From: Lentisphaerota bacterium
GTDB lineage: Bacteria; Verrucomicrobiota; Kiritimatiellia; PWTM01
Reading direction: 5' to 3'
NCBI GenBank assembly: GCA_016873715.1
Contig: VGWF01000004.1
Coordinates: forward strand, 1 to 64,000
Length of the DNA stretch: 64,000 nt
The position numbers and the translations under genes are program-made. Below the pieces are notes generated by a model. The model saw only the letters and a list, made by a program, of their open reading frames with translations. It did not search any database and had not been told where the DNA came from. This document shows, piece after piece, positions 1-64,000 of this stretch (its first letter is position 1; every line of letters begins with the position of its first letter).

Positions 1-86
1 GCCCCCTTCGTCGCCTTGCATCCGGGGCGGTCTGCCGCGTTCCCGGCCGGGCCCCTCGCGGACTCGGGGCCACCCGGTGCGCGCCG

Positions 87-217
87 CGGCATCGCCTTCG
101 CCTTGATTCAAGGATCGTTCGGCTGGGCTCTCCCTTTCCCGGCGATGGAAAGGGAATCCTGAGGATCCCGAGCACACGGCTCGGTTTCGACAGGAATCAA
201 GATGCGTCTGCTCTGAC
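87..217. repeat. Dispersed ~130-bp intergenic repeat, copy 1 (inverted relative to copy 2 at 24745-24877)
   Basis: Reverse complement of this stretch (gcagacgcatcttg..ttcctgtcgaaaccgagccgtgtg..cgggatcctcaggat..ccatcgccgggaaagggag..cccagccgaacgatccttgaatcaaggc..aaggcgatgccg) matches 24745-24877 nearly base for base. Confidence 0.9.
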
Positions 218-274
218 CGTCTTTCCGTTCGCGCCGGGCCGTCGCGTGTGGCATAGTGCCCGCCGGGACCCATC

Positions 275-781
275 ATGAATCGCGCCGCCATCTACGCTGG
301 AACGTTCGACCCCATAACGCTCGGGCATCTCGACGTCATCGAGCGGGCGGCGCGGGTGTTCCCGCGGCTGATCCTCGCCGTGGCGGAGCGGACGACGAAG
401 GTCCCGCTCTTCTCCCTCGACGAGCGCGTGGCGATCGCCCGCGAGTCCGTCGCGGGATTCCCGAAGGTGGAGGTCGAGCCCTTCGACGGCCTTCTCGTCG
501 CCTACGCACGGGCGAAGAAGGTCGGGGTTCTCGTCCGGGGCCTGCGCGCCTTCTCCGACTTTGAAATCGAGTTCCAGATGGCGCTGACGAACCGCAAGCT
601 GGCGCCGGACATCGAGACGCTCTTCCTGATGCCGAACGAGGACTACAGCTACGTCAGTTCCAGCACGGTCCGGCAGATCGCCGAGCTCGGGGGCGATGTC
701 CGTCCGTTCGTCCCGGAGCCCTCGCGAAAGGCGCTGGAGCGCAAGCTGGGCCTGGCGCGACCGGGCTTCGCGGCGGGGTAG
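275..781 (+). CDS. coaD: Phosphopantetheine adenylyltransferase
   Basis: YAGTFDPITLGHLDVIERAARVF nucleotidyltransferase motif; EDYSYVSSSTVRQIAELGGDV C-terminal motif; ~168 aa. Confidence 0.97.
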   Translation: MNRAAIYAGTFDPITLGHLDVIERAARVFPRLILAVAERTTKVPLFSLDERVAIARESVAGFPKVEVEPFDGLLVAYARAKKVGVLVRGLRAFSDFEIEFQMALTNRKLAPDIETLFLMPNEDYSYVSSSTVRQIAELGGDVRPFVPEPSRKALERKLGLARPGFAAG

Positions 782-788
782 CCGGGCG

Positions 789-1250
789 ATGCGGATCGAG
801 GTGTCCAGGGTCCCCGGGGAAGGGGCGTCGTTCGAGGGCGGGGAGGATCCCGCCATCCTCGAGTTGCGTCCGTCCGACGGCGTCACGCCGGAGGGGCCGG
901 TCCGGTACCGCCTCTTCGCCCAAGTCCTGAAGCCGCAACTGATCGTGCGCGGGGACGTCGAGGCGCCGCTGCGCGCCGAATGCAGCCGGTGCGGCGGTTT
1001 CTTCTCGACTTTGATCCGCGATCCTGCTTTCTTGCGCGATTATCAGCTGCAGGAAGGGCAGCGGGATGTCGACGTGACGCCGGACCTTCGGGAGGCCATC
1101 CTCCTGAACCTTCCGGCGAATCCGCTGTGCGACGAATCCTGTGCGGGGCTCTGTCCGCGGTGTGGTAGGAATCTGAACGAGGGGCCGTGCGAGTGCCGTC
1201 CGTCCTCCGATGGCGGACGCTGGGGTGCGCTCGACGGGCTCCGGATATGA
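789..1250 (+). CDS. YceD/DUF177 family protein
   Basis: ECSRCGGFF...NPLCDESCAGLCPRCGRNLNEGPCEC pattern; immediately upstream of rpmF-plsX as is usual. Confidence 0.9.
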   Translation: MRIEVSRVPGEGASFEGGEDPAILELRPSDGVTPEGPVRYRLFAQVLKPQLIVRGDVEAPLRAECSRCGGFFSTLIRDPAFLRDYQLQEGQRDVDVTPDLREAILLNLPANPLCDESCAGLCPRCGRNLNEGPCECRPSSDGGRWGALDGLRI

Positions 1251-1289
1251 CACAGCCTCCCGTGCGCGGCGAGGTTGGGGAGAGAGAAA

Positions 1290-1472
1290 ATGGCCGTTCC
1301 GAAGAGACGGAAATCGAAGAGCCGCAAACAGATGCGGATCAAGTCGCACAAGAAGGCGATGCCGGCGCTGTCGAAGTGCCGGCAATGCGGTGCGCCCTCG
1401 CAGCCGCACCGGGTCTGTCCTGCCTGCGGCTACTACGCCAAGCGGCAGGTACTGAGCATCACGGCGGACTAA
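1290..1472 (+). CDS. rpmF: 50S ribosomal protein L32
   Basis: MAVPKRRKSKSRKQMR...CRQCGAPSQPHRVCPACGYY. Confidence 0.97.
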   Translation: MAVPKRRKSKSRKQMRIKSHKKAMPALSKCRQCGAPSQPHRVCPACGYYAKRQVLSITAD

Positions 1473-1484
1473 GCATCGCCTCCG

Positions 1485-2489
1485 ATGCGCATCGCCATCG
1501 ATGCCATGGGGGGCGATCACGCCCCTCGTGAGATAGTTGCGGGCACGCTCGAGGCGGCCCGGTGCCTGCCCGGCATTGACGAGTTGATCCTTGTCGGCCG
1601 GGAGGCGGAGATCCGCGCGGTTCTTCCGGGCGGGGCTCCTCCGGCGCGTGTCCGGATCCAGCAGGCGGCCGAGGTTGTGGGCATGGACGAGTCGCCCGCG
1701 ACGGCGGTCCGCCGGAAGAAGGACTCCTCGATCAGCCGCGCCGTCGACCTCGTGAAGGCGGGAGCGGCGGACGCGGTCTTCTCCGCCGGGAACACCGGCG
1801 CCGCGGTTGCGGCGACGACGCTCAAGCTGCGCACGCTGCCCGGCGTGCTGCGGCCCGCGATCGCCACGACGATGCCGGGCGCGGGCGCGACGCCGTGGGT
1901 CCTGATCGATGCCGGCGCCAACACCGACTGCACGCCGGAGATGCTCTTCCAGTTCGCCGTGATGGGCACGGTCTACGCGCGCGAGATCCTCGGCGTCCGC
2001 GATCCCGGCGTCGGCCTGATGAGCATCGGCGGCGAGGACACCAAGGGCAACGAGATCACGAAGGAGGCCTTCGCCATGCTGAAGGCCTCCCGGCTGACGT
2101 TCCGGGGCAACGTGGAGGGGCACGACCTCTTCACGGAGCGGGTCGACGTGGTGGTCTGCGACGGCTTCGTCGGCAACGTCGTCCTCAAGACGAGCGAGAG
2201 CGTCGGCCACTACTTCGGGGCGCTGCTGAAGTCGGAACTGACGAAGACCGTCCGGCGCAAACTCGGCGCGCTGATGGTCAAGCCGGGGCTCGACGCGCTC
2301 CGGCAGCGGGCGGATCCGTCCTCGTACGGCGGCGCGCCGCTGCTCGGCGCGAACGGCATCTGCATCATCGGCCACGGGGCCTCGTCGGCGCGCGCGGTCT
2401 ACAACGCGATCCGGGTTTCGGCGGAGGCGATCCGCCGCGACGTTTCCCGGCAGATCGAGGCCGGCGTCCGCGAACTGAGGTCCGCATGA
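1485..2489 (+). CDS. plsX: Phosphate acyltransferase PlsX
   Basis: MRIAIDAMGGDHAPREIVAG; location between rpmF and fabH. Confidence 0.97.
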   Translation: MRIAIDAMGGDHAPREIVAGTLEAARCLPGIDELILVGREAEIRAVLPGGAPPARVRIQQAAEVVGMDESPATAVRRKKDSSISRAVDLVKAGAADAVFSAGNTGAAVAATTLKLRTLPGVLRPAIATTMPGAGATPWVLIDAGANTDCTPEMLFQFAVMGTVYAREILGVRDPGVGLMSIGGEDTKGNEITKEAFAMLKASRLTFRGNVEGHDLFTERVDVVVCDGFVGNVVLKTSESVGHYFGALLKSELTKTVRRKLGALMVKPGLDALRQRADPSSYGGAPLLGANGICIIGHGASSARAVYNAIRVSAEAIRRDVSRQIEAGVRELRSA

Positions 2490-3520
2490 GCCCCGCCTCC
2501 GCCCCCAGGGCCGGAGCCCTCCGCCCCGCCGTCATCGCGGGAACCGGCTCGTTCGCGCCGGAGCGCGTGATGACGAACCAGGACCTCCAGGCGATCGTCG
2601 ACACGACGGACGAGTGGATCGTCTCGCGCACCGGCATGAAGGAGCGCCGGATCGCCGGGCCGGGGACGGCCACGTCGGACCTGGCGTCCGAGGCGGCCCG
2701 CCGCGCGCTGGCCGATGCCGGCCTGGCCGCCGGGGACGTCGAGATGATCGTCGTGGCGACCATCACGCCGGACTATCCCTTCCCGAACACCGCCTGCGTG
2801 GTCCAGGACAAGATCGGCGCGACGAAGGCCTTCTGCATGGGGCTCGAGGCCGCCTGCTCGGGCTTCGTCTACGCGGTCGAGACCGCCCGGAACTTCATCG
2901 CCGCGGGCGCCGTCACCAACGCGCTGGTCATCGGCGCGGAGAAGATGAGTTCGATCCTCGACTGGCAGGACCGGGCGACCTGCGTGCTCTTCGGCGACGG
3001 CGCCGGAGCCGTCGTCCTCAAGGCGGCCGCGCCCGGCGAGAGGGGCATCCTGACCGCGTCGCTGGGGTCCGACGGCTCCCTGACCGATCTGCTCCTCGTC
3101 CCCGCGGGCGGCTCGCGGAAGCCGGCGACGGGCGGGACCGTGGCGGCGCGCGAGCACTTCCTCCGCATGAGCGGCAAGGAGGTCTTCAAGCACGCCGTCA
3201 CCAACATGGTCCGCGCGGCGCAGACGGCGATCGCGCGGGCCGGGCTGCAGGTGGCGGACATCGACTGGATCATTCCGCACCAGGCCAACCTCCGCATCAT
3301 CTCGGCGATCGCGGAGCGGCTCGGGATGCCGGCAGAGAAGTGCATCGTCAACGTGCAGACCTACGGCAATACGTCGGGGGCCTCGATCGGCCTGGCGCTC
3401 GACGAGGCCGTTCGGGACGGGCGGATCCGGAAGGGGCAGAAGGTGCTCTTCGTCGCGTTCGGCGGCGGGTTCACGTGGGGCGCGATGGTCCTCGAATGGG
3501 CGAAGGGGGCGGAAGGATGA
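2486..3520 (+). CDS. fabH: Beta-ketoacyl-ACP synthase III
   Basis: TDEWIVSRTGMKERRIA; ACSGFVYAVE; IPHQANLRII; ATGA overlap with plsX. Confidence 0.97.
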   Translation: MSPASAPRAGALRPAVIAGTGSFAPERVMTNQDLQAIVDTTDEWIVSRTGMKERRIAGPGTATSDLASEAARRALADAGLAAGDVEMIVVATITPDYPFPNTACVVQDKIGATKAFCMGLEAACSGFVYAVETARNFIAAGAVTNALVIGAEKMSSILDWQDRATCVLFGDGAGAVVLKAAAPGERGILTASLGSDGSLTDLLLVPAGGSRKPATGGTVAAREHFLRMSGKEVFKHAVTNMVRAAQTAIARAGLQVADIDWIIPHQANLRIISAIAERLGMPAEKCIVNVQTYGNTSGASIGLALDEAVRDGRIRKGQKVLFVAFGGGFTWGAMVLEWAKGAEG

Positions 3521-4440
3521 AGCCGACCGCATGGCTGTTTCCGGGGCAGGGGGCGCAGGCGGTCGGGATGGGCCGCGATCTGGCGGAGCAGGTGCCGGAG
3601 GCCGGCGCGCTCTTCCGCCGTGCGTCGGAGGTGCTCGGCTTCGACCTGGCGAAGGTCTGCTTCGAGGGGCCCGACACCGAACTGACGCGGTCCGACCGGG
3701 CGCAGCCGGCGATCTTCACCGTCAGCATGGCCTGCGCGGAGGCCCTCTCCCGGGCGAAACCGGGCATGGCCTGGGCGTTTTCCGCCGGGCACAGTCTGGG
3801 CGAATGGAGCGCCCTGTGCGCCGCCGGGGCCGTCTCGTTCGAGGACGCCCTCCGCATCCTCCAGGCCCGCGGTCGCTTCATGCAGGAGGCTTGCGAGCAG
3901 AACCCCGGCGCGATGCTGGCGGTCCTCGGCCTCCCCCGCGAGGCGATCGAGCCGATCGCCGCCCGCTCGGGCGCCGAGGTGGCCAACTTCAACGAGCCGT
4001 CCCAGACCGTGCTGTCCGGCACCCGCGAGGCGATCGACGCCGCCGAGAAGGTGGCCGTCGAACTCAAGGCCAAGCGCGCCGTGCGGTTGCCGGTGGCCGG
4101 GGCCTTCCATTCCAGCCTGATGAAGCCGGCGGCCGACCGGCTCGCCGGCCGCCTCGCGGGCGTCGCCTTCGCGGCGCCGCGGTTCCCCGTCATGTCCAAC
4201 GCCACGGGCCGTCCCCACGGCGGACCGGAGGACATCAGGCAGGCCATGGTCCGGCAGGTCACATCCTCGGTTCGATGGGTTGAATGCGTGCAATATCTTT
4301 CTTCCCAGGGTGTTGGAAGATACGTCGAATGCGGACCCGGCCGGATCCTGACCGGCCTTGTGAAGCGTATTGACAGGGAGGCGGAACTCCATAACATCTC
4401 CGACCTTCCGAGTCTTCAGGCTGTGGCTGCGACGATCTGA
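3517..4440 (+). CDS. fabD: Malonyl-CoA:ACP transacylase
   Basis: [32 protein letters not shown]. Confidence 0.97.
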
Positions 4441-4474
4441 TCCGGCCCGGTCGGGCGGAGGGGAGTGGATCGAC

Positions 4475-5221
4475 ATGGGATCATTGGACGGCAGGGTTGC
4501 GCTGGTGACGGGTGCCGCGCGGGGCATCGGGCAGGCGATCGCGGTCCGCCTGGCCTCGGCCGGGGCTGACATCGCGCTGTGCGACCTGGACGCCGCGTGG
4601 CTCGAGGAGACGGCCGGCAAGGTCCGCGAGGCGGGCCGGCGGGTCGAGTGCTTCGCGTGCGACGTCAGCCAGGCCGCCCAGGTGGCCGAGGTCGTCGACA
4701 AGGCGGGCGCCGCCTTCGGCCGCATCGATGTGCTGGTCAACAACGCCGGCATCACGAAGGACACGTTCCTCGCCCGGATGTCCGAGGCCGACTGGGATGC
4801 CGTGCTGGACATCAACCTCAAGGGCACTTTCCTGTTTACAAAGGCCGTGTCCCGGCTGATGATGAAGCAGCGGTCGGGGTCGATCGTCAATATCGCCTCG
4901 ATCATCGGGCTGATCGGCAACGCCGGGCAGTGCAACTACGCCGCGTCGAAGGCCGGCGTGATCGCGCTGACCAAGTCGGTGGCCAAGGAACTGGCGTCCC
5001 GGAACGTGAGGGCCAACGCGGTGGCGCCGGGGTTCATCCGGACGAAGATGACCGAGAAGCTGCCGGAGGACATTCAGAAGAAGATGCTGGAACAGATCCC
5101 GCTCGCCCGGTTCGGCGAGCCGGACGACGTGGCGCGGGTCGTGTTGTTCCTTGCGGGCGACGACTCCGCCTACGTGACCGGGCAGGTGGTTTCGGTGTGC
5201 GGGGGCATGGTCACCGCGTAG
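4475..5221 (+). CDS. fabG: 3-oxoacyl-ACP reductase
   Basis: [38 protein letters not shown]. Confidence 0.97.
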
Positions 5222-5257
5222 TTGGCGGGCAACGAGGGAAAGGGAAAGGGGCAGGAC

Positions 5258-5497
5258 ATGGCACTGGAAGAAAAGGTCAAGAACATCATCGCCGAGCAGC
5301 TCGGCGTCAACATCGAACAGGTCACGCCCGAGGCCTCTTTCATCGAGGATCTGGGGGCGGATTCGCTGGACACGGTCGAGCTCGTCATGGCGTTCGAGGA
5401 GGAGTTCGGGGCGGAGATCCCGGACGAGGACGCCGAGAAGCTGACCACGGTCGGCGGCGTCATCAGCTACCTGAAGGAAAAGGGCTTCAAGGACTAG
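5258..5497 (+). CDS. acpP: Acyl carrier protein
   Basis: [34 protein letters not shown]. Confidence 0.98.
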
Positions 5498-5513
5498 GTC
5501 CGGAGCCCCTGCC

Positions 5514-5555
5514 GGGGCCGGAAACGTCCGCCGACGGCGGCGCGTTTCCGGCCCC
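5514..5555 (+). promoter_or_regulatory. Strong hairpin between acpP and fabF
   Basis: Perfect 13-bp stem GGGGCCGGAAACG / CGTTTCCGGCCCC enclosing an inner CCGCC-GAC-GGCGG hairpin; no T-tract follows. Confidence 0.7.
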
Positions 5556-5590
5556 GCGTGTCCTTCCATTCCGCGATCGGGAGGCCGTGC

Positions 5591-6835
5591 ATGTCGGATC
5601 GTCGCAGAGTCGTGGTCACGGGGATGGGCGTCGTTTCGCCGCTGGGATGCACCGTGGAGACGGTGTGGAACCGGATGGTGGAGGGGCGGTCCGGAATCCG
5701 GCCGATCCAGGGCTTCGACGCGGCCGCGTTCGACTCACGGATCGCCGGCGAGGTCGTCGAGTTCAACGTCGATGACTTCGTACCGAAGAAGGAACAGCGG
5801 CGGATGGACCCGTTCTGCAGGTACGGGATCGCCGCCTCGAAGCTGGCCGTCGCGGATTCCGGCATCGACTTCTCCCGCGAGGACCCGTGGCGGTGCGGCG
5901 TGCTCGTCGGCAGCGGCATCGGCGGCCTGCAGGTGCTGTTCCAGCAGAGCAAGGTCTTCATGGAGCGCGGTCCGTCGCGCTTCTCGCCGTTCATGATCCC
6001 GCAGATGATCACGAACATCCTCTCGGGGTTGATCGCGATCGAGCACGGCCTCCGCGGGCCGAATTTCGCCGTGATCTCCGCCTGTGCGACCGCCACCCAC
6101 TCGATCGGCGAGTCCCTGCGGATCATCCGCGAGGGCGACGCGGACGTCATCCTGGCGGGCGGCGCCGAGGCGCCGATCATGGAGCTCGGCGTCGGCGGCT
6201 TCTGCGCCATGCGCGCGCTGAGCACCCGCAACGACGATCCCACCCGCGCCAGCCGGCCGTTCGACAAGGACCGGGACGGCTTCGTGATCGGCGAGGGGGC
6301 CGGGACGCTCGTCCTGGAGGAGTACGGGCATGCCGTGAAGCGCGGCGCCCGCATCTACTGCGAGCTGTCCGGGTACGGCCGCACCTGCGACGCCTTCCAC
6401 ATGACCGCGCCGGACGACCAGGGCGCGGGCGCCGCCCGGGCCATGAGCCTGGCCGTCGCCGACGCGCGGCTCGCGCCGGAGCAGATCGACTACATCAACG
6501 CCCACGGCACCAGCACCGAGCTCAACGACAAGTGCGAGACGAAGGCGATCAAGAGCGCCCTCGGAGAGGCCCGGGCGCGGAAGGTCATGATCTCGTCGAC
6601 GAAGTCCATGACCGGCCATCTGCTGGGCGCCGCCGGCGCGATCGAATCGCTGGCCTGCGCCATGGCGATCCACAAGGGCGTGGTTCCGCCGACGATCAAC
6701 TACACGACGCCCGACCCGGAATGCGACCTGGACTACGTGCCGAACGCGGCGCGCGGGGCGAAGGTGAACGCGTGCCTCAACAACTCGCTCGGGTTTGGCG
6801 GCCACAACGCGACGCTGTGCTTCACGGCGATGTAG
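5591..6835 (+). CDS. fabF: Beta-ketoacyl-ACP synthase II
   Basis: RRVVVTGMGVVSPLG; SACATATHSIGES; NAHGTSTELND; SLGFGGHNA. Confidence 0.97.
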   Translation: MSDRRRVVVTGMGVVSPLGCTVETVWNRMVEGRSGIRPIQGFDAAAFDSRIAGEVVEFNVDDFVPKKEQRRMDPFCRYGIAASKLAVADSGIDFSREDPWRCGVLVGSGIGGLQVLFQQSKVFMERGPSRFSPFMIPQMITNILSGLIAIEHGLRGPNFAVISACATATHSIGESLRIIREGDADVILAGGAEAPIMELGVGGFCAMRALSTRNDDPTRASRPFDKDRDGFVIGEGAGTLVLEEYGHAVKRGARIYCELSGYGRTCDAFHMTAPDDQGAGAARAMSLAVADARLAPEQIDYINAHGTSTELNDKCETKAIKSALGEARARKVMISSTKSMTGHLLGAAGAIESLACAMAIHKGVVPPTINYTTPDPECDLDYVPNAARGAKVNACLNNSLGFGGHNATLCFTAM

Positions 6836-6976
6836 CCGTTCGGACGGCGGAGAAGGGCCCCGGATGCCCCGGGCCCCTGCATGAACAAGGATCCGCCCGG
6901 TCGCCGGGCGGTGTCGGATGACGCACGGCGGCCCCCGGGAACGGGCCGCGGTACTGAGAAGGGAAGGAGTTCCTTC

Positions 6977-7378
6977 ATGAGACTCGACCTCCGGCGCATG
7001 CCGATGAACGAGCTGGCGCAGTTGCTCAAGGACATCGCCCACGAGCTCCAGTCGCGTGGCCGCGGCGGCCAGGGCGGCAATTTCGGCGGGCACGGGGGCC
7101 AGCCCGCGACGAACTACGGCCGGACCGGCTACGGCCAGCCGGCCGCCTTCGGCCAGGGCGGCCAGGGCGGTGGCGGCTACGGCGGAAACAGCCGCTTCGG
7201 CGGCGGCGGCGGGGGCGGCGGGAACTTCCAGCCGCGCGGCGGCCAGGGCGGCGGGTTCCGCCGGCACGGCGGCCGCCGGCAGGACTTCCGGCAGCAGCAG
7301 CAGCGCCAGCCGGTCGAGCCTCCGGCCCCGATCGACGATCCCCCCGCGGACCGTCCCGAGCCCGGCAACGAGGCCTGA
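6977..7378 (+). CDS. Gly/Arg/Gln-rich low-complexity protein (RGG-like)
   Basis: Short N-terminal helix MRLDLRRMPMNELAQLLKDIAHELQ followed by GRGGQGGNFGGHGGQ...FGGGGGGGGNFQPRGGQGGGFRRHGG...RQQQQRQ; RBS-like aaggag upstream. Confidence 0.75.
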   Translation: MRLDLRRMPMNELAQLLKDIAHELQSRGRGGQGGNFGGHGGQPATNYGRTGYGQPAAFGQGGQGGGGYGGNSRFGGGGGGGGNFQPRGGQGGGFRRHGGRRQDFRQQQQRQPVEPPAPIDDPPADRPEPGNEA

Positions 7379-7459
7379 ACCCGGCTCCGCCGGGCCGGGT
7401 GGATCCCGTCCGGAGGGCGGCCCGGTCGTTCGCGGACCACGAACCGCGGAGAAACCGTC

Positions 7460-9184
7460 ATGAATTCCCGTTCCTGCCGTCGGGGCGAATGCGGCGCGGT
7501 CTCGCTCGCGCGCCGCTGGTCGCGAGCCGTCACCGAGGGCGTCGAGCGCGCCCCGAGCCGCGCGATGCTGCACGCCGTGGGCTTCACGCGCGCGGACTTC
7601 CGCAGGTCCCAGGTCGGCGTCGCATCGACGTGGAGCCAGGTGACGCCGTGCAACATGCACATCGACCGTCTCGCGCGCGAGGCGGCGCGGGGCGTCGACG
7701 CCGCGGGCGGGAAGGCCGTCATCTTCAACACCATCACGATCTCCGACGGGATCTCGATGGGCACGGGGGGGATGCGCTACTCCCTCGTCTCGCGCGAGGT
7801 GATCGCGGACTCGATCGAGACCGTCGCCGGCTGCTCGCAGTTCGACGGCCTCGTCGCGATCGGCGGGTGCGACAAGAACATGCCGGGCTGCCTGATCGCC
7901 ATCGCGCGGCTCGACCGGCCCGCGGTCTTCGTCTACGGCGGCACCATCCTCCCCGGCCGCCACGCGGGACGCGACGTCGACATCGTGTCGGTCTTCGAGG
8001 CCGTGGGCCGCCGCGCGCGCGGCGACCTCGGCGACCGGGAGCTCGCGCGGATCGAGGCGTGCGCGATCCCCGGCCCGGGATCGTGCGGCGGCATGTACAC
8101 CGCCAACACGATGGCCTCCGCGATCGAGGCGATGGGCATGAGCCTGACGAACAGCGGCGCGCAGACCGCCGTTTCCGCCGCGAAGCGCCGCGACTGCCGG
8201 GAGGCGGGTGCGGCCGTCCTGAACCTCCTCCGGCGCGGCATCCGGCCGCGCGACATCCTCACGCGCGCGGCGTTTCTCAACGCCATCGCCGTCGTGACCG
8301 CGCTGGGCGGGTCGACCAACGCCGTGCTGCACCTGATCGCGATGGCCGACGCCGCGGGCGTCCGCCTGACCCTCGACGACTTCACCGCGGTCGGCGCCCG
8401 CACGCCCGTTCTCGCGGACCTCAAGCCCAGCGGCGCGTTCCTGATGACCGACCTCGTCCGCATCGGCGGCACGGCCCCGCTCATGCGGACGCTCGTCGAG
8501 GAGGGGCTGATGGACGGCTCGTGCCTGACGGTCACGGGGCGCACCCTCCGCGAGAATCTCCGGGGGGTGCGGCCGTACCCGGCGCGCCAGCGGATCGTCC
8601 GGCCGCTGTCGGATCCGATCAAGCCCACCGGCCACCTCGTGATCCTGCGCGGCAACCTCGCGCCGGGGGGGGCCGTGGCGAAGATCTCGGGCAAGGAGGG
8701 GACGCGGTTCGCGGGGCGGGCGATCGTCTTCGAATCCGAGGAGACCGCGCTGGCGGCGATCCTCGACGGCCGCGTGCGGAAGGGCCACGTGATCGTCATC
8801 CGCCACGAGGGACCGCGCGGCGGGCCGGGCATGCGCGAGATGCTCGCGCCGACGTCCGCGGTGATGGGGCGGGGGCTCGGGAGGGACGTGGCGCTCGTGA
8901 CCGACGGCCGCTTCTCGGGCGGCAGCCACGGCTTCGTCGTCGGCCACGTGACGCCCGAGGCCTCCCGCGGCGGGCCGCTGGCCGTCGTGCGCGCCGGCGA
9001 CCCGGTGTCCATCGACGCGGAGCGCAGGACGCTCTCGCTCGACCTCCCCGCGGCCGAGATCCGGCGGAGGCTGGCGCGCTGGAGACCGCCGCCGCCGCGG
9101 GTCGCGCGCGGCGTCCTGGCGAAGTATGCTGCGACGGTGCGGACGGCATCCGAGGGCGCGGTGACCGACCGGCCCGGGGACTGA
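7460..9184 (+). CDS. ilvD: Dihydroxy-acid dehydratase
   Basis: [64 protein letters not shown]. Confidence 0.95.
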
Positions 9185-9209
9185 CGCGCCCGCCGGAGGA
9201 GGTGCGGAC

Positions 9210-9662
9210 ATGGTGACGTTCATCGACTCGGTGGTCCAGTGGGTCGTCCGGGTCCTGATGGGGCTGCTGGCGGTGGTGGTCGTCGCGGGCACGATCGACC
9301 TGGCGGTGCTGCTCGCCCGGGACCTCCTTGCGCCTCCGATCGGGGTTCTCGAGGTGCGCGAAATGCTCGAGATCCTCGGCCTGTTCCTCATGATCCTGAT
9401 CGCGATCGAGATGATCTACGTCGTCCGTCTCTACGTGACGCACCGCCATCTCGACGTGCATGCGGTGCTGATGGTGGCGCTGATCGCCGTGGCGCGGAAG
9501 GTCATCGTGCTCGACCTGGAGAAGTACGACGCGGCCTACATGGCGGGCATCGCGGGTCTCGTGCTGGCCCTCTCGGCGGCGCTGTACATCGCCCACCGCC
9601 TCCGCGGCCCCGCGGAGGCCGGCCCCGCGGAGGCCGGTCCCGGGGGGCCGCCCGGGGCGTAG
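9210..9662 (+). CDS. PsiE-like small membrane protein
   Basis: Multiple hydrophobic helices; EIVEMIYVVRLYVTHRHLDVHAVLMVALIAVARKVIVLD-type segment resembling phosphate-starvation-inducible PsiE. Confidence 0.6.
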   Translation: MVTFIDSVVQWVVRVLMGLLAVVVVAGTIDLAVLLARDLLAPPIGVLEVREMLEILGLFLMILIAIEMIYVVRLYVTHRHLDVHAVLMVALIAVARKVIVLDLEKYDAAYMAGIAGLVLALSAALYIAHRLRGPAEAGPAEAGPGGPPGA

Positions 9663-9708
9663 GCCCGATCCGGGCCGCCCGGCGCGCCGGCGGTTCGAGG
9701 ATGGCGTC

Positions 9709-10293
9709 ATGACGACATCGCGGGGGTCGCGGCGCGGGCGGACGGCGTCCCCGGCGGTCTCGTTTCCTCCGGTGGCGCGGCGCGATGCGCGCGTGCTTCT
9801 CCTCGGGACGATGCCCGGCGTCGCGTCGCTCGCGGCGCGCGAGTACTACGCGCATCCCCGGAATGCGTTCTGGGGGATCCTCGCGGCGCGGACCGGCGTG
9901 CCCGCGTCCGCGCCGTACGCGCGGCGGTGCGCGGGGCTGCGGCGCGCGCGGATCGCGCTGTGGGACGTCGCCCGCGCCTGCCGACGGGCGGGCAGCCTCG
10001 ACGCGGACATCGATCCGGCGAGCGTGATTCCGAACGACATCGCGGGACTGCTGGCGCGGTGCCCGGGGATCCGCGCGATCCTCTTCAACGGCGGTCCCGC
10101 CGAGCGGCTCTTCCGCCTCCACGTGGCGCCGCGGCTGGGGCCGCGCGGGGCGGCGATCCCCACCGCGCGGCTTCCGTCGACCAGCCCGGCGCACGCGTCG
10201 CGCACCGCCGCGGACAAGCGGCGCGCGTGGCTCGCGCATCTCGATGCGGCACTGTTCGGCGCGCCGGATTGTGATAGAATGACCGTGCGATGA
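9709..10293 (+). CDS. DNA-deoxyinosine / uracil-DNA glycosylase family protein
   Basis: FPPVARRDARVLLLGTMPGVASLAAREYYAHPRNAFWGIL; FNGGPAERLF; LPSTSPAHA. Confidence 0.85.
   Translation: MTTSRGSRRGRTASPAVSFPPVARRDARVLLLGTMPGVASLAAREYYAHPRNAFWGILAARTGVPASAPYARRCAGLRRARIALWDVARACRRAGSLDADIDPASVIPNDIAGLLARCPGIRAILFNGGPAERLFRLHVAPRLGPRGAAIPTARLPSTSPAHASRTAADKRRAWLAHLDAALFGAPDCDRMTVR
10275..10280 (+). promoter_or_regulatory. Candidate extended -10 (TGaTAGAAT) for the thioredoxin-fold gene
   Basis: tgatagaat ~22 bp upstream of ATG 10302; -35 poor. Confidence 0.35.
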
Positions 10294-10301
10294 CACACAC
10301 C

Positions 10302-11315
10302 ATGAAACGGAGACTGTCGACCCTGCAGTGGATCCGGGCGGCCGCGTGCCCGGCGGTCCTGGCGTTCGGGACGGCGATGGCCGCCGCCCAGGCCGATTTT
10401 CGCGGGGAACTGCACGTGCTGACCACGTCCCTTCGCGCGCTCGGCGACCGCGTGATCCCGGAGCGGCAGTGGACCGACGTCGTCAGCCGGCTCGCCGACC
10501 TCGCCTCCCGCGCCGAGGCCGCGGGCGAAACCGCCGTGGCGATCGAGGCGTCCGTCGCGCGCGCCCGCGCGTGGGGCGACCTGCGGCGCGATCCCGCGCA
10601 GGCGGCGACCATCCTGCGGATGACGCGCGAGCGCTTCGGCGCGCAGGCCCTGCCCGCGGTACGCCAGATCTACCTGACGGAGGCCGAGATGCTCGCGCGC
10701 GTGGGCGACTCCGACGCGATCCGCCGCCTGATGGTCGCCTACAAGGGGAGTCCGCTCTACGATCCGGCCCCGCTCGTCTACGCCCCCGACGCGTCGGGCT
10801 CGCCCTCCATCACGATGGTCCGGCCGCGGTCGCCGCAGACGGAGTCGCGGGTGATCCTCGGGATGCAGAAGTACCTCGACCAGGCCATGGCCTCGGCCGG
10901 CGCGCGCATCCCCGACTTCTCGCTCACCGACATCCAGGGCCTGCAGTACGCGCCGGGCTCGCTCCAGGGGCGGGTCGTGCTGCTCGACTTCTGGGTCGCC
11001 GGATCGGTGCCGTGGGCCCGCAACCAGCCGTTCATCCGCCAGGCGCGGGACAAGCACGGCGCGCAGGGCTTCGAGGTGATCGGCATCTGCCAGAACCTCG
11101 CCGCCGACGGCATCCGGAGCTACGCGGCGCGGACGCCGGGCATGACGTGGCCGCAGGTGGAGGGGCGTTCGGCGCGCGACCTCATCGTGAAGCTCGGGAT
11201 CCCCGGGGAGACCGCCAATTTCCTGATCGACCGCCACGGCCGGATTCGCGGGAGGAACCTCGAGGGCTCGATGCTCCTCGAGTCCGTCGCGACGCTGATG
11301 GCCGAGCCGCAGTGA
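10302..11315 (+). CDS. TlpA-like thioredoxin-fold protein lacking the CxxC active site
   Basis: Signal-like N-terminus MKRRLSTLQWIRAAACPAVLAFGTAMAAAQA; IPDFSLTDIQG...GRVVLLDFWVAGSVPWARNQPFIRQ...GFEVIGICQN. Alternative ATG at 10290. Confidence 0.75.
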   Translation: MKRRLSTLQWIRAAACPAVLAFGTAMAAAQADFRGELHVLTTSLRALGDRVIPERQWTDVVSRLADLASRAEAAGETAVAIEASVARARAWGDLRRDPAQAATILRMTRERFGAQALPAVRQIYLTEAEMLARVGDSDAIRRLMVAYKGSPLYDPAPLVYAPDASGSPSITMVRPRSPQTESRVILGMQKYLDQAMASAGARIPDFSLTDIQGLQYAPGSLQGRVVLLDFWVAGSVPWARNQPFIRQARDKHGAQGFEVIGICQNLAADGIRSYAARTPGMTWPQVEGRSARDLIVKLGIPGETANFLIDRHGRIRGRNLEGSMLLESVATLMAEPQ

Positions 11316-12550
11316 CGCCGATCGAGAACGAAGCCTTCGCCGACGGATTCCGCCTCTGCCTGCTCGGGGCGCGCCGGGATCCCGCCTCCGGCGCCGCGGA
11401 TGCCCGGGCGGTGCTGTTCGACGGGGGGCGCGCGGTCCGCCGGTGGACGGCGGGCACGAACCTGCGGGAGGCGGACCCCGCCTTCTTCGACGGTCTCAAC
11501 GGGATGCTCCGCGCCGTGGCCGGCCCTCCGCACGTCCTTGCGATCTGGGGCGGCGGGTGCCCGGCGCTCCTGGTGCGCGTCGCCACGCCGGCGATCCTCG
11601 CCTGCTACCGGATCCTGGATCTCCGGCGCTCCGCGATCGCGCTGGCGGACGGTCTCCGTCCGTCGTCGTCCACCGGGGCCATCCTCCGCGCGTACGGGCT
11701 TCCGGCGGTCGATGACGCGGCGTCGCCCCTGTCGCCCGCGCACGAGGACCTCCTCTGGGCCGTCGTCGCCGCGGCGGGCCGGCGCGGCCTCGACTGGCCG
11801 GGGCTCCTCGCCGCGGCCGGGGCGGCCCGGAAGCCGGCGCCGTTCGATCGCTACGCCTTCGACGAGGCCGCGCTCGCCGCCCTGCCGGAAGCGCCCGGCG
11901 TCTACGCGATGCGCGACACGGAGGGCCGCCTTCTCTACGTGGGGAAGTCGTCGAGCCTCCGCCGCCGGATGTCGGAGTACTTCCGGCCCGCATCGGCGCC
12001 GGGGCCGAAGGTCCGGATGCTGCGCGAACGGGTCCGAACCCTCGAATGCCGCCCGGTCGGGTCGGAACTCGAGGCGCTGCTCGTCGAGGAGAAGTGGATC
12101 CGCGAGGGCGGACCCGACGTCAACGTGCAGCGCCGCGTCGAGGAGGGGGCGAGCCGCTACCGGCCGGGCCCCGGCCCCGTGGCCGTCATCGGGCCGTCCG
12201 TCCGGTCCGGGTGCGTCGAGCTCTTCGCGTGGGCGCCCGGCGACTCGGCCTTCCAGGTGCGCATCCGCGTCGAACGTCCGTCCGCCGCGGCGCTCCGGAC
12301 GCTGTACGCGCGCGTGACGGGCCGGTCGCGCCGGGCCCCGCGCGCGGCGGGGATCACGGACTGGGGCCGCACCGGGGCCGAGATCTGCCACCGCCTCTTC
12401 TCGCGCGGTCCGGGCCGGCTCCAGTGGCTCGACCCGTCCGGCGCGCCGACGGCGGAGGGCTTCGCGGCGGCCGTGGTCTCCGCGGCCCGCGCCGTCCTGG
12501 CGCGCGATCCCGACCCCGGCGAGTTCCGCGGCCTCGACGCGGCCGGGTGA
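11312..12550 (+). CDS. GIY-YIG (UvrC/Cho-like) nuclease domain protein with an extra N-terminal domain
   Basis: LPEAPGVYAMRDTEGRLLYVGKSSSLRRRMSEYF...ECRPVGSELEALLVEEKWIRE; GTG start overlapping the previous TGA. Confidence 0.75.
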   Translation: MTPIENEAFADGFRLCLLGARRDPASGAADARAVLFDGGRAVRRWTAGTNLREADPAFFDGLNGMLRAVAGPPHVLAIWGGGCPALLVRVATPAILACYRILDLRRSAIALADGLRPSSSTGAILRAYGLPAVDDAASPLSPAHEDLLWAVVAAAGRRGLDWPGLLAAAGAARKPAPFDRYAFDEAALAALPEAPGVYAMRDTEGRLLYVGKSSSLRRRMSEYFRPASAPGPKVRMLRERVRTLECRPVGSELEALLVEEKWIREGGPDVNVQRRVEEGASRYRPGPGPVAVIGPSVRSGCVELFAWAPGDSAFQVRIRVERPSAAALRTLYARVTGRSRRAPRAAGITDWGRTGAEICHRLFSRGPGRLQWLDPSGAPTAEGFAAAVVSAARAVLARDPDPGEFRGLDAAG

Positions 12551-12604
12551 CCGGCGCGCGCCCGTCGCGGTTGATCCCGCCGGCGCGCGCGGTACGGTGT
12601 ACGC

Positions 12605-14449
<1,845 letters not shown>

Positions 14450-14767
14450 CCTGCAGGATCTCCCGGATGTAGGCGCACTCGCACTCGACGGGGCACCGCT
14501 CGAAGTTGTCGCGGTGGACGCAGTGGCCCGGGCAGTCGGGGGCCCCGTCGGCCCTCCGCTCGAACACCGGGCCGTTGTAGAGGCCGCGGAAGACCCCGGC
14601 CTCGAACGAGATCGTGGTCCGGCAGGAATGGTTGAAGAGCAGGAGACCGAGGTGCAGGACCTCGAAGTCGACCTGGTAGCCGACCAGGGTCACGTCGGGA
14701 TCGCCGAGGAAGTCCTCCAGGGTCATCCACGTGTGTCCGCAGGTGCAGCGCCGGAACGGATGGGCGT

Positions 14768-15338
14768 TCATGGGGATCTCCTCCCGCCGCCGGGCGGCGC
14801 GGGCCAGTGGGCGAGGGCGATGGCGGCGCCCGCGGCCCAGGGCAGGCAGCGGAAGGCGCCCTCCCGTACGGCCGCCGCGACGGCGTCGCGGTCGAGCGCG
14901 ACGCACGTGGGATTCTCGAGGTCGTCGGCGACGGCGCCGCCGGTGGGCGCCGCGCCGGTCGCGAGGAAGAAGTGCGCATGCCCGGCGCCGCGGTTGCCGT
15001 CGACGGCGTAGGACCCCAGCGCGGTCCAGTCGGAGGCGGAGTGGCCGGTCTCCTCGCGGAGTTCGCGACGGGCCGCGTCGAGCGGCGTCTCGCCGGCCTC
15101 GATGAAGCCGCCGGGAAGGGAAAGGGAGGGGGCGTCGCAGGCGTACTTGTCCACCTCCAGGCACAGCGCGCGACCGTCGCCGGTGATGGCGACGACGTTG
15201 ACGTAGTCCGGGGTGACGACCCACGGCCATCCGTCGATCCGCCGGCCGTCGGGCAGGCGCACGTCGTGCTCCTCGACCGTGAGAAACCGGCTGTGCGCGA
15301 GGATCGTCCTGCGCGCCACTGTCGTCCATCCGTTCACG
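14768..15338 (-). CDS. NUDIX hydrolase (ADP-ribose pyrophosphatase-like)
   Basis: GGFIEAGETPLDAARRELREETGHSA Nudix box; start uncertain (GTG 15338 or GTG 15388). Confidence 0.88.
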
Positions 15339-15386
15339 TGGAACCCCCGTCGCCGGACAGTTCGTCTTCCGTGCCCCGACGATTTC

Positions 15387-15414
15387 ACTTTATCCCCGGG
15401 CCCGGGTTTCGCAA
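15387..15414 (-). promoter_or_regulatory. Candidate sigma70-type promoter for the NUDIX operon
   Basis: Minus strand TTGCGA-16 nt-TAAAGT; the -10 would overlap the longer ORF start, favouring the 15338 start. Confidence 0.4.
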
Positions 15415-15478
15415 ACTGTCATTTCGCGGCGGATACGGCCGCGGTCCGATACGGGCGGATCCCGGGGGAAGCACGCAC

Positions 15479-16675
15479 ATGCGCGGAACGATCTTCGTGG
15501 CGGTGGTCCTGGCGGCGGCGGCGCTGAAGGCGCCGTCGCAGGACGTGGTGGTCAGCAAGGCCGGCGGCGAGCGGTCGTCGATGGACTGGAGCGGCTTCAC
15601 GGCGGCCGGGACCGGAGGCGCGCTGTTCGCGAAGGTTGCGAAGGCGGACCTCGAGCGGTCGGGCTGGTTCCGGATCACGGCGGGCGGCGGCGAGTTCCGC
15701 GTGACCGGCGACGCGGCGGATGCCGGCGGCCGGGTCGCGGTGAAGTGCGTGGTCCTCTGCCCGGCCCGCGGCGGGCAGATCCTGGGGAAGTCCTACGAGG
15801 CCACGACGGCCGAGGTCCGCGCGCTCGCGCACCGCGTGGCGGACGAGATTGTGAAGGCGGCGACGGGCCGCGAGGGGTTCGCGTCGTCGAAGCTCGTCCT
15901 CGTCGGCAACGGGACGGGGAAGAAGGAGCTCTACCTCTGCGACAGCGACGGCGCGGGGCTCGTGCAGCTGACGCAGGACCGCGGCATCAACCTCTTCCCG
16001 CGATGGGGCGGCGGCAACCGCTTCATCACCTACACCGGCTACCTGCGCGGGTTCCCGGCGGCGTACCGCATCGAGCTGGCGAGCGGCCGCCGCGAGCAGC
16101 TCGCGGGGTTCCCGGGGCTCAATTCCGGCGCGGTGATGTCGCCCGACGGGCGGAGCGTGGCGCTCGTGCTCTCCCGCGACGGCAATCCCGAGCTCTACAT
16201 CCAGAGCCCGCCGGGCGGCGCGCTGACGCGCATCACGCGCACGGCGAAGGGCGGCGAGTCCAGCCCGTCGTGGTCGCCGGACGGCTCCGGGATCTGCTTC
16301 GTCTCCGACGTGTCCGGCAAGCCCCAGCTCTACATCGTCTCCCGCTCGGGCGGCACGCCGCGCCGCGTCACCAGCCGCGGCACGGAGAACGTCGCGCCGA
16401 ACTGGGGCGCCAACGGGAAGATCGCCTTCGCGAGCAAGCTCGGGTCCCGCTTCGAGATCAACGTCCTGGATCCCGAGACGATGGCCGTGACGCCGTTCTC
16501 CTACGGCGACGCCGACTACGAGGACCCGAGCTGGGCGCGCGACGGGCGGCACATCGCGTGCGCGCGGACGGCGGGCTACCGCAGCAGCGTCTGCCTCATT
16601 GACACCATGGGCGGGGAGAAGATAACCTTGGTATCCGACCGGGGGGACTGGTTCTCGCCGGCCTGGTCCCGGTGA
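15479..16675 (+). CDS. tolB: TolB-like beta-propeller protein
   Basis: LVLVGNGTGKKELYLCDSDGAGLVQLTQDRG...SPSWSPDGSGICFVSDVSGKPQLYIV repeated blades; followed by pal. Confidence 0.88.
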   Translation: MRGTIFVAVVLAAAALKAPSQDVVVSKAGGERSSMDWSGFTAAGTGGALFAKVAKADLERSGWFRITAGGGEFRVTGDAADAGGRVAVKCVVLCPARGGQILGKSYEATTAEVRALAHRVADEIVKAATGREGFASSKLVLVGNGTGKKELYLCDSDGAGLVQLTQDRGINLFPRWGGGNRFITYTGYLRGFPAAYRIELASGRREQLAGFPGLNSGAVMSPDGRSVALVLSRDGNPELYIQSPPGGALTRITRTAKGGESSPSWSPDGSGICFVSDVSGKPQLYIVSRSGGTPRRVTSRGTENVAPNWGANGKIAFASKLGSRFEINVLDPETMAVTPFSYGDADYEDPSWARDGRHIACARTAGYRSSVCLIDTMGGEKITLVSDRGDWFSPAWSR

Positions 16676-16721
16676 GGCGACGAAGTCAGACGGCGGTGAT
16701 CATTTGGAAAGGATGACGAAC

Positions 16722-17252
16722 ATGCGTAGCGTGCGATGGTTCCTGGTGGCGGTGGCTGCGGTTTCGGTGGCGGTCTCCGGATGTCGGACGCGGCCCGCGA
16801 CCGACGCCGCGTTGGACGATCCGGCGGGCGGCGGCGTGCTCGGCATCCGGCCGGGCCAGGCGATCAACGAGGGCGAGATCGGCGGGATGTCGCATCTTCC
16901 CGGCACCGAGGTCCGCGGCCAGTTCCAGCCGGTGTACTTCGCGTACGACAGCTCGACCGTCGCGGACGGCGAGCGGTCGAAGATCGAGGAGGTCGCCAGC
17001 TTCCTCCGCAGCAACGCGGGCAAGGCCGTCGTCGTGGAAGGCCATTGCGACGAACGCGGCAGCGCCGAGTACAACCTCGCGCTGGGCGAGCGCCGCGCGC
17101 TGGCGGTCCGCGCCTACCTCGTCGGCCTCGGCCTCGGCGCCGAGCGCATCCAGACGAAGAGCTTCGGCGAGGAGCAGCCGGTCGCGATGGGCCACAACGA
17201 GGAGTCGTGGCGGTTGAACCGGCGCTCCGAGTTCGTCATCATGGTTCCGTAG
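16722..17252 (+). CDS. pal: Peptidoglycan-associated lipoprotein (OmpA-like)
   Basis: Lipobox VSGC; FQPVYFAYDSSTVADGERSKIEEVASFL...EGHCDERGSAEYNLALGERRALAVRAYL. Confidence 0.93.
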   Translation: MRSVRWFLVAVAAVSVAVSGCRTRPATDAALDDPAGGGVLGIRPGQAINEGEIGGMSHLPGTEVRGQFQPVYFAYDSSTVADGERSKIEEVASFLRSNAGKAVVVEGHCDERGSAEYNLALGERRALAVRAYLVGLGLGAERIQTKSFGEEQPVAMGHNEESWRLNRRSEFVIMVP

Positions 17253-17274
17253 CGCAGACCAGCGGCGCGAGCGA

Positions 17275-17310
17275 CAAACCGTCCGGTGCCGTTGCGGGCC
17301 GGACGGTTTG
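17275..17310 (+). terminator. Hairpin/terminator between pal and tatA/B
   Basis: Perfect 12-bp stem CAAACCGTCCGG / CCGGACGGTTTG, 12-nt loop, followed by ccctttg. Confidence 0.65.
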
Positions 17311-17334
17311 CCCTTTGTGCCCGGGAGAAGGGAT

Positions 17335-17868
17335 ATGATCGGCATGCCGGTCGTGGCATTCATCAGCGGCGTCGGGGGCGGGGAGCTCGTCGTGATCTTC
17401 CTGATCTTCCTGCTGCTGTTCGGCGCGAAGAAGATGCCGGGCATCGCGCGCAGCCTCGGCAAGTCGGTGTCCGAGTTCCAGCGGGCCGCCCGCGAAGTCC
17501 GCGAGGAGTTTCTCAACGCCGACCGCGAGCTGAACAAGACGGCGACGCCGTCCGCGACGCCCGCGCTGCCGGAGGCTTCGACGGACGCCGCGGCGGGCGG
17601 TGCCGGGGACCATCCGGACAGCGCCGAGTACTACGGCTCGCCGGAGACCGGCGAGGGCGGGTCGGGCGGCCCGATCGAGCCGGTCCGGGAGGCCGCGGCC
17701 GGGCCGGTCGAGCCGGCGCCGGATGCGGCCGCCGCCGCTCCCGCCGCGGACGCCCCCGCCGCCGCCCCCGCCCCCGAGGCCCCCGCGCCGGGCGACGCCG
17801 CCCCGCCGGCCGATGCACCCCCAGCCGACACGACTTCCGGGCATGTGGACGAAGCTCCGAAAGCCTAA
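17335..17868 (+). CDS. Sec-independent translocase TatA/TatB family, long Ala/Pro-rich tail
   Basis: GGGELVVIFLIFLLLFGAKKMPGIARSLGKSVSEFQRAAREVREEF. Confidence 0.9.
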   Translation: MIGMPVVAFISGVGGGELVVIFLIFLLLFGAKKMPGIARSLGKSVSEFQRAAREVREEFLNADRELNKTATPSATPALPEASTDAAAGGAGDHPDSAEYYGSPETGEGGSGGPIEPVREAAAGPVEPAPDAAAAAPAADAPAAAPAPEAPAPGDAAPPADAPPADTTSGHVDEAPKA

Positions 17869-18655
17869 GACGGGGACCGACGACGGCGACGAGAGCAAGC
17901 CGTTCATCGAGCACCTCGAGGACCTGCGCGACACCCTCCTGCGGTGCGTCGGCGCGCTCGCGCTCGGGATGATCGTCGCGACGCCCCTGGCCCCGCGGAT
18001 CCTCGACTGGCTCAAGCGGCCCCTCTACGCGATCTTCAAGAACGAGGAGGAGGTCAAGCAGTTCCTCTGGAACTTCGACGTCCTCGGCGGTTTCACGCTG
18101 GCGATGAAGATCATCCTGTGGTCCGGCATCCTGTTCGCGATGCCCTTCCTCATCCTCTTCATCGCCCAGTTCGTCTTCCCGGGCCTGACGGTCAGGGAGA
18201 AGACCGTGATCCGGAGGAGCAGCGGCGCGGCCGTCGGGCTCTTCGCGTTCGGCGTCTTCCTGGCCTACCAGTTCTGCCTGCCCGTCGGCCTCAAGGCGAT
18301 GCTGTCGATCAACGCATGGATCGGGGTGCGGCCGCAGTGGACCATCACGAGCTACATCGCCTTCACGCTGCAGTTCCTCCTCGCGTTCGGCATCGTCTTC
18401 GAGATGCCGATGGTCCTGGTCGTGCTCGGCAAGCTGGGGCTGGTGACGTCGTCCTTCCTGCGCACCTACCGGCGGCACGTGATCGTCGTGCTGTTCATCA
18501 TCTCCGCCATCCTGACGCCCCCGGACATCTTCAGCCAGCTGCTGATGGGCATTCCGCTGGTCCTGCTCTACGAGATCTGCATCCTGATCATCCGCGCCAC
18601 CGAGCGGAAGAGCGCCCGGGCCGCGGCGGAGACGGCATCGAAGCCTGCCGCGTAG
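17843..18655 (+). CDS. tatC: Sec-independent protein translocase TatC
   Basis: KPFIEHLEDLRDTLLRCVGALALGM...ILTPPDIFSQLLMGIPLVLLYEICI; 26-bp overlap with tatA/B. Confidence 0.95.
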   Translation: MWTKLRKPKTGTDDGDESKPFIEHLEDLRDTLLRCVGALALGMIVATPLAPRILDWLKRPLYAIFKNEEEVKQFLWNFDVLGGFTLAMKIILWSGILFAMPFLILFIAQFVFPGLTVREKTVIRRSSGAAVGLFAFGVFLAYQFCLPVGLKAMLSINAWIGVRPQWTITSYIAFTLQFLLAFGIVFEMPMVLVVLGKLGLVTSSFLRTYRRHVIVVLFIISAILTPPDIFSQLLMGIPLVLLYEICILIIRATERKSARAAAETASKPAA

Positions 18656-18749
18656 GCCGGGGAAGCCGGCGCGCTTGACAAGGGGCGCGGGGCGCCGTCA
18701 GGCTGCAGGGCACCGGCGATGCGCCGTGGAAACGGAACACGGGTTCGGG

Positions 18750-19151
18750 ATGAGCGAGACGCCCAAGCGGATCCTGGTGATCGACGACGACGACTCGATC
18801 CGGCTTTTCATCCGCCGCGTGCTCGAGCGCCAGCGATGCGAGGTGCTCGAAGCCCGGAACGGCGACGAGGGCATCCGGATGTACCGGGAGAACCTGCCGG
18901 ACCTCGTGCTTCTCGATCTCTACATGCCCGAGAAGGACGGGCTCGAGACCCTGCGCGAACTGCGCAAGGAGACGCCCCCGCCCCGGGTCGTGACGATGTC
19001 GGGCGGCGGGCCGAAGTACGACGTGACCATCCTCCAGTCGGCGCGTTTCCTCGGATCCCATTCCGCCCTCGTGAAGCCGTTCTCGATCGGCGAGTTGCTG
19101 GAGCTGGTCCGCGGCATGCTGGAGGGCGGACCGCCGTCCGCCCCGGCCTGA
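18750..19151 (+). CDS. Stand-alone response regulator receiver protein
   Basis: KRILVIDDDDSIRLFIRRVL...PDLVLLDLYMPEKDGLETL...ALVKPFSIGELLELV; no output domain. Confidence 0.92.
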   Translation: MSETPKRILVIDDDDSIRLFIRRVLERQRCEVLEARNGDEGIRMYRENLPDLVLLDLYMPEKDGLETLRELRKETPPPRVVTMSGGGPKYDVTILQSARFLGSHSALVKPFSIGELLELVRGMLEGGPPSAPA

Positions 19152-19201
19152 TCCCCGCCGCGGGGCTGGCGATTCCCGCGTGCGGCCGCTATCCTGAACC
19201 G

Positions 19202-21631
19202 ATGCACCCGTTCCGCGCGGCCTCCGTCGTCGCCCTCCTGCTCGGTTCGCTGCCCGCGTTGTCCGCTCCCCCGCCGGTTCCGGACGAGCGCGCGCCGCGG
19301 CCGGGCGAGTGGGGGTTCCGCCCCTTCGACGGCTTCGCCGTCTCGCGCAACCCGCCGGCGTTCGTGTGGCGGCCGCAGAAGGATGCGGTCTCGTACGAAC
19401 TCGAGATCGCGCGCGCGGGCGGGGCGCCGGGCGCCGTGGTCTGCCGGGACCTCCCGTTCAACGCGTGCTGCCCCACCGGGGCCCTCGCCGCCGGGACGTG
19501 GAGCTGGCGCTTCCGGTTTGCGACGCGCACGGGGGCGACCTCCGGGTGGAGCCGCGCGCGCCGGTTCACGCTCGAGGATTCCGCCGTCGTGTTCCCGATG
19601 CCGCCGCGCGAGGTCCTTCTCGCGCGCGTCCCGGCCGCTCACCCGCGCCTGCTGGTCCGCCCCGAGCAGATCCCCGCGTTGCGGGCCGCCGCCGCCGCCG
19701 CCCGCGCCGCGGATTTCGCCGTGCTCACCACCCGCTGCGAGCGCCTGCTTCGCAAGCCGCCGGCTTCCGCCGAGCCGCCGAAGTACCCCGAGGGCATGGA
19801 CCGCGAGAGCGACGAGTGGATGAAGATCTGGTGGGGCAACCGCGAGGCGACCATCGCGCTGCTCGACGGCGCAGCGACGCTCGCCTTCACCCGGATGCTG
19901 GGCGGGCGCGAGGAGTACGGCCGCACCGCGCGGCGGTGGCTGATGGACGCCGCCGCTTGGGATCCGAAGGGCAGCACCGGCTTCCGCTACAACGACGAGG
20001 CGGGCATGCCCTTCGCCTACTACTTCGCGCGGACCTACACCTTCGTGAACGACCTGCTCACGGAGGAGGACCGCGCGAAGTGCCGCGAAACCGTGCGCGT
20101 CCGCGGCGCCGAGATGTACCGGCACCTGTGTCCGAGGCAGCTGTGGGAGCCGTACGAGAGCCACGCCAACCGCGGCTGGCACAAGCTCGGCGAGGCCGCC
20201 ATCGCCTTCCTCGGCGAGATCCCCGAGGCGTCGGACTGGCTCTGGTTCGTCATGCACAAGCAGTTCTGCACCTACCCGGTCTGGAACGACGACGACGGCG
20301 GCTGGCACGAGGGCAGTTCCTACTGGAGCAGCTACATCGGCCGGTTCTCGTGGTGGGCCGACGTCATGCGGACCGCGACGGGGATCGACGCGTTCCGGCT
20401 TCCCTATTTCTCGCGCGTCGGCAACTACCCGATGGTCCTGATGCCCCCCGGCGCGCCCGCGGGCGGCATGGGCGACCTGTGCGACCGCCGTCCCGGCGAC
20501 GGCATCGGGGAACTGGCCGCCGACTTCGCGTCCGCCACGGGCAACCCGTACTGGCGCTGGTACGCCGAGCAGACCGGCGCCGGCGGCCGCGAGTCGTCGA
20601 AGCGCATCGCCTCGGGCGTCGGCCCCTACATCCAGTTCCTCCGCGGCGCGCGCCCGCCGGTCGCGGCGCGGCGGCCGACGGACCTGCCGTCCTCCGTCGT
20701 CTTCCGCGGCGTTGGCCAGGCCGTGCTGAACACCGACCTCACCCACGCGACGAACAACGTCGAGCTCGTCTTCAAGAGCAGCCCGTTCGGCACGCACAGC
20801 CACGGCTACGACGCCAACAACAGCTTCCTGCTCTACGCCTACGGGGAGCGGTTGCTGATCCCGACCGGTCGCCGCGACCAGTACGGCAGCGCGCACCACA
20901 GGAACTGGATGTGGGAGACCAAGTCGGTCAACAGCCTCACGCTCGACGGCGGCCAGGGGCAGGGGAAGCGCACCCTGGCCGCGCGCGGCCGCATCACGGG
21001 CTTCGCGACCTCGCCGGACCTCGACTACGTCGCCGGCGACGCCGCGGAGGCCTACGAGGGGCGGCTGGACGCGTTCGACCGGCACATCGCGTTCGTGAAG
21101 CCCGATCTGATCGTTGTCTACGACCGCGTCGCCGCTCCGAAGCCCGCCTCGTTCGAGTGGCGGCTTCACGCGCCGGTGGAGATGAAGGTGGCCTCGCAGA
21201 AGGCGATCGACGTCGTCAACGGACCGGCCGCATGCCGCGTCTCGTTCCTGCTGCCGGGGGGGCTCGCGGTCTCGCAGACCGACAAGTTCGACGTCCCGCC
21301 CCGGCCCAAGATCCAGCTCCGCGAGTGGCACCTCACCGCCGTCCCCGGGAAGGCCGCGACGGAGCGCGAGTTCGTCACGGTGATCCGTCCGTACCGCACC
21401 GGGACGCCCGTCCCCGCGGTGGCGGAGCTCGGCCGCGACGGGGAGGCGTGGACCGTGACCGCCGCGACGCCGGCCGGGAGGGCGCGCGTGACGCTGTCGG
21501 GCGGGGCGGACGCGGTCCGCGTGCGGCTTCAGGACCGGGACGGGACGACCGTCCGCGAGTTCGCCTCGTCGTCCGCCGCGATCGTGCCGGCGCCGGCGAT
21601 CCCGCCGCCGGAGACCGCGCCGGCGAAGTGA
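19202..21631 (+). CDS. Secreted heparinase II/III-like (alginate lyase-like, DUF4962-type) protein
   Basis: Signal peptide; [19 protein letters not shown]...[17 protein letters not shown]...[27 protein letters not shown]. Confidence 0.8.
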
Positions 21632-21646
21632 CGGGACCGTCGCGGA

Positions 21647-24328
21647 TCAGCCCCGGGCGCCGAGGAATCCGCGCAGCACGTACGGCAGGATGCCGCCGTG
21701 GCGCAGGAACCCGACCTCCTGCGCGTTGTCCACCCGCGCGAGCGTGTCGAACGCGACGACCGATCCGTCCGTCCGCCGCGCCTCGACCCGCACCGTCGCG
21801 CGGGGCGCGAGCGCGGCCAGGCCGCGCAGGGTGACCGCCTCGCGCCCGGTCAGGCCGAGCGAATCGGCCGTCTGCCCGCCGGTGAAGACCAGCGGCAGCA
21901 CGCCCATCTCGACGAGGTTGCTGCGGTGGATCCGCTCGAAGCTCTCGGCGATCACGGCGCGCACGCCGAGCAGGGCGGGACCCTTGGCGGCCCAGTCGCG
22001 CGACGAGCCCGCCCCGTACATCTTGCCGGCCAGCACGACCAGCGGTACGCCCGCCGCGCGGTAGGCCTCCGAGGCGTCGAAGAACGACATCGCCGCGCCG
22101 GTCGGGTGGTGGACCGTCCAGTTGCCCTCGCGGTCCGCAAGCCGGTTGCGCAGGCGGATGTTCGCGAAGGTGCCGCGCATCATGACCTCGTGGTTCCCGC
22201 GGCGCGCGCCGTAGGAGTTGAAGTCGCGCGGGGCGACGCCGCGGTCCGCGAGGTACCTCGCGGCGGGGCTGTCCTTCGCGATCGATCCGGCGGGCGAGAT
22301 GTGGTCGGTCGTGATGAAGTCGCCGAAGAATCCGAGCACCGCCGCGCTCTCGATGTCGGCGACGGGCGGCGGGGCGACGGGGAAGTCCGCGAAGAACGGC
22401 GGCTCCCGGATGTAGGTCGACGCCGGATCCCACGCGAAGACCTCCTCGCGGACCTCGGGCAGGGCGTCCCATTCGGGCGTCATGCCGTTGATCCGGCCGT
22501 ACGCGGCGGCGTAGTCCGCCGGGTCCAGCGCCGTGCGCAGGACCCCGGCGACCTCGGCCTCGGTCGGCCAGATCTCCGCCAGCGTGACGTCGCGCCCGTC
22601 CGCGCCGCGTCCGACCGGGCCGGCGGCAAGGTCGCCCCGGACCGTGCCGCGCAGGGCGTAGGCGACGACCAGCGGCGGCGAGCAGAGGTAGTTGGCCTTC
22701 GTCAGGGGATGGATGCGACCCTCGAAGTTGCGGTTGCCGCTGAGCACGGCCGCCGCGACAAGCTTCCGCTCGCGGATCGCGGCGTCGACCCCGGGCGCGA
22801 TCGGACCGCTGTTGCCGATGCACGTCGCGCAGCCGTAGGCGGCGATGTGAAAGCCGAGGGCCTCGAGGTCGGCGAGCAGGCCGGCGCGGCGGAGGAAGTC
22901 CGCCGCGGCGCGCGAGCCGGGCGCGAACGAGGTCTTCACCCACGCCGGCACGCGGAGGCCCGCCCGCACGGCCTTGCGCGCAAGCAGTCCGGCGGCGACC
23001 AGGAGCGCCGGGTTCGAGGTGTTGGTGCAGGAGGTGATCGACGCGAGGACCACCGCGCCGTGGTCGGGACCGTCCGCCGCCGGCGCCGCGGGCGGCCGGG
23101 CGAGGCCGAAGCCGCGCTTCGGGTCGGGCTCGGCCAGGGCCTCGTCGAAGCGGCGGCCGACGTCCGCCAGGCGCAGCCGGTCGTGCGGGCGCCGCGGTCC
23201 GGCGACGGTCGGTTCGACGGTGGAGAGGTCCAGCTCGACGAGGTCGCTGTACTGAGGCTCCGGCGCCATCGGGTCGCGCCAGAGGCCCTGGGCGCGCGCG
23301 TAGGCCTCGACCAGCGCGATGTGGCTCTCGGGTCGCCCGGTCGCCCGGAGGTAGCGCAGCGTCGCGGCGTCGATCGGGAAGAAGCCGGTGGTCGCTCCGT
23401 ACTCCGGCGCCATGTTCGCGATCGGCGCGCGATCCTCGAGCGAAAGCGTGTCCACGCCCGGGCCGCAGTATTCGACGAGGCACTCGACGACGCCCTTCTT
23501 CCGCAGGATCTCGGTCAGGGTCAGCGCGGCGTCCGTCGCGTTCGACGGGGCGCGCAGCCGGCCCGTGAGGCGGACGCCGACCACCTTCGGCGCGAGCATC
23601 GGGATCGGCTGCCCGAGCATCGCCGCCTCGGCCTCGATGCCGCCGACGCCCCATCCGAGCACGCCCATGCTGTTGACCATCACCGTGTGCGAGTCGGTGC
23701 CGACGAGCGTGTCGGGGAAGGCGGTCTCGCGGCCCTGCTCATCGCGCTCGACGCGGACGCACGACGCGAGGAACTCCATGTTCACCTGGTGGCAGATGCC
23801 CAGCCCGGGCGGCAGCACGCGCAGCTTCGAGAAGGCGCCGCAGCCCCAGCGCAGGAAGACGTAGCGTTCGCGGTTCCGCTCGAACTCCCGGAGGATGTTC
23901 GCGGCGTAGGCCGAGGCGGCCGCGGCGGCGTCGAGCTGGACGGAATGGTCGATGACGAGATCGACCGGGATCAGCGGCTCGATGTCCGCCGCGCGGCCGC
24001 CGAGGCGCTGCAGCGCTCCGCGCATCGCCGCGAGGTCGGCGACGCACGGGACGCCGGTGAAGTCCTGCAGCAGCACGCGCGCGGGCAGGAACGGAACCTC
24101 CCCCGTGCCGGCCGCGGCGGGCGTCCACGAGGCCATCGTCCGCAGCGCCGCCTCGCCGAACCCGGGGCGGTCGAGGTTGCGGAGGAGCGACTCCAGGAGG
24201 ACGCGGACGCAGTAGGGCAGCCGGGCGAACGGCTCGAAGCCCTCGGCTTGCAGCGCGCCGAGCGACCCGTAGCGCACGGTCCGCCCGCCGGCCAGGTTCA
24301 GCTCCCTCATGAAATCGTCGGTTCGCAT
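21647..24328 (-). CDS. acnA: Aconitate hydratase (AcnA type)
   Basis: [81 protein letters not shown]. Confidence 0.95.
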
Positions 24329-24551
24329 GTCGTCCTCTCCCCGCGCACACGCCCTGCGCGCCAACGGCCCGCGAGGATACGGGCCGGGGCGGGGCGCTGT
24401 CAAAACGAGTTTCAGGTTCCTCGTTTCACGATTTGTCGGGGGAGGTGCCCGGTGTCGGGTGTCCGGTGCCGGTCCGAACCTTGGAAGTCCTGCGCGCGGG
24501 ATCCTCCAGACCTTGAAAACCAGCCGGGCAGCCGGCGCCGTTGGATCCGGG

Positions 24552-24636
24552 CTGGAGGGCCGCGCTCCGCGCGGCCGCAGGCTGAACCACGGATAGCACG
24601 GATCGCACGGATTCAACCAGGACAGCCCGGAGGATG
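24552..24636 (+). repeat. Direct repeat module 1 (hairpin GCCGCGC-TCC-GCGCGGC + 'aaccacggat-gcacgga' words)
   Basis: ggagggccgcgctccgcgcggccgcaggctgaaccacgg...cacggattcaaccaggacagcccggaggatg, repeated at 24672. Confidence 0.85.
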
Positions 24637-24671
24637 ACAACCGAATGGGGGCAACCGAATGAGGACGGCTG

Positions 24672-24745
24672 GGAGGGCCGCGCTCCGCGCGGCCGCAGGC
24701 TGAACCACGGGTGGCACGGATTCGATGAGGACAGCCCGGAGGATG
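24672..24745 (+). repeat. Direct repeat module 2
   Basis: ggagggccgcgctccgcgcggccgcaggctgaaccacgggtggcacggattcgatgaggacagcccggaggatg. Confidence 0.85.
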
Positions 24746-24877
24746 GCCAGGGCAGACGCATCTTGTTCCTGTCGAAACCGAGCCGTGTGCGCGGGATCCT
24801 CAGGATTTCCCTTCCATCGCCGGGAAAGGGAGATCCCAGCCGAACGATCCTTGAATCAAGGCCAAGGCGATGCCGCG
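24745..24877. repeat. Dispersed ~130-bp intergenic repeat, copy 2
   Basis: Inverted match to 87-217. Confidence 0.9.
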
Positions 24878-25059
24878 TCGCACCCCCGCAACCGCAAGGG
24901 CTCCAGCGTCCACCCGCCACTCCGCGCCCCGCCGACCGAAAAGTGCCACGACCTCGAGGAGGACGCATCTGCCCTGCGCCGCCTGCGCGTTGGACTTCGG
25001 CGATGCGGGGGTGCTAGGCTGGCGCGTCGGATCGTGGCCCCAACGGCATGGAGGATGGC

Positions 25060-26991
25060 ATGAAGCGCTTCGGGCGGGTGCGGGCGGGTCTTCTCGCGGC
25101 GGCGTGGGCGACGGCGGCGGTCGCGGCGGACGCTCCGCGGCCGAACATCCTGTGGATCACCTGCGAGGACACCGGCCCCGAGCTCGGCTGCTACGGCGAC
25201 GCCTACGCGACGACGCCGAACCTCGACGCCCTCGCCGCCCGCGGCCTTCGCTACCTGCACGCGTGGTCCACCGCCCCCGTCTGCGCGCCGGCACGGACGA
25301 CCCTGATCTCGGGCATGTACCCGCCGTGCCTCGGCGCCGAGCACATGCGCAGCGAGGTCGCCCCGCCGCCGTTCTTCCGCATGTACCCGCAGCTCCTGCG
25401 CGAGCGCGGCTACTACTGCAGCAACAACAACAAGGAGGACTACAACCTCGCCAAGCCGGGCGCCGTGTGGGATGAGTCCTCGGGCAAGGCCCATTGGCGG
25501 AACCGCGGCAAGGACCAGCCGTTCTTCGCGATCTTCAACCTCACGATCACCCACGAAAGCCAGATCCGCAAGCGTCCGCACGAGGCGGTCCACGACCCCG
25601 CGAAGGCGCCGGTGCCGGCCTACCACCCCGACCGGCCGGAGGTGCGCCAGGACTGGGCCCAGTACTACGACAACATCACGGCGATGGACGGCCAGGCCGG
25701 CAAGGTGCTGGCGGAGCTCGCGGCGGACGGCCTCGCCGACGACACGATCGTCTTCTTCTACGGCGACCACGGCTCGGGCATGCCGCGCAGCAAGCGCTGG
25801 CCGTACAACTCGGGCCTGCAGGTGCCGCTGATCGTCCACGTGCCGGAGAAGTTCCGCGACCTCGCGCCGGCCGATTACAAGCCCGGCGGCACGACCGGCC
25901 GGCTCGTGGGCTTCGTCGATTTCGCACCGACGCTGGTCAGCCTCGCCGGCGCGAAGCCGCCGGACTGGATGCAGGGCCGCGCGTTCCTGGGCGCCCACGC
26001 CGCTCCGCCCGCGCAGGTCCAGCACGGCTTCCGGGGCCGCATGGACGAGCGCTACGACTTCGTCCGGTCCGTCACCGACGGCCGCTACGTCTACCTCCGC
26101 CAGTACATGCCGCACCTGATCTACGGCCAGCACATCGACTACATGTTCCAGACCCCGACCACGCGCCTCTGGAAGGAGATGTACGACGCCGGGACGCTGA
26201 AGCCCCCGCAGACGCACTTCTGGGAGCCGAAGCCGGCGGAGGAACTCTACGACCTGCAGTCCGACCCGGACGAGACCCGCAACCTCGCCGGCTCGCCGGA
26301 CCACCGTGCCGTGCTGGAGACGCTCCGCAAGGCCCAGCGCGATCACGCGCTCGCGATCCGCGACGTCGGGTTCCTCTCCGAGGCCGAGTTCCACCGCCGC
26401 GCCGCCGCCGCGGGCCTGTCGATCTACGAGTTCGGCCACGACGCCGCGAAGTACCCCCTCGAACGCATCCTCGACATGGCCGACCTCGCAACGCTCCGGC
26501 AACCGCACGTCGAGGGGAGGCTGAAGGAGGGGCTCCAGGACCCGGACAGCGGCGTGCGCTACTGGGCGGCGATGGGCTTCCTCGTCCGCGGCACGGAGGC
26601 CGTGGCCGGCGCGAGGGACGGACTGGCGGCGGCGCTGAAGGACGAGTCGCCGACCGTGCGCGTGATCGCCGCGCGCGCGCTCGGCGAGCACGGCGGCGAG
26701 GCCGGCCTCGCGCTGGCGCTGCCGGTGCTTCGCGACCATGCCTCGCCCGTGGAGAACGGCGCCTATCTCGCGATCCTGGCGCTCAACGCGATCGACGCGC
26801 TGGGGCCGAAGGCGGATTCGCTGAAGGACGCCGTGCGCGCCCTCCCGCTGCAGGATCCGAAGGCGGCCGGGAGGGCCAACGGCTACGTGGCCCGGCTCGT
26901 GCAGACGATCACCGGCGCCGCGCCCGCCCCCCGTGCGACGAAGCCGCGCGCCAACGATCGCGCCGCAAAGCCGGCGAAGCCGCGGGGCTGA
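25060..26991 (+). CDS. Secreted sulfatase with C-terminal HEAT-like region
   Basis: PRPNILWITCEDTGPELGCYGD; active-site CAPARTTLISG (C-x-P-x-R); YGDHGSGMPRSKRW; C-terminal alpha-helical repeats RVIAARALGEHGG. Confidence 0.93.
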   Translation: MKRFGRVRAGLLAAAWATAAVAADAPRPNILWITCEDTGPELGCYGDAYATTPNLDALAARGLRYLHAWSTAPVCAPARTTLISGMYPPCLGAEHMRSEVAPPPFFRMYPQLLRERGYYCSNNNKEDYNLAKPGAVWDESSGKAHWRNRGKDQPFFAIFNLTITHESQIRKRPHEAVHDPAKAPVPAYHPDRPEVRQDWAQYYDNITAMDGQAGKVLAELAADGLADDTIVFFYGDHGSGMPRSKRWPYNSGLQVPLIVHVPEKFRDLAPADYKPGGTTGRLVGFVDFAPTLVSLAGAKPPDWMQGRAFLGAHAAPPAQVQHGFRGRMDERYDFVRSVTDGRYVYLRQYMPHLIYGQHIDYMFQTPTTRLWKEMYDAGTLKPPQTHFWEPKPAEELYDLQSDPDETRNLAGSPDHRAVLETLRKAQRDHALAIRDVGFLSEAEFHRRAAAAGLSIYEFGHDAAKYPLERILDMADLATLRQPHVEGRLKEGLQDPDSGVRYWAAMGFLVRGTEAVAGARDGLAAALKDESPTVRVIAARALGEHGGEAGLALALPVLRDHASPVENGAYLAILALNAIDALGPKADSLKDAVRALPLQDPKAAGRANGYVARLVQTITGAAPAPRATKPRANDRAAKPAKPRG

Positions 26992-27153
26992 GCGCGGACC
27001 ACGGGCGGAATCGCGGGGCGGTGACGGCGACTCCGTCGCCGGGCGCCCCCGACGGAACGAATTCCCGGGGGGCCCGGGTCCCACGCGGCGCTTGTCGCCG
27101 CCGTCGGCGCGTCATTCGCCGCCCACCGGATGGGCCGGCGGCAGGAGCCGGCG

Positions 27154-28536
27154 TCACGACCCGGGCACGATGGCGCCGTGGGACTGGAGAACCATGCGGA
27201 GGTCGGCGAGGGGGACCTTGGCCGGCGTCGTGCCGGACTTCGCGGCAAGGGCGGCGGCGGCGCCGGCCGCCTGGCCCATCGCCATGCAGGAGGCCTGCAC
27301 GCGCAGCCCCGAGTTCGCGAGGCGGTCGCTGGAGACGCAGCGGCCGGCGACGAGGAAGTCCCGGCTGCCCTTCGGGATCAGCGCGCCGAGCGGGACCGTC
27401 GGCACCACGCCCTCGGCGAGGGGCTTCGGACGGATGCCCTTCTCGTCGTGGAGGTCGACCGGATAGAACGCGAAGGCAACGGCGTCGGGGAAGACGCGGC
27501 CGGAGGTGTAGTCGTCGACCGAGACGCGCGTCTCGCCGTCGATCCGGAACGTCTCGCGCACCCCGGTCTCCGCCTGCAGCCGCTCGATGTCCAGCGTCTC
27601 GAAGCCCGGGTGCGCCTTCAGGAACCGCATCATCCGCACGAGCCCCTGGCGGCCGTCGAGATTGGCCTTCGTGTGCGACGCGGAGGTGGTCGAGTCGGCG
27701 CCCGGCACGTGCGTCGAGTTCTCGCCGCCGCTCGAGAGGAAGCCGCGGAGGTTGTGGCGGAAATCGACGGACAGGAGCTTGCCGTCGGCGACGGCCGCCT
27801 TCGCTGCGGCGTCGAGCGCGGGCAGGTCGAGCTTCGCGATGTCGTATCCGCCGAGCCGGTAGATCAGCGTGCCCGGCTGCGTGACCTCCTCGCGCAGCCG
27901 CGGCAAGCCGAGCAGCCCGGCCACGGTTGCGCTGCCGGTGCAGTCGACGATCGTCCGCGCGGCGACGTCGGCCTGGAGCCCCTTGCCCGCCAGCCGGACA
28001 CGGAAGCCGCCCCCGGGCGCGGGCTCCGCGGCCAGCGGGGTCTCGTAGTAGCGGAGCTGGACCCCGGCCTTGAGGCAGGCGTCCTCGGCGACGGCCGCGT
28101 AGAGGCCGCCGTGGATGCGGACCTGGTGTTTCCAGTGCCACCGGCCCGTCGGGACCGAGAAGTCGGGCAGGGGACTGGCGGTCAGTGCCGCGGTCTGCGT
28201 GACGAGGTCCCAGCCGATCCCCGCGATGATCTGCCGGCCCCACGCATGGAAGAGACCGGGATAGTCGACGCCGCCGGTCGAGAGCGTGCCGCCGAGCTGG
28301 CTGCCGGACTCGACGAGCACGGTCCGTGCGCCGAGGCGTCCGGCCTGGATCGCCGCGATCGCGCCGGCCGTGCCGCCGCCGACGACGAGCACGTCGGCCT
28401 CGATCGAGGCCGTCCCCGCGGCCCGCGGAGCGTCGCGCGAGTCCGCCGCGACGGCGGGCCCTGCGGCCGTGGCCGTTCCGAGCGCGGCAAGGAAGGTCCG
28501 GCGGGAGAGGGTGTCCTGCGCTGGAAGGGTGCTCAT
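27154..28536 (-). CDS. FAD-dependent oxidoreductase, Tat-type signal
   Basis: SRRTFLAALGTATAAGPAVAA; DVLVVGGGTAGAIAAIQAGRLGARTVLVESGSQLGGTLSTGGV. Confidence 0.9.
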   Translation of the reverse strand: MSTLPAQDTLSRRTFLAALGTATAAGPAVAADSRDAPRAAGTASIEADVLVVGGGTAGAIAAIQAGRLGARTVLVESGSQLGGTLSTGGVDYPGLFHAWGRQIIAGIGWDLVTQTAALTASPLPDFSVPTGRWHWKHQVRIHGGLYAAVAEDACLKAGVQLRYYETPLAAEPAPGGGFRVRLAGKGLQADVAARTIVDCTGSATVAGLLGLPRLREEVTQPGTLIYRLGGYDIAKLDLPALDAAAKAAVADGKLLSVDFRHNLRGFLSSGGENSTHVPGADSTTSASHTKANLDGRQGLVRMMRFLKAHPGFETLDIERLQAETGVRETFRIDGETRVSVDDYTSGRVFPDAVAFAFYPVDLHDEKGIRPKPLAEGVVPTVPLGALIPKGSRDFLVAGRCVSSDRLANSGLRVQASCMAMGQAAGAAAALAAKSGTTPAKVPLADLRMVLQSHGAIVPGS

Positions 28537-28585
28537 GAAGGACATCGTCCCCGATCCGTCATGGCGGGGCAAGCATGGAGCTCGG

Positions 28586-29467
28586 TCAGGGGCCGGCGGG
28601 GCGGAAGGAGTCGAGGTCGCGTGTCCCGACGCCGGTCACCCGGTCGTCGGCCGGCGCGGCGCGCAGGCGGTCCCGCGCGCCGGCGTCGTCCGCCAGCGCG
28701 GCGAGGACGGCGGCGAGCGCGTAGCGCTGGAACACGGCCCCGCGCGACGGATCGGTCCTTCCGCACGCGAGCTCGCCGATCCGGTTGGCGGGCCACTCCG
28801 CATCACAATGGCTCGCTCCATTCACGCGCAGCGAGATCATCGGTCCGCGCACGGCCTTGGCGATGAGTTCCGCGCTGCCCTGCTCGTTCCACGGCGCCGG
28901 TTCCGCGCGCAGGATGGCGCACGGGATGTCCAGCGAGGCCGCGGCCCTGCGCCCGGAGGGGCCTCCCAGCACCGGGTCCAGGCCCACCCAGCAGCCGACC
29001 GCCGCGTTGCCGGCCGCGGCGTGGAGGGTCGTGACGCCCCCGGCCGACATGCCCAGCAGCGCGCCGCGCCCGACCGTGCGGGGCAGGCCCGGGATCGATC
29101 CGGCCCGCAGCATGTCCAGCAACTCCGCGACCGCGCGCCCGTTTCGCCGGTGATCCGCTCGCGTGGGCAGGTCCGGCACCGCCGCGACGAAGCCGTTCGC
29201 GGCCAGCATCGCGCCCCAGCCGGCCATGTTCCGGCGGCTGCGCGGGAATCCGTGCGCCACCACCGCCGCATGGGCCTGCGTCGCGCCGGCGGGGGCGTAG
29301 AGGTCGACCGTGGTTTCGCGGTCCGTAAGCCGCAGGCGCTCCTGCCGCAGGACGACGCCGGTCGGGAGCGGGATTCCGGGAGTGCGGAAGAGACTCCGGA
29401 TCCCGATGCCGGCCGCAACAGCGGTCAGCAGCAGGATTCCGGGGACGACGACGAGGATCCTCTTCAT
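28586..29467 (-). CDS. Alpha/beta hydrolase, membrane-anchored/secreted
   Basis: HAAVVAHGFPRSRRNMAGWGAMLAANGFVAAVPDLP; GMSAGGVTTL nucleophile elbow. Confidence 0.8.
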   Translation of the reverse strand: MKRILVVVPGILLLTAVAAGIGIRSLFRTPGIPLPTGVVLRQERLRLTDRETTVDLYAPAGATQAHAAVVAHGFPRSRRNMAGWGAMLAANGFVAAVPDLPTRADHRRNGRAVAELLDMLRAGSIPGLPRTVGRGALLGMSAGGVTTLHAAAGNAAVGCWVGLDPVLGGPSGRRAAASLDIPCAILRAEPAPWNEQGSAELIAKAVRGPMISLRVNGASHCDAEWPANRIGELACGRTDPSRGAVFQRYALAAVLAALADDAGARDRLRAAPADDRVTGVGTRDLDSFRPAGP

Positions 29468-29495
29468 GCCGTCCGTGGCGTCGGGCCGGACCGGG

Positions 29496-30401
29496 TCAGT
29501 GCAGGATCGCGCCCGCGACCGGGTCGCCGGGCACGCCGAGGTCGATCACGGTCGAGATCGTGCGCATCGTCGCGTGGTCGGAGAAGGTCCAGACGACCTT
29601 CTTCTCCGGCGTCACCTCGACCAGGTGGGGCGCCTGCCCGAACTTGCCATGGCCGAGCCAGTTGCTCATCAGCGTGTTTCCGTTCGGCAGCCGGTGGAAG
29701 CCGGCCATGAACGTCAGCTTGATGCCCGGAAGATCGCCCTCGGCGACCTGCCAGACGGTCTTGCCGTCCGGGTCGACCTCGAAGACGCGCGAGCCGCCCT
29801 TGCGGTCGCCGCAGGAGATCACGGTGTTGCCGTTCGGCAGGCGCGCCGAGCTGTGCGGTCCGCCCTCGGCGGGGATCTCGCGGACGACCTTGCTGTCCTT
29901 GTCGTACTCGCGCACGACCTGCTCGCCGTAGTGGCTGACGAGGTAGTTCCCGCTCGCGAGCTTGCGTGCGTTGCGGATGTAGCCGTGGCCGCCGTCCTTG
30001 CCCTCGGGCAGCATGCGGATCTCCTTCACGATGCGCCCGTCCGGCGCGATCTCGAGCAGCCGGCCGGCGTTGCACTCGCCGACGAAGGTGTTCCCGTCCG
30101 GAAGGCGCTGGCAGGCGTAGATCTCGCTCTTCGAGTCGTAGCGGAAGACCTCCTTCTTCTCCCTCGTCACCTCGAGCACGCCATGGCCGGTCGAGAAGAG
30201 CAGGTTGCCGTTGGGCAGCACCCAGAGGTCGTTGCAGTTCTTCGCGGAATGCTCCCACTCGACCTTGCCGTCGGCCCCGACGAGGAAGACCTTGCCGGCG
30301 GTGTAGTCCGCGCAGGCGAACCGCTTGCCGGTGCCGTCCGCCGCATCCGCGATCGCCGCCGCCGCCAGCATGCCCGCCGCCATCACGCCCCAGTGCTTCA
30401 T
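29496..30401 (-). CDS. Secreted beta-propeller (PQQ/NHL-like) protein
   Basis: Signal peptide; repeated RLPDGNTFVGECN / LPNGNTVISCGDR / LPNGNTLMSNWLG blades. Confidence 0.7.
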   Translation of the reverse strand: MKHWGVMAAGMLAAAAIADAADGTGKRFACADYTAGKVFLVGADGKVEWEHSAKNCNDLWVLPNGNLLFSTGHGVLEVTREKKEVFRYDSKSEIYACQRLPDGNTFVGECNAGRLLEIAPDGRIVKEIRMLPEGKDGGHGYIRNARKLASGNYLVSHYGEQVVREYDKDSKVVREIPAEGGPHSSARLPNGNTVISCGDRKGGSRVFEVDPDGKTVWQVAEGDLPGIKLTFMAGFHRLPNGNTLMSNWLGHGKFGQAPHLVEVTPEKKVVWTFSDHATMRTISTVIDLGVPGDPVAGAILH

Positions 30402-30529
30402 GACCTTGTCTCCCCGTTTCGGCGCGCCGTGGCGGCGCCCGATCCGCCGAGGCTACCCGCCGCGCGCGCCGCGCGCAACCCGGCGCGCCGCCGGCCGTGA
30501 CCATGGTCCGGGTTGAGTCTTGCTCCCCA

Positions 30530-31056
30530 CCGGGACAAGCCCGGTGGGGCCGCCACCGCGGGCTGCGTGGGCGCCCGCCGGCCCTGTGCCGGGACAGGCC
30601 CGGTGGGGCCGCCACCGCGGGTGGCGTGGGCGCCCGCCGGCCCTGTGCCGGACAGGCCCGGTGGGACCGTCACCGCGGTCGGCGTGGGCGCCCGCCGGCC
30701 CTGTGCCGGGACAAGCCCGGTGGGGCCGCCACCGCGGGCTGTGTGGGCGCCCGCCGGCCTTGCGCCGGGACAGGCCCGGTGGGACCGTCACCGCGGTGGG
30801 CGTGGGCGCCCGCCGGCCCTGTGCCGGACAGGCCCGGTGGGACCGTCACCGCGGGCGGCGTGGGCGCCCGCCGGCCTTGTGCCGGACAGGCCCGGTGGGG
30901 CCGCCACCGCGGGCGGCGTGGGCGCCCGCCGGCCCTTTGCCGGGACAAGCCCGGTGGGGCCGCCACCGCGGGCTGCGTCGGCGCCCGCCGGCCTTGTGCC
31001 GGACAGGCCCGGTGGGACCGTCACCGCGGTGGGTGTGGGCGCCCGCCGGCCTTGTG
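30530..31056. repeat. Tandem array: 9 copies of a 58/59-bp GC-rich unit
   Basis: Unit starts at 30530, 30589, 30648, 30706, 30765, 30824, 30882, 30940, 30999; consensus CCGG(G)ACARGCCCGGTGGGRCCGYCACCGCGG...GTGGGCGCCCGCCGGCCYTGTG. Confidence 0.97.
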
Positions 31057-31077
31057 CCGGCGGAGCCGGACATGGAC

Positions 31078-31123
31078 CTTCCAGACCTTGGAAGTTTCCC
31101 AACCGATCCCGTCCAGGGGTTGG
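31078..31123. repeat. Two consecutive short inverted repeats beside the array
   Basis: CTTCCA-gacct-TGGAAG (31078-31094) and CCAACC...GGTTGG (31099-31123). Confidence 0.6.
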
Positions 31124-31158
31124 ACGTCCCCCCCCGGCGCTCGATGTCCGGCGTTCGC

Positions 31159-32574
31159 CTACTTCTGCTCTTCCTTCACGGCGCCCGAATCCTTGGCTAC
31201 GGGGCCGGCGGCGGGGTCGCGGTCGAACTCGAGCTTCACGACCATGACGCTGTTGGCGAGTTCGTTGGCCGGGAGCCCGTGGATGCGCAGGTAGGCCTTC
31301 TGCTCGGCGTGGTCGCTGGGGACCATGGTGACGGCGCAGTCGACGGGCTTCCCGGTGTTCAGCAGCGTCGCGCGGACGGGCAGCGTCGCGAGCGGCTTGA
31401 GCTTCACCGCGTCGCCGGCCGGGTCCTTGTGCAGGTGGACGTAGATCGTGTTGCCGCGGCGCGTGAGCAGGACGTTGCGGTTGGACGTGAGCTGCGACGC
31501 GGGCTGGACGCCGTCGAACGCCTCCCGCACCTTGGCGTGCCACGCGCCGATGCGCCGCAGGATCGCGGCGGCCCCGGCGGGGATGACGCCCTCGCCGGAG
31601 GGGCCGACGTTGAGCAGGTAGTTCGCGTCGCGCGCGAGGTAGGCGTCGATGCTGCGCATCAGGTGCCGGTCGGTGTAGTAGTCCTCGTCCTTCCGGTAGC
31701 CCCAGCTCTCCATGCCGACGGACTGGCACGCCTCGGTCGGCCGTTCGAACCCCGCCGCGTCGCCGGCCTTCTGGTCGTAGTCCCGCTCGGGCGTGCCGAA
31801 GTCGCCGTCGTCGAAGCCGCGGTTGTTGATGACGGCCTTCGGCTGGAGCTGCCGGATCATCGCGTTGATGGACCTGTCCACGTGCTTGGGCACGTTCATG
31901 TCCCACCAGAAGCCGTGGATCTCGCCGTAGTTCGTGCACAGCTCGCGGACCTGGGCCTTGAGGAACTCCAGGTACTTCATCCAGTCGGGCGAATCGCCCG
32001 GCTGCGGCGGCAGCTCGTGGTGGCGGCCCTCGTTGGGATAGTTCGGCTGGTTCCAGTCGGCGATGGAGTAGTAGAGGCACAGCGGCACGCCGCGCCGGTG
32101 GCAGGCGTCGGCCAACGGGCGCACGACGTCCTTCCCGTACGGCGTGTTCATCGTGTTGAAGGCGGTCTGCTTCGTGTCCCAGAGGCAGAAGCCGTCGTGG
32201 TGCTTGGTCGTCAGGCAGATGTACTTCATGCCCGCGGCCTCGACGAGGTCGAGCCAGGCGTTCGCGTCGAACTTCACGGGGTTCCACTGCCCGGCGAGCT
32301 TCACGTACTCGGCGCGAGGCACGCGGGCGCGCCACTGCTCCTGCTCGTGGAACCCGTGGATGGCGTAGAGGCCCCAGTGGACGAACATGCCGAAGCGCGC
32401 ATCGAAGAACCAGTCGCGTCCGTCGCCGAAGCGTTTCGCGGCCTTGGGCGTGGCCGACACGGTGGCGTACTCCGCCGCTCCGGCCGCGCGGGGGGCGGCG
32501 GCGAGAAGGGCGGGTGCGGCGGCGAGCGCGCCGGCGCTGCCGGCGGATCGAACGAGAAAGTCCCTGCGCTTCAT
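31159..32574 (-). CDS. Alpha-L-fucosidase (GH29), Tat-type signal
   Basis: MKRRDFLVRSAG; WFFDARFGMFVHWGLYAI; YICLTTKHHDGFCLWDTKQT; NYLLNVGPSGEGVIP. Confidence 0.92.
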   Translation of the reverse strand: MKRRDFLVRSAGSAGALAAAPALLAAAPRAAGAAEYATVSATPKAAKRFGDGRDWFFDARFGMFVHWGLYAIHGFHEQEQWRARVPRAEYVKLAGQWNPVKFDANAWLDLVEAAGMKYICLTTKHHDGFCLWDTKQTAFNTMNTPYGKDVVRPLADACHRRGVPLCLYYSIADWNQPNYPNEGRHHELPPQPGDSPDWMKYLEFLKAQVRELCTNYGEIHGFWWDMNVPKHVDRSINAMIRQLQPKAVINNRGFDDGDFGTPERDYDQKAGDAAGFERPTEACQSVGMESWGYRKDEDYYTDRHLMRSIDAYLARDANYLLNVGPSGEGVIPAGAAAILRRIGAWHAKVREAFDGVQPASQLTSNRNVLLTRRGNTIYVHLHKDPAGDAVKLKPLATLPVRATLLNTGKPVDCAVTMVPSDHAEQKAYLRIHGLPANELANSVMVVKLEFDRDPAAGPVAKDSGAVKEEQK

Positions 32575-32783
32575 GGCGGTGGTCTCCCGGCGAAACCCCT
32601 TACACTGGTGCGATGCGGTGCGGGATACAAGCGAAAAGGCTCTTTCCCGACGGTTCGGGCTCCCGGGAACCACCACGAATAGCCGCAGAATTTTCTTTCC
32701 AGGGCCATGCGCCGTGCGGGATGATCCGCCCAAGCCTGCGAGGGGCATGCGGTGGGATCGCGGGCGAGTGGAGGGTTTGGGGC

Positions 32784-35700
32784 ATGAAGGGCATCGTGAC
32801 CTGCGGAAAAGGAACCCTGCGCCTGCTCGTACTCCTGTCGGGTCTGGCCGGGCCGGCGGGGGCGGTCGACGTGACCCTGAAGACGCCGGATGGGGGGGGG
32901 CACTCGGCCTTCCTGATCGGCACGAACTGGAGCGACGGCAACGCACCGTCGGCCGGAAACAACTACATCGTCGCGTACAACGGCATGCGGACCCCGACCG
33001 GCGGAACCACGGCCTACACGTTCGGCGGCGATTCCCTGCGACTCGACGGCCCGAACGGGCTGATCAACTTCAAGCAGTCGAACACGATCACGATCGCCAG
33101 CCTGCTGCTGAACGGCGGGAGCGTTCACCATGGTAGCGCGGGCGTCACGCCGGACATCGCGCGACTGGCGGGCACCATCACCGTTCTGGCCCCCTCGGCC
33201 TTCCGCACCGACGGTGCCGGCCGGACCTTCCAGATCCGGTCGTCCATCACCGGAAGCCAGGACCTGATCTTCTACAGCACCTTCACGACGGGGACCATGT
33301 GGACGAATCAGTTGACGACCGTGGCCAACGGAGGCTTCACCGGGCGGATGGTCGTCAGCAACCGGACGGTGCTCGTGATCAACGACGAGAACCGGCTCGG
33401 CGCCAACCCGGCCGCGTTCGCGAACAATCACCTTGCGCTGCTCAACGGCGGAACGCTGCAGATCGCCGGCAACATCAACCTCGACGATGCCAACCGCGGC
33501 ATCACGGTGGGCGGGGCGGCCGGGGGCGTCATCGATGTCAACGGCGGCAACACCGTGTGGAACTGGCTGCCCATCACCGGGGCCGCGTCGTTCACCAAGT
33601 CGGGCGCCGGGACCCTCTACCTGCGCGTCATCTCCAACCACACCGCGAACACCTACAGCGGCGGGACGATCCTCCAGGACGGCACCCTCGCGGCGATGAC
33701 CCGCGGCGCGCTCGGCAGCGGCAATGCGACGATCAACGGCGGCCGCCTCGACATCGCCTCGCGCGGCTTCCAGGGCACGACGATCACCGTCGGCGGCAAT
33801 GGCGGCACGCTCGTGCTCAGCGGCTCGAACACCGCCGGCGCGGCGGCGATCACGATCAACCGCGGCGGCCGGCTCCTCATCAACGCGCCGGGCGGCGCGG
33901 ATGGCGCGACGGTGACGTGGAACGACGGCGGCGTCCGGCAGTTCGCGCGGCCGGATCTGCTGCCGTCCACCGCGCTTCTTGCGAGCGGTTCGCGGATCGT
34001 CGAGACCTATGCCAGTGCCGCGCATCCGGTCGACGCCGCCTTCATGGCCGCCATCGACACGGCGTCGGACGGGACGGTCGGCATCGGCGTCAACAACGCA
34101 ATGGGCGTGCTCGACATGAGTGCCCATCCCGGCATGTGGGTCGGCGCGGCGACCAACATGAATGTGACGTTCCTGGGCACGATCCTCCCGGCCGATCCGA
34201 ACGCCTACCATCTCGGCGGCGGGCTCGCCGGTGCGCGGATCAACGGCAACACGGGACTTTCGATCGGCACGCTGACCGGCTCGCGCGACGTGGTCGTCGG
34301 CTCAACCGGCGTCGTGACGCTGATCGCCGGCAACACCTACTCGGGCCGCACGATCATCTCGAACAACGCGGGAGTCGTCGTCAACTCCGGCAACAACGCA
34401 TGGGGTGTCGCCCCCGGGGCGTTCCAGGCGGACAACGTGACGATGGACGGCGGCTACATCCGCTTGCAGAACAACGTTCAGTTCACCTTCGGCCCGACCC
34501 GCGGCTTCACACTCGGCTCCCTGGGCGGCGAATTCAACATCTGGAGCGGCGGCGCCGTGGCGACGGTCGACGGGCCGATCACCGGCCCCGGCCTCCTGCG
34601 GTTCTCCGATGCCGGTTCGATCGTGCTTTCGGCGGCCAACACCTATGCCGGCGGCACGGTGGGCGGCACGTTCCTGCGGCTCGGCAACGACGGTTCGCTG
34701 GGCTCCGGCCCGGTGGTCCTGACCGGCGGCGGCCTCGGCTCCACGGGGTCGACCGCGGTGGCGATCGCCAACAGCCTCGGCGTGGCGGGCACGATCACCC
34801 TCGGCGACACGGTGCGGAACGGGCTCCTGACGCTGAACGGAGGGGTGGACCTGTCCAACGCCACGCGGACGGTGACCGTGAACAGCGACGTCGTGGTGAA
34901 CGGCGTCGTCGCCAACGGCGGGTTGACGAAGGCCGGGGCGGGCCGGCTGACGCTGAACACGGCCAACACCTATACGAACGGCACGACGATCAACGACGGC
35001 ACGCTGGTCCTCGGCAGCGACGCGGCGCTCGGCGGGGGAACGGCGGCCGTCAACCTCAACGGTGCGACCGTGCGGCTGCAGGCGGCCGATGCGACGGCGC
35101 GGACGGTGACCAACGCCGTGACGTTCTCGCAAAACGTCACGCTCGGGGCCGCGGGCACCGGCGCCTTGACCTTCGACGCCGCGTGGAACAACGGCGGCGC
35201 GGCCAAGACCCTGACGATCGACGGCATCACCGCCTCCTTCGTCCGCGGGCTGACGAACACCGGCGCGCTGGTGATCGGCGGCAACGGGACGCTCGCCCTC
35301 GGCTCCACGGCGGACATTCCGCTGGCCGCGCAGCTCGTCGTGCTGCAGGGCGCGACGCTCGACGCCTCGGCGCTGGCCGCCCTGGCGCGCACGACGGGCT
35401 CGCTGGAGGGCGGGGGAACGGTCAACGGCAACGTGGACCTCCATGCCGGCACGCGGCTGCTGCCGGGCTCGGTCAACTCCGCGCAGACCCTGACGGTGGG
35501 CGGGGATCTCGACATGGTGGCGTTGGTGACGAACTTCTTCGAGGTCGGCGACAACCCGACCCTGATCGGGACGGCCGACCGCGTCGACGTCGGCGGGAAT
35601 CTCAATCCCAACGGCGCCGTCATCCGGGTCGATCCGATCTCGGGCATGGCGGCCGGGAACCACACGCTGTTCACCTACGCGGGTTCGCTCGGGTCGAGCT

Positions 35701-38700
35701 TCGACGCGACGGTCGCCGGGCATCCGGGCAGCGACGTGCGGTTCGGCTGGACCGGGCTCGCCGAGGGCGGGGGCGTGGTCGACCTCGTCGTCACCGGCAG
35801 CAGCGCCGTGCTCACGTGGGACGGCTCCGGCTCCGCGGTGTGGGACACGACGAGCACCGCCGCGTGGGCCCTCGGCGCGGAGAAGTTCTTCTCGTTCGAC
35901 CGCGTGGTCTTCGATGACGGCGGCGTGGCGGCGGTGACGGTCGGATCGGTCGTCCGGCCCGACGGCATGGTCGTTTCGGGTTCGCAGGACTACGCATTCA
36001 CCGGCACGGGCGCCATCAGCGGCTGGACGGATATCCGGAAGACCGGCTCCGGCTCGCTGACCCTGGGCACCCCGAACACCTTCACCGGCACCGTGTGGGC
36101 GACCGAGGGCAGGATCGTGGCGGGCACCAACGCGGCGCTGGGGTCCGGCGCCGTCGGCGGCACCGTCATCTCGAACGGCGCCACCCTGGAGCTCGCGTCC
36201 GGCGTCATCCTCGGCGACGAATGGCTGCGGCTCTCCGGCCACGGCATCGCGGGCACCGGCGCGGTTGTACGGCTCGGCGCCCCGACGGGCAACAACGATG
36301 GGGTCCGGCGGATCACGCTGGACGGCGACACGACGATCAACACGCCCGGCAAGGTGGACTTCCGCGGCGGCACAACCCGCTTCCTCGATCTCAACGGGTA
36401 CGAACTCACCAAGGCCGGGACGAGCACCCTGATGTTCGTCTCGACGGTGCTCTCGAACACCGGGTCCATCGTGGTCAACGAGGGCATCCTGGCGATCGAG
36501 GGAACGACCGTGGGCGTGGGGACGCCCGGCAGCATCCGCGTGAAGCCCGGGGCCCTGCTGGTCCTGGCGGCCCATAACGGAAACCCGACCTACGTGTGGA
36601 CGAACGTGATGCAGGGCGGGGTCGTGGGCAACTACCCGGCCGCCGGCTTCGGCAACAGCAACCCGGACCTGCCGACCCCGTTCCGTCTCGAGTCCGACAC
36701 GGAGTTCCGGGTCGCCGGAAACGACATGACCCTCCGCGGGTCGATCGGCGGCGCCGGGCGCCTGGAAATGACCGGCAGCGGCAACCTCTACGTGCGCGGC
36801 ACGAACACCTACGCCGGTGGCACCCTGATCACGTCCGGCCGGGTCGTCACGGCCAGCGCCTCGACGGCTCCGCTCGGCGCCGGCGTCGTCGACGTCCGTG
36901 GCGACATCAACGGGCAACTCTGGCCGATCGAAGCCTCCATGATCGCCAATCCCGTGACCATCCAAGGCCTCGGGTGGAACGAGACCGCGGGGCATCTCGG
37001 CGCGATCCGTCTGTCCGGCACGGGCACCATCAGCGGTCCGGTCACCCTGGCGGCGGACAGCCGCATCGTCGCATACGCCGCGGGGGACAGCGGCGAGATT
37101 TCCGGGACGATCTCCGGCGCGTCGAAACTCGAACTCAACTGGAATGACGCCGGCAAGACGATGGGCGCCGGGACGATCACGCTCTCCGGCGACAACAGCG
37201 GGTTCGGTGGAACCATGGACCTCCGCAACGGGACGTTGCGGCTGGGGCACAACAACGCGCTCGGCCCGAACACGTTCTACATGTCCGGCGGGCGCATTGT
37301 TCCGAGCGGGACGGTCGCACGGACGATCGGCAACTCCATGGTGATCTCGAACACCGTCCGGTTCGGCGGCGGAGCGCCGACGGACAACGGCGCGCTGACG
37401 TTCAACGGGGCCATCGACGGCCCGGCCCACATGATGATCGAGGGCTTCAACAACGTTACGTTCAGCGGATCGGTCTCGCCGACGGGAGTGCTTGCGGTTA
37501 CCGGCTACGGATCCGTATCCTTCAACGCACCCATCACCCAGACCGCCCAGCTCGTCGCCAACGGCTACGGCGGCACGCTGTACCTCAACGCGGCCAACAC
37601 CTACACCGGCGACACGATCGTCGCGGGCCGCAATCTCGTGCTCGGCAACGCCGGGGCGATCCCGACCGGCGCGGGCAAGGGGAACCTGATCATCGGCCAG
37701 CGGACCACCCTGGACCTTGCCGGCCTCAGCCCCGCTTTCAACGGCCTCGGCGGCGTCGGGGCGATCACGGACAGCGTCGGATCGGTCACGACGGTCAGCA
37801 TCGGCGGCAACAACTCGACGTCGTACTTCAGCGGCGCCCTGCAGGGCGGGATCGGAACGCTCCGGAAGACCGGGGACGGCGTGCTCCACCTCGCCCGCGG
37901 GCTGGGCGGCGGGAAGGCGCTGGACATCCAGGCCGGCCGGGTGATGGTCAACGGCAACGTCGCCGGCCCCGTCGCGCTGACGGCGGGCGCGGTCCTCGAT
38001 GTCACCGGCAATGGCCTGTTGGGCGAGTACTTCGGCGCAGGGACGTGGTCCGTGAACAACGAAGACCCGCGACTGTGGTCGCCGGAGGCCTTCGACGCCT
38101 ACGTGGCCGGCACGAACAAGATCGTCGAGGCTTCCAGCGCGTCGGCCGGGATGGAGTTCAGCTTCGGCGGCGCCGGCGCGCCGCTGTTCCCGGTGCCGTT
38201 CGACCGGCGCAATGACCGGGCGGTGAACTTCTACGCCCGCTACACCGGTACGTTCATGGCCCCGACCAACGGCGACTACACGTTCCAGACCCGCACGGAC
38301 GACGGAAGCACGCTGTGGATCGACGACCGGTTGGTCGTCTACAACGCCCGCTACCAGGGCGCGGCGAACCGAAGCGGGACCATCGCCCTGACGGCCGGCG
38401 AGCACGACATCCGCATCCTGTACGTCCAGGGTGCCGGCGGACTGGAGCTTTCCGCACTCGTCTCCGGCGCGAACATTCCGAACAGCCTGCTGAAGATGAG
38501 GAATGAGATCGCGATCGGGGATCTCCGCGGGGCGGCCGGATCGATCCTTTCGCTGACGGGCAACGTCCCGGTGCGCATCGTGCAGACCTCGACGCAGACG
38601 TTCGCCGGTGCGGTGATCGGCGCCGGACCGATGGTGAAGGACGGGGCCGGCATGCTCGAGCTGACGGCCGCCAGTCCGTTCGCGGGAACGGTCTCCGTGA

Positions 38701-39275
38701 CGGCCGGAACGCTGCGGGTCAGCGGGGACCTGACCGCCGCGGGCCTGATCACCGTCCATGACGGCGCCAAGCTGGACGGCGTGGGGTTCATGGGCAGCGT
38801 CGACGTCGAAGGGGGCGGCCGACTGTCGCCGGGCAACAGCCCCGGGACGATGACGGTCACGGGCGGCCTCACGCTGCGAAGCGGGGCGACGTTCGTGGTC
38901 GAACTCAACGGGAACCTGCCGGGCTCGGAGTACGACCAGTTGTACATGAGCGGTGCGACTCCGACGCTGACCCTGCAGGATCCGAAGCTGCTCGTGTCGC
39001 TCGGGTTCACCCCTATCCAGGGCGACATCTTCACGATCGTCGCCGGATTCAGCACGCTGGCCGGCTCGGGAACCTTCGACGGGCTGCCCGACGGGGCGCA
39101 CTTCGTGGTCGATTCGACGGAGTTCGAGATCGACTACGACACCTCGTCGATCACGCTGACCGTGGTCCCGGAGCCCGGCGCGCTGGGGATCCTCGGGCTG
39201 GTCGGCATCGCCGCAGTCCTGCGTCTCCGAAAAGCCGGCAGGCCGGACGCGGCGACCGTGGACCGTCAGGACTGA
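32784..39275 (+). CDS. 2163-aa surface protein: autotransporter-associated beta-strand (PATR) repeats, PA14 domain, PEP-CTERM anchor
   Basis: NTYSGGTILQDGTLAAMTRGALGSGNATINGGRL and related repeats; LLGEYFGAGTWS...NFYARYTGTFMAPTNGDYTFQTRTDDGSTLWIDD (PA14); VVPEPGALGILGLVGIAAVLRLRK (PEP-CTERM). Confidence 0.93.
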   Translation: MKGIVTCGKGTLRLLVLLSGLAGPAGAVDVTLKTPDGGGHSAFLIGTNWSDGNAPSAGNNYIVAYNGMRTPTGGTTAYTFGGDSLRLDGPNGLINFKQSNTITIASLLLNGGSVHHGSAGVTPDIARLAGTITVLAPSAFRTDGAGRTFQIRSSITGSQDLIFYSTFTTGTMWTNQLTTVANGGFTGRMVVSNRTVLVINDENRLGANPAAFANNHLALLNGGTLQIAGNINLDDANRGITVGGAAGGVIDVNGGNTVWNWLPITGAASFTKSGAGTLYLRVISNHTANTYSGGTILQDGTLAAMTRGALGSGNATINGGRLDIASRGFQGTTITVGGNGGTLVLSGSNTAGAAAITINRGGRLLINAPGGADGATVTWNDGGVRQFARPDLLPSTALLASGSRIVETYASAAHPVDAAFMAAIDTASDGTVGIGVNNAMGVLDMSAHPGMWVGAATNMNVTFLGTILPADPNAYHLGGGLAGARINGNTGLSIGTLTGSRDVVVGSTGVVTLIAGNTYSGRTIISNNAGVVVNSGNNAWGVAPGAFQADNVTMDGGYIRLQNNVQFTFGPTRGFTLGSLGGEFNIWSGGAVATVDGPITGPGLLRFSDAGSIVLSAANTYAGGTVGGTFLRLGNDGSLGSGPVVLTGGGLGSTGSTAVAIANSLGVAGTITLGDTVRNGLLTLNGGVDLSNATRTVTVNSDVVVNGVVANGGLTKAGAGRLTLNTANTYTNGTTINDGTLVLGSDAALGGGTAAVNLNGATVRLQAADATARTVTNAVTFSQNVTLGAAGTGALTFDAAWNNGGAAKTLTIDGITASFVRGLTNTGALVIGGNGTLALGSTADIPLAAQLVVLQGATLDASALAALARTTGSLEGGGTVNGNVDLHAGTRLLPGSVNSAQTLTVGGDLDMVALVTNFFEVGDNPTLIGTADRVDVGGNLNPNGAVIRVDPISGMAAGNHTLFTYAGSLGSSFDATVAGHPGSDVRFGWTGLAEGGGVVDLVVTGSSAVLTWDGSGSAVWDTTSTAAWALGAEKFFSFDRVVFDDGGVAAVTVGSVVRPDGMVVSGSQDYAFTGTGAISGWTDIRKTGSGSLTLGTPNTFTGTVWATEGRIVAGTNAALGSGAVGGTVISNGATLELASGVILGDEWLRLSGHGIAGTGAVVRLGAPTGNNDGVRRITLDGDTTINTPGKVDFRGGTTRFLDLNGYELTKAGTSTLMFVSTVLSNTGSIVVNEGILAIEGTTVGVGTPGSIRVKPGALLVLAAHNGNPTYVWTNVMQGGVVGNYPAAGFGNSNPDLPTPFRLESDTEFRVAGNDMTLRGSIGGAGRLEMTGSGNLYVRGTNTYAGGTLITSGRVVTASASTAPLGAGVVDVRGDINGQLWPIEASMIANPVTIQGLGWNETAGHLGAIRLSGTGTISGPVTLAADSRIVAYAAGDSGEISGTISGASKLELNWNDAGKTMGAGTITLSGDNSGFGGTMDLRNGTLRLGHNNALGPNTFYMSGGRIVPSGTVARTIGNSMVISNTVRFGGGAPTDNGALTFNGAIDGPAHMMIEGFNNVTFSGSVSPTGVLAVTGYGSVSFNAPITQTAQLVANGYGGTLYLNAANTYTGDTIVAGRNLVLGNAGAIPTGAGKGNLIIGQRTTLDLAGLSPAFNGLGGVGAITDSVGSVTTVSIGGNNSTSYFSGALQGGIGTLRKTGDGVLHLARGLGGGKALDIQAGRVMVNGNVAGPVALTAGAVLDVTGNGLLGEYFGAGTWSVNNEDPRLWSPEAFDAYVAGTNKIVEASSASAGMEFSFGGAGAPLFPVPFDRRNDRAVNFYARYTGTFMAPTNGDYTFQTRTDDGSTLWIDDRLVVYNARYQGAANRSGTIALTAGEHDIRILYVQGAGGLELSALVSGANIPNSLLKMRNEIAIGDLRGAAGSILSLTGNVPVRIVQTSTQTFAGAVIGAGPMVKDGAGMLELTAASPFAGTVSVTAGTLRVSGDLTAAGLITVHDGAKLDGVGFMGSVDVEGGGRLSPGNSPGTMTVTGGLTLRSGATFVVELNGNLPGSEYDQLYMSGATPTLTLQDPKLLVSLGFTPIQGDIFTIVAGFSTLAGSGTFDGLPDGAHFVVDSTEFEIDYDTSSITLTVVPEPGALGILGLVGIAAVLRLRKAGRPDAATVDRQD

Positions 39276-39339
39276 TCGGACGTGGCTTGGCCGCGCGCTT
39301 CCGTCGCCCGTTTTCCGTCTTCCGTCATCCCGCCGGGCG

Positions 39340-40455
39340 TCAGCGCCCCGGCGTCATGGCGGTGCGGCGCAGAAATCCCGGGGATGAACGTAGGGCGGGC
39401 GGACCGTCGTCGCCGGCCATCGACACGAAGAGCGCCTCGGCGGACGGGTGATTCGTCGCAAGCCACGGCAATCCCTCGTCGGGGCCGAGGATGAAGAGCG
39501 TGGTCGAGAGGCCGTCCGCCGTCAGGCAGTCCGGGGCGACAACGGTGACGCTCAGTCGCTCGCGCGGGCTCGGGCGGCCGGTGCGGGCGTCGAAGATGTG
39601 GGTGACGGCCCCCCCGCCCGCGCCGGGCCGGCGGTTGCGGTAGCCGCCGGACGTGGCCACCGCACAGCCGCTGATGTGCAGGATGCCGGCCAGGTGTTCG
39701 CCGGGCATCGCGTCGGGCCGCGGCTCGTCGACGCCGATGCGCCACGGATCGCCCGAGGCGTTGCGGCCGGACACGAAGACCTCGCCGCCGATCTCGACGA
39801 AGAAGTTCGTTACGCCGAGATCGAGGATCCTCCGCGCGACGGCATCGACGCTATAGCCCTGCGCGACCGCGTTGAGGTCGAGCTCGACGCCGTCGGCGTC
39901 CTTGCGGAGCGTCGCGCCATCGATCGCGACGCGCGGCCAGCCGCATCGCGCGCGGGCGGCGGCCTGATCGGCCTCGGAGGGGTCGTCGTCCCGCGGTCCC
40001 TCCGGGCCGCCGAAGCCCCAGAGGCGGAGCAGGGGGCGGATCGTCGGATCGAAGGCGCCGCCGCTCCCGCGCGCCAGATCCAGGGCGAAGCGCGTGCAGA
40101 CGGCAAAGCCCCCGGAGACCGGCATCGTCGTTCCGGCGGGTGCGCGGTTGAACCGGCTGATCTCGCTGTCGGCAACCCAGAGGGACATCTGCCGGTTGAC
40201 CTCGTCGAGCGTCTGCCGGATGGCGGCGCCGACGGCGTCGAGGCGCTGGGTCGGCATCGACGGTTCGGCCAGCCGGATGTGGAAGAAGGTGCCCTGGACC
40301 TCGCCGCTCAACTCGACGGCCTCGACGGCCGGCGCGCGGGGCGTACGGCCCCACAGGCTCCACGCGGCCAGGGCAACAAGGAGCCCACCGACGGTGAGGA
40401 TCTTGCGCGGTTCCACCCGCCGGGGTTGGAGGACGACTGTCCGGTGCTCCGGCAT
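39340..40455 (-). CDS. apbE: FAD:protein FMN transferase
   Basis: MSLWVADSEISRFNR; DLNAVAQGYSVDAVARRI; FVEIGGEVFVSGRN; THIFDARTGRP; downstream of nqr. Confidence 0.93.
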   Translation of the reverse strand: MPEHRTVVLQPRRVEPRKILTVGGLLVALAAWSLWGRTPRAPAVEAVELSGEVQGTFFHIRLAEPSMPTQRLDAVGAAIRQTLDEVNRQMSLWVADSEISRFNRAPAGTTMPVSGGFAVCTRFALDLARGSGGAFDPTIRPLLRLWGFGGPEGPRDDDPSEADQAAARARCGWPRVAIDGATLRKDADGVELDLNAVAQGYSVDAVARRILDLGVTNFFVEIGGEVFVSGRNASGDPWRIGVDEPRPDAMPGEHLAGILHISGCAVATSGGYRNRRPGAGGGAVTHIFDARTGRPSPRERLSVTVVAPDCLTADGLSTTLFILGPDEGLPWLATNHPSAEALFVSMAGDDGPPALRSSPGFLRRTAMTPGR

Positions 40456-40459
40456 CGCC

Positions 40460-41695
40460 TCAGCCGAACTCGTCGTAGGCGATCATGTCCTTCTCGACGC
40501 CGAGGTCGAAGAGCATCCGGTTGACGGCCGCGATCATCATCGGCGGCCCGCAGAGGTAGTACTCGATCTCGGTCGGATCGGGATGACTCTTGAGATAGAG
40601 ATCGTGCACGACCTTGTGGATGAAGCCGGTCGGCCCGGTCCAGTTGTCGGAGGGCTGCGGCTCGCTCATGGCGACGGTGTAGCGGAAGTTGGGGAAATCG
40701 CGGGCGATCGACTGGAAGTCCTCGTCGTAGAACATCTCGCGGACCGACCGGGCGCCGTACCAGAAGCTGACCTTGCGGTCCGTCTTCTTCGTGCGGAAGA
40801 GATCGAAGACATGGCTGCGCATCGGGGCCATGCCCGCGCCGCCGCCGATGAACATCATCTCGCGCCGGGTGTCCTTCGCGAAGAACTCGCCGAAGGGGCC
40901 GCTCAGGATGACCTTGTCGCCGGGCTTCCGGCTGAAGATGTAGCTGGAGGCAAGACCCGGCTGCGCGTCGGCGACGCCGGGGGGCGGCGTGGCGATGCGG
41001 ACATTCAGCATGACCGTGTTCCCCTCGGCGGGATGGTTGGCCATGGAGTAGGCGCGGAAGATCGGCTCGGGATTCGTGGTCCTGAGGTCCCAGAGCTTGA
41101 ACTTGTCCCAGGCGTCGCGGAACCGCTCTTCCACGTCGAAGGCGCGGAAGGCGAGGTCCTTGTACGGCGGGATGTCGATCTGGACGTAGCCGCCGGCCCT
41201 GAAGTTCAGGTCCACGCCCGGCGGGAGGTCGACGATGAACTCCTTGATGAACGTCGCGACGTTGCGGTTCGAGCGGACGGTGCCCTCGAACTTCTTGATC
41301 TCGAGGACCTCTTCCGGCACGCGGATCTTCAGGTCGCGCTTGACCTTGAGCTGGCAGGCCAGCCGCCAGCCCTGCTTCGCCATCTGCCGGTTGATGTGGC
41401 CGGTTTCGGTCGGGAGGATGTCGCCGCCGCCCTCGGACACGACGCACTTGCACAGGGCGCAGGTTCCGCCGCCGCCGCAGGCCGACGGGAGGTAGATCTT
41501 CTGCGCGGCGAGGGCGGTCAGCAGCGAGCCGCCGGAGTCCGCGGTGAAGGCCTTGTGGCCCTCGTTGATGTCGATCGTCACCGGCCCGGCGGGCTGGAGC
41601 TTGCGCGACGCGAAGTTGAGGCCGGCCACGAGGATCAGGATGAGCCCCGTGAACACGACCACGCTTGCGAGAACGAACGCAACCTGATGTTCCAT
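40460..41695 (-). CDS. nqrF: Na+-NQR subunit F
   Basis: [17 protein letters not shown] [2Fe-2S]; [28 protein letters not shown]. Confidence 0.97.
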
Positions 41696-41719
41696 GACCG
41701 CCCCGTTCCTCCGCCGTCC

Positions 41720-42334
41720 CTACAGATTGATGCCCGAGAACAGCATGAAGGTCATCGCCATGAGCCCCGTGACGATCATCGTGATCCCCAGCCCGCGCAG
41801 CCCCGGCGGGATGTTCGAGTAGCGGAGCTTCTTGCGGATGGCGCCCATCGCGATGATCGCCAGCGCCCACCCGGCGCCCGAGGCGAAGCCGTACACGAGC
41901 GTTTCCGGGAACGTGTACTGGCGCTCCACCATGAAGAGCGACCCGCCGAGGATCGCGCAGTTGACGGTGATCAGCGGGAGGAAGATGCCGAGGGCCTGGT
42001 AGAGCGGCGGGAAATAGCGGTCGAGCAGCATCTCGACCAGTTGCACGAGCGCCGCGATCGTCGCGATGAAGACGATGAAGTTCAGGAAGGAAAGGTCCAG
42101 CGCCGCCAGCGCCGGAACGCCCGTCCACGCCAGCGCCCCGGGGTCCAGGAAGAAGTGCTTGAGCGCCCAGTTGACCGGCACCGTGATGAACTGGACCAGC
42201 GTGACGGCGACGCCGAGCCCGATGGCGGTCTCGATGCGCTTCGAGATCGCCAGGAACGAGCACATCCCGAGGAACGTCGAGAGCAGGATGTTCTCGATGA
42301 AGATCGACCGCACCGCCAAGCTCAGCAGATCCAT
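41720..42334 (-). CDS. nqrE: Na+-NQR subunit E
   Basis: [40 protein letters not shown]. Confidence 0.97.
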
Positions 42335-42345
42335 GGTTCCTCCCG

Positions 42346-42661
42346 GGATTCACCCAGAGACGCAGGACGGGAAGACCGACACCAAGACGCAAAGAACGCA
42401 AAGCGGCGTTCACACAGAGACGCAAAGAACGCGAAGTGAGAGGCGGCGGCCATCATTGATCGGCCCCCTTCAGAATCATGCGTACGATGCCGTCCTTGAG
42501 GACGGCCTCGTGGAAGTTGATCAGCAGGCCCGGGCCCATCTCGCGATGAACCTCGATGGCCGCGCCAATGACCTTGGACGACCACGCTTCAGCCTCTGGG
42601 TATCTTGGATGCATCCCGCTTCCGTCTTCTCTTTGCGCCCTTTGCGTCTTGGTGTGAATCC
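42346..42661. mobile_element. Insertion-like module between nqrD and nqrE
   Basis: 8-bp terminal inverted repeat GGATTCAC (42346-42353) / GTGAATCC (42654-42661), inner inverted CACCAAGACGCAAAG repeats, GxxExxY-like remnant inside. Confidence 0.6.
42453..42614 (-). pseudogene. GxxExxY-family protein remnant with in-frame internal deletion
   Basis: 53-aa ORF MHPRYPEAEAWSSKVIGAAIEVHREMGPGLLINFHEAVLKDGIVRMILKGADQ: N-terminal VIGAAIEVHRE-GPGLL joined directly to C-terminal LLINFHE..LKDGI.R.IL. Confidence 0.75.
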
Positions 42662-43266
42662 TAGGCGGTTTCGAAGTGTTTGGTGACCGAGCGCTGGGCC
42701 CAGATGAGGAGGCCGAGCACGATGAAGGCGCCGGGCGCCAGCAGCATCAGGCCGTTGGCCGGGTAGGACGCCGGCAGCACCGCGTAGCCCAGCAGCTTGC
42801 CCGAGCCGAGCAGTTCGCGCACGACGGCGACGATGACGAGGACGGCGCTGTAGCCCAGCCCGTTCGCCAGGCCGTCGATCAGCGAGGGCAGCGGCGGGTT
42901 CTGGAGCGCGTACGCCTCGAGGCGGCCCATGACGATGCAGTTCGTGATGATGAGCCCGACGAACACGCTGAGCTGGCGGCTGACGTCGAACATGTAGGCC
43001 CGGAGGAACTGGTCGGCGAGGATCACGAGCACCGACACGACGACCATCTCCACGATCATGCGGATCTTGGCCGGGATGGTGTTTCGAAGCAGGGAGATGA
43101 CAACGTTCGATCCCGCCGTGACGATGGTCAGGCTCGCCGCCATGACGAGCGCGGTCTTGAGCTGGGTGGTCACCGCGAGCGACGAGCAGATCCCGAGGAT
43201 CTGGATCGTGATCGGGTTGTTCTCCGACAGCGGATCGGTGAAGACCTTCTGGAGTTTCGCCGCCAT
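42661..43266 (-). CDS. nqrD: Na+-NQR subunit D
   Basis: NNPITIQILGICSSLAVTTQLKTALVMAASLT. Confidence 0.97.
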   Translation of the reverse strand: MAAKLQKVFTDPLSENNPITIQILGICSSLAVTTQLKTALVMAASLTIVTAGSNVVISLLRNTIPAKIRMIVEMVVVSVLVILADQFLRAYMFDVSRQLSVFVGLIITNCIVMGRLEAYALQNPPLPSLIDGLANGLGYSAVLVIVAVVRELLGSGKLLGYAVLPASYPANGLMLLAPGAFIVLGLLIWAQRSVTKHFETA

Positions 43267-43270
43267 GGCC

Positions 43271-44014
43271 TCAGCCCTTTCGCGCCGTCTTGAAGTAGGC
43301 CTCGTAGCGCTTCAGTCCCGCGTTCAGGAACGCCATCACGCCGTTGCCGGTGAGCGTCGCGCCGCTGATGCCGTCGACCACCACGCGGGCCTTGTCGGTC
43401 GAGGCCTCGGGCGAAGCCTTGCCCTTCGCGACCACGACCGGAATCGGCCGGCCGTCCGCGACAACCCGGCGCCCCTTGAACTGGTCCTGGAACCACGCCT
43501 GCTCGATCTCGCCGCCGAGGCCGGGCGTCTCGCCGTGCTTGTAGAACGAAACGCCCACGATCGTCGTCGCGCTCTCGTCCAGGGCCAGGTAGCCGTAGAT
43601 GGTCGACCAGAGCCCCTTGCCGGAGACCGGGAAGGCGTACTTGCGGACCGTGCCGCCCTCGACCCACTGGAACAGGGACAGGACCCGCCCCGCGGCGATC
43701 CCGTCGGCGGCCTCCTTCGCCCCCAGTCCCTCAACGACCTTGCCGTCGGGGTCGACCCACACCTCCCGGACGTGCTCCGCGTACCGCGCCTCGATCCGGT
43801 CGCCGGGGAGCTTCCGGCCCGCCCCGTCGGCGATCGGCTCCTGGAACGCCTTCAGCACGTTGGTCTTGCGGTCCAGCTCGACCATCTTCTCCTGCTGCGA
43901 CTTCAGGCCCGCCGTCGCTCCCGCAAGCAGGAGGCTGCCGACGAGGCAGATGCCAGCCGCGTACATCAGGATGTAGGTTTCGCCCTGTTTCACAGCGTCG
44001 CTCCGTCCCGTCAT
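43271..44014 (-). CDS. nqrC: Na+-NQR subunit C
   Basis: ETYILMYAAGICLVGSLLLA; SGATLTGNGV covalent FMN motif; ATGA overlap with nqrB. Confidence 0.96.
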   Translation of the reverse strand: MTGRSDAVKQGETYILMYAAGICLVGSLLLAGATAGLKSQQEKMVELDRKTNVLKAFQEPIADGAGRKLPGDRIEARYAEHVREVWVDPDGKVVEGLGAKEAADGIAAGRVLSLFQWVEGGTVRKYAFPVSGKGLWSTIYGYLALDESATTIVGVSFYKHGETPGLGGEIEQAWFQDQFKGRRVVADGRPIPVVVAKGKASPEASTDKARVVVDGISGATLTGNGVMAFLNAGLKRYEAYFKTARKG

Positions 44015-45219
44015 GCCCTCGCAAACGACTCGAGATACTTCCGGCGCCCGCGGATGTGAACCTGCAGAACGATGTAGTCGATCAGCGGCGCCATCACGTT
44101 CATGAACAGGATCGCGAGCATGTTGCCCGCCGGGTAGGCCGGGTTGAACATGCGGATCACCACGGTCAGCGCGCCGATCAGGAACCCGTAGATCCACTTT
44201 CCGGCGTTCGTCGCGGCCGCCGAGACCGGGTCGGTCGCCATGAACACGATGCCGAAGAGCGCGCCGCCCATCACCAGGTCGTACCAGAACGGCAGCGCGA
44301 ACATCGGGTTGGCATGCGCGGCGGGGCCGCCGATCAGGTTGACCAGCGACCCGATGACCGTCACGCCGAGCACGCCGCCGGCCATGATGCGCCACGCGCC
44401 GACCCCCGCGACGATCAGCAGGACCGCGCCGACCAGGACCGCGATCGAGGAGGTCTCGCCGATGCTGCCGCCCTCGAGGCCGATGACCATGCTCTTCAGC
44501 GTGTGACCGGCCTGCGCGAGGTGCTCGAAGACGTTGGATCCCGCCGGGGCGGCCTTGGCCACGGAGAGCGCCGTCGCGCCGCTGAAGCCGTCCGCCAGCT
44601 TTTCCGCCACCGGCGTCGCGATCCACACCTTGTCGCCCGAGATCTGGCCCGGGTAGGCGAAGTAAAGGAAGCAGCGTGCCGTCAGCGCGGGATTCAGCAC
44701 GTTGAAGCCGACGCCGCCGAAGATCTCCTTGCCGATCACCACGCCGAACGAGATGCCCAGCGCGACCTGCCAGAGCGGGATCGTCGGCGGGAGCGTCAGC
44801 GGGAACAGGATGCCCGTGATCAGGAATCCCTCGTTGATCTCGTGCTTGCGCACGGAGGCGAACAGCACCTCCCAGAATCCGCCGGCCGCGTAGGAGGTGA
44901 TGATGATCGGCATCACCCGCAGCGCGCCCTGCCAGAGGTTGTTCCAGAACCCGGTGTCGGCCCCGGCCGTCGCATGGTTGAGCTGGTAGCCGGCGTTGTA
45001 CATGCCGAACAGGATGCAGGGGATCAGCGCGTACAGGACCGTGATCATGTAGCGCTTGATGTCCAGCGGGTCGCGGACGTGCGGCGCGCCGGAGGTCACG
45101 GTGTCGGGCGTGAAGAGGAACGTCTCGCCGGCCTCGTAGACGGGCCACAGCTTGTGCAGCGGGCCGCCTTCCTCGTACTTCGGCTTGGTCTTCTGGATGG
45201 CCTTCAGCAGCGGATGCAT
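44011..45219 (-). CDS. nqrB: Na+-NQR subunit B
   Basis: HVRDPLDIKRYMITVLYALIPCILFGMYNAGYQ; DGFSGATALSVAK flavinylation motif. Confidence 0.97.
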   Translation of the reverse strand: MHPLLKAIQKTKPKYEEGGPLHKLWPVYEAGETFLFTPDTVTSGAPHVRDPLDIKRYMITVLYALIPCILFGMYNAGYQLNHATAGADTGFWNNLWQGALRVMPIIITSYAAGGFWEVLFASVRKHEINEGFLITGILFPLTLPPTIPLWQVALGISFGVVIGKEIFGGVGFNVLNPALTARCFLYFAYPGQISGDKVWIATPVAEKLADGFSGATALSVAKAAPAGSNVFEHLAQAGHTLKSMVIGLEGGSIGETSSIAVLVGAVLLIVAGVGAWRIMAGGVLGVTVIGSLVNLIGGPAAHANPMFALPFWYDLVMGGALFGIVFMATDPVSAAATNAGKWIYGFLIGALTVVIRMFNPAYPAGNMLAILFMNVMAPLIDYIVLQVHIRGRRKYLESFARA

Positions 45220-45220
45220 G

Positions 45221-46594
45221 TCAGATGCCCTCGGCCCGGGCCTCGGCGAGGCCGGTGCGCAGGATGCCGACGAGGTCGACCTTCGACGGGCAGGCGTAGG
45301 CCGCGACGGCCAGGTCCTCCGGATCCAGTTCGAGGAGGCCGAGCTTCACCGCCTCCTCCCAGTCCTTCGCCAGCACGGCGCGGATGAGGAAGTCCGTCAG
45401 GATCCGCATCGGCACGTAGCGGTCGTAGAGCCCCGTCACCACCATCGCGCGGTGCCCGCCGCCCACGTTCGTGTGCATCGGCCAGGTCCTGCGGCCGCCG
45501 ATCCACGACGAGAGGTAGAGCTTCGACGCGCTGTAGGCCGACGTGAACGGGTTCGCCCACGACAGCAGGAGTCGCTCCCGGCCCTCCGGGAGCACCGTCA
45601 GCGACGACTCCGCCGCGGGAAGATGGCCGTCCGCCTTCACGGCGGTCCCAGCCAGCGCATCCCCGGCGATGATGCGCAGGTCGCTGCCCGCGGTCCGGCC
45701 GGCCAGCAGCGGGCCCAGCGCGGCGCCGATGCGCACGCGGTAGTGCCGCGCCGCGCCGGCTGCGACGCCCGGTCCGCCGAGCGCGATCACGCGGTGCGAC
45801 GGCAGTTCGCCGGTGAGGAAGAGCCGGCCGATCAGCGGGACATCCGCCGCGCGGACCGTCCACACGATGTCCCCGGGCCGGATCGGATCGATGTGGTGGA
45901 TGTGGATGCTCGTGTTGCCGGAGGGGTGGGGGCCCGAGAAGCGGTGGATCTCCACGCCCCGCGCGCCGGTCAGGGCGGGCGACAGGCCGTTGCGGTCCGG
46001 CAGGACCAGGTGGATCGTGCCGGGCGTCAGCCGCGCCAGAACGTCGAGGCCCGCCTGGAAGGCCGCCTCGTCGCCGCGCACCACGACGTCGGCGTCGGCG
46101 CGGAACGGCGCGGTCGACATCGCGTTCACGAAGACCGCCCGCGGCGTCGCCGCGGGATCGGCGATGCCCGAGTAGGGACGCTGGCGGATCAGCGCCAGAA
46201 GCCCCGACGCCAGCAGCGGCGCCAGCACCTGCTCCCGCGGCAGCGCCGCGATCTGCGCGGGGGTGAACCGACCGAACGACTCGGCCTCGTCCGCGCCGCC
46301 CACCGCCACCGCGACCGACTCGATCGACCGGCGGGGTCCGTAGACGATGGACTTCACCGTTCCCGCCGCCGGCGAGCAGAAGCGGAGCGCCTCGTTGCGC
46401 TTGTCGAAGAAGAGCGCCGTTCCGCGCCGGACGCGGTCGCCCTCCTTCACCAGCAGCCGCGGCTTGACGCCGTCGAATTCCGCCGGCTGCAGGGCCACCG
46501 TGGGGGATGCCGGACCCTCCGCGACCGCCGGTGCCGGGGCGCCGGAGAACGGAAGATCCAGCCCTTTCCGAATCCGTACAGAAGCCGAAGCCAT
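45221..46594 (-). CDS. nqrA: Na+-NQR subunit A
   Basis: VRIRKGLDLPFSGAP; KPRLLVKEGDRVRRGTALFFDK; first gene of nqr operon. Confidence 0.96.
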   Translation of the reverse strand: MASASVRIRKGLDLPFSGAPAPAVAEGPASPTVALQPAEFDGVKPRLLVKEGDRVRRGTALFFDKRNEALRFCSPAAGTVKSIVYGPRRSIESVAVAVGGADEAESFGRFTPAQIAALPREQVLAPLLASGLLALIRQRPYSGIADPAATPRAVFVNAMSTAPFRADADVVVRGDEAAFQAGLDVLARLTPGTIHLVLPDRNGLSPALTGARGVEIHRFSGPHPSGNTSIHIHHIDPIRPGDIVWTVRAADVPLIGRLFLTGELPSHRVIALGGPGVAAGAARHYRVRIGAALGPLLAGRTAGSDLRIIAGDALAGTAVKADGHLPAAESSLTVLPEGRERLLLSWANPFTSAYSASKLYLSSWIGGRRTWPMHTNVGGGHRAMVVTGLYDRYVPMRILTDFLIRAVLAKDWEEAVKLGLLELDPEDLAVAAYACPSKVDLVGILRTGLAEARAEGI

Positions 46595-46631
46595 AGGTGT
46601 TGTCCGCCGCGCCGTCCGGGACGGATGGGAC

Positions 46632-46659
46632 ACTATAACAAAGGTTTTCCCCCGGTCAA
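46632..46659 (-). promoter_or_regulatory. Predicted sigma70-type promoter of nqr operon
   Basis: Minus strand TTGACC-16 nt-TATAGT about 38 bp upstream of nqrA ATG. Confidence 0.6.
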
Positions 46660-46788
46660 ACGACGCCGGGGATTTCAATACGTCACGCCCGGCCGGAATA
46701 TGCGACGGCCGTCACAATAAACCCGCCCCGCCGCGTTGACCGCGGGCCGGGCGCCCCTCATGATCAGTCGTTCGCGGAGGACACGGAG

Positions 46789-49005
46789 ATGATGGTGAGG
46801 CGGATGGGCGGCCTGGCGGTGGGGGTGGCGTGGGCGGCCGTGGCGGGCGCGGCGGAGATCCATGTCGCGATCGACGGAAACGATGCATGGTCCGGCGCGA
46901 CGGCGCGGTCGGTGGCCGGGCGGACGAACGGTCCCGTCGCGTCCCTCGCCCGCGCCCGGGATGCGGCGCGCGCAATGCGCGCCTCCGGATCGGCCCCCGG
47001 CGCCGTCACGGTCCTTGTCGGCCCCGGCACGTTCGCGCTGCCGGCCACGCTGACCCTCGGTCCGGCGGATTCGGGAACGCCCGTCGCGCCGCTGACGATC
47101 CGCGGCGCCGGCGGGGGGCGCACGATCCTGACGGGCGGACGTCCCGTCACGAACTTCATCGAACGCGCCGGGGGCGTGCTGGAGGCCGATCTCGCCGCCG
47201 CCGGGCTGAAGGGCGCCCGGTTCCGCCAGCTCGTCTTCGGCGGCAGCCGCATGCCGCTCGCGCGCCATCCGAACTTCGATCCATCGAATCCATACGGCGG
47301 CGGATGGGCCTACGCCGACGGCGAGCGCATTCCGATGTACAAGGACATTCCGGGCGAGAGCCGCCGGACCCTCCGCATGAAGGAGGCCGATGCGCGCCCG
47401 TGGTCGGCGCCGGCGGACGGCGAGGTGTGGGTGTTCCCGCGGTACAACTGGTGGAACAACATCATCCGCATCGCCTCGGTCGATGCGGCCTCGCGCACGG
47501 TGACGCTGAAGTCCGACTGCTCCTACCCGATCCGCCCCGGCGACCGCTACTTCGTGCAGGGCATGCGCGAGGATCTCGATGCGCCCGGCGAATGGTGGCT
47601 CGACGTGACGAACTCCGTGCTGCGTTTCCTCCCGCCGGAACCTCTCCGCGGACGTCCGGTCCACGCGCCGGCGTTGCGCACGCTCGTCGAGCTCGCCCCG
47701 GGCGCCTCGTCGATCCGGATGGAGCGGCTCGTCCTCGAGTGCTGCGAGGGCACCGCGGTCGTGATGCGGGAAACGACCAACTGCGTTCTGGCGGCGAGCG
47801 AGATCCGGACCGTCGGCGACTACAACGGCAGCGGCGTCTCCATCGCCGGGGGGCTTTCGAACGCGGTCTTCGGCTGCGACATCCACCACACCGGCAGCCA
47901 CGGCGTCTCGATCTCCGGCGGCGATCGCGTGACGCTGGCCGCGGCGGCGAACTCCGTGGAAAACTGCTACATCCACCACGTCGGGACCTGGCACGGCCAG
48001 GGTGTCGGCGTCTCGCTCGTCGGCGTCGGCAACCGCGCGGCGCACAACCTGATCCACGACGGGCCCCGCATGGGGATCATGTTCTCCGGCAACAACCTCG
48101 TCATCGAGTTCAACCACATCCGGCACATGAACCTCGAGACGTCGGATACCGGCGGGACCTACACGGGCGGCCGCGACTGGATCTCGTCCCGCGGCACGGT
48201 GCTGCGGCACAACTTCATCCACGACATCCTCGGCTACGGCGAAGAGAACGGGCGATGGGTCTCGCCGTACTACGCGTGGGGCATCTACGAGGACGACAAC
48301 GCGGGGGGCGTCGACCTCATCGGTAACATCGTCGCCCGCTGCCCTCGCGCCGCGATCCACCTGCACAACGGGCGCGACACGCTCATCGCGAACAACATCC
48401 TGGTCGATTGCGGGCTGGCGATGGTCGAGTACAACGGATGGACGTCGAAGCACTCCTACTGGACGAACCACCTCGGCTCGATGGTGAAGGGCTACGAGTC
48501 CGTCGCCGGTTCGCCCGCCTGGCGGGGCATGCGCAACATGGACCTCCACCCGACGAACGCCGTGCAGCCGGACGGAACGATCATGACCGGCAACGAGTTC
48601 GTCCGGAACATCGTTGCGTGGACCGGCACGAACACGGCGCTCTTCCGGTTCCGCAGCCTGCCGCTGCACGCCTACCGGTCGGACTCGAACCTCATCTGGC
48701 ACGCGGGACTGCCGATCAAGACCGGCTTCCAGCGGCCCGGGATGGACGAGTGGGAGGCGTGGAAGGCCCTGGGGTTCGACTCGAACTCCATCGTGGCCGA
48801 CCCCCGGTTCAGGGATCCCGCGAAGGACGATTACCGGACCGGCTCGTTCTCGCCCGCGAGGACGATCGGCTTCGAGCCGATCCCCGTCGAACGGATCGGC
48901 CCCTATCGCGCCCCCCTGCGGGCCTCGTGGCCGATCGTCGAGGCCGAGGGCGCGCGCGAGCATCCGCCGGGCGGAGAACCGGCGGGCGGAAGCACGAGAT
49001 CCTGA
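46789..49005 (+). CDS. Secreted right-handed beta-helix (pectate-lyase-like) protein
   Basis: HVAIDGNDAWSGATARSVAGRTNGPVASLARARDAARAM; repeated NCYIHHVGTWHGQGVGVSLVGVGNRAAHNLIHDGPRMGIMFSGNN. Confidence 0.88.
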   Translation: MMVRRMGGLAVGVAWAAVAGAAEIHVAIDGNDAWSGATARSVAGRTNGPVASLARARDAARAMRASGSAPGAVTVLVGPGTFALPATLTLGPADSGTPVAPLTIRGAGGGRTILTGGRPVTNFIERAGGVLEADLAAAGLKGARFRQLVFGGSRMPLARHPNFDPSNPYGGGWAYADGERIPMYKDIPGESRRTLRMKEADARPWSAPADGEVWVFPRYNWWNNIIRIASVDAASRTVTLKSDCSYPIRPGDRYFVQGMREDLDAPGEWWLDVTNSVLRFLPPEPLRGRPVHAPALRTLVELAPGASSIRMERLVLECCEGTAVVMRETTNCVLAASEIRTVGDYNGSGVSIAGGLSNAVFGCDIHHTGSHGVSISGGDRVTLAAAANSVENCYIHHVGTWHGQGVGVSLVGVGNRAAHNLIHDGPRMGIMFSGNNLVIEFNHIRHMNLETSDTGGTYTGGRDWISSRGTVLRHNFIHDILGYGEENGRWVSPYYAWGIYEDDNAGGVDLIGNIVARCPRAAIHLHNGRDTLIANNILVDCGLAMVEYNGWTSKHSYWTNHLGSMVKGYESVAGSPAWRGMRNMDLHPTNAVQPDGTIMTGNEFVRNIVAWTGTNTALFRFRSLPLHAYRSDSNLIWHAGLPIKTGFQRPGMDEWEAWKALGFDSNSIVADPRFRDPAKDDYRTGSFSPARTIGFEPIPVERIGPYRAPLRASWPIVEAEGAREHPPGGEPAGGSTRS

Positions 49006-49190
49006 TTCCGAAGCACGAAACAAGCACAAAGCACGAAACGGGTGAAAAGCACGAAACGGGCGGTTGGCACGAGGCTTCAGGTCTCCAGCCGCGAACCCGG
49101 AGTTCCGCACCTGTTTCGTGCTTGGCGTTTGGCCTGAATTTCGTGCTTGTTTCGAGCTTCGTGCTTGGTGCTTCGTGCTTCCCGCCGCGG
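48990..49190. repeat. Inverted clusters of AAGCACGAA / TTCGTGCTT words
   Basis: Left arm gaagcacgaaacaagcacaaagcacgaaac...aaagcacgaaacg; right arm tttcgtgcttgg...atttcgtgcttg...cttcgtgcttggtgcttcgtgcttcc. Confidence 0.9.
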
Positions 49191-49251
49191 CCGTTTGGGC
49201 TCGCGTCCGCGGCGGGCGGGGAGTATCGTCCCCGCTCGCTTTTGACCGTCC

Positions 49252-50415
49252 ATGGCGATCCCCGGGACATTCGAAGTGCTGGCGCGCGATCCGGCGGGGC
49301 CGGCTCGGCGGGGGCGGCTCCATACGGCGCACGGCGTCGTGGAGACGCCCGCGTTCATGCCGGTCGGGACGCAGGGGACGGTCAAGGCGATGTCCCCCGA
49401 GGAGATGGAGTCGCTCGGCTTCGACGTGATCCTCGGCAACACCTACCACCTCCACCGCCGGCCGGGCGATGAGACAGTCGAGGCCCTCGGCGGTCTGCAC
49501 CGGTTCATGGGGTGGAACCGGACGATCCTGACCGACAGCGGCGGCTACCAGGTCTTCAGCCTGTCCAAGCTCCGGAAGCTCTCCGACGACGGGGTGGAGT
49601 TCCAGTCGCCCTACGACGGGTCGTGGACGCGCCTGAACCCCGAGATCGCGATGGCGATCCAGCGCCGGCTCGGGTCGGACATCGCGATGGTCCTCGACGA
49701 ATGTCCGCCCTATCCCTGCGACCGGGAAACCGCTTGTCAGGCCGTCGACCGGACGGTACAGTGGGCGGCTCGTTGCGTCCGCCAGCCCCGCGTCGACGGG
49801 GGGCTGGTGTTCGGCATCGTCCAGGGCAGCACGCACGCGGACCTCCGGGCGCGGTGCGCGCAGGCCCTGACGGGGATGGGATTCGACGGCTACGCGATCG
49901 GCGGCGTCAGCGTCGGCGAGCCCGACACCTTGATCCTCAAGGGGATCGAGGACACGGTCGGGCACCTGCCGGCGGAGCGGCCGCGCTACGCGATGGGCGT
50001 CGGGCTGATCCCGCAGATCGTGGAACTCGTGGCGAGGGGGGTGGACCTCTTCGACTGCGTGATCCCGACCCGGCTGGCGAGGCACGGCAGCGCGTTCACG
50101 GCGGCCGGGCGCTATCCGGTCAAGGCCGCGGTGTACGAGCGGGATCCTCGTCCGATCGAGGAAGGGTGCGGGTGCCCGGCGTGCCGGCGGTTCAGCCGGG
50201 CCTACGTGAGGCACCTGCTGAACGTCGGCGAGATCCTGGGGGTGCGGCTGTTGTCGATGCACAACCTGCACCGGTACGCGGAGTTCATGCGGGAGTTGCG
50301 GGCGAGCCTGGAAGCGGGCTCGTTCGAGGCGTTCCGGCGGAGGGTGGGCGAGACCTACCGCGATCCGACGGATGACCATGCGGCGCGGCGGGCGGAAGGA
50401 GAAGGAAACGAATGA
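49252..50415 (+). CDS. tgt: tRNA-guanine transglycosylase
   Basis: TPAFMPVGTQGTVKAMSPEEM; ILTDSGGYQVFSLSKLRKLSDDGVEFQS; GCGCPACRRFSRAYVRHL. Confidence 0.97.
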   Translation: MAIPGTFEVLARDPAGPARRGRLHTAHGVVETPAFMPVGTQGTVKAMSPEEMESLGFDVILGNTYHLHRRPGDETVEALGGLHRFMGWNRTILTDSGGYQVFSLSKLRKLSDDGVEFQSPYDGSWTRLNPEIAMAIQRRLGSDIAMVLDECPPYPCDRETACQAVDRTVQWAARCVRQPRVDGGLVFGIVQGSTHADLRARCAQALTGMGFDGYAIGGVSVGEPDTLILKGIEDTVGHLPAERPRYAMGVGLIPQIVELVARGVDLFDCVIPTRLARHGSAFTAAGRYPVKAAVYERDPRPIEEGCGCPACRRFSRAYVRHLLNVGEILGVRLLSMHNLHRYAEFMRELRASLEAGSFEAFRRRVGETYRDPTDDHAARRAEGEGNE

Positions 50416-50756
50416 ACGCGATGACGATCCTGGCGATGGCCGGTCCCGCGGGGGCCGAGCAGCAGCAGTCGCCGCTGATGATGCCCATGATGCTCGTGCT
50501 CATGCTGGCGATGTTCTACTTCCTCATCATCCGCCCGCAGCAGCGGCGCGAGAAGGAGCGCCGCGCGATGCTCGACGCCGTCAAGAGCGGCGACCGCGTC
50601 GTCTTCGGCGGCGGGTTCATGGGCATCGTGACGAACGTCAAGGACAAGACGGCGATCGTCCGCATCGCCGACAACGTCAAGGTCGAGGTCGTGCGCGGCG
50701 CGATCTCGCAGGTCCTGGGCAAGGACGACGCTCCGGTGGAGGAGCCCGCGAAGTAG
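50412..50756 (+). CDS. yajC: Preprotein translocase subunit YajC
   Basis: MMLVLMLAMFYFLIIRPQQRREKERRAMLDAVKSGDRVVFGGGFMG. Confidence 0.95.
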   Translation: MNAMTILAMAGPAGAEQQQSPLMMPMMLVLMLAMFYFLIIRPQQRREKERRAMLDAVKSGDRVVFGGGFMGIVTNVKDKTAIVRIADNVKVEVVRGAISQVLGKDDAPVEEPAK

Positions 50757-50810
50757 CGGACGGCGGTTCCGGGGCGGCGGCAGGGGCTCGGTCAGCGAAC
50801 GAGGACGAAC

Positions 50811-53396
50811 ATGCAGAAGAATTCCTGGTGGCATTGGCTCATTCTGGCGGCGGCGGTGATCGCATCGATCGTGATCGTGTCGCCGCCCTTCGATGAGAAG
50901 GACGAGCAGGGCCGGGTCGTCCGGCCCGGCAAGATCAAGTTCGGCCTCGACCTCCAGGGCGGGACCTCGTTCACCGTCGCGGTCGACCGCGACGAACTGC
51001 GCGCCCGCCTCCGCGAGCGCAGCCCCGACATGACCGACGAGCAGATCGACGCGGCGATCGCGAAGGACATCGTCGCCTCGCGCGACGTCGCCCTCGAGGC
51101 GATCCGCAACCGCATCGACGGCCTCGGCATCGCCGAGCCGCAGATCTACCCGCAGATGGAGGACCGCATCGTCGTCCAGATGCCGGGCATCGACGCGAAG
51201 AAGCGCGACAGCGCCCGCAAGTCGATCCAGAGCGTCGCGTTCCTCGAGTTCCGCCTCGTCCACAAGGAGAACGACGGATGGATCCGCAAGCTCGCCGAGA
51301 GCGAGAAGGCCCCGCGCGGGTTCCTCGCCGAGGGCAGCGGCGCCGAGTTCCACTACCTCCGCGACCGCAAGGCCGTCCCGGACGAGGCGATGGACTCCGC
51401 CTACTGGGCCGAGGTCCGCCGCTTCGCGCCGCGGGAGGGCGCCGAGTTCATGCTCCAGCGCGACGAGGAGGGCGAGCCGAAGCGGACGGTCTGGAAGCCG
51501 GTCTACGTCGAGCGCGCCGTCATGCTCTCCGGCAAGGCCGTCGACGAGGCGCGGACCGACTTCGACCAGATGAACCGCCCGGTCGTGGAACTGAAGTTCA
51601 CCCGCCAGGGCGCCAAGCAGTTCACCGAGATCATCCGGCGCTACCGTCCGAACGGCGAGATGAACCGCGACAGCGAGGACGGCCGCCGGCTGGCGATCAT
51701 CCTCGACGGCGTTCTCCGCTCCGCCCCCGAGATCACCGACCGGTTCCCGCACGACACCACCATCCGGACCTGCGAGATCAGCGGCCGGGGCATGGAGCTG
51801 ACCGAGGTCAAGCAGCTCGTCAACGTGCTGAAGACCGGCGCGCTGCTCGCGCCCATGAAGATCGTCCAGGAAAGCTCGGTCGATCCGACCCTGGGCAAGG
51901 CCTCGGTGGCGTCCGGCGGGAATGCCGCGCTGATCGGCATGGGCGCCGTCGCCGCCTTCATGCTGCTCTACTATCTCGTCCCGGGCATCGTCGCGAACGT
52001 CGCGCTGCTGCTGAACGCCGTCCTCCTTCCGCTGGGCATGTTCTGCGTCGCCGGCATCCTGGCGGTCTTCGCCCGGACGGGCGGGATGCCCGAGCTTCCG
52101 ACGCTGACGCTGCCCGGCATCGCGGGCATCGCGCTGATGTTCGGCATGGCGGTGGACGCCAACGTGCTGATCTACGAGCGCATGCGCGAGGAACTGAAGG
52201 CCGGCAAGCACCTCGTGCCCGCGATCGAGGCCGGCTACGACCGCGCCTTCGTGACGATCGTCGACTCCAACCTCACGACGGTCCTGGCCGCCGTGATCAT
52301 GTTCTGGCAGGGATCGGGCCCGATCCGCGGGTACGCCATCACGCTGACCGCCGGCATCCTGGTCAGCATGTACACCGCCATCGTCGTGACCCGGATGGCG
52401 TTCAACCTGCTGGCCTCCCGCGGGCAGCTCAAGACGCTGAAGATGCTCGAGTGGATCAAGCCGGCCAGCTTCGATTTCGTCGGCTGGCGCAAGGTCGCGA
52501 TCGCCGCGTCGCTGCTCGTCATCGCCGGCTCCTGGGCCGTCTTCGCGATGAAGGGCGACAAGAACTTCGGCGTCGACTTCGTCGGCGGCACGTCGCTCAC
52601 CGTCGAGTACGCGCAGAAGGTCGACGACGGCGCGATCCGCTCGGCTCTCTCCGCGGCGGGCGTGCAGGGCGACCCGCTCATCCAGTACCAGGAGGCCGGC
52701 ACCGGGACGAAACGGCTGTCCGTCCAGGTCCGCTTCGAGGACGGCGAGAAGGCCGAGCAGGCCCTCGCGGCGAAGTTCGCCGAGTCCGGGTTCAAGGTCG
52801 TCCAGAAGGAGGAAATCGGGCCGCAGATCGGCCAGGAGCTCAAGACCAAGGGCCTGATGGCGCTGCTGTGGTCGCTGGTCGGCATGGTGATCTACATCTC
52901 CATCCGGTTCGAGTTCGGCTTCGCCATCGGCGCGATCGCGGCGCTGGCCCACGATGCGCTGATTTCGGTCGGCATCTTCTGCCTGCTCGGGCGGCAGCTC
53001 AGCGCCCCGATGATCGCGGTCGTCCTGACGATCATCGGCTACTCGGTCAACGACACGATCGTCGTGTTCGACCGGATCCGCGAGGGCCTCAAGCTCTGGC
53101 GCGGCAAGTCCTACTTCGAGGTGTGCAATCTGGCGATCAACCAGACCCTGAGCCGCACGCTGCTGACCGCCGGCACGACGATCCTGAGCGCCCTGGCGCT
53201 CTTCCTCTTCGGCGGCGGCGCGATCAACGACTTCGCCCTGCTGCTCCTGATCGGCCTGCTCGTCGGCACCTACTCGTCGATATTCATCGCCACGCCGGTC
53301 ATGCTCCTGTGGCACGGCGACAAGCGCCCCGTGGTCGCCGCGGCGCCGGCGCCGAAGTCCGGGAAGAACGGGAAGCCGGCGAAGGCGACGGCCTGA
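50811..53396 (+). CDS. secDF: Fused SecD-SecF protein export component
   Basis: FGLDLQGGTSFTVAVD; AVDANVLIYERMREEL; second half FGVDFVGGTSLTVEYA, GYSVNDTIVVFDRIRE. Confidence 0.96.
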   Translation: MQKNSWWHWLILAAAVIASIVIVSPPFDEKDEQGRVVRPGKIKFGLDLQGGTSFTVAVDRDELRARLRERSPDMTDEQIDAAIAKDIVASRDVALEAIRNRIDGLGIAEPQIYPQMEDRIVVQMPGIDAKKRDSARKSIQSVAFLEFRLVHKENDGWIRKLAESEKAPRGFLAEGSGAEFHYLRDRKAVPDEAMDSAYWAEVRRFAPREGAEFMLQRDEEGEPKRTVWKPVYVERAVMLSGKAVDEARTDFDQMNRPVVELKFTRQGAKQFTEIIRRYRPNGEMNRDSEDGRRLAIILDGVLRSAPEITDRFPHDTTIRTCEISGRGMELTEVKQLVNVLKTGALLAPMKIVQESSVDPTLGKASVASGGNAALIGMGAVAAFMLLYYLVPGIVANVALLLNAVLLPLGMFCVAGILAVFARTGGMPELPTLTLPGIAGIALMFGMAVDANVLIYERMREELKAGKHLVPAIEAGYDRAFVTIVDSNLTTVLAAVIMFWQGSGPIRGYAITLTAGILVSMYTAIVVTRMAFNLLASRGQLKTLKMLEWIKPASFDFVGWRKVAIAASLLVIAGSWAVFAMKGDKNFGVDFVGGTSLTVEYAQKVDDGAIRSALSAAGVQGDPLIQYQEAGTGTKRLSVQVRFEDGEKAEQALAAKFAESGFKVVQKEEIGPQIGQELKTKGLMALLWSLVGMVIYISIRFEFGFAIGAIAALAHDALISVGIFCLLGRQLSAPMIAVVLTIIGYSVNDTIVVFDRIREGLKLWRGKSYFEVCNLAINQTLSRTLLTAGTTILSALALFLFGGGAINDFALLLLIGLLVGTYSSIFIATPVMLLWHGDKRPVVAAAPAPKSGKNGKPAKATA

Positions 53397-53407
53397 CCGG
53401 CGGCCCG

Positions 53408-55117
53408 ATGAAGGTCTGGCGGACAGCGGCGGTCGATGAGGCCGCCGCCGTCCGGCTGGCCGGCGATCTCTCCATCCCCCTCCCGTTCGCGCGCCTCCTG
53501 GCCTCGCGCGGCCTCGCGGACCGCGAGGGGGCCGACGCGTTCCTGCAGCCCCGGCTGAAGTCCCTTTCCGACCCCGCGGAACTGCCCGGGATGCCGGCGG
53601 CGGCGGAGGCGGTGTGGGTCGCGGTCGGGGCCGGCCGGCGCATCGCCGTCTACGGGGACTACGATGTCGACGGCGTTTCGGCCACCGCGCTGCTCGTCCG
53701 CGCGCTGCGTGCGCTCGGCGCGACCGTCGAGCCGTTCCTTCCGCACCGTCTCGAGGATGGATACGGGCTGACGCCCGACACCGTCGATCGCTGCATCGAG
53801 CTCCACCGTCCGTCGCTGATCGTGACCGTCGACTGCGGCACCAACTCGGCGGACGCCGTCGCCCGCGCCCGGGAGAAGGGCGTCGAGGTGGTGATCACCG
53901 ATCACCACCAGTCCTCCTGCGCGCCGGCTCCGGCGGTGGCGGTGGTCAATCCGCGCCTGGCGCCGCCCGGGCGGATCTGGAGCGACCTGGCGGGCGTCGG
54001 CGTCGCGTTCAAGCTGGCCCACGCCGTCCTGAAGCTCGCCCGCGAGGCCGGCCGGACCGGGGCCGACGCGGTGGACCTGCGCGACTTCCTCGATCTCGTC
54101 GCCCTCGGCACGGTGGCGGATTGCGTGTCGTTGACGGGCGAGAACCGAACCCTGGTCCGGCACGGCCTCGACGTGATCCGCCGCGCGCCGTCGATCGGAA
54201 TCCGGGCCCTGATGCAGGTCGCCGGGCTCAAGGAGGAACCCGACGCCTGGCATATCGGGTTCCTTCTCGCCCCGCGGCTCAACGCGGCCGGGCGGCTGGG
54301 GACGGCCGAGGCGTCGTTGAACCTCCTGCTGGCGGCCGACGCCGGACGCGCCGCATCCATCGCGCGCGACCTCGACCGCGCCAACCGCGAGCGGCAGGAC
54401 CTCGAGCATGCGATCGTCGCCGACGCGATGGGGCGGATCGATGCGGACTACGATCCCGCCCGCGATTTCGCCCTCGTGGTCGCCGACCGCGACTGGCATC
54501 CGGGCGTCATCGGCATCGTCGCCTCGCGCCTCGTCTCGCGCTACCACCGGCCCGCGGTCGTGATCGCGCTGAACGACGAAGGAGGCGGCCGCGGCTCGTG
54601 CCGCGGCATCGAGCCGGTGGATCTCGCCGCCGCGCTTCGCGAGTGCTCGGCCCTGCTCGGGCGCTGCGGGGGCCATGCGATGGCGGCAGGGCTCGACATC
54701 GAGGCGTCGCGGGTGGACGAGTTCCGCGCGCGGTTCAACGAGGTCATCGCGGCGCGCGTCAACGGCCGCATTCCCCCGCCGGTGCAGCCGGTGGACGCGT
54801 GGATCGCCCTGGACGAGGCGGACGAGGGCCTCCTCGATTGCCTGGACGGCGTCTCTCCCTGCGGCCAGGGCAACCCCGCGCCCGTGTGGGCCGCGCGCGG
54901 CGTGGCGGTCGAGGATTGGCAGGTCATGAAGGAGAAGCACGTCCGCATGCGCCTCCGGCAGGGACCGGCCGTCGCGCAGGCCGTCGGCTTCAACCTCGCG
55001 TCCCGCGGCTGCCCCGACGGCCCCCTCGACATCGCCTTCGAACTCCGCCGCAACACGTGGAACGGCCGCAGCAGCCTCCAACTCCAACTCCGCGACTTCC
55101 GCCCGGCCGAGGCCTAG
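53408..55117 (+). CDS. recJ: Single-stranded-DNA-specific exonuclease RecJ
   Basis: RIAVYGDYDVDGVSATALL; VVITDHHQ; RLNAAGRLG; GSCRGIEPVDL; GGHAMAAGLDI. Confidence 0.95.
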   Translation: MKVWRTAAVDEAAAVRLAGDLSIPLPFARLLASRGLADREGADAFLQPRLKSLSDPAELPGMPAAAEAVWVAVGAGRRIAVYGDYDVDGVSATALLVRALRALGATVEPFLPHRLEDGYGLTPDTVDRCIELHRPSLIVTVDCGTNSADAVARAREKGVEVVITDHHQSSCAPAPAVAVVNPRLAPPGRIWSDLAGVGVAFKLAHAVLKLAREAGRTGADAVDLRDFLDLVALGTVADCVSLTGENRTLVRHGLDVIRRAPSIGIRALMQVAGLKEEPDAWHIGFLLAPRLNAAGRLGTAEASLNLLLAADAGRAASIARDLDRANRERQDLEHAIVADAMGRIDADYDPARDFALVVADRDWHPGVIGIVASRLVSRYHRPAVVIALNDEGGGRGSCRGIEPVDLAAALRECSALLGRCGGHAMAAGLDIEASRVDEFRARFNEVIAARVNGRIPPPVQPVDAWIALDEADEGLLDCLDGVSPCGQGNPAPVWAARGVAVEDWQVMKEKHVRMRLRQGPAVAQAVGFNLASRGCPDGPLDIAFELRRNTWNGRSSLQLQLRDFRPAEA

Positions 55118-55177
55118 ACCCGCCGGCCGCCTCCGCCGCCCATGCCCGTCCCGTGCCCTGGAACGCCCACCCGCTAT

Positions 55178-55215
55178 CTTGCATTCCGTGTAACGATCGT
55201 TACAAGGAACGCAAG
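55178..55215. promoter_or_regulatory. 38-bp near-perfect palindrome
   Basis: CTTGC-a-TTCC-g-TGTAACGATCGTTACA-a-GGAA-c-GCAAG; inner 16 bp perfectly palindromic. Confidence 0.9.
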
Positions 55216-55390
55216 GTCGTGGGGAGGCGCAGCGCTGGTCGATGGCTCCGGCGGTGTCGCGGGGTCGAGGGCGCGGGATGAGCGAAGAGAGACGGCATGT
55301 GTCCATTCTCCCCTCCGGAGCGGAAGAGGTGCGGGGCCTGCGCGTTCGCCTGCGAACCGGCGGCGTGCGTCCCACCGGCAGGAGGATGTC

Positions 55391-56548
55391 ATGAGTCGGA
55401 TCATCGGAAGGGCCCTGGCGGTTGCGGGCGTGGCGGTGGTTGTCCGGGCGGGGCCGGGATCGGCCGCGGAGACAACGGTCGACCCCGCCCTTGCGGGCAG
55501 GGCGAAGGCGGCGATGGCGCGCGGGCTCGACTGGCTCAAGACGCAGCAGAAGGAGAACGGGTCCTGGTCCGCCGAGAGCTACCCCGGCCTCTCCGCCCTC
55601 GGCCTCTGGGCCTTCGCGGACAGCGACCACGCGGCGCGCAGTGCGGTCTGCGAGCGCGCGGCGGGCTTCCTCACCAGCTTCGTCCAGCCCGACGGCGGCA
55701 TCTACAAGCCCGCCGGCGGCGGGCGCGGCAGCGGCGGCCTGTCGACCTACAACACGGCGATGTGCATGACCGCGCTGCGGCGCCACGACCTGAAGCGCCA
55801 CGCGGGGATTCTCCTCAACGCGCGGACGTTCATCGTGAAGAGCCAGTACCCGTCCGGCCTGCAGGGCGCCGGCGGCTTCGGCTACGACCAGGAGTCGCAA
55901 GGCCCGCGCGCGCGCGCCGACCTGAGCAACACCGCCTGGGCGCTGGCGGCGATGCGCGAGACGCAGGCCGTCGAGGACATGCGAAGGCCGGGCGAGGCGC
56001 GCGCGGACGTCGACTGGGCCGCCGCCGCGAAGTTCGCCGGCCAGCTTCAGATCCGCGACGCGTCGGACCCCGGGAACGACGGCGGCTTCGCCTACGAGTC
56101 CGGCGGCGAGCGAGGCGGCGCGCGCCCCGGCCCCGACGGCGCCGTGAAACTGCGCGGCTTCGGCAGCATGACCTACGCGGGCCTCGAGTCGATGATCTAT
56201 GCCGAGGTTGGCGCGGACGACCCGCGCGTCCAGTCGGCGCTCCAGTGGGCGGCGCGGCACTGGTCGGTCGCTGAGAACCCCGGCATGGGCCCGCGCGGGC
56301 TCTACTATTACTACATCGTCATGGCCAGGGCCCTGCGCGCCGCGGGCGCCGGCGTCCTCCCGAAGCCCGGCGGCGGCGCGCCGGTGGACTGGAGGAGGGA
56401 CCTCGTCGCCAAGCTGGTCGAACTCCAGCGGGAGGACGGAAGCTGGGTCAACAGCGACAACGCCTTCTGGGAGGCCGACGCCGGCCTCGTCACCGCCTAC
56501 GCCGTCCTGGCCCTCCAGCAGGCCCTCGCCCCGGCGGGCGGAACGTAA
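55391..56548 (+). CDS. Secreted prenyltransferase/squalene-oxidase-repeat (alpha-alpha toroid) protein
   Basis: MARGLDWLKTQQKENGSWSAESYPGLSALGLWAF; KLVELQREDGSWVNSDNAFWEADAGLVTAYAVLALQQ. Confidence 0.85.
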   Translation: MSRIIGRALAVAGVAVVVRAGPGSAAETTVDPALAGRAKAAMARGLDWLKTQQKENGSWSAESYPGLSALGLWAFADSDHAARSAVCERAAGFLTSFVQPDGGIYKPAGGGRGSGGLSTYNTAMCMTALRRHDLKRHAGILLNARTFIVKSQYPSGLQGAGGFGYDQESQGPRARADLSNTAWALAAMRETQAVEDMRRPGEARADVDWAAAAKFAGQLQIRDASDPGNDGGFAYESGGERGGARPGPDGAVKLRGFGSMTYAGLESMIYAEVGADDPRVQSALQWAARHWSVAENPGMGPRGLYYYYIVMARALRAAGAGVLPKPGGGAPVDWRRDLVAKLVELQREDGSWVNSDNAFWEADAGLVTAYAVLALQQALAPAGGT

Positions 56549-56657
56549 CGGGCGGTTCCACGCCTCCAGTCGGCGCCCCGCCGGTTTGCCAGCGCCGTGC
56601 GCATGCGCTATCAATAGACGGCGCGCGCGGCACAAAGGCGGCGGGCGGGGATCCGAC

Positions 56658-58055
56658 ATGCAACCGACGTTCTACAACACGATGGCCCGGGCGAAGGAGG
56701 CGTTTGCGCCGGCGGACGGCGCGACCGTCCGCATGTACACCTGCGGTCCGACGGTCCACGACTTCGCCCACATCGGCAACTTCCGCGCCTACGTCTTCGA
56801 GGATCTCCTCCGGCGGTTCCTCAAGTCCTGCGGCTGGGAGGTCGTGCAGGTGATGAACCTGACGGACGTCGACGACAAGACGATCCGCAAGTCGCGCGCC
56901 GCCGGACTGCCGCTGCGCACGTATACGAAGACGTTCTCCGACGCCTTCTTCGCCGACCTCGACGCGTTGCGCATCGAGCGCGCCGAGTATTATCCCGCGG
57001 CGACGGACCACGTGCCGGACATGATCGCGCTGATCCAGCGGCTCATCGACAAGGGTTTCGCGTACCGGTCCGACGACGGCTCCGTCTACTTCGGCATCGA
57101 CCGCTACGACGCCTACGGCCGCCTCGCCCGCGTCGACAAGTCCGGCCTGCGCCCCGGCGCGCGCGTCGCGCAGGACGAGTACGAGAAGGAGAGCCTCGCC
57201 GACTTCGCGCTGTGGAAGGCGTGGGACGAGACCGACGGCGACGTCGTCTGGGACGCCCCGTGGGGCCGCGGCCGCCCGGGATGGCACATCGAGTGCTCGG
57301 CGATGAGCATGCGCTACCTCGGCGAGAGTTTCGACATCCACACCGGCGGCCAGGACAACATCTTCCCGCACCACGAGGACGAGATCGCGCAGAGCGAGGC
57401 GGCCACCGGAAAGCCCTTCGCGCGCTTCTGGCTCCACTGCGCGCACCTGGTGGTCGACGGGCGCAAGATGTCGAAGTCGCTCGGGAACTTCTTCACGCTC
57501 CGCGACCTCCGCGAAAAGGGATGGTCGGGGCGCGAGATCCGCTACGGGCTGCTTTCGACGCACTACCGCCAGGGCCTCAATTTCACGTTCGATTCGCTCG
57601 GCGCCGCACGGTCCGCGCTGCAGCGGCTGGACGAGTTCCGCGGCCGGCTCGCGTCCGCCGCGGGCGCCGCGGCGCCCGGTCCGCTCCCGTCGTGGGCGCA
57701 GGCCTCGCCGGCGCTCTTCCATGATGCGCTGGCCGACGACCTCAACATCTCCGCCGCGCTGGGCGTCCTGTTCGACCTCGTCCACGTCGGCAACCGCGCC
57801 GTCGACTCCGGCGACGCGAAGCCCGCGGACGCGGCGGCGGTCGTGGCGCTCCTGGACTCGTGGGACCGCGTTCTCGGCGTCCTGGCGCCCGGGGAGGAGG
57901 CGGCCGACGATGCGGCCGTCGAGCTCGCGCGCCTGCGCGACGAGGCCCGCAAGGCGCGGAACTGGGCCGAGGCCGACCGGCTGCGCGGCGAACTCGCGGC
58001 GCGCGGATGGGTCGTCCAGGACACCGCCCAGGGCGCGAAGCTCAAGCGGAAGTGA
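56658..58055 (+). CDS. cysS: Cysteinyl-tRNA synthetase
   Basis: MYTCGPTVHDFAHIGNFRAYVFEDLLRRF; GWHIECSAMSMRYLG; FDIHTGGQDNIFPHHEDEIAQSEA; KMSKSLGNF. Confidence 0.97.
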   Translation: MQPTFYNTMARAKEAFAPADGATVRMYTCGPTVHDFAHIGNFRAYVFEDLLRRFLKSCGWEVVQVMNLTDVDDKTIRKSRAAGLPLRTYTKTFSDAFFADLDALRIERAEYYPAATDHVPDMIALIQRLIDKGFAYRSDDGSVYFGIDRYDAYGRLARVDKSGLRPGARVAQDEYEKESLADFALWKAWDETDGDVVWDAPWGRGRPGWHIECSAMSMRYLGESFDIHTGGQDNIFPHHEDEIAQSEAATGKPFARFWLHCAHLVVDGRKMSKSLGNFFTLRDLREKGWSGREIRYGLLSTHYRQGLNFTFDSLGAARSALQRLDEFRGRLASAAGAAAPGPLPSWAQASPALFHDALADDLNISAALGVLFDLVHVGNRAVDSGDAKPADAAAVVALLDSWDRVLGVLAPGEEAADDAAVELARLRDEARKARNWAEADRLRGELAARGWVVQDTAQGAKLKRK

Positions 58056-58059
58056 CGCG

Positions 58060-58704
58060 ATGCCGCGGGGCCGCTTCATCACGTTCGAGGGGCCGGAGGG
58101 CGGGGGCAAGACCACGCAGGCGCGGCGGCTCGTCGCCCGCCTGGAGCGCGCCGGCCTCCGCGCCGTCTACACGCGCGAGCCCGGCGGCACCGCGACCGGA
58201 GAGGCGATCCGCGGCATCCTCCAGCACGACCATGCGCAGGAGCCGGTGCATGCCGAGACCGAGGTCCTGCTCTTCGCCGCCAGCCGCGCACAGCTCGTGC
58301 GCCGCGTGATCCGGCCGGCGATCGAGGAGGGCGCGTGGGTCGTCTCCGACCGCTTCGCGGATTCGACCACCGTCTACCAGGGCATCGGGCGCGGCTTCGG
58401 GATGGACGCGATGATCGGGATCAACGCGTTTGCGATCGGCGGGACGGTGCCCGACCTCACGCTGCTGCTCGATCTCGACGTCGAGGCGGGATTCCGCCGC
58501 CTCGCCGAGCGGCAGTCGCGCGAGGGCACCGGCCCGGACCGCATGGAGCGCGAGGCCCGCGAGTTTCACCGCCGCGTGCGCGAGGGTTACCTCGAACTGG
58601 CGCGGCGCGAGCCGGCGCGCTTCCGGGTGTTGGATGCGTCCGGCGGCCCCGAAGCGGTGGAGTCGCTCGTCTGGGCGGAGGTGGAGCGTGTCCTCCGCGG
58701 CTGA
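58060..58704 (+). CDS. tmk: Thymidylate kinase
   Basis: FITFEGPEGGGKTTQARRLVARL; TREPGGT; VVSDRFADSTTVYQG. Confidence 0.96.
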   Translation: MPRGRFITFEGPEGGGKTTQARRLVARLERAGLRAVYTREPGGTATGEAIRGILQHDHAQEPVHAETEVLLFAASRAQLVRRVIRPAIEEGAWVVSDRFADSTTVYQGIGRGFGMDAMIGINAFAIGGTVPDLTLLLDLDVEAGFRRLAERQSREGTGPDRMEREAREFHRRVREGYLELARREPARFRVLDASGGPEAVESLVWAEVERVLRG

Positions 58705-59674
58705 CCCGGTGGAGGCGGTCGAGGGCTTCCGGCGCGGACTCGCGGAGGGGCGCGTCGCCCATGCCTACGTGGTGGTCGGCGCCCCGCGCGGGGCCGGCGG
58801 CGAGGCGGCCGCGGAGATGGTGAGGTCGGTCTTCTGCGGCGCCGGGCCGCGCGCCTGCGGCGCCTGCCGCAACTGCCGGCTCGTCACCGCGCGGACGCAC
58901 CCGGACGTGCTCTGGATCGAGCCCGAGATGAAGAGCCGCGCGATCGGCATCGAGGCCGTCCGCGAGACCCTGCTCCCCGGGCTGACGCGGACCTCGCTCG
59001 AGGGCGGGTGGAAGGCGGCGGTCATCCTCGCGGCCGACCGGCTCCAGCCGGCCGCGGCGAACGCCTTCCTGAAGACGCTCGAGGAGCCGCCGCCGCGCAC
59101 CCTGATCCTGATGGTGTCGGACGTGCCCCACGAGATGCTGCCGACCATCCTGTCGCGCTGCCAGCGCATCACCGTCGCGGGCGGCGAGTCGCCCGCCCCC
59201 GAGCCGTGGCGTTCGCGGCTGGTGGACCTGCTGGCGGTCGGATGCGGCGGCGGGGCGATCGGCCGGCTGGGCGCCGCGATGCGGGTGACGGCCCTGCTCG
59301 CGGAGGTTCAGGACGCGGTCCAGGAGGAGGTCGGGGCCGCCGCGGACGTGGAGGCGGAGGAGGGGCCGGAGGCGGAGAACGATGTCCTCAAGGCGCGGGT
59401 GAGCGCCCGCTACCTCGAGATCCGGCGCATGCTGCTCCAGGAGATCATGACGTGGCAGCGCGACCTGCTGGCGGTCGTCTCCGGCCTGCCGGACGACGCC
59501 CTTCGCAACCGGGACCACGCCGCCGCGCTCCGCCGCGAGGCGAAGGGGCTGGACTACGCGGCGGCGCTCGGCCGCGTGCGCCGCGTGGAGGAGATGGACC
59601 GGCAGTTCCAGCGGAATCTCAGCGATGCCGCCGTCCTCAGCGCCTTCTTCCGCGACCTTCCGACCGGGGCGTGA
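58688..59674 (+). CDS. holB: DNA polymerase III delta' subunit-like
   Basis: RVAHAYVVVGAPRGAGGEAAAEMVRSVFC...CGACRNCRLVTARTHPDVLWIEP; ANAFLKTLEEPPPRTLILMVSDVPHEMLPTILSRCQRI; GTG start overlapping tmk. Confidence 0.88.
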   Translation: MSSAADPVEAVEGFRRGLAEGRVAHAYVVVGAPRGAGGEAAAEMVRSVFCGAGPRACGACRNCRLVTARTHPDVLWIEPEMKSRAIGIEAVRETLLPGLTRTSLEGGWKAAVILAADRLQPAAANAFLKTLEEPPPRTLILMVSDVPHEMLPTILSRCQRITVAGGESPAPEPWRSRLVDLLAVGCGGGAIGRLGAAMRVTALLAEVQDAVQEEVGAAADVEAEEGPEAENDVLKARVSARYLEIRRMLLQEIMTWQRDLLAVVSGLPDDALRNRDHAAALRREAKGLDYAAALGRVRRVEEMDRQFQRNLSDAAVLSAFFRDLPTGA

Positions 59675-59755
59675 GTCCGCCCGGGCGGCCGCGCGTCGCG
59701 GGACTCCGTCGCAGCGGATGCGCGGTTCTTGCGCCTGGAGGTACCGGGGGGAGGA

Positions 59756-59830
59756 TGGTGGGCGCTACAGGATTTGAACCTGTGACCTCCTGCGTGTGAA
59801 GCAGGCGCTCTCCCGCTAAGCTAAGCGCCC
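59756..59830 (-). tRNA. tRNA-Val (CAC anticodon), CCA encoded
   Basis: Minus strand GGGCGCT..GCTTAGCGGGAGAGC.CCTGC-TTCACAC-GCAGG..ACAGGTTCAAATCCTGT-AGCGCCC-A-CCA. Confidence 0.95.
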
Positions 59831-59892
59831 GGGAAAGAGGACGCACGATACCGGGGCGCGCCTTCCGAGTCAAGTTGTGGCAGGATGCCGGC

Positions 59893-62625
59893 ATGATGCC
59901 TGCGTGCGTTCGGATCGGTGTCGCAGCGGCGTTCGCGATGGGATGCGTGGCCGTCCGCGCCGAGCGGCAGCGCCTCGGTGTGTCCCTCGGCGGGACCGCG
60001 GAGGCCGCCGGGTTGCTCGTGCCGTCGGGCGGCGACGGCGCCAACGAGGCCGTGACGGTCGGCGGCAGCGTCGCGCGACGGATCGCGGGACCCCGCTCGC
60101 ACTACCTCTACGTCCGCGTGACCGATCCGGCCTGGACGAACGGCCCCGTCGCCGACGCATGGGCGGTCTTCGAGGTCTTCGACGACCGGGTCGCCCGCAT
60201 CGGCGTGCAGTACGACCGGTCGTCGCCGGACGCACCCGCGGACCGGTACGCCGATTCGCCGCGCCCCGGCTGGCTCGTGGGGTCCCGCGCATGGCGCCGC
60301 GTTGCGTTTCCTCTGCCCGGGCTCTCCCTGCGGCACGGTCAGAACCACGGGGCGGACTTCCGCCTCCACGGCCGCGACCTCGCGGTCCGCCGCATCGAAC
60401 TGACCGACCGCCGCCCGCCGGAGGCCGACGCGCCGGCGGTCCCGCCGGTCCTCGCCGTGCACCGTCCCCCGGGCATGGAACTCACGTTCGGGAACGACGC
60501 GAGCGCGGACGACGCGGCCGTGTTCCGCGCGCTGTCGGTTTCGAGCGTCGAGAGCTACGTCGATGGGGCCGGCGTCGAGCCCGAGCGCGACCGGTGGGAC
60601 TGGTCGAAGTGGGACGCGCAGGTCGCCGTGCTGGAAAAAGCCGGACTGAAGTGGGTCCCGTTTCTCATCGCCGGCCCGGCCTACGCCACCCCGCTGTGGT
60701 TCCAGAACGGACCCGATTCGCGGTTCTTCCGGTGCCTCGAACACGGGAAGGAGAGCCGGGTGCAGAGCCTCTTCAACCCGGCCCTGCGCCCGCAGATCGA
60801 GCGATTCATCGCCGCCTTCGCCGCGCGCTACCGCGACCGCGGCATCGTGGAGTCGCTGCTGCTGGGCGTCACGGGCATCTACGGCGAGAGCATCTACCCC
60901 GCCGGCCCCGAGGGCGGCTGGACCGCGCGGCTGACGGGCGACTACCACAACCACGCCGGATGGTGGGCGGGCGATCCGCTGGCCGCCGCCGCGTTCCGCG
61001 ACGCGATGCGCGCCCGCTACGCCGGCGTCGCCGCGCTCAATCGCGCCTGGGGAACCGCGCACGCCTCGTTCGATGCGGTCGCGCCCTTCCTTCCGGAGCG
61101 GGCCCCGAACGATCGCGCCCGGGCCGACTTCGTGGAATGGTACCAGCAGGCGATGACCGACTGGAGCGTGTTCTGGGTGCGCACCGTCCGCCGGCACTTC
61201 CCCGAAACGCCGATCTACCTCTGCACCGGCGGCGACGGCGATCCGATGCTCGGCGCGGACTTCACCGCGCAGGCGGCCGCCATCGCCCCGTTCGGCGCCG
61301 GCATCCGCATCACGAACGAGGGGAGCGACTACGCCCACAACTTCACGCTGACGCGCGAGGTCGCCACCGCGATCCGCGCCTACGGCACCTTCTGCGGGTT
61401 CGAGCCCGCCTCCGGCGTCGATGCGACGGGCAACGTCGCGCGGATCTACAACGCGACGGCCTCCGGCGCCCGGCAGCTCCATTGCTACACCAGCAACGTG
61501 CTCGGCGGCGATCCGGAGGCGCTGGATCTCTTCATCCGGACCGCCCCGATGCTGTCGCCGCGGGTCCCGCGACCCGACCTTGCGATCTACCTTCCGCGCG
61601 AAACCTGGGCGCTGGAGCCGGCCGCCAACGGGCGGCTGCGGGCGGTCGCCCGCGCGGTGCGGGACGTTGCCGATCCGGACTTCGTCACGCGCCGCACCGT
61701 GGCCGACGGCCACCTGAAGGGCTGCCGGTTGCTGCTCCTGGCCGAGTCCCCCGTGATCGAACCCGCCGCGGCGGACGCCATCGAGACCTGGGTGCGGGCG
61801 GGCGGGACGCTCGTGGTCGCGACGCAGGCGGACGAGGTCCAGCCGGCGGGACGACTGTACGATCTCGGGTCGTGGCGGGAGCGGATGCTGCCGGCGTTGA
61901 CGGCCACGCCGCGCGTCGTCGTGGACCGGCTGGACGGGCCGGCGCCGGCCCGCTGGGTACTCGATGTCGGGTCCGGGGACGACGGTTCCTGGCTCGAAGG
62001 CGACTGGCACGGACCCGAGACGCGGGGGGAGGCCACGTGCCGCTGGTCCGGAGCCCGTCCCCGCATCCGGCTGCCCTCGGCCGCAGGCGTCGCTCACACC
62101 TTGCGCCTGGTTCTGAACGTGCCGTCCGCGGCGTTGGACGCGGAGGGCCTTCGCGTGCGGGTTGACGGTCGCGAGGCCGGACGAATCACCCGGCACGGCG
62201 CGGTGGACACGGTATTCGATGTCCCCGCCACCCCGGCGACGAACGGCATCGCAACGCTCGAACTGCAGGGCAGGACGTGGAAGCCGTCCGCGGTGGCGGG
62301 ATCCACCGACGGCCGCGACCTCGGCGTCGAGGTCCGGCGCGTCGAGTGGAGCCGCGCCGGCGTCGGGGATGCCGCCCCGGGCGCGGCGACGCTCGCCCGG
62401 GGGGTGGATCCGGCGGCTGTCGGAGCGGCAACGCGCGCGGTCGGGCGCGGGCGCGTGGTCTTCCTCCCGGGAGGGTCCGGGCGTCCCTCCGACCTGGCGA
62501 GGGTCGTCGCCCATCTCCTGCCGGGGGCCGCGGACGGCCGGCTCGACGGCCGATTCGCCACGCGCACCGCGGACGGCGTGCTGTGGCTCGATCCTGCGAA
62601 GGCGGAGATCCGGTTGGAGCGATGA
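59893..62625 (+). CDS. Secreted TIM-barrel glycoside hydrolase-like protein (beta-galactosidase GH42-like)
   Basis: WDWSKWDAQVAVLEKAGLKWVPFLIAGPAYATPLWF; LLLGVTGIYGESIYPAGPEGGW; FVEWYQQAMTDWSVFWVRTVRRHFP. Confidence 0.65.
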   Translation: MMPACVRIGVAAAFAMGCVAVRAERQRLGVSLGGTAEAAGLLVPSGGDGANEAVTVGGSVARRIAGPRSHYLYVRVTDPAWTNGPVADAWAVFEVFDDRVARIGVQYDRSSPDAPADRYADSPRPGWLVGSRAWRRVAFPLPGLSLRHGQNHGADFRLHGRDLAVRRIELTDRRPPEADAPAVPPVLAVHRPPGMELTFGNDASADDAAVFRALSVSSVESYVDGAGVEPERDRWDWSKWDAQVAVLEKAGLKWVPFLIAGPAYATPLWFQNGPDSRFFRCLEHGKESRVQSLFNPALRPQIERFIAAFAARYRDRGIVESLLLGVTGIYGESIYPAGPEGGWTARLTGDYHNHAGWWAGDPLAAAAFRDAMRARYAGVAALNRAWGTAHASFDAVAPFLPERAPNDRARADFVEWYQQAMTDWSVFWVRTVRRHFPETPIYLCTGGDGDPMLGADFTAQAAAIAPFGAGIRITNEGSDYAHNFTLTREVATAIRAYGTFCGFEPASGVDATGNVARIYNATASGARQLHCYTSNVLGGDPEALDLFIRTAPMLSPRVPRPDLAIYLPRETWALEPAANGRLRAVARAVRDVADPDFVTRRTVADGHLKGCRLLLLAESPVIEPAAADAIETWVRAGGTLVVATQADEVQPAGRLYDLGSWRERMLPALTATPRVVVDRLDGPAPARWVLDVGSGDDGSWLEGDWHGPETRGEATCRWSGARPRIRLPSAAGVAHTLRLVLNVPSAALDAEGLRVRVDGREAGRITRHGAVDTVFDVPATPATNGIATLELQGRTWKPSAVAGSTDGRDLGVEVRRVEWSRAGVGDAAPGAATLARGVDPAAVGAATRAVGRGRVVFLPGGSGRPSDLARVVAHLLPGAADGRLDGRFATRTADGVLWLDPAKAEIRLER

Positions 62626-62967
62626 CCAGTATCCTCGGATTAGCTTGGTCGATCAGGAACGGACGATGCTTCGGGGGTTTCCTGCACGGCGCCGACGGAG
62701 CGGCGCCCTCCAACCCCGTCCTCTCGTATCTCCATGGAACGGGCCCGGAGGGCCGCGCCTCGGCCCGCCGTAGAGTCCTCGCGAAGGCGGCTCCGCCCGC
62801 CACTCGACGCGAAGCGGCGCGTGGTCGCGGCCGTGTCCCTGCGAGCTTTTCCATGGGTGGTCACCGGATATCCGGAGCTTGGCCGATGATCTGGGGCTGA
62901 CGCGGGTGTTTGCACTCCGCGCGCGGCGTCGTACGTTGGACAAAACCGAAACAACGGAGATGCAGCC

Positions 62968-63462
62968 ATGGCGGAACTGAAGACCGGATCGAAAGCCCCC
63001 GCGTTCCAACTGAAGGACCAGAACGGGGCGGAGATGTCGCTGGCCTCCCTCAAGGGATCGAAGGTCCTCGTCTACTTCTACCCGAAGGCCGACACGCCCG
63101 GATGCACGAAGCAGTCCTGCGCGGTGCGCGACGCGCTGGGGGCGTTGAAGAGGCACGGCGTCGCCGCGGTCGGCATCAGCCCGGACAAGCCGGCCTCGCA
63201 GGCGAAGTTCGACGCGAAGTACTCGCTCGGATTTCCGCTCCTGGCGGACGAGGACCACGCCGTGGCGGAGGCCTACGGGGCGTGGGGCGAGAAGTCCATG
63301 TATGGGAAGACCTACATGGGCATCGTCCGTTCCGCGTTCCTGGTGGACGAGAAGGGCAGGATCGCCGCCGCATGGGTCGGCGTCAGCCCGGGCGACACGG
63401 TCCCCAACGTGCTCGCGGTCCTGGCGCCGGCCGGCGTCAGGCGTCCTTCGCGCGGATCATGA
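62968..63462 (+). CDS. bcp: Thioredoxin-dependent peroxiredoxin (BCP/PrxQ)
   Basis: KVLVYFYPKADTPGCTKQSCAVRDALGAL; GISPDKPASQAKF. Confidence 0.95.
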   Translation: MAELKTGSKAPAFQLKDQNGAEMSLASLKGSKVLVYFYPKADTPGCTKQSCAVRDALGALKRHGVAAVGISPDKPASQAKFDAKYSLGFPLLADEDHAVAEAYGAWGEKSMYGKTYMGIVRSAFLVDEKGRIAAAWVGVSPGDTVPNVLAVLAPAGVRRPSRGS

Positions 63463-63772
63463 TCAGCAGCATCTTGAATCGCCCGGTCGCGCGGACGGAG
63501 TGGGGGATGCGCGCCGGCATGATGATCATCTCGCCCGTCCTCACCCGGATCGGCGTGCCGCCGACCGTGAACTCGCCCTCGCCGTCGAGGACCTGCACGG
63601 TTGCGTCGTAGGGCGCGGTGTGCTCGCTCAGGCCCTGGCCGTCGTCGAACGAGAAGACCGTCAGCGTGCCCGCCGGCTTGTCCAGCACGGTCCGGCTGAC
63701 GACCGCGCCCGCGGCGTAGTCGACCAGCCCGGCCAGGTTCAGCGCCTTTCCCTTCAGGTCATCGGTGTTCAT
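63437..63772 (-). CDS. Cupin domain protein
   Basis: GEGEFTVGGTPIRVRTGEMIIMPARIPHSVRA cupin motif; convergent overlap with bcp. Confidence 0.88.
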   Translation of the reverse strand: MNTDDLKGKALNLAGLVDYAAGAVVSRTVLDKPAGTLTVFSFDDGQGLSEHTAPYDATVQVLDGEGEFTVGGTPIRVRTGEMIIMPARIPHSVRATGRFKMLLIMIRAKDA

Positions 63773-63789
63773 CAGGCTCTCCCGTGGTT

Positions 63790-63958
63790 CCAAGTGCCGA
63801 GTGGCAAGTGATGAGTGACGAGGGGCGGGGGTCGGGGGGCGAGGGAGGACGGGGTCGGGTGGCCGGTGGCGGGTGCCAGGCCTTTCCCCCGTTGGCTGTT
63901 GGCTGTTGATTCCGCCTTCGATGTTCGGCGTTCGGTGTTCGATGTTCGGCGTTCACTG
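63790..63958. repeat. Degenerate word repeats (AGTGATGAGTGACGAG; GTTCGATGTTCGGCGTTC; GTTGGCTGTTGGCTGTTG)
   Basis: Visible iteration of 7-11 nt words with small changes. Confidence 0.85.
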
Positions 63959-64000
63959 CATCCTCCGGCTTCCCATCACGGCGCCGTCGAGACTGAGGAC

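Follow-up and report, generated by a model that had tools for sequence, protein, structure and literature searches.

The 23S rRNA intervening sequences, which have been termed selfish or mobile (PMC4990558), resemble the locus described here in their size (~430-500 bp), their single small gene (S23, TIGR02436) and their inverted ends. In Coxiella, the terminal inverted repeats of the S23 intervening sequence are cut by RNase III (PMC4990558). REPINs and RAYTs (PMC3116915) offer another likeness: dispersed intergenic inverted-repeat units, one repeat-flanked enzyme gene, and gene copies that are distinct within one genome and have their nearest relatives in other genomes. The Cas4/lambda-exonuclease family, including MGE-Cas4 and solo-Cas4 (PMC5704561), has the fold predicted for the GxxExxY protein and the same H...D...ExK...QxxxY motifs; inverted repeats go unmentioned in the main text of that article.

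The window analyzed here is a 64,000-nucleotide stretch of DNA from a Lentisphaerota bacterium. Between its nqrD and nqrE genes lies what is almost certainly an inserted, internally deleted GxxExxY element. Our data point toward a decayed one-gene element with inverted ends made of 7-bp words and with movement driven by a nuclease, an explanation that as a whole we regard as probable. To our knowledge, GxxExxY and S23, two hypothetical gene families that are multicopy within genomes, have so far lacked a clear role. Should they power tiny mobile elements, the unexplained intergenic repeats CACAGAG, CGCAAAG, CACGAAT and ACAGGAT gain an owner and harmless insertion into essential operons becomes testable, and the window copy illustrates decay to ends without an enzyme. 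In the open-access literature on GxxExxY and on the repeat words, we found no paper that describes such elements as mobile (subscription papers and preprints lay outside our reach), and a passage on GxxExxY there is concerned with matters other than mobility.

The insert between nqrD and nqrE

The nqr genes of the window lie on the minus strand, and the stop codon of nqrD (42661-42663) is separated from the start of nqrE (42334) by 326 bp, as a first-pass annotation of the window had estimated. Neighboring spacings in the same operon are 4 bp (nqrC-nqrD) and 24 bp (nqrE-nqrF), and in 26 related genomes with recognizable nqrD and nqrE, among them every same-family genome that gave a match (seven), the nqrD-nqrE gap ranges from -1 to 67 bp, mostly 4 to 23. 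Because the gap is short in every one of these relatives, the module is read as an insertion. The first-pass annotation had read it in the same way and had named a long spacer common to the relatives as the finding that would speak against it; none of them has such a spacer. In the profile search, nqrD, nqrE and nqrF each score above their equivalog cut-offs.

Table 1. Features of the nqrD-nqrE region and of related loci. Coordinates are those of the window unless a contig is named.
Feature	Position	Strand	Remark
Module read as an inserted, internally deleted GxxExxY element	42346..42661	-	316 bp; tips GGATTCAC/GTGAATCC
Minimal inserted unit	42347-42660		assumes an intact nqrD stop and an ancestral 12-nt gap
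nqrD, upstream host gene	42661..43266	-	stop codon abuts the element; TIGR01939, 289 bits
nqrE, downstream host gene, intact	41720..42334	-	TIGR01940, 302.9 bits
Presumed leftover of the ancestral 12-nt nqrD-nqrE gap	42335..42346	-	CCGGGAGGAACC; contains GGGAGG ribosome-binding site
GxxExxY remnant, 53-aa ORF	42453..42614	-	N terminus to GPGLL fused in frame to INFHEAVLKDGIVRMILKGADQ
Terminal array 5' of the ORF remnant	42631..42661	-	coding strand GATTCA CACCAAG.A.CGCAAAG.GG.CGCAAAG
3'-side array, inverted copy	42379..42403	+	CACCAAG.A.CGCAAAG.AA.CGCAAAG; same spacer lengths (1,2); 92%
Innermost 3'-side array	42412..42436	+	CACAGAG.A.CGCAAAG.AA.CGCGAAG
Outermost degenerate 3'-side array	42346..42374	+	GGATTCACCCAGAGACGCAGGACGGGAAG
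Inverted repeat tips	42346-42353 and 42654-42661		GGATTCAC and GTGAATCC
Best arm pair	42379-42403 with 42631-42655		ACACCAAGACGCAAAGAACGCAAAG at the former; 25 nt, 92%
Further arm pair	42409-42439 with 42628-42658		31 nt, 81%
Degenerate outer pair	42339-42364/42643-42668		77%
Gene-less inverted pairs (genome G000)	C21:14795-14927; C50:890-1021; C88:3660-3928; C100:11806-11931
S23 loci	L244-L273; L242, L364, L365

The 8-bp inverted repeat said to bound the gap lies exactly where stated, and its right tip shares position 42661 with the nqrD stop codon, in keeping with the claim that the two touch. It is merely the outer tip of multi-word arms, so that of the element structure first proposed the inverted ends stand and their length does not: the ends exceed 8 bp, the left one comprising three arrays and the right one a single array (Table 1). 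On both sides, inverted CRCNRAK words follow each other at spacers of 1 to 3 nt that are equal between the arms (CACCAAG.A.CGCAAAG.NN.CGCAAAG), and CACCAAGACGCAAAG occurs in two exact copies in the window.

From the gap lengths of the relatives we infer an ancestral gap of 12 nt. Excision at GATTCAC/GTGAATC would restore TAG-CCGGGAGGAACC-ATG, that is, a relative-like 12-nt gap with its ribosome-binding site. The insert sits directly past the nqrD stop, and its minus-strand remnant is codirectional with the nqr genes, the same placement as that of the family elements. Thus, the insertion appears to have respected the operon, in that orientation and the ribosome-binding site of nqrE are kept. 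A target-site duplication, which the first-pass annotation had suggested looking for, is not evident at the insert. Searches with the insert gave zero matches in Rfam and, for its DNA, zero matches among plasmid sequences; distant GxxExxY genes are present in eight plasmid records, and phage sequences yielded none. Elsewhere in the window, positions 32514-39275 hold a 2253-aa repetitive, autotransporter-like ORF that ends in a PEP-CTERM-like tail.

The ORF inside the module matches the GxxExxY profile (TIGR04256) over positions 3-31 (E = 1.4e-4; 22.2 bits, under the curated cut-off of 35) and reaches 21.7 bits against PF13366 (cut-off 22), and therefore is not a full-length family member. Relatives match it in two separate pieces, query residues 1-39 and 28-53, which correspond to the two family termini and bear out the deleted GxxExxY gene of the first-pass annotation. 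The intact 134-aa homolog L276 starts with MHPDYERANRWSKVAIGAAIEVHRHKGPGLIES and ends with IGLIINYNELILKNGISRLILKGADKP, where the window reads MHPRYPEAEAWSSKVIGAAIEVHREMGPGLL-INFHEAVLKDGIVRMILKGADQ; like L276, the window ORF opens with MHP and closes with ILKGAD. About 81 residues have been lost in frame, and the catalytic D, ExK and QxxxY, invariant in intact relatives, lie within the deleted stretch. Since the deletion removes them, the product of the ORF should be catalytically dead. Besides the remnant, a single GxxExxY gene is present in the window genome (97.6% complete); this gene is long and divergent, lies on contig C165 and is associated with different words. The genome apparently has no intact GxxExxY gene carrying the words of the module, and the element may well be non-autonomous, as had been supposed. 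A copy with the window's own deletion was sought in 97 genomes, and none was contiguous.

Two observations on other loci may be added. The long GxxExxY gene L029 (C165, ~998-1979) has a C-terminal extension, lies between inverted copies of GGCAAACGAATGGGGGCAAACGAAT and may interrupt another reading frame. In genome G039, an internally deleted GxxExxY gene recurs in several copies with a common deletion junction (L377, L378, L380 and L381); the copies also have ~80 to 95 bp of flank in common, which makes segmental duplication possible.

Word arrays, predicted enzyme and probable mobility of GxxExxY elements

An intact GxxExxY member yields a predicted structure with a pLDDT of 94. Its top fold matches in the PDB (Foldseek) are the Cas4 protein SSO0001 (4ic1; probability 1.00) and lambda-type exonucleases, with marginal E values of 1.1e-3, and the conserved motif H, D, ExK, QxxxY agrees with a Cas4/lambda-exonuclease-like fold. 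A search of the PDB by sequence gave nothing meaningful. By fold and catalytic motif, intact GxxExxY is thus a predicted PD-(D/E)XK nuclease of the Cas4/RecB type.

To score inverted ends, we took the best inverted match between the 260-bp flanks of each locus, with flanks 700 bp further out as the control. We took 110 GxxExxY loci from the class to which the window genome belongs; for the 107 that were scored, the mean is 22.6 within a locus and 9.3 between flanks of different loci (p = 7.6e-61). The far-flank controls have a mean of 8.9 and a maximum of 12.5, a value that 98 of the 107 loci exceed. A second, independent sample of 75 loci was drawn from named genomes (Proteobacteria, Bacteroidota, Acidobacteria, Planctomycetes, Verrucomicrobia, Chloroflexi, Cyanobacteria, methanogenic archaea and others); 64 of them lie above 12.5, compared to 1 of 64 controls. 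Intact GxxExxY elements occur in many bacterial phyla and in some archaea. The first-pass annotation had held that it would count against an insertion if no other copies of the terminal repeats flanked similar modules; indeed, the same type of termini flanks most GxxExxY genes.

The elements are ~511 bp long (10-90%: 438-695), and the commonest period within their arms is 9 bp. The 7-bp word has the consensus C-R-C-N-R-A-K, with spacers of 1 to 3 nt, and array scoring picked out 62 of 92 left arms compared to 2 of 315 control 41-mers. At 56 loci, both arms contain three-word arrays, with spacer lengths equal between the arms in 51 (the right arm being fitted with a soft penalty). In these arrays, the identity between the arms is 92% for words and 60.5% for spacers; the word phase was fitted, and the exact figures therefore lean toward words. 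A position profile, itself anchored on the word pattern, drops likewise at the spacer. The difference indicates a conservation of the word beyond what pairing alone demands. Furthermore, similar proteins tend to go with similar spacer types and similar words (Mantel r = 0.15 and 0.21, respectively; p = 5e-4), a weak correlation that shared descent could partly explain.

Mobility is indicated by empty sites. The joined flanks of 26 elements were compared with sibling species, and for ten of them a single alignment runs through the joined site in at least one and at most four siblings. These sites are compared between species, so gain and loss are told apart by the majority state. Several of the elements lie inside operons, in gaps that we take, from the flanking translations, to be carA-carB (L120), gatA-gatB (L074), V-type ATPase subunits (L178), a tyrA-aroA-type pair (L142) and an anthranilate synthase pair (L078). 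Within codirectional gene pairs, 74 of 83 elements point with the operon (74 versus 9; 46 + 28 versus 6 + 3), and the element starts ~8 to 9 bp past the upstream stop codon. The upstream gene is codirectional in 64 of 79 and 40 of 48 cases, for which the genomic baseline itself exceeds 50%, so the orientation count is cleaner. A family-wide scan for target-site duplications gave a best signal below that of shuffles. Among the sampled elements, the closest pairs are always in different genomes, which suggests dispersal from one genome to another and not bursts within one, and no near-identical copies were seen inside one genome, unlike in a freely transposing insertion sequence. In our view, gene and arms very probably move as one unit, as the joint presence and absence of their sequences would have it.

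Arrays also occur without a gene. In the window genome, ACACNAAGACGCAAAG with up to two mismatches is found at 25 sites, versus 4 for the reversed control pattern, and several of the 25 form inverted pairs 115 to 270 bp apart (Table 1). A search with the whole insert yields arm-length matches only, and the interiors of these pairs are therefore unrelated; the pairs may be either decayed elements or mobilized units. At L108 and L113 (C50 and C100), the right arm, judged by eye, seemingly falls within the beginning of the following reading frame and would there contribute to a signal-peptide-like stretch. The multicopy S23 four-helix genes (TIGR02436) likewise have inverted arrays, with words at ~7 bp; 21 of 26 loci score above 12.5 (a small set, strands unchecked). 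S23 elements fill gaps that hold GxxExxY elements in other species, for example carA-carB (G013, G040) and V-ATPase (G023).

Proposed origin of the module and alternatives

In our model, the nuclease would be made by read-through from the upstream gene and would bind the arrays at both ends, one word per ~9 bp. Cutting of DNA by the nuclease would start movement, and copying or joining would be left to host repair. A copy may then have landed just past the nqrD stop, with the ribosome-binding site of nqrE kept, before the ~81 codons were lost; the deletion perhaps joined two GGCCTGCTG-like stretches that resemble each other, and the arms were left with no functional enzyme between them. The simplest view is that word recognition and insertion are both the work of the nuclease, and we hold it with about half confidence. 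We give an even chance to the broader proposal of an undescribed class of elements in bacteria and archaea, in which a Cas4-like nuclease would recognize its own end words and insert, with biased orientation, past stop codons in operons. The words would differ between lineages within a common code, a parallel S23 class would use another period, and the window would hold a deletion derivative.

It is also conceivable that GxxExxY is only cargo or a partner and that an unlinked transposase or reverse transcriptase acts in trans on the arrays. The gene-less word pairs with unrelated interiors in the window genome would fit, as would the similar architecture of the S23 four-helix family. However, almost every sampled element encloses the gene (the loci were collected by way of the gene, which undercounts gene-less elements) and the word type tracks protein similarity. 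The different word period of S23 argues in the same direction, suggesting that each protein reads its own words, and we consider a mover in trans doubtful. Still less probable is that the arms act as RNA, as a long stem in the operon transcript on which RNase III might act, as it does on the 23S intervening sequences, with a mover other than GxxExxY. The insert does fold with a 25-bp inter-arm stem (-149.2 kcal/mol; z = -4.7), the strong orientation with transcription is what this would predict, and the RNase III cutting of the Coxiella ends (PMC4990558) might serve as an analogy. Yet any inverted repeat folds as RNA, the word code is common to unrelated loci and phyla, and selection for pairing predicts spacers that match as well as the words do, which is contrary to the observed 60.5% versus 92%.

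Two further readings take the sequences as native to the operon. If the arms were operators or terminators that belong to an ordinary gene of the operon and serve autoregulation or insulation, genes in operon direction just past stop codons would be expected, and inverted arms could bind a regulator. We regard this as very improbable, since gene and both arms are jointly absent at the orthologous sites of sibling species and elsewhere the same gaps hold another gene family that has arms of its own. A long native nqrD-nqrE spacer with chance repeats has next to no probability, given the short gaps in 26 of 26 genomes and arms that match at 92% over a distance of 227 nt and fit the family-wide word code.

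Comparison with known systems

Against the 23S rRNA intervening sequences, the module differs in that their protein is a four-helix bundle, their words have a period of ~7 bp and their known copies lie in 23S rRNA. A remnant of GxxExxY in an nqr operon, with no match in Rfam, was therefore not assigned to them. The dispersed S23 genes of the present genomes come closer, with inverted arrays and the same operon gaps as the GxxExxY elements. In comparison with RAYTs, which are Y1 HUH transposases, the GxxExxY enzyme is a predicted PD-(D/E)XK, Cas4-like nuclease; compared to REPINs, the ends are inverted arrays of 7-bp words with a ~9-bp period rather than REP palindromes, and the gene-containing units show empty sites. 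Identity with REPIN/RAYT systems was rejected on enzyme family and end structure, even though the gene-less pairs of the window genome resemble REPINs.

MITEs and internally deleted insertion sequences are likewise short, with inverted ends that are kept and an enzyme gene that is internally deleted. In contrast to them, the window element has neither a DDE transposase parent nor a detected target-site duplication, and no high-copy, near-identical family exists in its genome. A derivation from a MITE or insertion sequence was rejected, because the parent gene encodes a predicted PD-(D/E)XK nuclease and no known transposase, and no target duplication is seen. Free-standing homing endonucleases, too, are lone nuclease genes between genes, with few copies per genome and spread between genomes; they have one conserved target, whereas GxxExxY elements occupy many unrelated gaps and have their own inverted arrays at both ends. 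Relative to Cas4 proteins, GxxExxY is shorter (~125 aa) and bounded by word arrays.

In sum, the combination of an enzyme gene with inverted ends is known. The GxxExxY elements stand apart by their enzyme, by ends built as word arrays and by operon-directed placement, and in that no target duplication could be detected.
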